From Candidatus Kaiserbacteria bacterium RIFCSPLOWO2_01_FULL_51_21 (GTDB taxonomy: Bacteria > Patescibacteriota > Minisyncoccia > Phycocordibacterales > 2-01-FULL-51-21): a DNA stretch of 35,760 nucleotides. Below are positions 1-35,760 of this stretch, in pieces (position 1 is the first letter of the stretch; each line of letters opens with the position of its first letter). A program made the translations under genes and the position numbers. The DNA lies in contig MFLV01000005.1 in the NCBI GenBank assembly GCA_001781435.1, positions 1-35,760 on the forward strand, read 5' to 3'. A model generated the notes under the pieces. The model worked only from the letters and a program-made list of their open reading frames with translations, made no database searches and was not told the DNA's origin.

Positions 1-1122
1 CTCATTGATAACCGCAAAATTATCATTGTGAATCTCTCAAAAGGGCGGGTGGGAGAAGGGAACGCCAATCTTCTTGGAAGCATGCTTATCACCCGCATAT
101 ACCTCGCGGCGATGTCCCGCGCCGACTCCTCGTCCTCAGAGCTTAATCGTCTCCCCAATTTTTATCTCTATGTTGACGAGTTTCAGTCATTTGCAAATAA
201 ATCATTCGAAAATATTCTCTCCGAAGCGCGAAAATATAAACTGAATCTGACCATTGCACACCAATACGTCGAGCAAATGGAGGAGGAAATACAAGCTGCG
301 GTCTTTGGCAATGTCGGTACTACCGTCGCGTTTCGCGTGGGACCCCTTGACGCTGAGCTTTTGGAGAAAATTTTCATGCCGACCTTTACTGCTACCGATC
401 TCGTGAGCCTCGGCATTTATCAGATATATCTCACGCTCATGATCGATGGCGTCGGTTCCTCTCCTTTTTCAGGGACAACGCTTCCGCCGATCGCGCCTCC
501 GGAAATTTCGTACCGCAACCAAATCCTTGAGAAATCGCGGCAAGCCTTTGGCCGACCGCGATCGGTAGTTGAGGATGAAATCAAGAAGTGGCATGAGCCG
601 GTAGCGCTCCCGCCTGTCTCTGACTCTAAACGCCCCATGTCTGACCGGCCTCCTGCTCGTCTTAGCCAAGAAGCAAGACCATCCTCGCCTAGACAGCCGA
701 TATCGCGAGAACCCTCCTTGCCGCAGAAGTTGCCTCCCCCGGTCGTCTCAAAGCAGCCGCCATCCTCACCTGTACAAACAGCTCTTCGTGCGTCACTTGC
801 CGAGGCATTCAAGAAACGCTCTCCTGAACGCTCTCCTGATAAGCCCAAAGAGTCACCGCAGGTACATCGCGACCAGTTACGAAACGCTTTAGCAGATGTT
901 CTCAAGAAAAATGCCCCGCAGTCGCCTTCTGCGCCTCCGGCGCAGAAGGAATCCTTGCCACCTGCCCAAAAAATTTCCACTTCGTCTGAAACAAAGCCCG
1001 AAGAAAGCAACCCTCCTGCGCCCGCTTCTCCTCTGAAGGTGCAGGCACCTGTTACTTCGCTAAAAACGAAAGAAGTACCGGAGGAAGTATTACGGAAAGT
1101 ACTTGGGGGAGAGGGAGCGTAA
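1..1122 (+). CDS. Type IV secretion coupling-protein/VirD4-TraG-like ATPase, C-terminal part (5' truncated by window), with Pro-rich tail
   Basis: Frame is open from base 1 (LIDNRKIIIVNLSKGRVGEGNANLLGSML...). YVDEFQSFANKSFENILSEARKYKLNLTIAHQYVEQ resembles the Walker B/sensor region of TraG/VirD4/HerA-type ATPases; Pro/Ser/Lys-rich tail follows. Confidence 0.7.
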   Translation, partial: LIDNRKIIIVNLSKGRVGEGNANLLGSMLITRIYLAAMSRADSSSSELNRLPNFYLYVDEFQSFANKSFENILSEARKYKLNLTIAHQYVEQMEEEIQAAVFGNVGTTVAFRVGPLDAELLEKIFMPTFTATDLVSLGIYQIYLTLMIDGVGSSPFSGTTLPPIAPPEISYRNQILEKSRQAFGRPRSVVEDEIKKWHEPVALPPVSDSKRPMSDRPPARLSQEARPSSPRQPISREPSLPQKLPPPVVSKQPPSSPVQTALRASLAEAFKKRSPERSPDKPKESPQVHRDQLRNALADVLKKNAPQSPSAPPAQKESLPPAQKISTSSETKPEESNPPAPASPLKVQAPVTSLKTKEVPEEVLRKVLGGEGA

Positions 1123-1123
1123 C

Positions 1124-1948
1124 ATGATTCGACACATGGCATTTCTGGCACTTTCCCTTTTGCCATTCTCGGCTGGGGCACAAGTGGTAGTAAGCGAAAT
1201 CATGTATGATCTTCCCGGCGCGGATACGAAGCGCGAATGGATTGAAATTCATAATACGGGAAGCGCCGCGGTTGATCTCATGGGCTGGAAGCTTTTTGAA
1301 GCGAGCACGAACCACGCTATCGCAACTACCACGGCGGGGCAAAGCCTGATACTCGGAGCGGACGCCTACGCCATCATCGCCGATAATCCGACTATCTTTT
1401 TTGTTGACTGGCCGAAGTTCAACGGTGCTCTTTTCGATAGCACCTTTTCATTAAGCAACACGGGCGAAACGCTCGTGCTTCGCGATGCAACGACCATAAA
1501 TGTGGATACGGCAACATACAATTCTGACATGGGCGCCGCAGGTGATGGAAACGTGCTTGTCCGCTCGGGAACAACCTTTGTGCCGCAAGCGCCGACGCCT
1601 GGAAGCGGCGAGAGTGCGTCGCCGCTCCATCAGAGTAGCGTTCCAGCGGTACCTGCGGTTTCTCCCACTGCTCAAAACAACACTGTCTCACCGCGATCGC
1701 CACTGCCCAAAGTGGTGGCTGTGGCAGCTTCCGGCGTTTTGGCCGAGGCGTCGCCTCGAGTACAAGAGGCGACGCCTCCAGATTCCGGAGTGCGGGCGGC
1801 GGTCGCCACGGATATCGGAGCACCCGTGGCGGATGCTCGTGACCTCATGCTCTATCTCATCGGTCTTGCCGTCATTATTGTTGCCGGTGTCGGCGCGGTC
1901 CTGTTTTGGAAAAGTGGTGAGAGCGACGAAATAAAAATCTTGGAGTAG
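1124..1948 (+). CDS. Secreted/membrane-anchored lamin-tail-domain (LTD) protein
   Basis: ATG at 1124 gives a signal peptide (MIRHMAFLALSLLPFSAGAQ). VVVSEIMYDLPGADTKREWIEIHNTGSAAVDLMGWKL is LTD-like. C-terminal TM segment LMLYLIGLAVIIVAGVGAVLFW. Confidence 0.85.
   Translation: MIRHMAFLALSLLPFSAGAQVVVSEIMYDLPGADTKREWIEIHNTGSAAVDLMGWKLFEASTNHAIATTTAGQSLILGADAYAIIADNPTIFFVDWPKFNGALFDSTFSLSNTGETLVLRDATTINVDTATYNSDMGAAGDGNVLVRSGTTFVPQAPTPGSGESASPLHQSSVPAVPAVSPTAQNNTVSPRSPLPKVVAVAASGVLAEASPRVQEATPPDSGVRAAVATDIGAPVADARDLMLYLIGLAVIIVAGVGAVLFWKSGESDEIKILE
1745..1778. repeat. 13-bp perfect inverted repeat (8-nt loop) inside the LTD gene linker
   Basis: GAGGCGTCGCCTC-gagtacaa-GAGGCGACGCCTC read directly. 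Confidence 0.9.
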
Positions 1949-1990
1949 TTTTCACCATCTTTGTTGCTATAGCAACAAAGATGGTGAAAA
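1949..1990. repeat. 42-nt perfect palindrome (19-bp arms around TATA), intergenic; possible bidirectional transcription barrier
   Basis: TTTTCACCATCTTTGTTGC-TATA-GCAACAAAGATGGTGAAAA read directly; no clear U-tract on either side. Confidence 0.9.
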
Positions 1991-2072
1991 GAAACAAAGC
2001 GGTTTGACAGTTTGACAGACTGGCGCAGTGTGCGTACCGTTGGAGCGGATTGTCAAACAGAGGGAGGCAGGA

Positions 2073-3188
2073 ATGCCGAAGAAAACCGAATACGCCAAAG
2101 CAGGCGTCGACTACCGGAAAATTCAGCCGTTCAAAGAAATAATGCTTGCGGTCGCGAAGAGAACCACTGAATTTCCTCGGCGGCGGGGGTATGTCAGCAT
2201 TCTGCCGAGTGGCGCCTATCGCTACTTCGGTAGACTTCCCTTCATGGCAGGAAAACCAGTTTTGGAAGGGCTCGGTAACAAGAGTTGGGTTGCCGAATGG
2301 ATGTACAAAAATGCTGGCACCGGCAAGACCTACTACGACGGCATCGGCTATGACAGTGCCATGATGGCGGTGAACGACTTTATCGTCCAAGGAGCAATGC
2401 CAGTCACGTACAACGATGAAGTTGCGGCCGGGGACAGCGAGTGGTTCGAGGACGAGAAGCGGGCAGGAGACCTTGCCGAAGGATTCTATGATGCCTGCAA
2501 GGATGTCGGCATGGCGCTTGTTGGCGGCGAGTCGCCTTCGCTGCGCTATCTCGTGAACGCTCGAAAGCCAGTCAAGAGCGCCCCGTCTCTCAGCGGATGC
2601 GTAACGGGCATCATTGCGCCGGCTACTTGGCTCATTGATGGAAGCAAGCTCCAGGCAGGGGACTCAATCATCGGTATTGCTTCCTCGGGTGTCCACTGCA
2701 ACGGATTCTCTCTCATCATCAAGAGGATGATGCGCAAGAAGAACAAATTCCTGGAGAAACTGCCCCATAACGGCAGAACCATCGGCGAGGAAGTGCTGAC
2801 CAAGACGCTCTGTTACGTATCTCTCGTCGAGGGACTTCTTGAAACAGGAGTCGACGTGCATGCGTTTCTGCCGGGGACGGGAGATGGGGTGGCGAAGCTC
2901 GCAGTCGACAAACGCCCGTTCACCTACCGCATCCACTTTTGGCCCGAGGTGCCGCCTATTTTTCAGTACTTCAGGGGGCTCGGTATCCCGCTCAAGGACT
3001 GCCTCAAAACTTTCAACTGGGGCATTGGCTACTACGTCTTCGTTCCCCCGTACGAAGTTGAGAGAACGCTTCGCGTCGCCCGCTTCCGCGGTTACGGTGC
3101 CTGGGAAATCGGGCAGGTCGAAGAAGGGGAACGCCAAACCATCTTCGGACCCGAGAAAAACATGATTCTTGAGCCCCCGGGGGCGTAA
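2073..3188 (+). CDS. purM: Phosphoribosylformylglycinamidine cyclo-ligase (AIR synthase, PurM-like)
   Basis: ATG 2073 preceded by GGGAGGCAGGA. YAKAGVDYRKIQPFK, GIGYDSAMMAVNDFIVQGAMPVTYNDEVAAG, GGESPSL and GIASSGVHCNGFSL are PurM-like. Confidence 0.8.
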   Translation: MPKKTEYAKAGVDYRKIQPFKEIMLAVAKRTTEFPRRRGYVSILPSGAYRYFGRLPFMAGKPVLEGLGNKSWVAEWMYKNAGTGKTYYDGIGYDSAMMAVNDFIVQGAMPVTYNDEVAAGDSEWFEDEKRAGDLAEGFYDACKDVGMALVGGESPSLRYLVNARKPVKSAPSLSGCVTGIIAPATWLIDGSKLQAGDSIIGIASSGVHCNGFSLIIKRMMRKKNKFLEKLPHNGRTIGEEVLTKTLCYVSLVEGLLETGVDVHAFLPGTGDGVAKLAVDKRPFTYRIHFWPEVPPIFQYFRGLGIPLKDCLKTFNWGIGYYVFVPPYEVERTLRVARFRGYGAWEIGQVEEGERQTIFGPEKNMILEPPGA

Positions 3189-3217
3189 CGGTTGCCCCTG
3201 CAAGGAGCGTTATACTG

Positions 3218-3245
3218 GGAGGGTCCGCGAGGACCTTCCTTTTTT
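3218..3245 (+). terminator. Rho-independent terminator after purM-like gene
   Basis: GGAGGGTCC-GCGA-GGACCTTCC stem (one G:U pair) followed by TTTTTT. Confidence 0.8.
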
Positions 3246-3254
3246 CATATTGAA

Positions 3255-5516
3255 ATGAAGCGAATTCTCATATTTTCCCTTGCCTACCATCCCCTTATCG
3301 GAGGGGCTGAAATTGCTGTGCAGGAAATTACCAACCGAATACTTCCCTCCGACATTGTGTTTGATCTCATTACTTTACGGTTTAATCAAAAGCATTCTCA
3401 AATTGAAAAAGTGGGGAATGTCACCGTGCATCGAATCAGATGGGGGAATTATTTCGGGAAAATACTCTTTCCGATTCTTGCGGCGTGGTATGCGCGGGCA
3501 CTCAATCGGCAAAAGCGCTTTGACGGCATGTGGGCAATGATGACCTACATGGTCTTGCCGGTAGTACTCACTCGTTTTTTTGGTGTTCGATTGCCCTACC
3601 TCATAACGCTTCAAGACGGCGATTCTCCCCGTCATGTATTTGGGCGCCTGCGCATCCTGCCGTTCTTGCCGCTTATTCGGTACGGTTTTCGGCACGCGGC
3701 GGCGGTGCAATGCATCTCGACCTACTTGGCGGGCTGGGCGAAAAGAATGGGATTTCCCGGCACTGTTGCCATTGTTCCCAATGGTGCTACCATCACACGG
3801 TTTGCTTCAGCGGTAGCGACGAAAAAAGTAACAAAAAAAGCAGGTGCGACCCTTCTCATTACGGTTTCGCGCTTGGTGGAGAAAAACGGGGTTGACCTCG
3901 TCATCCACGCACTCCCAAAACTTCCGGAAACCGTACAGCTTCTCATTGTCGGGGGAGGCCCTCTTGAGATGAAGCTGAAAGGAATGGCAGCGGAGCTTGG
4001 CGTTTCGAACCGCGTGGAATTTGTTGGCGAAGTCACCAATACTTTCTTACCTCCTTACCTTAAGGCCGCGGACATTTTTGTGCGCCCGAGCCGCTCCGAA
4101 GGGATGGGCATCGCATTTATCGAGGCCTTTGCCGCAGGGTTACCGGTCATTGCTCCGGCAGTTGGGGGTATTGTGGACTTCTTGAAGCATCAGGAGACGG
4201 GTTTACTTTGCCGGGCGGAGGACCCAGATTCCATTGCAGAACAGGTTAAACTTCTCATGCGCGACAGCACTCTTCGAGCGCGCATAGTCGCGAATGCCTC
4301 AAAACTAGCGGCAACACAGTATGACTGGAATCGAATAGCCGTAGAAATGCATGAAAAGGCGTTCGCTCCGCTTTTTGCGAAGAAAAAACCGGCGCGCCCT
4401 ATCCGAGTTCTCATCGCAACTCCCTTGTTCCCTCCGGACATTGGCGGGCCTGCCACGTACTCAAAGCTCCTGCTTGATCATCTACCCACGCGAGGTTTTT
4501 CCGTAACCGTGGTTCGCTTCGGTGCGGTTCGCAAACTTCCGAAAATTCTTCGCCACCTCGCTTACTTTTTTCTACTTCTCATTCGCGGCATACATACTGA
4601 TATTGTCTATGCGCAAGACCCGGTAAGTGTAGGTCTTCCGGCACTCATCGCTTCAAAAGCTTTACGCAAACGCTTTCTTCTGCGTACCGGCGGTGATTAT
4701 GCCTGGGAGCAGGGGGTCCAACGTTTCGGCGTTACCGATTCGTTAGATCTTTTTGCCCAGAAGAAGCAAGAGTACGGGATGTTTGTGGGTATCCTTAAAC
4801 GAGTTCAATATTTTACCGCTTCTCGCGCTGAACGAGTTGTAGTGCCAAGCCGATATCTCAAGACGATCGTTACAGCATGGGGAGTTCCGGAGAAAAAAAT
4901 CATTCCCATCTATAGCGTGTTTGAACCGCCCCATCTTTCCGGCAATCGGGCGGTACTTCGGGGAATTTTAAAGTTCGAAGGCCAGCTTATTATAAGCGTC
5001 GGTCGGCTGGTGCCGTGGAAAGGATTTCACGCACTCATTAAAGCGATGCCTTTGATACTGCGGTCGTATCCGAAAGCGAGACTTTTCATTATTGGCGAGG
5101 GTCCGCAGGAGAAAGAGCTTCTTGAGGTTATCGCGAAGCACCACCTTGAAGGGAGCGTCATACTCTCGGGAGGAGTACTCCATGAGGTACTCATGCGATA
5201 CCTTGAAGCGGCGGACATATTCGTGCTCAACACGCGCTATGAGGGTTTTTCCCATCAACTGCTTGAAGCGATGGCAGTCGGCGTGCCGGTTGTCACGACG
5301 CGCTCTGGCGGCAATGCCGAGCTTGTGGCTCATGAAAAGGAAGGCTTAATAGTGAGGCCCGATGACACGGTAGCACTTACATTGGCGATTGAGCGTCTTC
5401 TTCACGATGAGTCGCTCCGGGAGCGACTCATTGCAGGCGCTCGAGAAAAATCCCGGCAGTTTGGCATAGAGAAGATGCTTGATGAGCTCGTGCCAATCAT
5501 GAATAAGGAAGTATGA
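3255..5516 (+). CDS. Double glycosyltransferase: two tandem GT4-type (GT-B) units fused in one ORF
   Basis: N half: MKRILIFSLAYHPLIGGAEIAVQEI...SRSEGMGIAFIEAFAAGLPVIAP. C half restarts with IRVLIATPLFPPDIGGPATYSKLLLDHLP...NTRYEGFSHQLLEAMAVGVPVVTT. No stop between. Confidence 0.9.
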   Translation: MKRILIFSLAYHPLIGGAEIAVQEITNRILPSDIVFDLITLRFNQKHSQIEKVGNVTVHRIRWGNYFGKILFPILAAWYARALNRQKRFDGMWAMMTYMVLPVVLTRFFGVRLPYLITLQDGDSPRHVFGRLRILPFLPLIRYGFRHAAAVQCISTYLAGWAKRMGFPGTVAIVPNGATITRFASAVATKKVTKKAGATLLITVSRLVEKNGVDLVIHALPKLPETVQLLIVGGGPLEMKLKGMAAELGVSNRVEFVGEVTNTFLPPYLKAADIFVRPSRSEGMGIAFIEAFAAGLPVIAPAVGGIVDFLKHQETGLLCRAEDPDSIAEQVKLLMRDSTLRARIVANASKLAATQYDWNRIAVEMHEKAFAPLFAKKKPARPIRVLIATPLFPPDIGGPATYSKLLLDHLPTRGFSVTVVRFGAVRKLPKILRHLAYFFLLLIRGIHTDIVYAQDPVSVGLPALIASKALRKRFLLRTGGDYAWEQGVQRFGVTDSLDLFAQKKQEYGMFVGILKRVQYFTASRAERVVVPSRYLKTIVTAWGVPEKKIIPIYSVFEPPHLSGNRAVLRGILKFEGQLIISVGRLVPWKGFHALIKAMPLILRSYPKARLFIIGEGPQEKELLEVIAKHHLEGSVILSGGVLHEVLMRYLEAADIFVLNTRYEGFSHQLLEAMAVGVPVVTTRSGGNAELVAHEKEGLIVRPDDTVALTLAIERLLHDESLRERLIAGAREKSRQFGIEKMLDELVPIMNKEV
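5407..5431. repeat. 12-bp perfect inverted repeat (1-nt centre) within GT4 coding sequence
   Basis: ATGAGTCGCTCC-G-GGAGCGACTCAT. Confidence 0.9.
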
Positions 5517-6478
5517 AAGTACTCATGATAACGGGAGATCGCCGTATTTTTGAACCAGGTACGGAAGCGAAGGCTCGTTTCAAGTTGCAACAGAGCGCAG
5601 TCGAGGAGCTCCGGGCCGTGTTTTGGGGCAAGGGAGCGCTCATCAGACCTTTTTTCACGAATGGAAAATTCGATGTGGTTACTTCGCAGGATCCCTTCTG
5701 GCGGGGTCTTGTCGCATGGTGTATTGCCCGCCGACTTGGCGCCCAGCTCAATATCCAAGTGCACACTGATTTTGAAGCCGAAACAAAATCAAAACCGATA
5801 CGACACCTGCTTGGACAAATCGTTTTACGTCATGCGGATTCAGTGCGGGTAGTTTCAGAGAGAATTAAAGACCAAGTAAGACGACACACGCAAGCACCGA
5901 TTTCAGTGTTGCCGATTTTTTTTGATATAGAAAAATTTCGCAATCTCGTACATCGGCCACATCCACGCAAGACAATACTTTGGATGGGACGTTTTGAGGA
6001 TGAAAAGGACCCTCTTCTTGCGATTACGGTTCTGGAAAAGGTACTCCAAGCAGGGATTGATGCGGAGCTCACTGTGCTCGGGAAGGGAAATTTGGAAGAA
6101 AAATTTTCTCAACGTGCTGCCAATCTGCCAATCTCCTGGAAATACGGAGCACAAATCGTACCTATTAGCGCGCCCATAAAAAATCTCGGCTGGCAGCAAG
6201 ATACAGCACCGTATCTCGAAGTTGCTGATGTGTTTCTCTGTACTTCTAAATATGAAAGTTGGGGTGCAAGCATAGTTGAAGCACTTGCTGCTGGCGTGCC
6301 TGTGGTGGCTCCCGATGTAGGAGTGGCGAAAGAAGCAGGGGCGATTATTGCGTCGCGTGACCGCCTTGCAGAAGCAGTCATTGAAGTTTTGCGAAGCGTC
6401 CGTCCTGTTCGGGGTGAATTGAAGCTTAGTCCATTATCGAAGGAAGAATGGACTGTGGCGTGGAAAGAAACATTATAA
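5513..6478 (+). CDS. Glycosyltransferase family 4-like protein
   Basis: ATGA overlap with upstream ORF; KYESWGASIVEALAAGVPVVAPDVG is the GT4 donor-site motif. Confidence 0.85.
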   Translation: MKVLMITGDRRIFEPGTEAKARFKLQQSAVEELRAVFWGKGALIRPFFTNGKFDVVTSQDPFWRGLVAWCIARRLGAQLNIQVHTDFEAETKSKPIRHLLGQIVLRHADSVRVVSERIKDQVRRHTQAPISVLPIFFDIEKFRNLVHRPHPRKTILWMGRFEDEKDPLLAITVLEKVLQAGIDAELTVLGKGNLEEKFSQRAANLPISWKYGAQIVPISAPIKNLGWQQDTAPYLEVADVFLCTSKYESWGASIVEALAAGVPVVAPDVGVAKEAGAIIASRDRLAEAVIEVLRSVRPVRGELKLSPLSKEEWTVAWKETL

Positions 6479-6514
6479 CTCCCCATACCGTTACAATATG
6501 TAATAATTGAGCCC

Positions 6515-7375
6515 ATGCAAAAAAAACCGCTTATCGGATTCATCGGACAAGGGTACATCGGCAAGAATTATGCCGATGATTTTGAACGTCGCGGCTACGC
6601 TGTGGTGCGCTACGCGCTTGAAAAGCCCTATCGGAACAACAAAAAAAAGATCAAGGATTGCGACATTGTGTTTGTTGCGGTTCCAACCCCAACAACCCCT
6701 AAGGGTTTTGATGCTTCGATTGTGCAGAGAGCTTTGGCATTGGTGGGAAAGGGGAAGATTGCGGTCATAAAGTCGACGATACTTCCCGGCACCACCCGCC
6801 TCCTCCAAAAGAAATATCGTGATCGGGTTGTTCTATATTCTCCGGAATTTTTGAGCGAGACGACCGCAGCGTACGACGCCCGCCACCCGTTCTCGAATAT
6901 CATCGGCATGCCTACAGAAGCGGCAAAACATCGTAGGGCTGCGCGCGAAGCGCTTGCCGTTCTTCCGCAAGCGCCGTTTGAGCTCCTATGCTCAAGCGAT
7001 GAAGCGGAAATCATTAAGTATACCCATAACGCAAGCGCTTACACGCAGATCGTCACCTTCAATATGCTTTATGATGTGGCACGGGCATTTAAAGCCGACT
7101 GGTCAAAAATCCACGCGGCCATTCTTGCCGACCCTTTGGTATGTAACCGATATGCAAATCCGGTGCATAAGAGTGGTCGCGGGGCGGGAGGGCATTGTTT
7201 TATCAAAGATTTTGCGGCTCTTCGAGATCTTTATGCAAAAAAAGTAAAAGATAAAGAGGGAATTATAGCGTTTAAAGCATTCGAGGAGAAAAACAAAAAG
7301 CTTCTGCGCTCCACAAAAAAAGATCTTGATCTCTTGAAGGGCGTGTACGGTTCATCGGCACTTAGGAAACGCTGA
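6515..7375 (+). CDS. UDP-glucose/GDP-mannose dehydrogenase-like protein, short form without full C-terminal domain
   Basis: IGFIGQGYIGKNYADDFERRGYAV Rossmann motif; VAVPTPTT; STILPGTT; YSPEFLSE; catalytic-Cys-like GGHCFIKD; only 286 aa. Confidence 0.85.
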   Translation: MQKKPLIGFIGQGYIGKNYADDFERRGYAVVRYALEKPYRNNKKKIKDCDIVFVAVPTPTTPKGFDASIVQRALALVGKGKIAVIKSTILPGTTRLLQKKYRDRVVLYSPEFLSETTAAYDARHPFSNIIGMPTEAAKHRRAAREALAVLPQAPFELLCSSDEAEIIKYTHNASAYTQIVTFNMLYDVARAFKADWSKIHAAILADPLVCNRYANPVHKSGRGAGGHCFIKDFAALRDLYAKKVKDKEGIIAFKAFEEKNKKLLRSTKKDLDLLKGVYGSSALRKR

Positions 7376-7377
7376 TC

Positions 7378-8412
7378 ATGCGGCTACTTATCTGTACGCA
7401 AAAAGTCGATCAAAACGACGCAGTACTCGGATTCATGCACGGCTGGATCGCGGAGTTCGCACGACACTGCGAGGCGGTAATGGTCATCTGCCTTGAGGAG
7501 CGAGAACACCACCTGCCAAAAAACGTAACGGTCTTTTCGCTTGGGAAAGAGAGTCTCCGTTTACGCTTAAAACTGACATACGTTCTCAATTTCTACCGTG
7601 CGCTATGGCGACTACGGGGCGGTTACGATGCCGTTTTTGTACACATGAACCCGGAGTACATGCTTCTTGGCGGCATGTTCTGGCGGTTTGCTGGGATTCC
7701 CGCAGCGCTTTGGTATAACCACAAAACGGGCGGACTGCGCGCCCGCCTTGGTATAGCTCTTGCTCGACAGGTTTTTTATACGTCACCTTTTGCCTTCGCT
7801 TCCCGTTTTAAAAAGGCCAAGCGTATGCCTGCGGGAATTGACACCGAACAATTCAAACCGGAGATTGCAAAGCGAGAACCGCGCGCCATTCTTTCGCTTG
7901 GGCGTATTGACCCGGTGAAGAAAGTCGAGGTGCTTATTGGAGCGCTTCAAACGCTTGCTGACCGCGGCGCCTCTTTCGTTGCCCATTTCTATGGTGCTCC
8001 GACCTCAGATGAGAACTATTTCAAGCAGATACAGCATACCGCCGAGGGTTTGGTGAAGCGCGGGTTCCTGCGCTGGTTTCCAGCCGTGCCGAATAACCGC
8101 GCGGCGGCAGTATACAATGAGCATGCTCTGTTCGTGAGCGCGACTGGGACGGGGAGCTTTGACAAAGCCGTACTTGAAGCCATGGCCTGTGGGGTGCCGG
8201 CGCTTTCATGCAATGCCTCGTTCCGGGGGCTTGTGCCGGAGGAACTTTTATTTCGTGAGGCCGACAGTGCCGATTTAGCCGAGAAGCTTGCCGAGCTCCT
8301 TTCGAAATCGAGCGAAGAACTTCGGCATCTCGGCGCTTCATTGCGTGAAGCGGTCATCCGCGAGCAATCGCTCTCACTGCTCGTCCCGCGCGTTCTTTCC
8401 GCGCTTCAATGA
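7378..8412 (+). CDS. Glycosyltransferase family 4-like protein
   Basis: ILSLGRIDPVKKVEVLIGAL and GSFDKAVLEAMACGVPALSCNASFRGLVPEE typical of GT4. Confidence 0.9.
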   Translation: MRLLICTQKVDQNDAVLGFMHGWIAEFARHCEAVMVICLEEREHHLPKNVTVFSLGKESLRLRLKLTYVLNFYRALWRLRGGYDAVFVHMNPEYMLLGGMFWRFAGIPAALWYNHKTGGLRARLGIALARQVFYTSPFAFASRFKKAKRMPAGIDTEQFKPEIAKREPRAILSLGRIDPVKKVEVLIGALQTLADRGASFVAHFYGAPTSDENYFKQIQHTAEGLVKRGFLRWFPAVPNNRAAAVYNEHALFVSATGTGSFDKAVLEAMACGVPALSCNASFRGLVPEELLFREADSADLAEKLAELLSKSSEELRHLGASLREAVIREQSLSLLVPRVLSALQ

Positions 8413-8416
8413 TGCT

Positions 8417-9505
8417 ATGACCGAACCGGTCTCCCTCGTCTACCTTGCCAACGCGCGATTCCCGACGACCAAGGCGCACAGCATCCAAGTCGCCCGAATG
8501 TGTGAATCGTTCGCCACGCAAGGCTCCCGCGTCGAGCTTCTGGTTCCTCGCTTGGAGGCGGAACAAAACGACCCGTTTGCAGGCAATAAAAATATTTCGA
8601 TACGGAGGATATGGACAACACCTTGGCGAGGGTCGCGTTTCGGATTCCTCCTCTCCTCGGCGATCTTCGGGGTTCTTTCGACGCTTGCGGTACGCAAGCG
8701 TCGAGGCATCCTCTATTCGATAGACCTCGATTACTTTTCGTTTTTCCTTCTACCCTTCCTCGGACGGCCGTATTTCTTTGAGATACATTCCGCAAAAAAA
8801 CCAACGCTATTTCACCGATGGCTTTTCCGGCGGATTACCGGGGTGATTGCCATCAATGAGAACGTGCGAAAAGCACTTGAAACGACCTTCCCTTCGCTTC
8901 GAGGGAAAATCTTGGTCTTTCCGAACGGCGTCGAGTTGGCGGCATACAACACCATTAAGCCGGTCTCGATAGAGCATCCTGCCGTTGTGTATACGGGAAG
9001 TTTCCAAGACTGGAAGGGACTCGAGATACTTCCCTCGGTTGCCCGCAAGCTTCCGAGCACACATTTTTATCTTGTAGGGGGTGAGACTTTCCCCGGCTTA
9101 AACACGGATGCGCTTTCTCCGAATATACATCTTGTAGCCCGGCAGCCAAAGGAGCGTATGCCGGCCTGGCAATCGGCGGCCGACCTCCTGCTTCTCACGG
9201 GTACCAAGAAAAGCGAGTACTCTTTCCGCTATACTTCTCCTATGAAGCTCTATGAGTACATGGCTGCGGCTCGCCCCATCATTGCGGCTAAAACGGCGGC
9301 CATCGAGCAGAGTGTGACCGGGGGGGAGGTTTTTTTCTACAAGCCGGACGATAAGGAAGACCTTGAGAAAACGATTGTCCAAGCGCTTAGGAATCCGGAA
9401 GAAGGAAGGCGGCGTGCGAAGCTTCTCAAAGAGCGAGCGGGAGCATTTACCTGGGAGAAGCGCGCGAAGGCCATCCTTGCATTCATAGCGGAAAAGTATG
9501 TCTGA
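8417..9505 (+). CDS. Glycosyltransferase family 4-like protein
   Basis: ATG 8417 (MTEPVSLVYLANARFPTTKAHSIQVARM); VVYTGSFQDWKGLEILPSVARKL; SPMKLYEYMAAARPIIAA. Confidence 0.88.
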   Translation: MTEPVSLVYLANARFPTTKAHSIQVARMCESFATQGSRVELLVPRLEAEQNDPFAGNKNISIRRIWTTPWRGSRFGFLLSSAIFGVLSTLAVRKRRGILYSIDLDYFSFFLLPFLGRPYFFEIHSAKKPTLFHRWLFRRITGVIAINENVRKALETTFPSLRGKILVFPNGVELAAYNTIKPVSIEHPAVVYTGSFQDWKGLEILPSVARKLPSTHFYLVGGETFPGLNTDALSPNIHLVARQPKERMPAWQSAADLLLLTGTKKSEYSFRYTSPMKLYEYMAAARPIIAAKTAAIEQSVTGGEVFFYKPDDKEDLEKTIVQALRNPEEGRRRAKLLKERAGAFTWEKRAKAILAFIAEKYV

Positions 9506-10115
9506 ATCTGCGGCACAAAAGATTTATACCAAAAGCGGCATGGCGCGGGAAAATCCTTTTCTCGGCAAAAAAGTTCTGCACGTCGGCTGTGGCACAGCGA
9601 AGCTTCCGGGAGCCACGGGTGTTGATGTTTTGAAGCTGTCCGGGGTTGATGTGGTGCATGATCTTGATAAAACACCCTGGCCGTTTGCGGATAATACGTT
9701 CGATGTGATTCTCGCACACAGCGTACTCGAACACGTTGATTCAGTTCTTCATTTTATGAACGAGGCATATCGGGTGGGAAAACCAGATGCCCGGCTTGTC
9801 ATTTGCGTTCCCTATTTTCGTTCGGTGGATGCATACGATGATCCAACACACCGACACTTCTTCACCTCCCGCTCGATGGAGTATTTTCTTGATGACGGGA
9901 ACTCTCTTGCCGCCTACTCATACTCGGGTGCTCGTTTCAAAAAAATCGGTTTCTGGTACGGCTGGCCGCATCCGTCGCGGAACCCAATACCATGGTTTCT
10001 GAAAAAAACGGCGCATCGCTTTCCCCATTTTTACGACCAGTATCTTTCACTGCTCCTGCCCGTAAAAGTGCTTTTTTGGGATCTTGAAGTGATAAAAAAT
10101 AAAAATTCAAAGTGA
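9498..10115 (+). CDS. Class I SAM-dependent methyltransferase
   Basis: KVLHVGCGTAKLPGATGVDVL and FDVILAHSVLEHVDSVLHFMNEAYRVGKPDARLVICVPY; 8-nt overlap with upstream gene. Confidence 0.85.
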   Translation: MSESAAQKIYTKSGMARENPFLGKKVLHVGCGTAKLPGATGVDVLKLSGVDVVHDLDKTPWPFADNTFDVILAHSVLEHVDSVLHFMNEAYRVGKPDARLVICVPYFRSVDAYDDPTHRHFFTSRSMEYFLDDGNSLAAYSYSGARFKKIGFWYGWPHPSRNPIPWFLKKTAHRFPHFYDQYLSLLLPVKVLFWDLEVIKNKNSK

Positions 10116-10217
10116 AAAATGCAAAATACCCCTCGATCAAAAGGTGACCTGAAGAATCGAGTCCATCTTCATACCCTTGGAATTAATTTTTAGCTTTTCT
10201 TTTTAACTTTTAATTTT

Positions 10218-11276
10218 ATGCGCATCGGCATCGTACTGCATCCATACGGGGAAGGGAAACCAGCTGGTCTTGGACGGGCGATTTACGAAATTACCCGCTC
10301 GCTCATTGAGCGAGACAGAGACAACCGCTATGTGGTCTATCTCCGCAAAAAGCCGAAAATGCTACCGGTGTTTTCGGGCTCCAATTGGGAAATAAAAATC
10401 CTCGGCAATCGTTTTTTATGGCTCGACCTCGGTCTTTGGGGAGAGAAGCTCGATGTCTGTATTTTCAACACGCCGGTGATGCCTCTTTTCATAAAGCCTA
10501 AAAAATCCATCGTTATCACCTACGACTATGCCTATCATTACTTCGAACATCCGTTTTGGCTTGAGCAATACCATAAATTTTCTCTTCGCCGGGCCGACCG
10601 CATCGTTGCGATTTCGGAATATACCAAGCAGGAGACGATCAAACTCTTCGACATCAGAGAAGAAAAGGTGAACGTCGTCTATTTGGGATTCAAAAACTTT
10701 TGCGAAGGAGCGCCCACAGCAAAGCCGGTCCTTGGAGGAAAAAAGTTCTTTCTCTTTGTCGGCGTCATCAAAGAGCGCAAAAATCCTCTCGGCATCGTCA
10801 AAGCATTTTATCTCCTCAAAGAAAAAACGCATTGCGAACACGTACTCGCTCTTCTCGGGTGGGGGAAGGGACCTTACTGGGAAGAGATAAAAATTTATAT
10901 CAAGGAGCACTCTCTTGAAACGAGTGTCATCATTGATGAGGAAACGCGCGACGATGGGCTCCTGCCGTACTATCAGCAGGCCGAAGCGCTTCTCTACCCG
11001 AGTTTCATCGAGGGATTTGGTTTCCCCGTACTCGAAGCTTTTTCCTGCGGGCTTCCGGTCATCACCTCCACCACAAGCTCGCTTCCCGAAGTAGGGGGCG
11101 ACGCCGCGCTTCTCGTTAATCCCCACAAGACAGAGGAGATAGCCGCCGCTATGGAGCGCATACTCACAGAAAAGGGCCTTCGCGACTCGCTTATCAAAAA
11201 AGGCTACGAGCAGATGAAGAAATTCTCGTGGGAAAACACCGCGCGAGGGTATATTGACATTATAGATTCTATGTGA
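10218..11276 (+). CDS. Glycosyltransferase family 4 protein
   Basis: MRIGIVLHPYGEGKPAGLGRAIYEITRSL; FVGVIKERKNPLGIVKAF; PSFIEGFGFPVLEAFSCGLPVITSTTSSLPEVGGDAALLV. Confidence 0.92.
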   Translation: MRIGIVLHPYGEGKPAGLGRAIYEITRSLIERDRDNRYVVYLRKKPKMLPVFSGSNWEIKILGNRFLWLDLGLWGEKLDVCIFNTPVMPLFIKPKKSIVITYDYAYHYFEHPFWLEQYHKFSLRRADRIVAISEYTKQETIKLFDIREEKVNVVYLGFKNFCEGAPTAKPVLGGKKFFLFVGVIKERKNPLGIVKAFYLLKEKTHCEHVLALLGWGKGPYWEEIKIYIKEHSLETSVIIDEETRDDGLLPYYQQAEALLYPSFIEGFGFPVLEAFSCGLPVITSTTSSLPEVGGDAALLVNPHKTEEIAAAMERILTEKGLRDSLIKKGYEQMKKFSWENTARGYIDIIDSM

Positions 11277-11282
11277 TAGAAT
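11254..11282 (+). promoter_or_regulatory. Sigma70-type promoter for the NUDIX gene, inside the 3' end of the upstream GT4 ORF
   Basis: TTGACA (11254-11259), 17-nt spacer, TAGAAT (11277-11282). Confidence 0.7.
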
Positions 11283-11318
11283 AAAAATTGGTATCAATCA
11301 GAGACGGGAGTGTAGAAA

Positions 11319-11846
11319 ATGGTAACGCTAACGCGTGACCTCGACCCTCGCGAAGAGGGGCTTGTCGATGAGCATGGCGTGCTCAACGACTCGGGCAGGC
11401 ACTGGCTTGCGGTTCTCCTTGGGCACCTCCCAAAGGTGCACGAGGGAATGTGGAAGGAGGTTTTCCTTCCCATGACGAGCAAGCTCGTCCGGACTTGCGT
11501 AGACCTTGCGCTCGTGCGCGATGGGAATGTGTTCCTGCCCTACCGGAAGGACGAGTTCTGGAACGGGTGGGCGTTTCCCGGCGGCTCGCTCGGGCCGGGC
11601 GAAAGCTGGGCAGACGCCGCAAAGCGTTTCGCTCGCGAGGAGCTCGGTATCGACGTCGAGTTCCAAAAGGTGGTCGGCGTCTACAACAACACCGACAACC
11701 CGAGGAACCACGATGTCACGGTGCTTCTCCTCTGCAAGAGCGAGGAACAACCGAAGGATGGCGCGTGGTTCTGGATGCAACCAACCGGCCTCATTCCGGT
11801 GCACGAGAAGTACTGGGAGGAGGTCAGCAAGCTTCTCGCGAGCTAA
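11319..11846 (+). CDS. NUDIX hydrolase (possible sugar-nucleotide hydrolase)
   Basis: WAFPGGSLGPGESWADAAKRFAREELGID matches a NUDIX box with Glu replaced by Phe in the 'RE' position. Confidence 0.87.
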   Translation: MVTLTRDLDPREEGLVDEHGVLNDSGRHWLAVLLGHLPKVHEGMWKEVFLPMTSKLVRTCVDLALVRDGNVFLPYRKDEFWNGWAFPGGSLGPGESWADAAKRFAREELGIDVEFQKVVGVYNNTDNPRNHDVTVLLLCKSEEQPKDGAWFWMQPTGLIPVHEKYWEEVSKLLAS

Positions 11847-11881
11847 GAGCTAAAGTTCCGTCAGAGTGCGCAATCAGGACG

Positions 11882-11915
11882 TGGGGAATCCTTAGGGGTT
11901 CCCCATCTTCTTTTT
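11882..11915 (+). terminator. Intrinsic terminator between convergent genes (overlaps the stop of the minus-strand gene)
   Basis: GGGGAA...TTCCCC stem (TGGGGAATCCTTAGGGGTTCCCC) followed by ATCTTCTTTTT. Confidence 0.6.
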
Positions 11916-12851
11916 CCAGTAAGCGATAGTTAGGTCAAGTCCTTTGTCGAGCGAGTATCTCGGCTCCCAGCCGAGCTCTTTTTTTGCCTTCGCGGCGTTT
12001 ATCGAGAGATACTCTTCGGCGACCGGCCGCCACGGGTAGTTGGGCGGGAAATGCTCGATGATGTTTCCTTTGAATCCTACTTTTTCTTTTATTTTTTTCG
12101 CAACTTCGAGCATCGGCATGCCCGCGCCGGTTCCGAAGTTGAAGGTCATGTTTTTCTTTTCGCTCTTAAGGAGCGTGAGGTAGGCGTTAACATGGTCGTC
12201 GACATACATCAAATCGCGCACCGCTTTCGGCGTGCCAAGGTAGACGTCAGCGCCTTTAAGCATAGTGGTAATGAGGTATTCAACAATGAAGCCGGCATTG
12301 AGCTTTCTGCCGTAGGTATTGCATGCCCGTGAAATGAGATAGGGAAGTCCGTAGGCACGGCTTGCCATTTCGATGTACTTCTCGCACGCAACCTTTGAAA
12401 CGGCATAGGGGCTTGCCGGATGGAGGATGATTTCTTCCACAAACGGCGCGCGCCTCTCCTGCCAGCCGTAGGTCTCCATCGTCGAGGCGAAGATGAATTT
12501 TTTGAAATCGGGGACTTCGAGCGCGGCGTGAATGAGATTAATCGTGCCGAGATAGTTTGTCTCGTTGTACTCGTGGGGCATTTCGAAGGAGTTGCGCACT
12601 GCGGTTTGCGCGCCGACATGGACGATATACTGGGGCGCAAAAGTCCGCACGATATTTTTTATCGCGTGGTAGTCGGTAAAGTTGGCGTAGAAAAGAGAAA
12701 GATTCTGCGAGATGTCGCTCACTGCCTCGATGTGGTCTTTATGGGAGACTGTGCGCACGAGGCCGCCGAGGTCATGCCCGCCCTCTTTGACGAGGGCGTG
12801 CGCAAGTTCGCTCCCGATAAATCCGGTGACGCCGGTGATAAGAATTCTCAT
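11892..12851 (-). CDS. NAD-dependent epimerase/dehydratase (extended SDR; nucleotide-sugar modifying)
   Basis: MRILITGVTGFIGSELAHAL (GxxGxxG), active-site SPYAVSK (YxxxK), RDLMYVDDHVNAYL. Confidence 0.9.
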   Translation of the reverse strand: MRILITGVTGFIGSELAHALVKEGGHDLGGLVRTVSHKDHIEAVSDISQNLSLFYANFTDYHAIKNIVRTFAPQYIVHVGAQTAVRNSFEMPHEYNETNYLGTINLIHAALEVPDFKKFIFASTMETYGWQERRAPFVEEIILHPASPYAVSKVACEKYIEMASRAYGLPYLISRACNTYGRKLNAGFIVEYLITTMLKGADVYLGTPKAVRDLMYVDDHVNAYLTLLKSEKKNMTFNFGTGAGMPMLEVAKKIKEKVGFKGNIIEHFPPNYPWRPVAEEYLSINAAKAKKELGWEPRYSLDKGLDLTIAYWKKKMGNP

Positions 12852-13555
12852 AGTAACCGCGCTTCAGTGCTCTTGAGCTCCCGCTCCGCTTCGGCAATAT
12901 CTTTTTCGTCGCTGATAGTCGTAAAAAATCCCCGGTGCATGTACGCCCTCAATTTTCCCTGCTCCGCCAATTTTGCGAAGGTCTCTTTCTCGATAAGTCC
13001 CCGCGTGGGCAGGTAGGGGAGAATTGATTTATTGAAAATGTAAATGCCCGTGTTCATGGAAATACCGGGCAGTATCGGTTTTTCCTCAAATGCCTTTACC
13101 CTCCCATCGTCATGCAGTTTCAGTATGCCATACGGTATGCGGGTTGGGTATGTTACGATGGTCGCGATAGGATTGTGGCGCGTGTGTTCTTTGAACACTT
13201 CCGCGACCGAGAGGTCGGTAATTTGATCGCCGTTGAGCGCCAAGAATACCTCCGGAAGGTTTTGGTGCTCCAAGATATGGCGAAATACATCACCGGTCTC
13301 AAAACAACCACTATGGTCATTGTAGGTCACCTGTACGCCGAGTGCCTTTCCGTCCCGGACGTGGTCCATCAGGACTTCCTTTTTGTAGTCGACGCTCAAG
13401 ACGATGCGTTTGATGCCGTGCTTCTTGAGCCAGAGGATAATCCACTCGACAAGGGGACGCCCATTGATAAAAACCATTGACTTTGGCCGCTCATTAGTGA
13501 GCGGCCGCAACCTCAAGCCCTTTCCCCCGACTAATACAACCGCAGTGTCAATCAT
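12848..13555 (-). CDS. Nucleotidyltransferase (NTP-transferase; sugar-1-phosphate nucleotidylyltransferase)
   Basis: AVVLVGGKGLRLRPLTNERPKSMVFINGRPLVEWII; LALNGDQITDL; ATG overlaps the SDR gene by 4 nt. Confidence 0.9.
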   Translation of the reverse strand: MIDTAVVLVGGKGLRLRPLTNERPKSMVFINGRPLVEWIILWLKKHGIKRIVLSVDYKKEVLMDHVRDGKALGVQVTYNDHSGCFETGDVFRHILEHQNLPEVFLALNGDQITDLSVAEVFKEHTRHNPIATIVTYPTRIPYGILKLHDDGRVKAFEEKPILPGISMNTGIYIFNKSILPYLPTRGLIEKETFAKLAEQGKLRAYMHRGFFTTISDEKDIAEAERELKSTEARLL

Positions 13556-13575
13556 ACCCTATGATAATGCTTGTA

Positions 13576-13604
13576 ATACTACGGAGGTCACAGCCGGCTG
13601 TCAA
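13576..13604 (-). promoter_or_regulatory. Sigma70-type promoter for the nucleotidyltransferase-epimerase pair
   Basis: On minus strand TTGACA-N17-TAGTAT; the spacer contains the 10-bp palindrome CAGCCGGCTG. Confidence 0.72.
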
Positions 13605-13627
13605 AAACGCGGCGGTAAGCCGCGTTT
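13605..13627 (-). terminator. Hairpin AAACGCGGC/GCCGCGTTT; on the minus strand it ends in a T5 run that overlaps the -35 box
   Basis: AAACGCGGC-ggtaa-GCCGCGTTT read directly. Confidence 0.55.
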
Positions 13628-13637
13628 GACCCTGAAC

Positions 13638-13679
13638 GGTTTATCCCGAGCGCAGTCGAGGGGAGTCGAAGGGTAAACC
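13638..13679. repeat. REP-like palindromic intergenic repeat with GAGCGCAGTCGAGGGGAGTCGAAGGG core
   Basis: GGTTTATCCC ... GGGTAAACC flanks the core GAGCGCAGTCGAGGGGAGTCGAA. Confidence 0.55.
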
Positions 13680-13713
13680 CCGCACCACTTTTGTGTACAA
13701 AAGTGGTGCGGGG
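13678..13713. repeat. 17-bp perfect inverted repeat (2-nt centre)
   Basis: CCCCGCACCACTTTTGT-GT-ACAAAAGTGGTGCGGGG. Confidence 0.92.
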
Positions 13714-13922
13714 TAAAGCCATCTTTCTGCAACATATCGCTCTGACAGCACGTTATACTTGGGGCACACCTATGAGAATTGCGTACCCGGCGCTTATCGC
13801 ATCTCCGAACCAAAAAGCACATACAACCCACACGGCAAAAAATTGCGGGGCTTTTACCCTCCACGGCGCGGCGGAGGAGGTGGCGGTTCCCCTGCGCCGC
13901 TTGGCGGGGTTGTAATAAGGGT

Positions 13923-15323
13923 ATGTCGGCGCGCGAAACACCATACTCGTTTCTCAATTCCTATGTGCGCGGAGAGGTACTCTCTGGCGGTTGGGGCGTC
14001 ATGAACAAAGTGTTTGCCGGCGCCAACGCGCTCATCATCATCTCGCACCTCGAGATCTTTAAGTACGGCATCTATGTGCTGATATTCGCCTTTATCTCTT
14101 TGGCGACGGGTTTATTTCAGAAACCCTTTGCGGATGTCGTCCAAAATGACGTCGCGCGATTTATCGGGGCGGGGAAAGAAGCGCAAGCGAAAAAGCTTTT
14201 TCTGGAAAATCTCATCGTGCGGGTCGCGATCGCACTCGCGCTCTTTCTTACCACTTTTTTCGCCGCCAGTCTCATTGCCCGGTTTTATGACCAAGACATT
14301 GCGATTCTCTTTCGTATACTCTCCCCAATTTTTCTTATCGATGTAGCGACAACGGCACTTCGAACGCTCTTTGAGCTGCGGCTGCGCTTCGGCGAACCGG
14401 CGCTCCGCCTTGTTGTGTATAATGTAGTCAAACTGTTCCTCATCCTCGCGGCGCTTATGTTCTATCGTCTTGATGTGGCCGAACTTCTTGGTATTTATCT
14501 CTTGGCGGCAACCGCCGCTCTTGTCGTATTTATTCCGCGATTCTCTATACTCTATGCACCATGGAAGAACCTTCGCGCCGCGAGTACTCCCGAACTCATT
14601 CCTCTCGTTCTCGGACACGGAAAGTGGAGGGCTATGAGCCAGGGGTTATCGAGCGCAAGCTCAAATGTTCGCCCCTGGCTCATAAAGTTCTTTATTAATA
14701 CTGAAGCGGTCGCCATTTACTCGGTTGCCGAGAGTATCTATGGAGCGCTTAAAGCCCTTTTCCCAACGAGTACCTTCGTAACACTCATTCCGCACGAGGT
14801 GGCGGGGAACCCAGCAAGAGCGGTGCGGATCCTCATTCGAGGTACCAAGTACCTTGCCCTGGCAGGCGTGCTGTTAGGGGTAGCGGGACTTATATTCGTG
14901 CCGCCTCTGGTAACACTCATCGTACCGAAATATGGCGCCTCGTTACCGTACTTCATGCTATTGCTTCTCATGCTGCCGATCATGGGTGTATCAACTATCG
15001 CGGGGGCTTTTCTTTTTGCGCTCCAGAAACAGCGATTTATATTTTTTGTCAGTTTAGTGCGCATTCCGCTGAGCTGGGCATTCCCCGTGGCGCTTCTCTA
15101 CTTTTTCGGTTTGTGGGGCATGCCGTTTGAACGCATCCTCATCACCCTTTTTGTGGGCGTCGCGTATTTCGTCTATCTCTTGCGCTATCACGTACCGAGA
15201 GAATCGCTGCGGCTTCTTTTTGTGTTCGATGCTACCGATCGAGAGCTTCTGAAGCGGGCTTACCAGCAGCTCTACCACGGGCTCGTGCACCGGTTGGAGC
15301 GGATGCCCTTTCGGTTAGGATAA
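13923..15323 (+). CDS. Oligosaccharide flippase / polysaccharide biosynthesis membrane protein (Wzx/MATE-like)
   Basis: Many TM segments; FQKPFADVVQNDVARFIGAGKEAQAKKLF and SSASSNVRPWLIKFFINTEAVAIYSVAESIYGALKALFP are flippase-like. Confidence 0.83.
   Translation: MSARETPYSFLNSYVRGEVLSGGWGVMNKVFAGANALIIISHLEIFKYGIYVLIFAFISLATGLFQKPFADVVQNDVARFIGAGKEAQAKKLFLENLIVRVAIALALFLTTFFAASLIARFYDQDIAILFRILSPIFLIDVATTALRTLFELRLRFGEPALRLVVYNVVKLFLILAALMFYRLDVAELLGIYLLAATAALVVFIPRFSILYAPWKNLRAASTPELIPLVLGHGKWRAMSQGLSSASSNVRPWLIKFFINTEAVAIYSVAESIYGALKALFPTSTFVTLIPHEVAGNPARAVRILIRGTKYLALAGVLLGVAGLIFVPPLVTLIVPKYGASLPYFMLLLLMLPIMGVSTIAGAFLFALQKQRFIFFVSLVRIPLSWAFPVALLYFFGLWGMPFERILITLFVGVAYFVYLLRYHVPRESLRLLFVFDATDRELLKRAYQQLYHGLVHRLERMPFRLG
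14633..14684. repeat. 13-bp perfect inverted repeat with inner GAGC/GCTC stem, inside flippase CDS
   Basis: TATGAGCCAGGGG ... CCCCTGGCTCATA, 26 nt apart; centre GAGC-gcaa-GCTC. Confidence 0.9.
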
Positions 15324-15431
15324 GATGAGCGTAACATGGTTTTTGTTTGGTACATGCCTGTCTTACATAAAAAGTCCATAGTATATATTGTAGTGACAGC
15401 AAACCAGTAGTCATAGCTTACGAGTTTTCAA

Positions 15432-16211
15432 ATGAGAATTTCACGCATACACAAATACGTTCTTGATGTCGTTGATAAAAAGCGTCGAGTTCGGCTCGAG
15501 AGGCAGGCTCAGGGAAAAATAAGAGAACAGACAGCTCTGAGTGCTGTGCTGGACTCTTTTATTGAAAAGACACAAGCATCTGGAGCTTCGTATGCTGATT
15601 ACCTGATGCTCTACACCTATGTTCGCACTCGTAAGCCTAAAGAGATACTCGAGTGCGGTACCGGAGTTACCACGGTCGTCATGGCGCAGGCTCTTCATGA
15701 CAATGAAAAAGAGGGAGTCCGAGGACGCCTGACTTCCATGGAAGACATCAAGAACTACTACGAAAACGCCCTGTCGTCTTTTCCGGAACATTTAAAGAAA
15801 TATGTCGATTTTGTTTACAGTCCAAAAGTTGAGGACTACTATCATTTATTTCGCGGAGTGAGATACCGAGACGTTCCAAGCGACCGGCAGTATGAATTTG
15901 TCTATATCGACGGACCAAAGACGAGCACGCTTTCTGATAAGCAAAAGACGTTCGATTTCGACTTTATTCGAGTTATTGAGCACTCCGAAATACCAGTATT
16001 TGCCTTCGTCGATACTCGTATGAGCACGTGCTGGGCACTTAAACATTTGCTAAAGGAGGGGAAGGTGAGATTCGATTACGTCAATCAAGTCGGAATTATC
16101 GGCCCTTGCACAAAAGACGATTTACAGCCTCATACAAATAAAATAATTGCCGCGCTTGGACCTCGCCCGATAAAAGGAGGCAGTATAAAGGAGGTTTTAG
16201 GTGGGAGGTAA
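15432..16211 (+). CDS. Putative class I SAM-dependent methyltransferase-like protein
   Basis: KEILECGTGVTTVVMAQALHDN (motif I-like), LTSMEDIKNYYENA, YEFVYIDGPKTST. Confidence 0.6.
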   Translation: MRISRIHKYVLDVVDKKRRVRLERQAQGKIREQTALSAVLDSFIEKTQASGASYADYLMLYTYVRTRKPKEILECGTGVTTVVMAQALHDNEKEGVRGRLTSMEDIKNYYENALSSFPEHLKKYVDFVYSPKVEDYYHLFRGVRYRDVPSDRQYEFVYIDGPKTSTLSDKQKTFDFDFIRVIEHSEIPVFAFVDTRMSTCWALKHLLKEGKVRFDYVNQVGIIGPCTKDDLQPHTNKIIAALGPRPIKGGSIKEVLGGR

Positions 16212-17019
16212 AAATACTTTTTCCAATAAGGCGCTTAGCATATACTGTATTGACCCTGAAATTATGTTTTTTGGAAACGTTTATCAAAAATTGCCGCTTA
16301 GCATACGGCGACAGATTAAATACAAGAAGCAGCTTCTTAAAAGAAACATTAAGAAGCCGATACGTCGACTGTCGGAGATCCCCCTCGTCGAGTCAATTCT
16401 CTACACCAAGGCGCAGCCAAAACTTTCGCCTTTTGAAAAAAATATTGTTGCCGAGATAGAACGCATCGGGTACGCCACTGCGAATGTTTCTGATTTCTCG
16501 ATGTCGCTGACAAAGCCGATGCTCGATACTATGGTTCGCAAATCTGGGAAAAAATATCTCCACACGCTCCCCCTGCCTCCCGAACTCCCCGTACTTGCCG
16601 AGAGTTTTCTTCCGATTGTTGAGGGGTATCTCGGTCTTGCCTCGAAGGCGGCATTCGTCTTGTTTGAACTCACCGAGGTGGCTCAAGCAGAACGGGTCCA
16701 ATCACAACACTGGCACCGGGACCACGAACGGTATAAAATGCTCAAAATCTTCGTGTACTACAGTGATGTTGACGAGGATGCGGGGCCGTTCGAGTACATC
16801 GGGTTTTCGCGAACGAAATTTAAGCACTTTTACCCGCAAACGCTCACCGGGGGTTCGTATCCTCCTGTAGGTGAAATGGGGGAACTTCTGCCATTTGTGA
16901 AAACATTTACTGGAAAAGCCGGAACTATTATTTTTGCCGACACTTCTGGTTTTCACCGAGGGGGATTTGCGCGTGAAAAGGAGCGCGTCATGGCGACCAT
17001 CGTCTATACGCTCCAGTAG
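16201..17019 (+). CDS. Phytanoyl-CoA dioxygenase (PhyH)-like Fe(II)/2-oxoglutarate oxygenase
   Basis: AAAGGAGG SD before GTG 16201. SQHWHRDHERYKMLKIFVYYSDVDEDAGPFEYI (HxD) and FADTSGFHRGGFAREKERVMATIVY (distal His, Arg). Confidence 0.65.
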   Translation: MGGKNTFSNKALSIYCIDPEIMFFGNVYQKLPLSIRRQIKYKKQLLKRNIKKPIRRLSEIPLVESILYTKAQPKLSPFEKNIVAEIERIGYATANVSDFSMSLTKPMLDTMVRKSGKKYLHTLPLPPELPVLAESFLPIVEGYLGLASKAAFVLFELTEVAQAERVQSQHWHRDHERYKMLKIFVYYSDVDEDAGPFEYIGFSRTKFKHFYPQTLTGGSYPPVGEMGELLPFVKTFTGKAGTIIFADTSGFHRGGFAREKERVMATIVYTLQ

Positions 17020-17043
17020 GTGCGATTGTGGCGGGGCGGTCGA

Positions 17044-17328
17044 TTACGGTGCTAATGAAACGCCGGCTCGCCGCATGAGCTGGAGGTTTCGCAGATAAAT
17101 GAGAACGGCAATTGCTTGGCCGACCGTGAAGACAATATCGCGCTGATGGATTGCGTAAACGACCAAGATGATGCCGCCGAGAATACTAAGGTACCAAAAG
17201 ATAACCGGGATGGAACTTTCCTGTTTTTTCTCGGCGTGAATCCACTGCGCAATGAAGCGTCCGAAAAAGATCAGTTGCCCGGTAAATCCAATGACAACCC
17301 AATAATCAATGGGAGGAAACGATATCAT
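17044..17328 (-). CDS. Lipid-A-disaccharide-synthase N-terminal domain-like (LAB_N) small membrane protein
   Basis: WVVIGFTGQLIFFGRFIAQWIHAEKKQESSIPVIFWYLSILGGIILVVYAIHQRDIVFTVGQ. Confidence 0.82.
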   Translation of the reverse strand: MISFPPIDYWVVIGFTGQLIFFGRFIAQWIHAEKKQESSIPVIFWYLSILGGIILVVYAIHQRDIVFTVGQAIAVLIYLRNLQLMRRAGVSLAP

Positions 17329-18101
17329 GCCGGAAGCCGTAAGAAATTAATTTCATAGAGGGGTAACATTCCTGGAAGAAGGTGAATCCGCTGCTGCACT
17401 CGAGTTTGTACCGAAATCGCCGAAAGGGCTGCGCCGATCGTCTTGGCATTTGAGACGTGGGGAACGGAGTAGCGTTCATTCACTGCGGTCTCTGCAAGCA
17501 CCTGGTTGATTTTCCGACGCCGCGGTACGAGACGCGAAACCGTTTCATGCAGGAAATGGAAGAAGGGCGTTTCAGTCGGGTAGCCGACGATAAGCACGCC
17601 GCCTCGCTTTACTGTGCGCCGAAGTTCCGCGACGGTGATGGAGGGGTTAGCGAAGTGCTCAAGCACGCTCATACAAACGAGAAGGTCGAATGAGCCATCG
17701 GGAAAGGGCATTTTGGTAAGGTCTCCCTCGACACATTCGACGGGGAGATTTCGCTGTTTTACCATTTCTTTTGCGTAAGAGAGGGAGACAGGGGAAAAAT
17801 CGAGTGCGGTAACATGCTTTGCGTAGGTTGCAAGCAGTGGCAGGGCAAAGCCGATACCCGTGCCGGCATCGAGCGCGCGATCGAATTTTCCTTCCGGCGT
17901 GTTTTTTTGAAGATAGTCGTCAATGAGATAGAACCGTCGCATGAAAATTGAACGGGTCAGCGGATCGGTTTCGAAGTAGGCTGAGGCGGATGAGGTGAAA
18001 ATTTGAACGTATCCTTCTGGATTTTGCGAAGGATTATCGAGGAGCGAGAGGGAGTTCGGGTAATCGCTCCGCGCTGGAAATTTCCATGACATGGACTTCA
18101 T
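17325..18101 (-). CDS. Class I SAM-dependent methyltransferase
   Basis: ALDAGTGIGFALPLLATYAKHVTALDFSPVSLSYA; GSFDLLVCMSVLEHFANP. Confidence 0.88.
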   Translation of the reverse strand: MKSMSWKFPARSDYPNSLSLLDNPSQNPEGYVQIFTSSASAYFETDPLTRSIFMRRFYLIDDYLQKNTPEGKFDRALDAGTGIGFALPLLATYAKHVTALDFSPVSLSYAKEMVKQRNLPVECVEGDLTKMPFPDGSFDLLVCMSVLEHFANPSITVAELRRTVKRGGVLIVGYPTETPFFHFLHETVSRLVPRRRKINQVLAETAVNERYSVPHVSNAKTIGAALSAISVQTRVQQRIHLLPGMLPLYEINFLRLPA

Positions 18102-18125
18102 ACTACGTGTTTCTTACGGGGGACG

Positions 18126-19715
18126 TCAACGGAGAAAAAACGAACGAGTGATGACGGTTTCATTTTTTGAGGAACGAAACTCTTCTTTCGGCATGAGTCT
18201 CGAAGAGCCGCGGACGGCAGCAAATTTAGCGCTTGGAATGAAGGCGTATGAGGCACTCACACCAAGGCGAAGGTTTTCGCGAGAGAAAGCGGCTTTAACG
18301 CGATCGGTTACCACGACACTATCTGCCTTAAGCTCAAAGGTGCGTTCAAAGGGAATACCGGAGCTTTTGCCCGTAATAAGGCGTTTCCGAAGACCCTTTT
18401 TTATCATGCCGCTAAGGGGTAGGACTCCGCCCAAAAGCCATTGGTAGGCCTTGAAAATGACCATACGCGGGGTTGTGAGGAGAGGTTCTTGTATTCTTCC
18501 AAGGGCTCCCGATGAAGCATGGTCATTGAGGGGGTGGGCGGTTGCCGCTTGTGAGGAGAGTACCCCCCTGTCTGAAAGTTCAATACCGGCATCCGCGTAG
18601 TTGCCTGCAGAGCTGCACAGATAAAAACTCCCGCCTTTTTTGAGGTTGGTAACGAAATAGTAATGCTCGTTTTGCAGTACTCGGATACCCGCCTCTTTGA
18701 AAAAGACATCAAGTCGTCGCGCCGAAAGCCCTCGCTCGACGGGTTCTTCTGCCGACGGAATGAATCCTGCGGCGAGCCAATTGGAGAGAATGTAGCAAAG
18801 ATAACGATCATCGAGTCCTGCGGGTGTAATGCCGCGATTGCGGCGAAGCGCTTCGGCGGCGAAGGAATAGAGCAGGCGCGCCGGTGCACTTTCGTGCGCA
18901 CGACGGGCGAAACCGCTCGGAATGAGGTAAGAAGTGTTGCGCGAAAGATATTCTCCGCCGGAGGTGAAATCGGGATGGAGAAAGTGCACTAAGAATTTTT
19001 CCGCGCGGGAAAGCGCTTCACCAAGATCTTTGCGAGGCGATCGCGCCTGATATCGAGAAAGATAGTCGATGGTGAGGGAGAGATATCCTCCATCGGGGCC
19101 GCCGTACTCGTCCCACCATCCTTCCGGAGATTCCTTTTTCAAAAAAGAGGAGAGCATGGCTTCTGCCGCATCCCGATATTTTTTCTCACTGCAAAGGATA
19201 CTTACGTTAAGGAGCGCAAGCGCCGCGCCCGCGACCTGGTTCATAACGGGCTCGTCTTGACGCTTCGAGAGCCACCGTGCGCTTCGCGCAAGCATCGCAA
19301 GAACTTTCTCTCGGTCCTGGATTTCGTTGTGCGGAAGCAGGAGGAGCGTTTCGGAAAGAGCCGCGGTCACGAACGCGGTCGCCACGAATGAGCACTCGTT
19401 CGGATACCATTCGTCAAAGGAACCGTTGCGATGCTGGAGTTTCGCAGTGAAGGAAAGCGCGGCCTGTATAAACTCAAGCATCTCTCTATTCCCCGCGCAG
19501 TAATTTCCCTCGAACGGGTGTCTGTACAGGAGCGCAAGGGTGTAGAGAGCTTCCTGATAGCGCGCGGAACTTAAGTCGCTGGTACGATAGTGCCAAAAGG
19601 CACGATCAAAAGAGCCAAAACTTCGTGAGCCGGGATTGCGGTTAAGCTGTCCGAGCAGCCGTGGGATTTCGGCAAGTGCGCTTTGGAGAAATACAGTGTT
19701 CTCTATTTTTTGCAT
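18126..19715 (-). CDS. Putative alpha/alpha-toroid polysaccharide-active protein (heparinase II/III- or lyase-like)
   Basis: Start MQKIENTVF at 19715. Helical-repeat N-terminal region (HRNGSFDEWYPNECSFVATAFVTAALSETLLLL; DGGYLSLTIDYLSRY) then beta-rich C-terminus; weak family resemblance only. Confidence 0.45.
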   Translation of the reverse strand: MQKIENTVFLQSALAEIPRLLGQLNRNPGSRSFGSFDRAFWHYRTSDLSSARYQEALYTLALLYRHPFEGNYCAGNREMLEFIQAALSFTAKLQHRNGSFDEWYPNECSFVATAFVTAALSETLLLLPHNEIQDREKVLAMLARSARWLSKRQDEPVMNQVAGAALALLNVSILCSEKKYRDAAEAMLSSFLKKESPEGWWDEYGGPDGGYLSLTIDYLSRYQARSPRKDLGEALSRAEKFLVHFLHPDFTSGGEYLSRNTSYLIPSGFARRAHESAPARLLYSFAAEALRRNRGITPAGLDDRYLCYILSNWLAAGFIPSAEEPVERGLSARRLDVFFKEAGIRVLQNEHYYFVTNLKKGGSFYLCSSAGNYADAGIELSDRGVLSSQAATAHPLNDHASSGALGRIQEPLLTTPRMVIFKAYQWLLGGVLPLSGMIKKGLRKRLITGKSSGIPFERTFELKADSVVVTDRVKAAFSRENLRLGVSASYAFIPSAKFAAVRGSSRLMPKEEFRSSKNETVITRSFFLR

Positions 19716-21061
19716 ACGATCACAACAACTGACCCGAGCCGTCCCACGCGCATAAAACCCTGCACTTTCATGCACCAGCCAAGGATACGGCTCATGGGGT
19801 CTCGAAAGGGGGTGCGATGCAGATAACTCGAGCCCTCGCTTTTGAGATATTGTCGAAACATTTGGTAGATTTGTTCGTAAAAGGGCGGAAGAGGGAAATA
19901 TCCCGACCAATGGATATCGGTAAACCCGGCAGTACGGAGCACGCGCAGTGTTTTAGAAAGCCGAAGCGGCCGATACGGTCCAAAAAAATTGTAAATACCG
20001 GTGCGTCGCATATCATTGCCGAAAAACATTTTGATTACCCTGAAGAAGAACCAGAGTAATAGGTTGCTTTTCCTTGCGATGATGATAAGCGCTCCATCGG
20101 TCGGCAGTGCCGCGTGAATTTGTTGCAAGGTGCGGGTTGCAAGAGCCGTGGGAAGACGCTCGAATTTATAATTAAATACCGCGGTGCGGAACGATGCGTC
20201 AGTAATCATCTGCGCGTTTTCATCATATACGGCATATGTAACGCGATGGGAATCGTGAGGAACATTGAGTGCCACAGCCGCTTCCGTATATTCGCTTGTC
20301 TCTTTGGTGAGATCGAGGGCGATAATGGGTTTGTCCGGGAATTCTCGAAGATAGGCGCCGTCATAAGAAAAAACATCAAGAAGAGGGCTCTCCGCACTGC
20401 CGAGTGCCCGCTTGACGAGGTTGCGTTCAAAGGAACTCATGATGTCCATTTCTTTGCCCAAGAATGTCTTGCGGCAGTAATAGCGCTGATAGTGCCGAAG
20501 GTTCTCTAGTGTCCAGCGATCAGGGTTGTAGGCATAGGGAAGCCCTCTTTTTTTAGTGAAGGTATTGAAGTGAAGCACTTCTCCAACCGGCCGGCGCGGT
20601 ACGGGCGGCGCCCCAAGCGCGCGCTCATCGGGGAAACCCAAAGTAACCGCACAGCAAATGACCTCGGTCTTTGGAATGCCAAGTATGCGTTTGATGGCAC
20701 TGTCCGATCCGTAGCTATTCAGGGGCGACGCTACAACCCCATACTCGGGTGCGGCAAGGAGCATGTGGCCAACCGCCAGACTTGCCCCTTGGAGCGCCTC
20801 CTTGTAGTTCCAGCCATCATAGGTGACAAAGATGACGGCCGGCGCGCGCGCAAGCGCGGTAGAACCAGCGGCCTCGTTCACGATGCGCTCCTTGAGGGAT
20901 TGGTCGTCAACCGCAATGAAATGCCATAACTGCTGATTGCAGTTGGTCGGCGCATAGGTTGCCGCATCGATGATTCTTTCTATTGTCTCGCGCGGAACTA
21001 GTTTTGAAGCGAAACTCCGGATACTTTTGCGAGCCTGTATCGCCTCGATAAGTGTGCTCAT
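19703..21061 (-). CDS. Nitroreductase-family domain fused to a methyltransferase-like C-terminal domain
   Basis: N-term: AIQARKSIRSFASKLVPRETIERIIDAATYAPTNCNQQLWHFIAV ... VTLGFPDERALGAPPVPRRPVGEVLHFN (nitroreductase). C-term: LLDVFSYDGAYLREFPDKPIIALDLT ... LQQIHAALPTDGALIIIARK (MTase-like, degenerate motif I). Confidence 0.75.
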   Translation of the reverse strand: MSTLIEAIQARKSIRSFASKLVPRETIERIIDAATYAPTNCNQQLWHFIAVDDQSLKERIVNEAAGSTALARAPAVIFVTYDGWNYKEALQGASLAVGHMLLAAPEYGVVASPLNSYGSDSAIKRILGIPKTEVICCAVTLGFPDERALGAPPVPRRPVGEVLHFNTFTKKRGLPYAYNPDRWTLENLRHYQRYYCRKTFLGKEMDIMSSFERNLVKRALGSAESPLLDVFSYDGAYLREFPDKPIIALDLTKETSEYTEAAVALNVPHDSHRVTYAVYDENAQMITDASFRTAVFNYKFERLPTALATRTLQQIHAALPTDGALIIIARKSNLLLWFFFRVIKMFFGNDMRRTGIYNFFGPYRPLRLSKTLRVLRTAGFTDIHWSGYFPLPPFYEQIYQMFRQYLKSEGSSYLHRTPFRDPMSRILGWCMKVQGFMRVGRLGSVVVIVCKK

Positions 21062-21984
21062 TTTGAAATATCAGACTTGATGATGTAGGAGCGCCGCTCC
21101 GCTGGAGCTTGGCGAATGATAAGTTCACCGATGAGTCCGAGAGAAAAAGATTGAAAGCCGACGATGATGAGAAAAACACCGAGAGTAAGGAGCGGCCGAT
21201 TGCCGATGAGCGCTCCGGAGAAAAGTTTTATCCAGGTGAGATAGCAGAGAATAATAAAGCCGATTCCGCCGGCAATCATTCCAAGCAAACCGAAAAAATG
21301 CATGGGGCGATGCGTAAAGCGGCGCAGGAATATCAGCGTGAAGAAATCGAAAAAACCGGCAAACAAACGCCACAGCCCGTACTTGCTTTTGCCGAATTTC
21401 CGCTCGCGGTGGTGCACGGGAATTTCCGTAACAGAAAAGCCCATGCCGGACGCGATTGCCGGAATATAGCGGTGCATGTCGCCATAAAGGCGAAGACTTT
21501 TTGCGACCGCTTTGCGGTATGCTTTAAAACAGCAATTCATGTCGTGGATTGGCACACCCGTTAAGAGGCGCGTTACTCTGTTGGCTATCTTCGAAAAAAA
21601 GCGTTTTCCAAGCGGGTCGGCGCGGTGTTGCTTCCAACCAACAACGAGGTCAGCATGTTCGAGCGCTCTCAAGAAAGCAGGAATTTCGTGCGGGTCATCT
21701 TGGAGATCGCCGTCCAGTGTGAAGATTGTCTCTCCCTCTGCCGCATCAAAGCCGGCCTGAAGCGCCTGCGATTTGCCGAAATTGCGCGAAAAAGAAATGA
21801 CGCGCGCCGGAGCAAGGGTCGCAAGTTCAGTCTTCGTGCCGTCGGTCGAACCGTCATCAATAAAGATGATCTCAAATGGACGCTTCAGGGGCGTGAGTAC
21901 CTCGATGAGCTCTCGATGAAGCGCGGCAACCGACTCTCGCTCATTGAACACGGGTACGATTATTGAAATTTTTGGTGCAGACAT
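21058..21984 (-). CDS. GT2 family polyprenyl-phosphate glycosyltransferase (ArnC/GtrB/DPM1-like, two C-terminal TM segments)
   Basis: ISIIVPVFNERESVAALHRELIEVL; IIFIDDGSTDGT; TLDGDLQDDPHEIPAFL; RERKFGKSKYGLWRL; C-terminal TM pair. Confidence 0.93.
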   Translation of the reverse strand: MSAPKISIIVPVFNERESVAALHRELIEVLTPLKRPFEIIFIDDGSTDGTKTELATLAPARVISFSRNFGKSQALQAGFDAAEGETIFTLDGDLQDDPHEIPAFLRALEHADLVVGWKQHRADPLGKRFFSKIANRVTRLLTGVPIHDMNCCFKAYRKAVAKSLRLYGDMHRYIPAIASGMGFSVTEIPVHHRERKFGKSKYGLWRLFAGFFDFFTLIFLRRFTHRPMHFFGLLGMIAGGIGFIILCYLTWIKLFSGALIGNRPLLTLGVFLIIVGFQSFSLGLIGELIIRQAPAERRSYIIKSDISK

Positions 21985-21989
21985 AAACC

Positions 21990-23624
21990 TTATTTTCTTC
22001 GATAGACTTCCATCACGCCGTCGCCGCGGGTGTATTTCCGAGGATACACATTTTCGATGCTGCCCACAAGCTGATATTTGCTTGCAAGGATTGTTTCAAA
22101 TTGTTTGAGGTCTGCGCCATTGCCAAGAATTGTTTCCGGGAGAAAAGCTTTTTGAAATACCACGACATCAGCATAGTTTTCAAGCCAATCAATGAACATG
22201 CCGTGATTAAAATAGGCGAATGGCTTGAGGTCCTCGGCGGGAGTGTCGCGCAGATAGGTGAATTCTCCGTTTATGGTCTGTGGGATTTGCACTCGCCCGG
22301 CCATGAACACATCATGCGGCGAATCGAACGACATAAGGATATCTTCCGGTTTTGTAAGCGAGGCAAGGTAGGCGCCGCCGCGGGCGACGCGGGCGAGGTC
22401 GCTCTCGCCCAGGTCCCAATGATTGAAAAAGATAATATCGGGGCCCGAGAGAGCCAGAGACACGGAACTTGCAAGAAGCGTCGCAATAATGAAGGAAACA
22501 ACCGGAATCCGCACGAACCGCCACGCATCCACACTTTTGAGTTTCTCGACAACAATGGAAATCATCCCAGCCGCGGCAATGATGCCAAAGGGGAGGAAGT
22601 AGAGCGAGTGCAAGAGGCTCCACTGGTCGGTTGGGACGATGAAGTGGGCGGCGAAAAGTGTCAGGAAAATGGCTGTTGCGAAGGCAGTGGCGCGGTGACG
22701 CGAAATTGACTCCCGCATCGCCTGCGCTCCACTCAAAATCCACGCGAGGCATCCCCCGCCGACAATGGCAAGAATGGGAAAAAATTTGATAAAGAAGGGT
22801 GTGAAGGAGGCGATGTAATTTGCTCCGAGAAGCGAAAAGAGCGAGTGGGGTCCCTCCGCGGAAGGCAGTTTGAATGTCGTCGGAACCAAAGGTCCGAACA
22901 TTGCCACGAACCACACCAGCGCGCCATACCCGTCGATATAGGCATAGGGGAGAAAGGCAATGAGGAGGAGGCCGGCGGTCGTACCGACCGAGAGCCAGAC
23001 GTAGTTCCATTTTCGCCACCGTAGCCCGATATAGAGCCAGAGAAGTATCATGACCGGAATAACGTTGTAGCGCACGAGCGCTCCGAGCATCATGGCGCCG
23101 GACGCGAGAAAAACGCGGCTTCTTATGTTTAGATTGTCCTTTTCAAGAAGCCAAAAACCAAGGAGGAGAAAGAAAACGGTCGCCGCATAGGGTGTCGCTG
23201 ACGTATAGTAGCCGACGAGGTACGGGTTAGCGGCAAGAAAAGCAAGCGCGAGTACCCCGATAAATTTGCCGCCGATCTGTTTGCCGATGCGGTAGAGCAG
23301 GACGAGAGAACCGGCAAGGAACGCAGCCGAGAGTATTCGCGCGCCGAGGATCGTAGGCCCCCAGAGTTTCTGAAGAAGGGCTTCAAGGTAAAAGATGAAC
23401 GAAGGGTATTTATTGGTGAAATCAATAAAGGGTAAAGCGAGACCGTTTCCAGAGAGCCATGATTTATAGGCGAAATTCGCTTCGTCGAACCAAGTGTTTA
23501 AGAAGAGAGTGTAGTAGACAACCTCAATTGCGAGGACAGTTGTTATAATGCAAAACACGAGCGTAAATTGCGCTCGTTCACTGTCTCGAAGGTTGTCCAG
23601 CAGTTTCTTCATCCGTGACCTCAT
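21990..23624 (-). CDS. GT-C membrane glycosyltransferase (GT39/ArnT-like)
   Basis: Multi-TM; NTWFDEANFAYKSWLSGNGLALPFIDFTNKYPSFIFYLEALLQKLWG. Confidence 0.85.
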   Translation of the reverse strand: MRSRMKKLLDNLRDSERAQFTLVFCIITTVLAIEVVYYTLFLNTWFDEANFAYKSWLSGNGLALPFIDFTNKYPSFIFYLEALLQKLWGPTILGARILSAAFLAGSLVLLYRIGKQIGGKFIGVLALAFLAANPYLVGYYTSATPYAATVFFLLLGFWLLEKDNLNIRSRVFLASGAMMLGALVRYNVIPVMILLWLYIGLRWRKWNYVWLSVGTTAGLLLIAFLPYAYIDGYGALVWFVAMFGPLVPTTFKLPSAEGPHSLFSLLGANYIASFTPFFIKFFPILAIVGGGCLAWILSGAQAMRESISRHRATAFATAIFLTLFAAHFIVPTDQWSLLHSLYFLPFGIIAAAGMISIVVEKLKSVDAWRFVRIPVVSFIIATLLASSVSLALSGPDIIFFNHWDLGESDLARVARGGAYLASLTKPEDILMSFDSPHDVFMAGRVQIPQTINGEFTYLRDTPAEDLKPFAYFNHGMFIDWLENYADVVVFQKAFLPETILGNGADLKQFETILASKYQLVGSIENVYPRKYTRGDGVMEVYRRK

Positions 23625-23702
23625 GCGGAACTCGGTAGTTAGCTTTTATAAAGGTATTTCGGCTCCAATCGTTACGACACCCTTGACTCTTTTACTTTGG
23701 TA

Positions 23703-25109
23703 ATGCCCTATTATACCTCGATGTACCCTGATTCACAACTGCAGACTATTTTCATCACCAGCTTCCACGGTCTTGTCTCACGGGTACTCGCCTGCGGTCT
23801 TTTGGAGAAGCTTACGGCCGACAAACTGCGGGTCGTACTGTTCGTTCCTGATTTTAAAAAGGATTACTTCGTTGCGACCTTTGGCTTTCTCCCGAACCTC
23901 GTTATTGAGGGTGTCTCCAGGGAGTTACTGCCGCGGCGTACCCGCTTCTTCCAGAATCTCACTTTGGTACTTCTCGATACCGAAACGATGCGTCTCACAC
24001 GCCGTTCATTCCGTGGCTACCACAATCCTTTCAAACGCTTCGTGGCGCAAAGCATCGCGAGCGGTCTTGGCCGTTTCCGCTTCGTGCGAGAGTCGTTTCG
24101 TTTTATCAATTACCTATTTTCTGCCGATAGTGCATTCGCCCCTTACTTTGCGAAGTACCGTCCCGCACTCGTCTTTTCGACCGACGTAAAGCATATTCTT
24201 GACGCAGAACTCCTTATTGCCGCTTCCCATCGTAGCATCCGAACCGTTGCCATGGTGCGCTCCTGGGATTATCTCACCGGAAAGGGGATGATCCGTGTCC
24301 GTCCTGATTGGCTCGTTGTTCACAACAATGTCATTCGCGACGAGGCGGTTATGTATGCTGACATGCCGGTTAATCGCATTTTTGTCTCGGGTCTTCCCCA
24401 TTTTGACCCGTATGTGAATGTAGAGCGTTCCCCGCGCGAAGAATTTTTCAAAAAAATCGGCGGTGACAGTGGAAAGCGCCTCCTTCTGTATATACCGTGG
24501 GGAGATAAATTTTCTGACTCAGACGGGGATTTTCTCAATATGATTACGAACGCCATAGAAAAAGGAAAACTGCCGGACGACCTCCAGATCCTCGTGCGGC
24601 TGCCTCCCGGGGACTCGGTTGCCTTTTCCGGTCTGAGGCCGCGCCCCAACCTTATCATCGAGGCCCCGGGCAAGATGTTCGGTTCTCGCTCAAGGAAAGC
24701 GAATGAGATGACGTACGAAGACTTGCTCCATCTCGCCGATTCAATTTATTGGAGCGATATTATCGTTTCTCCACCCTCAACCGTACCCATTGATGCGGCG
24801 GCGTTCGATAAGCCGGTCGTTATGATGGCGTTCGATGGTTACAAGGACAAGGGCTACTACGGCGGTATTCGACACTCCTTTGATTTTTGCCACATTAAAA
24901 AGCTCACGAATACGCACTCGACAGCGTTCACACAAAACGAAGAGGAGCTGGTCCGTGCCATCGACGAACGGCTCAAGGACCCAACGCTTGACTCGGCGGG
25001 GCGGGAACGTCTGCGGCAAGAGCAAGTGTATAAACTTGACGGAAAATCGAGCGAGCGGCTGGCTGATTTCTTGCGAACACTTCTCGAAGAGCGAGTGGTA
25101 TTTATTTAG
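23703..25109 (+). CDS. Putative GT-B glycosyltransferase / CDP-glycerol glycerophosphotransferase-like protein (ATG 23721 also possible)
   Basis: VFSTDVKHILDAELLIAASHRSIRTVAMVRSWDYL, VSGLPHFDPY, DIIVSPPSTVPIDAAAFDKPVVMMAFDG resemble GT-B donor-site segments. Confidence 0.5.
   Translation: MPYYTSMYPDSQLQTIFITSFHGLVSRVLACGLLEKLTADKLRVVLFVPDFKKDYFVATFGFLPNLVIEGVSRELLPRRTRFFQNLTLVLLDTETMRLTRRSFRGYHNPFKRFVAQSIASGLGRFRFVRESFRFINYLFSADSAFAPYFAKYRPALVFSTDVKHILDAELLIAASHRSIRTVAMVRSWDYLTGKGMIRVRPDWLVVHNNVIRDEAVMYADMPVNRIFVSGLPHFDPYVNVERSPREEFFKKIGGDSGKRLLLYIPWGDKFSDSDGDFLNMITNAIEKGKLPDDLQILVRLPPGDSVAFSGLRPRPNLIIEAPGKMFGSRSRKANEMTYEDLLHLADSIYWSDIIVSPPSTVPIDAAAFDKPVVMMAFDGYKDKGYYGGIRHSFDFCHIKKLTNTHSTAFTQNEEELVRAIDERLKDPTLDSAGRERLRQEQVYKLDGKSSERLADFLRTLLEERVVFI
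23710..23738 (-). promoter_or_regulatory. Minus-strand sigma70-type promoter for the 23624->17044 operon
   Basis: On minus strand TTGTGA (23733-23738)-N17-TATAAT (23710-23715). Confidence 0.6.
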
Positions 25110-25117
25110 AAGTAGGA

Positions 25118-25129
25118 CGCGTACGCGTA
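25118..25129. repeat. 12-bp palindrome between the GT-B and GT4 genes
   Basis: ACGCGTACGCGT; a related GTACGCGTAC palindrome lies at 32900-32909. Confidence 0.8.
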
Positions 25130-25145
25130 AAATAATCTCAATCAA

Positions 25146-26315
25146 ATGACTTTTTCGATTGTGTCGCCGAACCTACAAAAGGAAAGCTCAAAGGCTGCGT
25201 CCGCGACTTCTAACGGGGTGAAGATTCTTTTTATTACCAATAGCGTCGAAAAGGGTGACGGTGGCGGCGTTTTCTCGCAGCACGTCATTGAAGGGTTAAC
25301 AAAGCGTCTGAAAGCAGAGTGGGTGCTCTTTACGGTGGTGCCTGTTTCCGCAGGCAGCGGCATACCCATCCACCTTACTCTTGTGGGGCTGTGCCGGACG
25401 CTCTTTCGCCTGCGCCGTGAGGCCAGGGAATGCGATGTCATCCATGCGTTTGATGTTTTTCCGTTCGGTATCATGGCAACCATTGCCACAATTGGCCTTA
25501 AGAAAAAAATAGTGCTCACGCTAATCGGAAGCGGCTCAATCATCCCTTTCTATCAGAGGCGTTTTTCTTTGCTTGCGCGCCTCTGCGTGCGCCGCGCGAA
25601 CAGCGTCATCGCCATCAGTCGGTTCACCCGCGATGAGGTTCTTACCAAGGCGCCCGGTCTTTCGGTTGAGGTTATCAATCCCGGTATTGATTTGGAAGAA
25701 TTTGCGTCGGTCGAACCAAGGTTCCTTCCTGACGCTGTTTCAAAGATGCAGCCATATCTCTTAAGTGTCGGTGCGATTCGCTGGCGCAAGGGCTATGAGC
25801 TAAGCATCCGGGCCTTTGCCGAAATTGCCGAGGAGTTTCCGAAACTCCGCTATATCATCATCGGAGGACGGTGGAATTCACTGCAGTATTCTGAAGAACT
25901 CAAAAGTCTTGTCAAAGAGTTGAGGCTTCAAGAGAGAGTAGTTTTTTTGCTTGACGTTACTACCCGTACAGAGCTCGTACAATGGTATCTTGGGGCGGAA
26001 CTTTTTTGTCTTTTTTCCCGAAACACCGGTCATGATGTCGAGGGATTCGGTATGGTTTTTATTGAGGCCGCCGCCGTGGGCTTGCCCGTCGTCGGCGTGA
26101 AAAACTGCGGCGTAGACGATGCGGTCAGGGACGGCGTGAACGGCATATTGATAACTTCGCCGGAGGAGTTTACGCAGGCGTTGAGAACTATCCTTCGTGA
26201 TAAAAAGAGGGCTCAACGCATGGGGGAGGAGTCGCTGAAATGGGCGGGACATTTCGGCTGGGAAGAAAAAATCGAAGAGTATGCCGAGCTCTATCGGCGT
26301 CTTGGCGTTTCTTAA
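25146..26315 (+). CDS. Glycosyltransferase family 4 protein (alternative GTG start 25218)
   Basis: VKILFITNSVEKGDGGGVFSQHVIEGL; LSVGAIRWRKGYELSIRAFAEI; GFGMVFIEAAAVGLPVVGVKNCGVDDAV. Confidence 0.9.
   Translation: MTFSIVSPNLQKESSKAASATSNGVKILFITNSVEKGDGGGVFSQHVIEGLTKRLKAEWVLFTVVPVSAGSGIPIHLTLVGLCRTLFRLRREARECDVIHAFDVFPFGIMATIATIGLKKKIVLTLIGSGSIIPFYQRRFSLLARLCVRRANSVIAISRFTRDEVLTKAPGLSVEVINPGIDLEEFASVEPRFLPDAVSKMQPYLLSVGAIRWRKGYELSIRAFAEIAEEFPKLRYIIIGGRWNSLQYSEELKSLVKELRLQERVVFLLDVTTRTELVQWYLGAELFCLFSRNTGHDVEGFGMVFIEAAAVGLPVVGVKNCGVDDAVRDGVNGILITSPEEFTQALRTILRDKKRAQRMGEESLKWAGHFGWEEKIEEYAELYRRLGVS
25201..25219. repeat. 19-nt repeat shared exactly with 32512-32530
   Basis: CCGCGACTTCTAACGGGGT. 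Confidence 0.92.
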
Positions 26316-26475
26316 AGAAAGAAACCAAACTCTTTGTTGAGCCTCTCATGCTCAATCAACGAAGAACACTAGCCGAGCAATAAAGTACTCTGGAATTCCT
26401 TGTTCGAGTCATACCTTAAGGTTGAACGCGACTCAATTGATTCATGACGGGGCCACTTCTTTTTTAGCTGTTCTT

Positions 26476-26484
26476 TGCTATACT
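26476..26484 (+). promoter_or_regulatory. Extended -10 promoter element 7 nt upstream of ATG 26492
   Basis: TGcTATACT followed by cccgttgATG. Confidence 0.45.
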
Positions 26485-26491
26485 CCCGTTG

Positions 26492-28483
26492 ATGAAATTG
26501 AGAAAGCCCCGAATTCTCCTTATTGGTGCCGGGGCATTTGGCGTGCGCCATTTGGAAACCCTTCTTACTCTGGAAAGAAAAGGGATTCTCACTATAAGCG
26601 GGGTGGTAGTGAAGACGAAAAAATCTCAGCAGCGCCTCCAAAAAAAGTATTCTGTTCCTGTTCACATTAATCTTTCCGATACGCTCCTGGAGAAGGCGGA
26701 TGCGATCGACATCGTGACGCCGGTGGAGACGCATGCCTCGCTTATTGAGAAGTTTCTCCCTAAAGCGCATGTCCTTGTTGAAAAACCACTAGCCACCACG
26801 ACAGAGGAGGCAGTTGCAATACGAAAACAAGCCGCGCGATCTAAAAAAGTGCTTATGGTGGGGCATATTTTCCGTTTCCATCCGGTGGTGATGCGCCTTC
26901 GGCAGTTGTTGCAAGAGAGCAACCTGCGCCCCGTTTTGGTCGAGGGAGTGTTCGTGAACCCGGCTGCTTCCGATAAGGGGAGAGACGTGGAGCTGGAGAT
27001 GCTGCATCTTTTCGATATTGTTGATTATTTATTTGGCAAAGAGTTACTTCGTAAGCATATCGATGACAAAGGCCGGCTCAAAATAATCTCCGCCATCTAT
27101 CAAGGAGGTCTGCGCGCGGTCTTTAAGATGGGCTGGGCGGGGATGGAGAAAAAAAGAAAACTAAAACTTATCTTCAAGCATCACGACATTGTTTGCGACC
27201 TCGAGGAGAATTTCATATCGGTCTACAAGAACGGCCTGCGGCAACGGCACATTGATTGCACAGAAGAGATTCGGCCGCTTGAGCGGGAATTAAGGACATT
27301 CGTGCGGGCGATACAAGGACATGAGCGTGAGTATCCCAATGCCGCGGTGGGAGAGAGGATGGTGCGCTTTGCAACGGCAGGGCGCTCAAGTGCTTCTTCC
27401 CGGAAGAGAAAGAGGGTCGCTGTTATCGGCGGGGGAATTTTTGGCACCAATTGCGCGATTGAGCTAGCGCCGTTTTGCGACGTAACGGTATTCGAGAAAA
27501 ATAACAGCATTTTATCGGAAGCGTCTTTCATCAATCAGTATCGACATCACTGGGGATATCATTATCCGCGCAGCCAGGAAACCGTGGGGGACATCCGGTT
27601 TGCCATTGATGATTTTGAACGCCGCTATAAAGGAGCGATCATAACGAAATTCCCGACCTTCTATAGCGTGGCAAAAAAGGGATCAAAAGTTAGCCCAAAA
27701 AGCTTTTTGGAGTTTTGCGACCGCAACGGCCTTCCCTATAGCGCTGAATATCCGGACTCCCGCTTTTTGGATCCAAGGCACGTAGATATGTGTATCAAAA
27801 CGTACGAGCCAATCTATGATTATGCCAAAATGAAAAAGCTGACCCTGGGACTTCTGCGAAAGGCGAAGGTCAAGATACGGCTTGGCCATGAAGTCATCAA
27901 TGCAGAGCTCCGTGCTGACGACACGAAGGTTCTTACCATACGGAAGGGGAAAAAGGTCCGGAAAGAGGAGTTCGATTACGTGATTAACGTCACCTATGCT
28001 CGCTATAACAATTTTTGCGCGTGGCTTAATTTTCCCAAGAAATTAATTCGCCTCGATTTGGTGGAGGTGTTGTGGGTGAAGATCAATAGTCCGAAAATAT
28101 CGCTGGCGGTCATGGACGGGCCATTCAGCAATATCGTGCCGACGGAGAAGAAGGACATCTTTACGCTGGTTCACATCAAGGAATCGGTTCTGCGGCGTTT
28201 TGTGCCGCGCAGTGGGCTGGTGCCGAAGGATATTTTCCGCTCTGTGGCGCGTTCTCGCGCTGCGAAGATCCTCGAGCGCAGCAGCAAGTGGTTCCCCTTC
28301 GTGAAAGAGGCACAGGTATTGCGCACCCACTATGTCTTGCGCGGCGTAAACGCCTATCGTGAACACGATGATTCGCGGACTTCCGATATTGCCGAGCACG
28401 GCTTCGGTTGTTTCTCCATTTTAGGAGGCAAGATCATCAATTCGGTAGCTATTGCAAAGCAGATGGCTTGCCTCATTGTTTAG
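26492..28483 (+). CDS. Fusion: Gfo/Idh/MocA oxidoreductase + FAD-dependent (DAO-like) oxidoreductase
   Basis: N-term RILLIGAGAFGVRHLETL, VEKPLATTTEEAVAI, MVGHIFRFHP (Gfo/Idh/MocA). C-term VAVIGGGIFGTNCAIELAPFCDVTVFEKN, SFINQYRHHWGYHYPRSQET, GCFSILGGKIINSVAIA (DAO-like). One uninterrupted ORF. Confidence 0.88.
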   Translation: MKLRKPRILLIGAGAFGVRHLETLLTLERKGILTISGVVVKTKKSQQRLQKKYSVPVHINLSDTLLEKADAIDIVTPVETHASLIEKFLPKAHVLVEKPLATTTEEAVAIRKQAARSKKVLMVGHIFRFHPVVMRLRQLLQESNLRPVLVEGVFVNPAASDKGRDVELEMLHLFDIVDYLFGKELLRKHIDDKGRLKIISAIYQGGLRAVFKMGWAGMEKKRKLKLIFKHHDIVCDLEENFISVYKNGLRQRHIDCTEEIRPLERELRTFVRAIQGHEREYPNAAVGERMVRFATAGRSSASSRKRKRVAVIGGGIFGTNCAIELAPFCDVTVFEKNNSILSEASFINQYRHHWGYHYPRSQETVGDIRFAIDDFERRYKGAIITKFPTFYSVAKKGSKVSPKSFLEFCDRNGLPYSAEYPDSRFLDPRHVDMCIKTYEPIYDYAKMKKLTLGLLRKAKVKIRLGHEVINAELRADDTKVLTIRKGKKVRKEEFDYVINVTYARYNNFCAWLNFPKKLIRLDLVEVLWVKINSPKISLAVMDGPFSNIVPTEKKDIFTLVHIKESVLRRFVPRSGLVPKDIFRSVARSRAAKILERSSKWFPFVKEAQVLRTHYVLRGVNAYREHDDSRTSDIAEHGFGCFSILGGKIINSVAIAKQMACLIV

Positions 28484-28498
28484 CGCAGCGAATAAAAT

Positions 28499-28559
28499 CC
28501 CGCTCGTCCTATCCCTCGGAGCAGATCTCCGAGGTATTAGGCGAGCGGACTTTTATTTT
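28499..28559 (+). terminator. Large nested hairpin plus T-rich tract after the fusion gene; also module 1 of a dispersed repeat
   Basis: CCGCTCG...CGAGCGG outer stem (28500-28506/28542-28548), CCTCGGAG-cagat-CTCCGAGG inner stem, then ACTTTTATTTT. Confidence 0.7.
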
Positions 28560-28577
28560 GAGAACCTCTTGGTTCTC
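28560..28577. repeat. Hairpin GAGAACC-tctt-GGTTCTC
   Basis: Perfect 7-bp stem, 4-nt loop. Confidence 0.8.
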
Positions 28578-28605
28578 AACGCTCACTCCGCTCGCTGCTC
28601 TCCTC

Positions 28606-28697
28606 CACGGGGAAACTCCCGTTTCCCCGACCCCCTTCCCTCATCCCGCATTCATCCCCGCGGAGAGCTGCGGGGTATTCTGCGGTAAGAATAAAAT
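28606..28697 (-). repeat. Dispersed structured intergenic repeat, copy A (inverted relative to copy B)
   Basis: Reverse complement contains CAGAA-[CCCCGC..GCGGGG]-ATGAATGCGGGAT...AAGGGGGTCGGGGAAAC-GGGA-GTTTCCCCGTG, matching 33035-33131. Confidence 0.85.
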
Positions 28698-28845
28698 GTG
28701 AAAATGCACGTTCGCATTTCCGCCTAGCCCGCTCGCGCAGTCGGCCAAGGGAGCCGGCAACAGAGACAGCGGATTTGCTATCCGTTATTGACTCCTAGGA
28801 TTTGTAATAATTCCAGTGCTATAGTTACCTGACAAAAAAGGGCAT

Positions 28846-29595
28846 ATGGCCGATACATTCACGCTTGTCATTCCCGCCTATAACGAGGGCCTTATTATTC
28901 GGGAAACACTCACGGCAGTTGTCACTGCCTGCAGGAAACATTGTCCCGAACCCTGGCACGTCATTGTTGTAGACAATGCTTCTATAGACGGCACCGCTGA
29001 TCTGGTGGAGGGCTTCGGCGATCCGCATGTGCGGGCCATCCGACTGAAGGAAAAGGGGCGAGGAAGAGCTATCCGCACTGGATTTGAGGCGGCAGGGGGC
29101 GGTATTGTCGCTTTCACCGATGCCGATCTGCCGATCGAGCCGGCGGAAGTATTGAAAGGCCTCGACATGATTCGCCGGGGGCAGTGCGAAGCTCTCATCG
29201 GCACTCGCTTTGCGCGAGGGGGCGGCACCGTAAACAAGACACTCTTACGAAAGGGAACCTCTAAGATTTTTCAGATTCTGGCATCGATCATCGTGGGCTT
29301 GCGCGCAAGCGATTCCCAGTGTCCGCTCAAGATCACGAGCGAACGCATGACGCCGATTATGCTTGCAACGACTGATCCAACATGGTGGTCTGAGCTGGAG
29401 TTCGTTCTCTTGTTGGAGAAACTTAATATCGCGGTATGCGAACTCCCGGTGGTCTGGACTGAGCGGCATGCTCGCAGAAAAAGCACCGTAAAAGTTCTGC
29501 GTGACGGTGTCCGTGCGGTGCAAGCGATGTTGCGCATGCGCTCCTCAATTCCTCAACAGGCGGAAAAGCTTACTGGTATAATCAGGTCGCGGTGA
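28846..29595 (+). CDS. GT2 family glycosyltransferase (DPM1/GtrB-like)
   Basis: FTLVIPAYNEGLIIRETLTAV; VIVVDNASIDGTADLV; AFTDADLPIEPAEV. Confidence 0.9.
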   Translation: MADTFTLVIPAYNEGLIIRETLTAVVTACRKHCPEPWHVIVVDNASIDGTADLVEGFGDPHVRAIRLKEKGRGRAIRTGFEAAGGGIVAFTDADLPIEPAEVLKGLDMIRRGQCEALIGTRFARGGGTVNKTLLRKGTSKIFQILASIIVGLRASDSQCPLKITSERMTPIMLATTDPTWWSELEFVLLLEKLNIAVCELPVVWTERHARRKSTVKVLRDGVRAVQAMLRMRSSIPQQAEKLTGIIRSR

Positions 29596-29641
29596 CTTCT
29601 GGGGGTGTGTATTCTTTTATCCTTTTTGAGCACGGCTCGTT

Positions 29642-30277
29642 ATGAGCGAGCCTCTTTTCGAGCACGATACGGCGATTGCTTCACTCATGGGTGTCGTCAT
29701 CGGCATCTTGGCTCTGGTGCCGCTTGCCGCGGTCGGGGCTCGGCTTACTTTTTTATATGACCTGGCTATTGTAGGCTGCATCGGTGTCGGGATTTCTGCG
29801 GGTTTTTTGGGATGTAAACTTGCCGCAGAGCGAGCCCCCCTCCTTGTTGAAATTGCGCGGTTTTGTTTAGTGGGCGCGCTCAACACGCTTCTTGAACTTG
29901 TGATTATAAATATACTCATTGTGGCGACGGGGGTCGCTGATGGTCTTTATTTCGTTGCGTTCAAAACGTTCTCTTTTTCGGTGGGAGTTGCAAGCTCGTA
30001 CATTTACAACAAACGATGGACTTTTGCCTCCACGACTTCCTCTGGTGCCGTGGAGTTCGGCCGATTTGCGGTGGTTAGCGTTACAGGACTTTTCCTCAAC
30101 GTCGGCACGGCAGTATTCTTGGTAAATGGTATTGGAGCTCCGATACTCATAAACAAACTTTTATGGGCGAACATTGCGGTTATTATAGCCGTGCTCGTAG
30201 CCGCAACCTGGAATTATGTAAGTCAGAAATATATTATTTTTCGCTCACCGAAGAGAGCTGATACACTACACCTATGA
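29642..30277 (+). CDS. GtrA family membrane protein
   Basis: IARFCLVGALNTLLELVIINILIVATG ... FKTFSFSVGVASSYIYNKRWTFAS ... EFGRFAVVSVTGLFLNVG ... ATWNYVSQKYIIF. Confidence 0.87.
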   Translation: MSEPLFEHDTAIASLMGVVIGILALVPLAAVGARLTFLYDLAIVGCIGVGISAGFLGCKLAAERAPLLVEIARFCLVGALNTLLELVIINILIVATGVADGLYFVAFKTFSFSVGVASSYIYNKRWTFASTTSSGAVEFGRFAVVSVTGLFLNVGTAVFLVNGIGAPILINKLLWANIAVIIAVLVAATWNYVSQKYIIFRSPKRADTLHL

Positions 30278-31824
30278 ACTATATCCTGCTTACGGTGCAA
30301 ACGGTTATTTTTCTGTGGAGCGCGTTTCTTGTCGGCGAAATGATTCTTAGGCGTTTTACACCAGCGGCATTTTCGCCGACTTGGAGGTATGGAGTATCCA
30401 CCCTGCTTGGGCTTGGTTTGTGGTCTCTTGTAGGTACCGCACTGGCGCTTTTAGGGCTCTTCAACGCAAATATTCTGCGAGGCCTGTTGCTCTTGGTATT
30501 TGTAGTGTCTTGGCCGCAGGTTCGGCGCATACCTTTGGAGTGGAGGCCGACCGTGTCGAGGCTCCGGACTGCTTTTTTCCATTTGTCTCCCCTCAAGGCG
30601 ATCATTGCCCTTTGGCTTCTCATCGCATTTATCTTTATTTTTATGCCCATTACGGGCTTCGATGCTCAGAGGTATCATCTGCCCATTATTAAGGATATTA
30701 TCGCGCAGGAATCATTTACCTTTTCTGAGGCAATTTATAATTACGCGTATCTCCCTGTCGGCGGTGAGATCTTGTATGCGATTCCGTCTGCTATATTTGG
30801 GAATCTCAGTGACCCATATATCTTTCAGCTACTTCAATTTGCGTTATTTCTCATTCTTTTGGCCCTCATATATGGCTTTCTTCGTACCCGAACACGGTTT
30901 GCTTTTCTTGCGCTCGTCGGGGTACTTGCCGCGATGTCGCTTATGGACTTCGAGCGCGAGGTTTTTCACGGCGGCTATATTGACGTTGTTATGTTCACCT
31001 TCGCGATCGGCAGTTTCCTCGTGTTGCTTGATCATGTGGAGCGGCGCGGCAGTATACGGTCATCAGTGGTGCTTATCTCCGCGTTTCTTCTGGGCATTGC
31101 ACTCACCATAAAATATCTCGCGTTCTCATTTGCAATTTTTAACGCGGCGCTTTTGCTCATATTGGTATGGCGAGAAAGAGCGCAGGTGTTGCAGGCACTG
31201 CGTATCTGCGCGCTCTACGGCGGCATGGTATTTTTGGTCGCGGGGTTTTGGTACTTGAAAAATTTTTTTACGTTTGGCGATCCTTTCTATCCCATGCTTT
31301 CTCACGCAGAATTTGCACCCACACTCGGCTGGTGGATTGCCGACCGGACGCTCCTCAATATGTTTGTGTTTCCCATATTCCGCTATGGAAGGTGGTTTTT
31401 TGACGATACGGAGTCATCGAGCCATGTGGTCACGCTTGCCTACTTTTTCAGCATGTATTTTTTTGCCGCTTTTTTCGCGGTTCGGCGTATCCGCATTTCA
31501 TTCGCCGAGATTGTCCTTTTTATTGCGGTCAATGCAAATTTTTGGGCGTTTTTTTTCATTTCTCATCAGAACCGGTATTTATTGGGAAGCGTCATCCTTA
31601 TGCCGGTTCTTCTCGCGCTATGGGCCGATCGGTTTTACGGGCAGGTGCTTGATGGAATAGCTCTGCGATGGCACGCTACCGCAAAAAAAGTAGTCATGGC
31701 TCTTGTAATCGTTTTTTTCCTCACGACCTTGGGAGGATTTGTTCATTATTTTCAATACAAATTCTGGTATGTTATTGGCCGCGATACGAAAGCTGAATAC
31801 ATTGAGAACATTGGCGGGTTATAG
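30274..31824 (+). CDS. GT-C type multi-TM glycosyltransferase-like membrane protein
   Basis: ATGA overlap with gtrA-like gene; about 10+ TM segments; FMPITGFDAQRYHLPIIKDIIAQESF acidic loop typical of GT-C folds. Confidence 0.72.
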   Translation: MNYILLTVQTVIFLWSAFLVGEMILRRFTPAAFSPTWRYGVSTLLGLGLWSLVGTALALLGLFNANILRGLLLLVFVVSWPQVRRIPLEWRPTVSRLRTAFFHLSPLKAIIALWLLIAFIFIFMPITGFDAQRYHLPIIKDIIAQESFTFSEAIYNYAYLPVGGEILYAIPSAIFGNLSDPYIFQLLQFALFLILLALIYGFLRTRTRFAFLALVGVLAAMSLMDFEREVFHGGYIDVVMFTFAIGSFLVLLDHVERRGSIRSSVVLISAFLLGIALTIKYLAFSFAIFNAALLLILVWRERAQVLQALRICALYGGMVFLVAGFWYLKNFFTFGDPFYPMLSHAEFAPTLGWWIADRTLLNMFVFPIFRYGRWFFDDTESSSHVVTLAYFFSMYFFAAFFAVRRIRISFAEIVLFIAVNANFWAFFFISHQNRYLLGSVILMPVLLALWADRFYGQVLDGIALRWHATAKKVVMALVIVFFLTTLGGFVHYFQYKFWYVIGRDTKAEYIENIGGL

Positions 31825-31829
31825 AAAAT

Positions 31830-32831
31830 ATGGCACATTTCGGATTTAAACTCCTGCGAAATTTCAGTCTCCTCTTCGGCGGCAAAGGGCTTTCAGGCTT
31901 GCCGTTTGCAACGTCGCTATACCAATTCGTATATGCGCGGGTGCGCCCGAAGGGAATTGTAGAGGTATCGGCGCAAGGATATCGTTTTTTTATTAACAGC
32001 GCCGATACGGCACTCGCGCCCTATCTCATCATGCGTGGCGTCTATGCGGCGGATGAGACGGCGCTTCTCAGAAAGCTCTTGAAACCGGGCATGACCTATG
32101 TGGATGTTGGCGCGAATATCGGGTATTTTTCAATCATTGCGGCGGGACTCGTTGGCGCTGGCGGGAAGGTAATTGCATTTGAGCCGGATGAGGAAAATTT
32201 CTCGCTTCTTCAAAAAAATATCGCACGAAACGGATGCACAAATATTGCGACTGTGAAAAAGGGGCTTTCGGACAAAGAGGGGACCGCGCAGTTCTATCTC
32301 AATGAAAAAAATCTTTGCTCGCATACGATGGTGCCGCGGAAGGGCGATAGGGTTGTTGAGATTGAGACTACTACGCTTGATAAGTACTTTGAAGGAGCTC
32401 GGGTGGACCCCGTTAGAAATAGAGCGCGTGCGGGGAACGAGAAGAGTGTTTCTGACTCCGCAGCACCTGCGATGTTGAGAAATGTTGATAATGGTAGAAC
32501 CGAATCATCACCCGCGACTTCTAACGGGGTAAATGTCATCAAGATTGATGTGGAGGGAGCGGAGCCTCTCGCCCTTCTGGGCATGCAGCAGACGATTGCA
32601 TGCAGTCCCAAACTTGCGCTTCTCACGGAATTTTTCCCGGAAGCTCTTCACCGCGGCGGTTTTGACCCTAAAAAATATCTTGATGATTTGGTCGGTCTTG
32701 GATTCACTTTGTATCGTATCGAAGGAGCGGCGCCGGAAAAACTTTTACCTGAAGATATCGATAGAATTGCCCGGGGAGAAGGATTCCGAAAACTCACCTA
32801 TCTCCTCTGTTTAAAAGGACAGACCATATAA
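31830..32831 (+). CDS. FkbM family methyltransferase, carrying an in-frame palindromic insertion
   Basis: MTYVDVGANIGYFSIIAAGLVGAGGKVIAFEPDEENFSLLQKNI; TTTLDKYF ... VIKIDVEGAEPLALLGM. Confidence 0.88.
   Translation: MAHFGFKLLRNFSLLFGGKGLSGLPFATSLYQFVYARVRPKGIVEVSAQGYRFFINSADTALAPYLIMRGVYAADETALLRKLLKPGMTYVDVGANIGYFSIIAAGLVGAGGKVIAFEPDEENFSLLQKNIARNGCTNIATVKKGLSDKEGTAQFYLNEKNLCSHTMVPRKGDRVVEIETTTLDKYFEGARVDPVRNRARAGNEKSVSDSAAPAMLRNVDNGRTESSPATSNGVNVIKIDVEGAEPLALLGMQQTIACSPKLALLTEFFPEALHRGGFDPKKYLDDLVGLGFTLYRIEGAAPEKLLPEDIDRIARGEGFRKLTYLLCLKGQTI
32407..32530. mobile_element. Putative MITE/RPE-like palindromic element inserted in frame in the FkbM gene
   Basis: 12-bp perfect terminal inverted repeats ACCCCGTTAGAA (32407-32418) / TTCTAACGGGGT (32519-32530); encodes a low-complexity insert DPVRNRARAGNEKSVSDSAAPAMLRNVDNGRTESSPATSNG. 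Confidence 0.7.
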
Positions 32832-32864
32832 CCCAATCAAGGCCTTGTAATCACTCTAGAACTC

Positions 32865-33008
32865 ATTTCAAAACTCCACTCGCCCCTATTCCTCGAAGGG
32901 TACGCGTACTTTTCTTCCTGCTAGAAAAGTCGCTCACTCTCGCGCCGCCGCGCTCCGAAGCCACTCCTGTGGAATAGGTACTCGTTCTTTTTTCAAGGGT
33001 TTTGAAAT
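32865..33008. repeat. Nested inverted-repeat element in a convergent intergenic region
   Basis: ATTTCAAAAC (32865-32874)/GTTTTGAAAT (32999-33008); CCTATTCC (32885-32892)/GGAATAGG (32971-32978); inner ACTTTTC/GAAAAGT. Confidence 0.8.
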
Positions 33009-33034
33009 AACTTCTAAGCATTTGGGTGAGCGTT

Positions 33035-33131
33035 TCTTTTTATATTATCCACAGAAAGCCACGGCCGTTAGGCCGTGGCTGAATGCGGGATAATGACGAA
33101 GGGGGTCGGGGAAACTGTAGTTTCCCCGTGA
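33035..33131 (+). repeat. Dispersed structured intergenic repeat, copy B
   Basis: ATTATCC-acagaa-AGCCACGGCC-gtta-GGCCGTGGCT-gaatgcg-GGATAAT, then AAGGGGGTCGGGGAAAC-TGTA-GTTTCCCCGTG; matches copy A. Confidence 0.88.
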
Positions 33132-33135
33132 AGCT

Positions 33136-34065
33136 TCACGCTTTGGTAAGTGCATCGCGCAGGTCGTTCGTGTCGTAGCGGGGGAGAAGCATCGGGTCGT
33201 CGTTTGAGGTAACCGGGCGAAGCTCAATAGTAAGCCCATAGGTAAATCCCTCTGCTCGAGCGGTGTCGCACACCATTTTGTTTGCACCCCCGTGGGGGTA
33301 GGAAATAGTCGTAGGAAACTTGTTCAGGAGCTTTAAAAGATACTCCTTCGATTTTTGAAACTCCTCTTTGACGACTTCGCGCGGTTGTAAGTCGAGGGCA
33401 TAGTGGTTATGCGAATGGTACCCGATCTCGAACCCGCTATCGGAAAGTCCCTTTAGCTGTTCGGGTGTCATGAAGAAATCTCCTGAAAGTTCTTTTTCAT
33501 TCAGCTCAAGCTTTTCAAACAAGGCATTCAATATGGATTCTTGTTCGCCAGCGGAGACGACATTGAGCATTTCTTTGAAATTCGCGGTCAACACGTCATC
33601 GCGCAATTTCCTTTTCTCGGTTATTCGCCGGTCTTTTGGAATTGGTTGGTACGTCCATCTCATGCGACGTATGAAGCCATTGACCTCGTCAATGAGTTCT
33701 TCTGCCGGGAATCGAGACAGTAGGAGATGCATCTTATGGGTTTGAGGCATGAGTCCGTCGAATGTTTTCGTGATAGGGAAGAATGCCGCAGTTGTAGCGT
33801 ATTTTTTAAGAATAGGCACAGCATTTTCATATTGGTCGAGAAGCCCGTCGTCAAAAGTGATGGCAAACAGTTTCTCCTCGCTCTCCTGCAAAGCGGCATC
33901 GACGAGCTCGGGGATAGCCACGACACGCCCATGCTCAGTCATGAATTTTACCTGCCGCTCGAATTCGGCGATTGGGCACGGGTGAGCGCCTTTGAAATCG
34001 TCTCGAGGGTCCTCCACATAGTGGTAGTTGATGAGGTGGTGGTTGTCGTTTAAGGAAAGCGGCAT
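33136..34065 (-). CDS. Polysaccharide deacetylase (NodB-like)
   Basis: LFAITFDDGLLDQYENAVPIL (TFDDG), IGYHSHNHYALD (HxxxH), TISYPHGGANKMV. Confidence 0.9.
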   Translation of the reverse strand: MPLSLNDNHHLINYHYVEDPRDDFKGAHPCPIAEFERQVKFMTEHGRVVAIPELVDAALQESEEKLFAITFDDGLLDQYENAVPILKKYATTAAFFPITKTFDGLMPQTHKMHLLLSRFPAEELIDEVNGFIRRMRWTYQPIPKDRRITEKRKLRDDVLTANFKEMLNVVSAGEQESILNALFEKLELNEKELSGDFFMTPEQLKGLSDSGFEIGYHSHNHYALDLQPREVVKEEFQKSKEYLLKLLNKFPTTISYPHGGANKMVCDTARAEGFTYGLTIELRPVTSNDDPMLLPRYDTNDLRDALTKA

Positions 34066-34066
34066 A

Positions 34067-35113
34067 TTAGGAATTGGGTCTCAACACTTCTTTGATTTTG
34101 GTACTTACTTCCTCGATAATTTTTGTTGGTATACCTTGGTGAATCGGAAGCCAGGCGACCGAAATGAGACGCGGCTCAAGAAGATTTCTATTTTCGTCAA
34201 AATGGTAGAGGCCTGAATAGAGTCCCGTGCCCTTAATAACGTTCACTATGTGCGAGAGTTCTTCAGGTGTTCCAGCAATAGGAACCACATACGGAAGAAT
34301 GTCTGTTTCGAGTGAATCGATCCACAGGTTTCCTTTCAAAATACGCTTCACGGTTGCGTAGTTCTCTTTGCGCTTATTGAGTGACTCCAGTGAGCTTGCG
34401 ACGAGGTTCTGAACGGTTCTCGTCATAGACATGTGGTAGGAATACAGCGCGTACGATGTCTTAAGGAGTTCCTGTGCAAGGGGAGCATAGTGCGTCACAT
34501 CGTCGAAATATTTACTCCAAAAGCAAAAAAGTGAGTAAAGGGGGCGTTTTTTCTCAATACGGGAGAGAAAAAAATCTCGGGCATTCTCATCTTTGGTAAC
34601 AATAGCACCTCCCATGAGTGAAGGAACAAATTTTGAGAAACTGAATATGCCGAAATCCCCGATCGTACCTAAACGAGCATCTTGGTAGTAGGAATTAATG
34701 GCGTGGGCGCAATCCTCGATAACAATAAGGTTGCGCTCTCGGGCGACTTTTTGTATGGCATCCATATCTTGCGGGAACCCATACTGATGGTATACCCATA
34801 GCACCTTCGTTTGCGGAGTGAGGACCATTTGGGGAAAACCATGAGAATGCATGGTCTTATAGACCCAAGCTCCCATCCATGGCGGCACCATAATTTCATC
34901 CATTCGCGAAGTGAGTATCCCTTTGAATCGTAGCCATTCCAAAATGAGATGCATCGAAGATTTTCCCGAAGCAGTTGGGATGACGAAATATCCTTCCTTC
35001 ACCGCAAAATCCAACGCCTTCCGTTTTAGAATAAGAAAGTCGTGCAGAATTTTTGGTAGGGGTGTCTTGGGAACCTCGTAATACATAGCTTTGTCAGTTG
35101 ATATTTTTTCCAA
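34067..35113 (-). CDS. DegT/DnrJ/EryC1/StrS-type PLP aminotransferase-like protein
   Basis: VIEDCAHAINSYYQDARLGTIGDFGIFSFSKFVPSLMGGAIVTKDE. Confidence 0.83.
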   Translation of the reverse strand: MEKISTDKAMYYEVPKTPLPKILHDFLILKRKALDFAVKEGYFVIPTASGKSSMHLILEWLRFKGILTSRMDEIMVPPWMGAWVYKTMHSHGFPQMVLTPQTKVLWVYHQYGFPQDMDAIQKVARERNLIVIEDCAHAINSYYQDARLGTIGDFGIFSFSKFVPSLMGGAIVTKDENARDFFLSRIEKKRPLYSLFCFWSKYFDDVTHYAPLAQELLKTSYALYSYHMSMTRTVQNLVASSLESLNKRKENYATVKRILKGNLWIDSLETDILPYVVPIAGTPEELSHIVNVIKGTGLYSGLYHFDENRNLLEPRLISVAWLPIHQGIPTKIIEEVSTKIKEVLRPNS

Positions 35114-35760
35114 GGACGTTAAGCGCTTTTTTCAGTAAGGAAAAGGCCACAGTTGTGTACCGGTACATATAGATATCGACCTCGGTGCCGCCGAACGATT
35201 GCTTGAATTCTTTAATGCCGCTTTTTGTCGGGTCATCCGTAATGCCCCCGAGGTCAAATACTTTTCTCCCCTGCGCCTTGCCCCATTTCATAACTTCCCA
35301 ATTAAGGCCTCGCGAGGCGTGAGCGATGACTTTTGCATTCACTCCCGCTTCTTTTCGTAGCGAAGCGATATGTTTCGCTCGTACGATCTCACCGTTATCG
35401 TAAAAAGACATCGTGACGATCATCTCTCCCTTTAGGTAGGCGTTAAAAAAGAGACAGTTCTTAAACTCTTGCGCTATGTCAGGGCGAGCACCTTCCTGTC
35501 TTTTTACTCTGCTGTATAACGTATATGATGCCTTAAAAGCATCATCCGCAGGTACCAAGGTGAGATCGGGATTGCGCTGCCCGCGGCGTATGTGTTTTTT
35601 GCAGGTGTCATTAAATCTATTGAATAGCATATCTAGGTCCTGCGTGAGATCGAAGATGGGCGTTTTCTGCACCCTCATGCTAAACCCCGGCAAATCTTCC
35701 TTCTCGAATGAATAGATGTGGAGATAGCGGTAGTTCTTTTTTAGGCTTTCTGCGTCTTCC
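35094..35760 (-). CDS. FemAB-like (lipid II amino-acid transferase/GNAT_6-type) protein; N-terminus beyond window
   Basis: Frame remains open to 35760 (EDAESLKKNYRYLHIYSFEKEDLPGFSMRV...); HIRRGQRN, RAKHIASLRKEAG, HASRGLNWEVMKWGKAQGRKVFDLGGITDDPTKSGIKEFKQSFGG typical of FemAB/peptidoglycan bridge proteins. Confidence 0.78.
   Translation of the reverse strand, partial: EDAESLKKNYRYLHIYSFEKEDLPGFSMRVQKTPIFDLTQDLDMLFNRFNDTCKKHIRRGQRNPDLTLVPADDAFKASYTLYSRVKRQEGARPDIAQEFKNCLFFNAYLKGEMIVTMSFYDNGEIVRAKHIASLRKEAGVNAKVIAHASRGLNWEVMKWGKAQGRKVFDLGGITDDPTKSGIKEFKQSFGGTEVDIYMYRYTTVAFSLLKKALNVLGKNIN

What the first reader, a model, noticed from the sequence alone, without database searches (positions are those of the whole stretch)
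28606..28697. Two diverged copies of a hairpin-rich intergenic element with conserved stems and changed loops
Reverse complement of 28606-28697 and forward 33035-33131 share TGAATGCGGGAT, AAGGGGGTCGGGGAAAC and GTTTCCCCGTG exactly. The terminal hairpin keeps its stem GGGGAAAC/GTTTCCCC while the loop changes (GGGA vs TGTA). A second hairpin sits at the same place with an entirely different but still self-complementary stem (CCCCGC/GCGGGG vs AGCCACGGCC/GGCCGTGGCT). That is a covariation-like pattern, pointing to selection on structure (structured RNA, terminator, or transposase-recognised DNA).
Basis: seen in the sequence. Interest (0 to 1): 0.72.

Follow-up and report, generated by a model that had tools for sequence, protein, structure and literature searches.

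The report
Small RNA elements copying gene ends
The two hairpin-rich stretches are copies of an apparently uncatalogued, protein-less mobile element found so far only in tiny Patescibacteria; it has a conserved folded core (probably RNA), often sits at the ends of tRNA and other essential genes, and carries arms that match the gene next to it, by a mechanism and enzyme that are unknown.

Summary
The two window copies belong to a family with about 15 copies in this 629-kb Patescibacteria genome. A model of the first two hairpins hits 82 of 197 genomes of its order; a stricter core-only model hits 28 of 382 across the phylum. Nothing was found in viral, phage or plasmid collections, or in Rfam. 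The core is GAAGGGG(G)TC, hairpin 2, GTGGAGGARRGCAG, a variable hairpin 3, and hairpin 4. It shows compensatory changes and strand-specific wobble (G·T 47, A·C 10), so it is probably an RNA, minus strand at 28.6 kb and plus strand at 33.1 kb. The 'different but still self-complementary' hairpin is not classical covariation. Elsewhere the arm left of the core is an inverted copy of the neighbouring host gene's end (102 of 196 copies, control 2), and a direct copy often lies right of the core (122, control 8). Targets are tRNA 3' ends (96 same strand, 4 opposite), rpsI, gyrB, fusA and a murD-like gene. Near-identical cores at different tRNAs, some within one genome, carry arms matching each tRNA. 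Orthologous sites without the element support insertion with duplication. Reverse transcriptase, Y1, TnpB and IS110 families do not track the element. The enzyme is unknown.

The parts
28491..28691 (-). Full copy of the element ('type B'), read 5'->3' on the minus strand: hairpin 1, core, hairpin 5
   Evidence: Aligns with L001 and L007 from the same genome (88% over 137 nt and 78% over 203 nt); core model R2 87.5 bits
28646..28685 (-). Hairpin 1: outer stem CCGCA/TGCGG, inner stem CCCCGC/GCGGGG (the arm that is host-templated in many other copies)
   Evidence: outer and inner helices change on both sides among genomic copies
28629..28637 (-). Conserved unpaired core start AAGGGGGTC
   Evidence: nearly invariant in 23 seed sequences; exact 17-mer in 9 of the 12 genomic pattern matches
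28608..28629 (-). Hairpin 2: CGGGGAAAC-GGGA-GTTTCCCCG
28595..28608 (-). Conserved unpaired GTGGAGGAGAGCAG
28580..28594 (-). Hairpin 3 position (here the short CGAGCGGAGTGAGCG); sequence and length hypervariable between copies
28558..28579 (-). Hairpin 4: TTGAGAACC-AAGA-GGTTCTCAA
   Evidence: outer stem changes on both sides across copies
28491..28557 (-). Hairpin 5: AATAAAA...TTTTATT outer stem with the same AATACC(C/T)CG-type inner hairpin as hairpin 1; may also serve as terminator of the 26489-28483 gene
   Evidence: terminator role inferred from position only
33047..33131 (+). Truncated copy ('type A'): hairpin 1 and core to hairpin 2; right half missing
   Evidence: 87-89% identity over about 82 nt to L006, L008 and L009; R2 38.7 bits, hairpin 4 missing
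33057..33080 (+). Hairpin 1 inner stem AGCCACGGCC-GTTA-GGCCGTGGCT
33107..33128 (+). Hairpin 2: CGGGGAAAC-TGTA-GTTTCCCCG

Best explanation
Both window loci are copies of a short, protein-less, interspersed mobile element found so far only in Patescibacteria. SHOWN OR STRONGLY SUPPORTED: the core (about 60-110 nt) is conserved in sequence and structure on one strand: GAAGGGG(G)TC, hairpin 2, GTGGAGGARRGCAG, a variable hairpin 3, hairpin 4. Many copies are arranged host-gene-end D1, then T' (inverted copy of the inner end of D, median 16 nt, ending a few nt before the core), then the core, then D2 (direct copy of D, up to 93 nt). At one fusA site related genomes lack the element, and D2 runs into a region resembling their native upstream sequence. 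Near-identical cores at different tRNAs carry T' and D2 matching each tRNA. INFERRED: at insertion the break lies inside a conserved sequence close to a gene end (in tRNAs about GTTCGA^TTCC). The element's left end carries a 7-10 nt inverted copy of that sequence, pairs with the target and is extended by copying it, which makes T' and, after second-strand repair, the duplication D that keeps the gene intact. The core RNA would recruit an unidentified enzyme acting in trans. The window's type A and B copies would be derivatives in which D is itself a hairpin, D-core-D moving as one unit.
For: Copy number: about 15 in this genome; R1 model in 82 of 197 genomes of the order; R2 in 28 of 382 genomes of the phylum at E<=1e-6; named records from the genome scan are Patescibacteria apart from three short contigs. 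Arms: inverted copy score>=11 in 102 of 196 copies versus 2 with another locus's upstream and 0 shuffled; direct repeat 122 versus 8; tRNA upstream on the same strand in 96 (18 isotypes), opposite in 4. Long duplications: gyrB end 89 of 89 nt (L190), 79 of 79 (L139), 56 of 56 (L245), 93 nt with one mismatch (L152). Re-templating: L214, L237 and L252 are from one MAG (FW305_bin.8); across all 22 pairs with core identity >=95% and different isotypes, T' beyond the seed is 36% identical, and matches its own upstream better than the partner's, 0.72 versus 0.59. Sites without element: fusA in G142, G139, G077 and G081 against occupied G184 and G181. In this genome's two tRNA-Ser copies the right-hand copy D2 carries CCA and the left does not. 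Structure. Identical 199-bp copies L006 and L008 show recent movement or recombination.
Against: No enzyme was found: RVT_1 and Y1_Tnp do not track the element, 18 strongly positive genomes have neither, TnpB is in 0 of 14 and IS110 in 2 of 14 element-rich or recent-insertion genomes. The window's own copies do not show host-templated arms; their link rests on the shared core. T' matching was not found in about half of the copies at the chosen threshold. The mean own-versus-partner T' difference is modest, because tRNA T-arms resemble each other. In rpsI- and fusA-type copies T1 and D2 differ by synonymous codons, which simple duplication followed by decay does not explain. No expression data. 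The wobble bias could partly reflect strand-biased C->T mutation, although T1:T' mismatches at the same loci show none (26:26).
Confidence: 0.5

Rival explanations
1. Mini integrative elements: D1/D2 are attL/attR of tiny cassettes inserted by tyrosine recombinases that recognise tRNA, rpsI, gyrB and fusA ends; T' is part of attP, and the core is a shared cargo or accessory site.
For: Gene-end targets and restoration of the gene end by duplication are classic integrase behaviour (tRNA fragments from integration: PMC9897764). T1 and D2 of rpsI copies look like two functional rpsI alleles.
Against: One near-constant core with about 18 tRNA isotypes and several protein genes would need many integrases; arms differ between near-identical cores, including within one genome. 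No cargo or integrase gene recurs next to the copies; integrases themselves were not surveyed genome-wide. Strand-specific structure is not needed by an attP.
Confidence: 0.2
2. Bacterial SINE-like retroelement: the RNA has a 5' arm T', scaffold core and a 3' T2 that primes reverse transcription at a nick (pegRNA-like); D is the target-site duplication.
For: D2's left boundary is nearly fixed while D length varies up to 93 nt; T' and T2 are complementary; the core looks like RNA.
Against: Reverse transcriptase (PF00078) is absent from this genome and from 8 of 14 genomes chosen for recent-looking insertions, including those of L190, L139 and L245, and is not positively associated with the element.
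Confidence: 0.1
3. REP/REPIN-type or MITE DNA moved by a RAYT or other Y1 transposase acting on the hairpins.
For: Palindromic ends of types A and B; left flank YYAC and right end TCAC in the type A copies resemble IS200/IS605 cleavage sites; one Y1 gene in the genome.
Against: The Y1 gene has its own different hairpins ACTTGGAGGCTTAGCCTCCAAGT; 22 of 60 strongly positive genomes lack Y1_Tnp; Y1 elements are not known to make duplications of up to 93 nt or inverted host copies (own knowledge).
Confidence: 0.12
4. A regulatory or 3'-processing RNA of tRNA and ribosomal genes maintained for the host; the arms are kept by selection for RNA pairing with the gene end.
For: 96:4 same-strand placement after tRNAs; structured strand-specific core.
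Against: Also at the 5' side of fusA and a murD-like gene in antisense orientation, and in unrelated intergenic sites; T1:T' mismatches show no wobble preference (26 G.T, 26 A.C); fusA copies absent in congeneric genomes.
Confidence: 0.08

Closest known systems
REP/REPIN elements with RAYT (TnpA_REP) transposases
   Same: Short intergenic palindromic interspersed repeats without ORF, many copies per small genome
   Different: Conserved unpaired core motifs, strand-specific structure, arms matching the neighbouring gene end, duplications up to 93 nt; no consistent Y1 partner
Integrative elements / genomic islands at tRNA and conserved gene ends (tyrosine integrases)
   Same: Insert inside gene ends and restore the gene by a duplicated end (attL/attR-like D)
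   Different: Core of about 60-110 nt, no gene, many different targets with one core, plus an inverted target copy
SINEs and other TPRT retroelements
   Same: Non-coding RNA-like core, variable-length target duplications, presumed enzyme in trans
   Different: Reverse transcriptase absent in many carrier genomes, including some with recent-looking insertions; inverted target copy at the left end
IS200/IS605-IS607 (TnpB omega-RNA), IscB, IS110 bridge RNA
   Same: Structured RNA with a target-matching segment next to a scaffold
   Different: No TnpB or IS110 protein tracking the element; IscB not searched; no constant flanking motif seen by eye; target-matching arm changes with each target
E. 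coli rtT RNA (tyrT repeats carrying tRNA 3' end copies)
   Same: Repeat units that include a copy of a tRNA 3' end (from own knowledge, not checked)
   Different: Not tandem at one locus in general, not restricted to one tRNA, contains inverted copies; no Rfam match

Membership tests
REP/REPIN + RAYT | Palindromic repeat mobilised by a cognate Y1 (PF01797) transposase in the same genome | tested here: not met
   Y1 in 38 of 60 strong carriers versus 77 of 137 others, p=0.43; 22 strong carriers have none; own Y1 flanked by different hairpins
REP/REPIN + RAYT | 5' GTAG/GGAG tetranucleotide before the hairpin | tested here: inconclusive
   GTAG or GGAG occurs in the hairpin-2 loop, not before the hairpin; no cleavage assay
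TPRT retroelement / SINE / group II intron | Reverse transcriptase available in genomes with recent insertions | tested here: not met
   RVT_1 in 6 of 14 genomes with recent-looking insertions and none in G000; an RT lost since, or missed in incomplete assemblies, cannot be excluded
TPRT retroelement / SINE / group II intron | Target-site duplication of variable length | tested here: met
   Direct repeats D up to 93 nt, right-hand copy in native context at fusA
Tyrosine-integrase island | Insertion at conserved gene ends with duplicated gene end | tested here: met
   tRNA, rpsI, gyrB, fusA, murD-like
Tyrosine-integrase island | Integrase and cargo genes inside the element | tested here: not met
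   D1 to D2 holds only T' and core; no recurrent neighbouring ORF that looks like a partner
TnpB/omega-RNA (IS200/IS605) | TnpB (PF07282) present | tested here: not met
   0 of 14 carrier genomes, positive controls ring
IS110 bridge RNA | IS110 DEDD transposase (PF01548) present | tested here: not met
   2 of 14 carrier genomes, none in G000
Known Rfam RNA | Match above gathering score | tested here: not met
   No match in the window; in six loci only the tRNA genes exceed it
Structured RNA | Compensatory changes in helices, strand-specific wobble | tested here: met
   9 of 18 pairs with changes on both sides, 2 of 500 shuffles; 40 such cells, 0 of 500 shuffles; G.T 47 versus A.C 10 (two misregistered pairs with 39 A.C cells excluded by hand)
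Structured RNA | Transcribed in vivo | not testable with these tools
   No RNA data

The most novel reading that the evidence does not exclude
A categorically new kind of mobile element: a protein-less RNA element that at each insertion copies a stretch of its target as an inverted arm onto itself while duplicating the target gene end, so that it can settle in essential tRNA and protein genes without breaking them, driven by an unrecognised enzyme of Patescibacteria.
Probability: 0.38. Interest if true: 0.9.

Novelty: new variant of a known kind. Interest (0 to 1): 0.72.

Why it matters
Patescibacteria have very small genomes, yet this element occurs in a large share of one order and scattered through the phylum, at some of their most conserved genes. 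If the arms really are re-templated at each insertion, it is a natural system that writes target sequence next to a structured RNA and duplicates gene ends seamlessly, with no enzyme yet assigned. It would also explain part of the tRNA fragments and inverted repeats in these genomes, and it offers a ready covariance model for finding the enzyme.

Tried and rejected
Rfam: nothing beyond tRNA above gathering. RAYT/Y1 partner: the only Y1 gene found in the genome has other repeats, no strong association. Reverse transcriptase partner: no positive association, missing in 8 of 14 genomes with recent-looking insertions. TnpB and IS110 partners. Viral, phage or plasmid carriage: none found; the two viral scans used exact patterns and the phage and plasmid searches one query sequence. 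A conserved neighbouring ORF: recurrent families near the copies look like housekeeping genes or LAGLIDADG-like and GIY-YIG-like reading frames (identified from the sequence by eye, no family search) in 6-7 of 111 loci, not tested against background. A constant PAM/TAM beside T: none seen by eye, no formal test. T1:T' as a selected RNA hairpin: no wobble asymmetry. Literature searches found no description of such an element; one search failed on its input.

Full report
WHAT WAS CHECKED. The shared strings, loops and hairpins are present as described. The 17-mer AAGGGGGTCGGGGAAAC is far above chance in the window and occurs 12 times in the genome with up to two mismatches, against none for the reversed control. 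The window is one contig of a 629-kb, 92% complete genome placed, from the relatives found by the scans, in Patescibacteria; the neighbouring window genes are glycan-type enzymes.

ANATOMY. Aligned genomic copies show five hairpin positions. In the window the 28.6-kb copy is complete (28691 down to 28491, minus strand) and the 33-kb copy is cut after hairpin 2 (33047-33131, plus strand). The core runs from GAAGGGG(G)TC through hairpin 2, the unpaired GTGGAGGARRGCAG, a hypervariable hairpin 3 and hairpin 4 with an exchanging outer stem. Type A and B copies carry related hairpins on both sides of the core (H1 and H5). Two type A copies, L006 and L008, are identical over 199 bp at unrelated sites.

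STRUCTURE. In 10 genomic copies 7 of 23 pairs change on both sides (3 of 500 shuffles reach this) and 18 cells change on both sides (0 of 500). In 23 core sequences from many genomes 9 of 18 pairs change on both sides (2 of 500) and 40 cells do (0 of 500); further pair types are not raised. Over about 210 core matches the two arms mismatch as G.T 47 times and as A.C 10 times, once two alignment-register pairs holding 39 A.C cells are set aside by hand; the raw totals are 47 and 49. This points to a functional single strand, most simply RNA, read in the sense used here. The mismatches between T' and the host gene end are balanced, 26 and 26, so the arm itself does not appear to be kept as an RNA pairing. 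Related sequences and strand-biased mutation are caveats.

DISTRIBUTION. A covariance model of H1 plus H2 (R1) hits 82 of 197 genomes of the order at E<=0.01, the weaker ones uncertain. A core-only model (R2) hits 28 of 382 genomes sampled over the phylum at E<=1e-6. No match in viral contigs, phages or plasmids, with the limits stated under tried and rejected.

THE ARMS MATCH THE HOST GENE. In many copies the sequence just left of the core (T') is the inverted copy of the end of the adjacent gene, and a direct copy of the same end lies right of the core. Of 196 distinct copies, 102 have an inverted match of score at least 11 upstream (2 with another locus's upstream, 0 shuffled), and 122 have a direct repeat (8 in the control). 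Ninety-six lie 7-114 nt after a tRNA gene on the same strand, 4 on the opposite strand, with 18 isotypes. Other targets are the 3' end of rpsI (L004, L108, L112, L113, L154), the 3' end of gyrB (L190), the 5' end of fusA (L077, L121, L133) and a murD-like gene (L011); the rpsI, gyrB, fusA and murD names rest on reading the translated ends, not on a family search. In likely recent insertions the direct repeat D is long: 89 of 89 nt, 79 of 79, 56 of 56, 93 nt with one mismatch. This genome too has tRNA-linked copies, at two tRNA-Ser genes; there the right-hand copy keeps the encoded CCA and the left-hand copy lacks it.

INSERTION AND RE-TEMPLATING. At fusA, G142, G139, G077 and G081 lack the element that G184 and G181 carry. 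In G184 the right-hand copy D2 continues into sequence resembling the upstream region of empty G142, so D2 is taken as the original end and the left copy, now part of the gene, as the new one. Left and right copies differ only in the Arg codon 3 in both genomes (AGA versus CGT or CGC), and rpsI copies also differ by synonymous codons; this is unexplained. Twenty-two pairs with cores at least 95% identical sit at different tRNA isotypes; T' beyond a 9-nt seed is on average 36% identical between partners, and matches its own upstream sequence (0.72) better than the partner's (0.59), a modest mean difference because T-arms resemble each other. L214 (tRNA-Cys), L237 (Gln) and L252 (Lys) come from one MAG; L198 (His) and L223 (Leu) from another. 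The arm is therefore unlikely to be a fixed guide carried by the element; copying from the target fits better.

MECHANISM, HOW FAR. Inferred, not shown: a break inside the conserved target (in tRNAs near GTTCGA^TTCC), priming by the element's left end that carries a short inverted copy of the target, extension that captures T', and repair that duplicates D and so spares the gene. In the cases read the core's sense strand points out of the gene, as expected if only insertions that restore the gene end survive. Reverse transcriptase, Y1 transposase, TnpB and IS110 do not track the element, so the enzyme is unknown, and a tyrosine recombinase, whose genome-wide presence was not surveyed, remains the main rival.

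THE WINDOW'S COPIES. Their first hairpins do not match a neighbouring gene. They fit a D-core-D unit in which D is itself a palindrome and which moves as a whole; this is inferred from the shared core and from H1 and H5 resembling each other. The core's own helices do covary.

JUDGEMENT. The element is filed as a new variant of non-autonomous mobile DNA because no enzyme or movement has been shown; a categorically new mechanism is not excluded.

Noticed in passing
L013 (genome contig C27, Y1 ORF 1270-1953 minus): A RAYT-like Y1 gene is flanked by and contains in frame copies of the palindrome ACTTGGAGGCTTAGCCTCCAAGT, read as RGLASKL/GGLASKL inside the protein; an in-frame REP-type insertion in a transposase.
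   Followed up: partly
L157, L214, L236 (hairpin 4): The hairpin-4 tip carries an extra shared domain of about 35 nt, GGCACATCGGTAGATGATGTGCAYCTGTRGACG, between AACC and GGTT.
   Followed up: no
L077/L270 (G184) and L121/L272 (G181), fusA start: New and old copies of the gene start differ only in Arg codon 3 (AGA versus CGT/CGC), in both genomes.
   Followed up: partly
L004, L108, L112, L113, L154 (rpsI 3' end): The right-hand copy reads P-H-W-(S/C)-K-R while the gene itself reads P-Q-W-(S/A)-K-R, with synonymous differences in several, as if two rpsI alleles met (no right-hand copy was found in L004).
   Followed up: partly
L012 (genome C15:19202-19303): Hairpin 1 has become a perfect palindrome (CTCGCATTCATCC...GGATGAATGCGAG), suggesting palindrome correction by template switching.
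   Followed up: no
L033 (C22:26365-26488) and L034 (C11:45154-45303): A diverged relative in the same genome with GGAAGGGGGAGGGGA...GCGYAGGTGGAAC instead of the usual core start and hairpin 2.
   Followed up: no
L125/L164, L126, genome G238 contig C2: Tandem arrays of two or more cores; in L125/L164 they alternate with copies of the same gene end.
   Followed up: no
L226, L238, L241: Three short contigs in assemblies titled Ectothiorhodospiraceae, Omnitrophica and Polynucleobacter carry the core; probably mis-binned Patescibacteria DNA, not tested.
   Followed up: no
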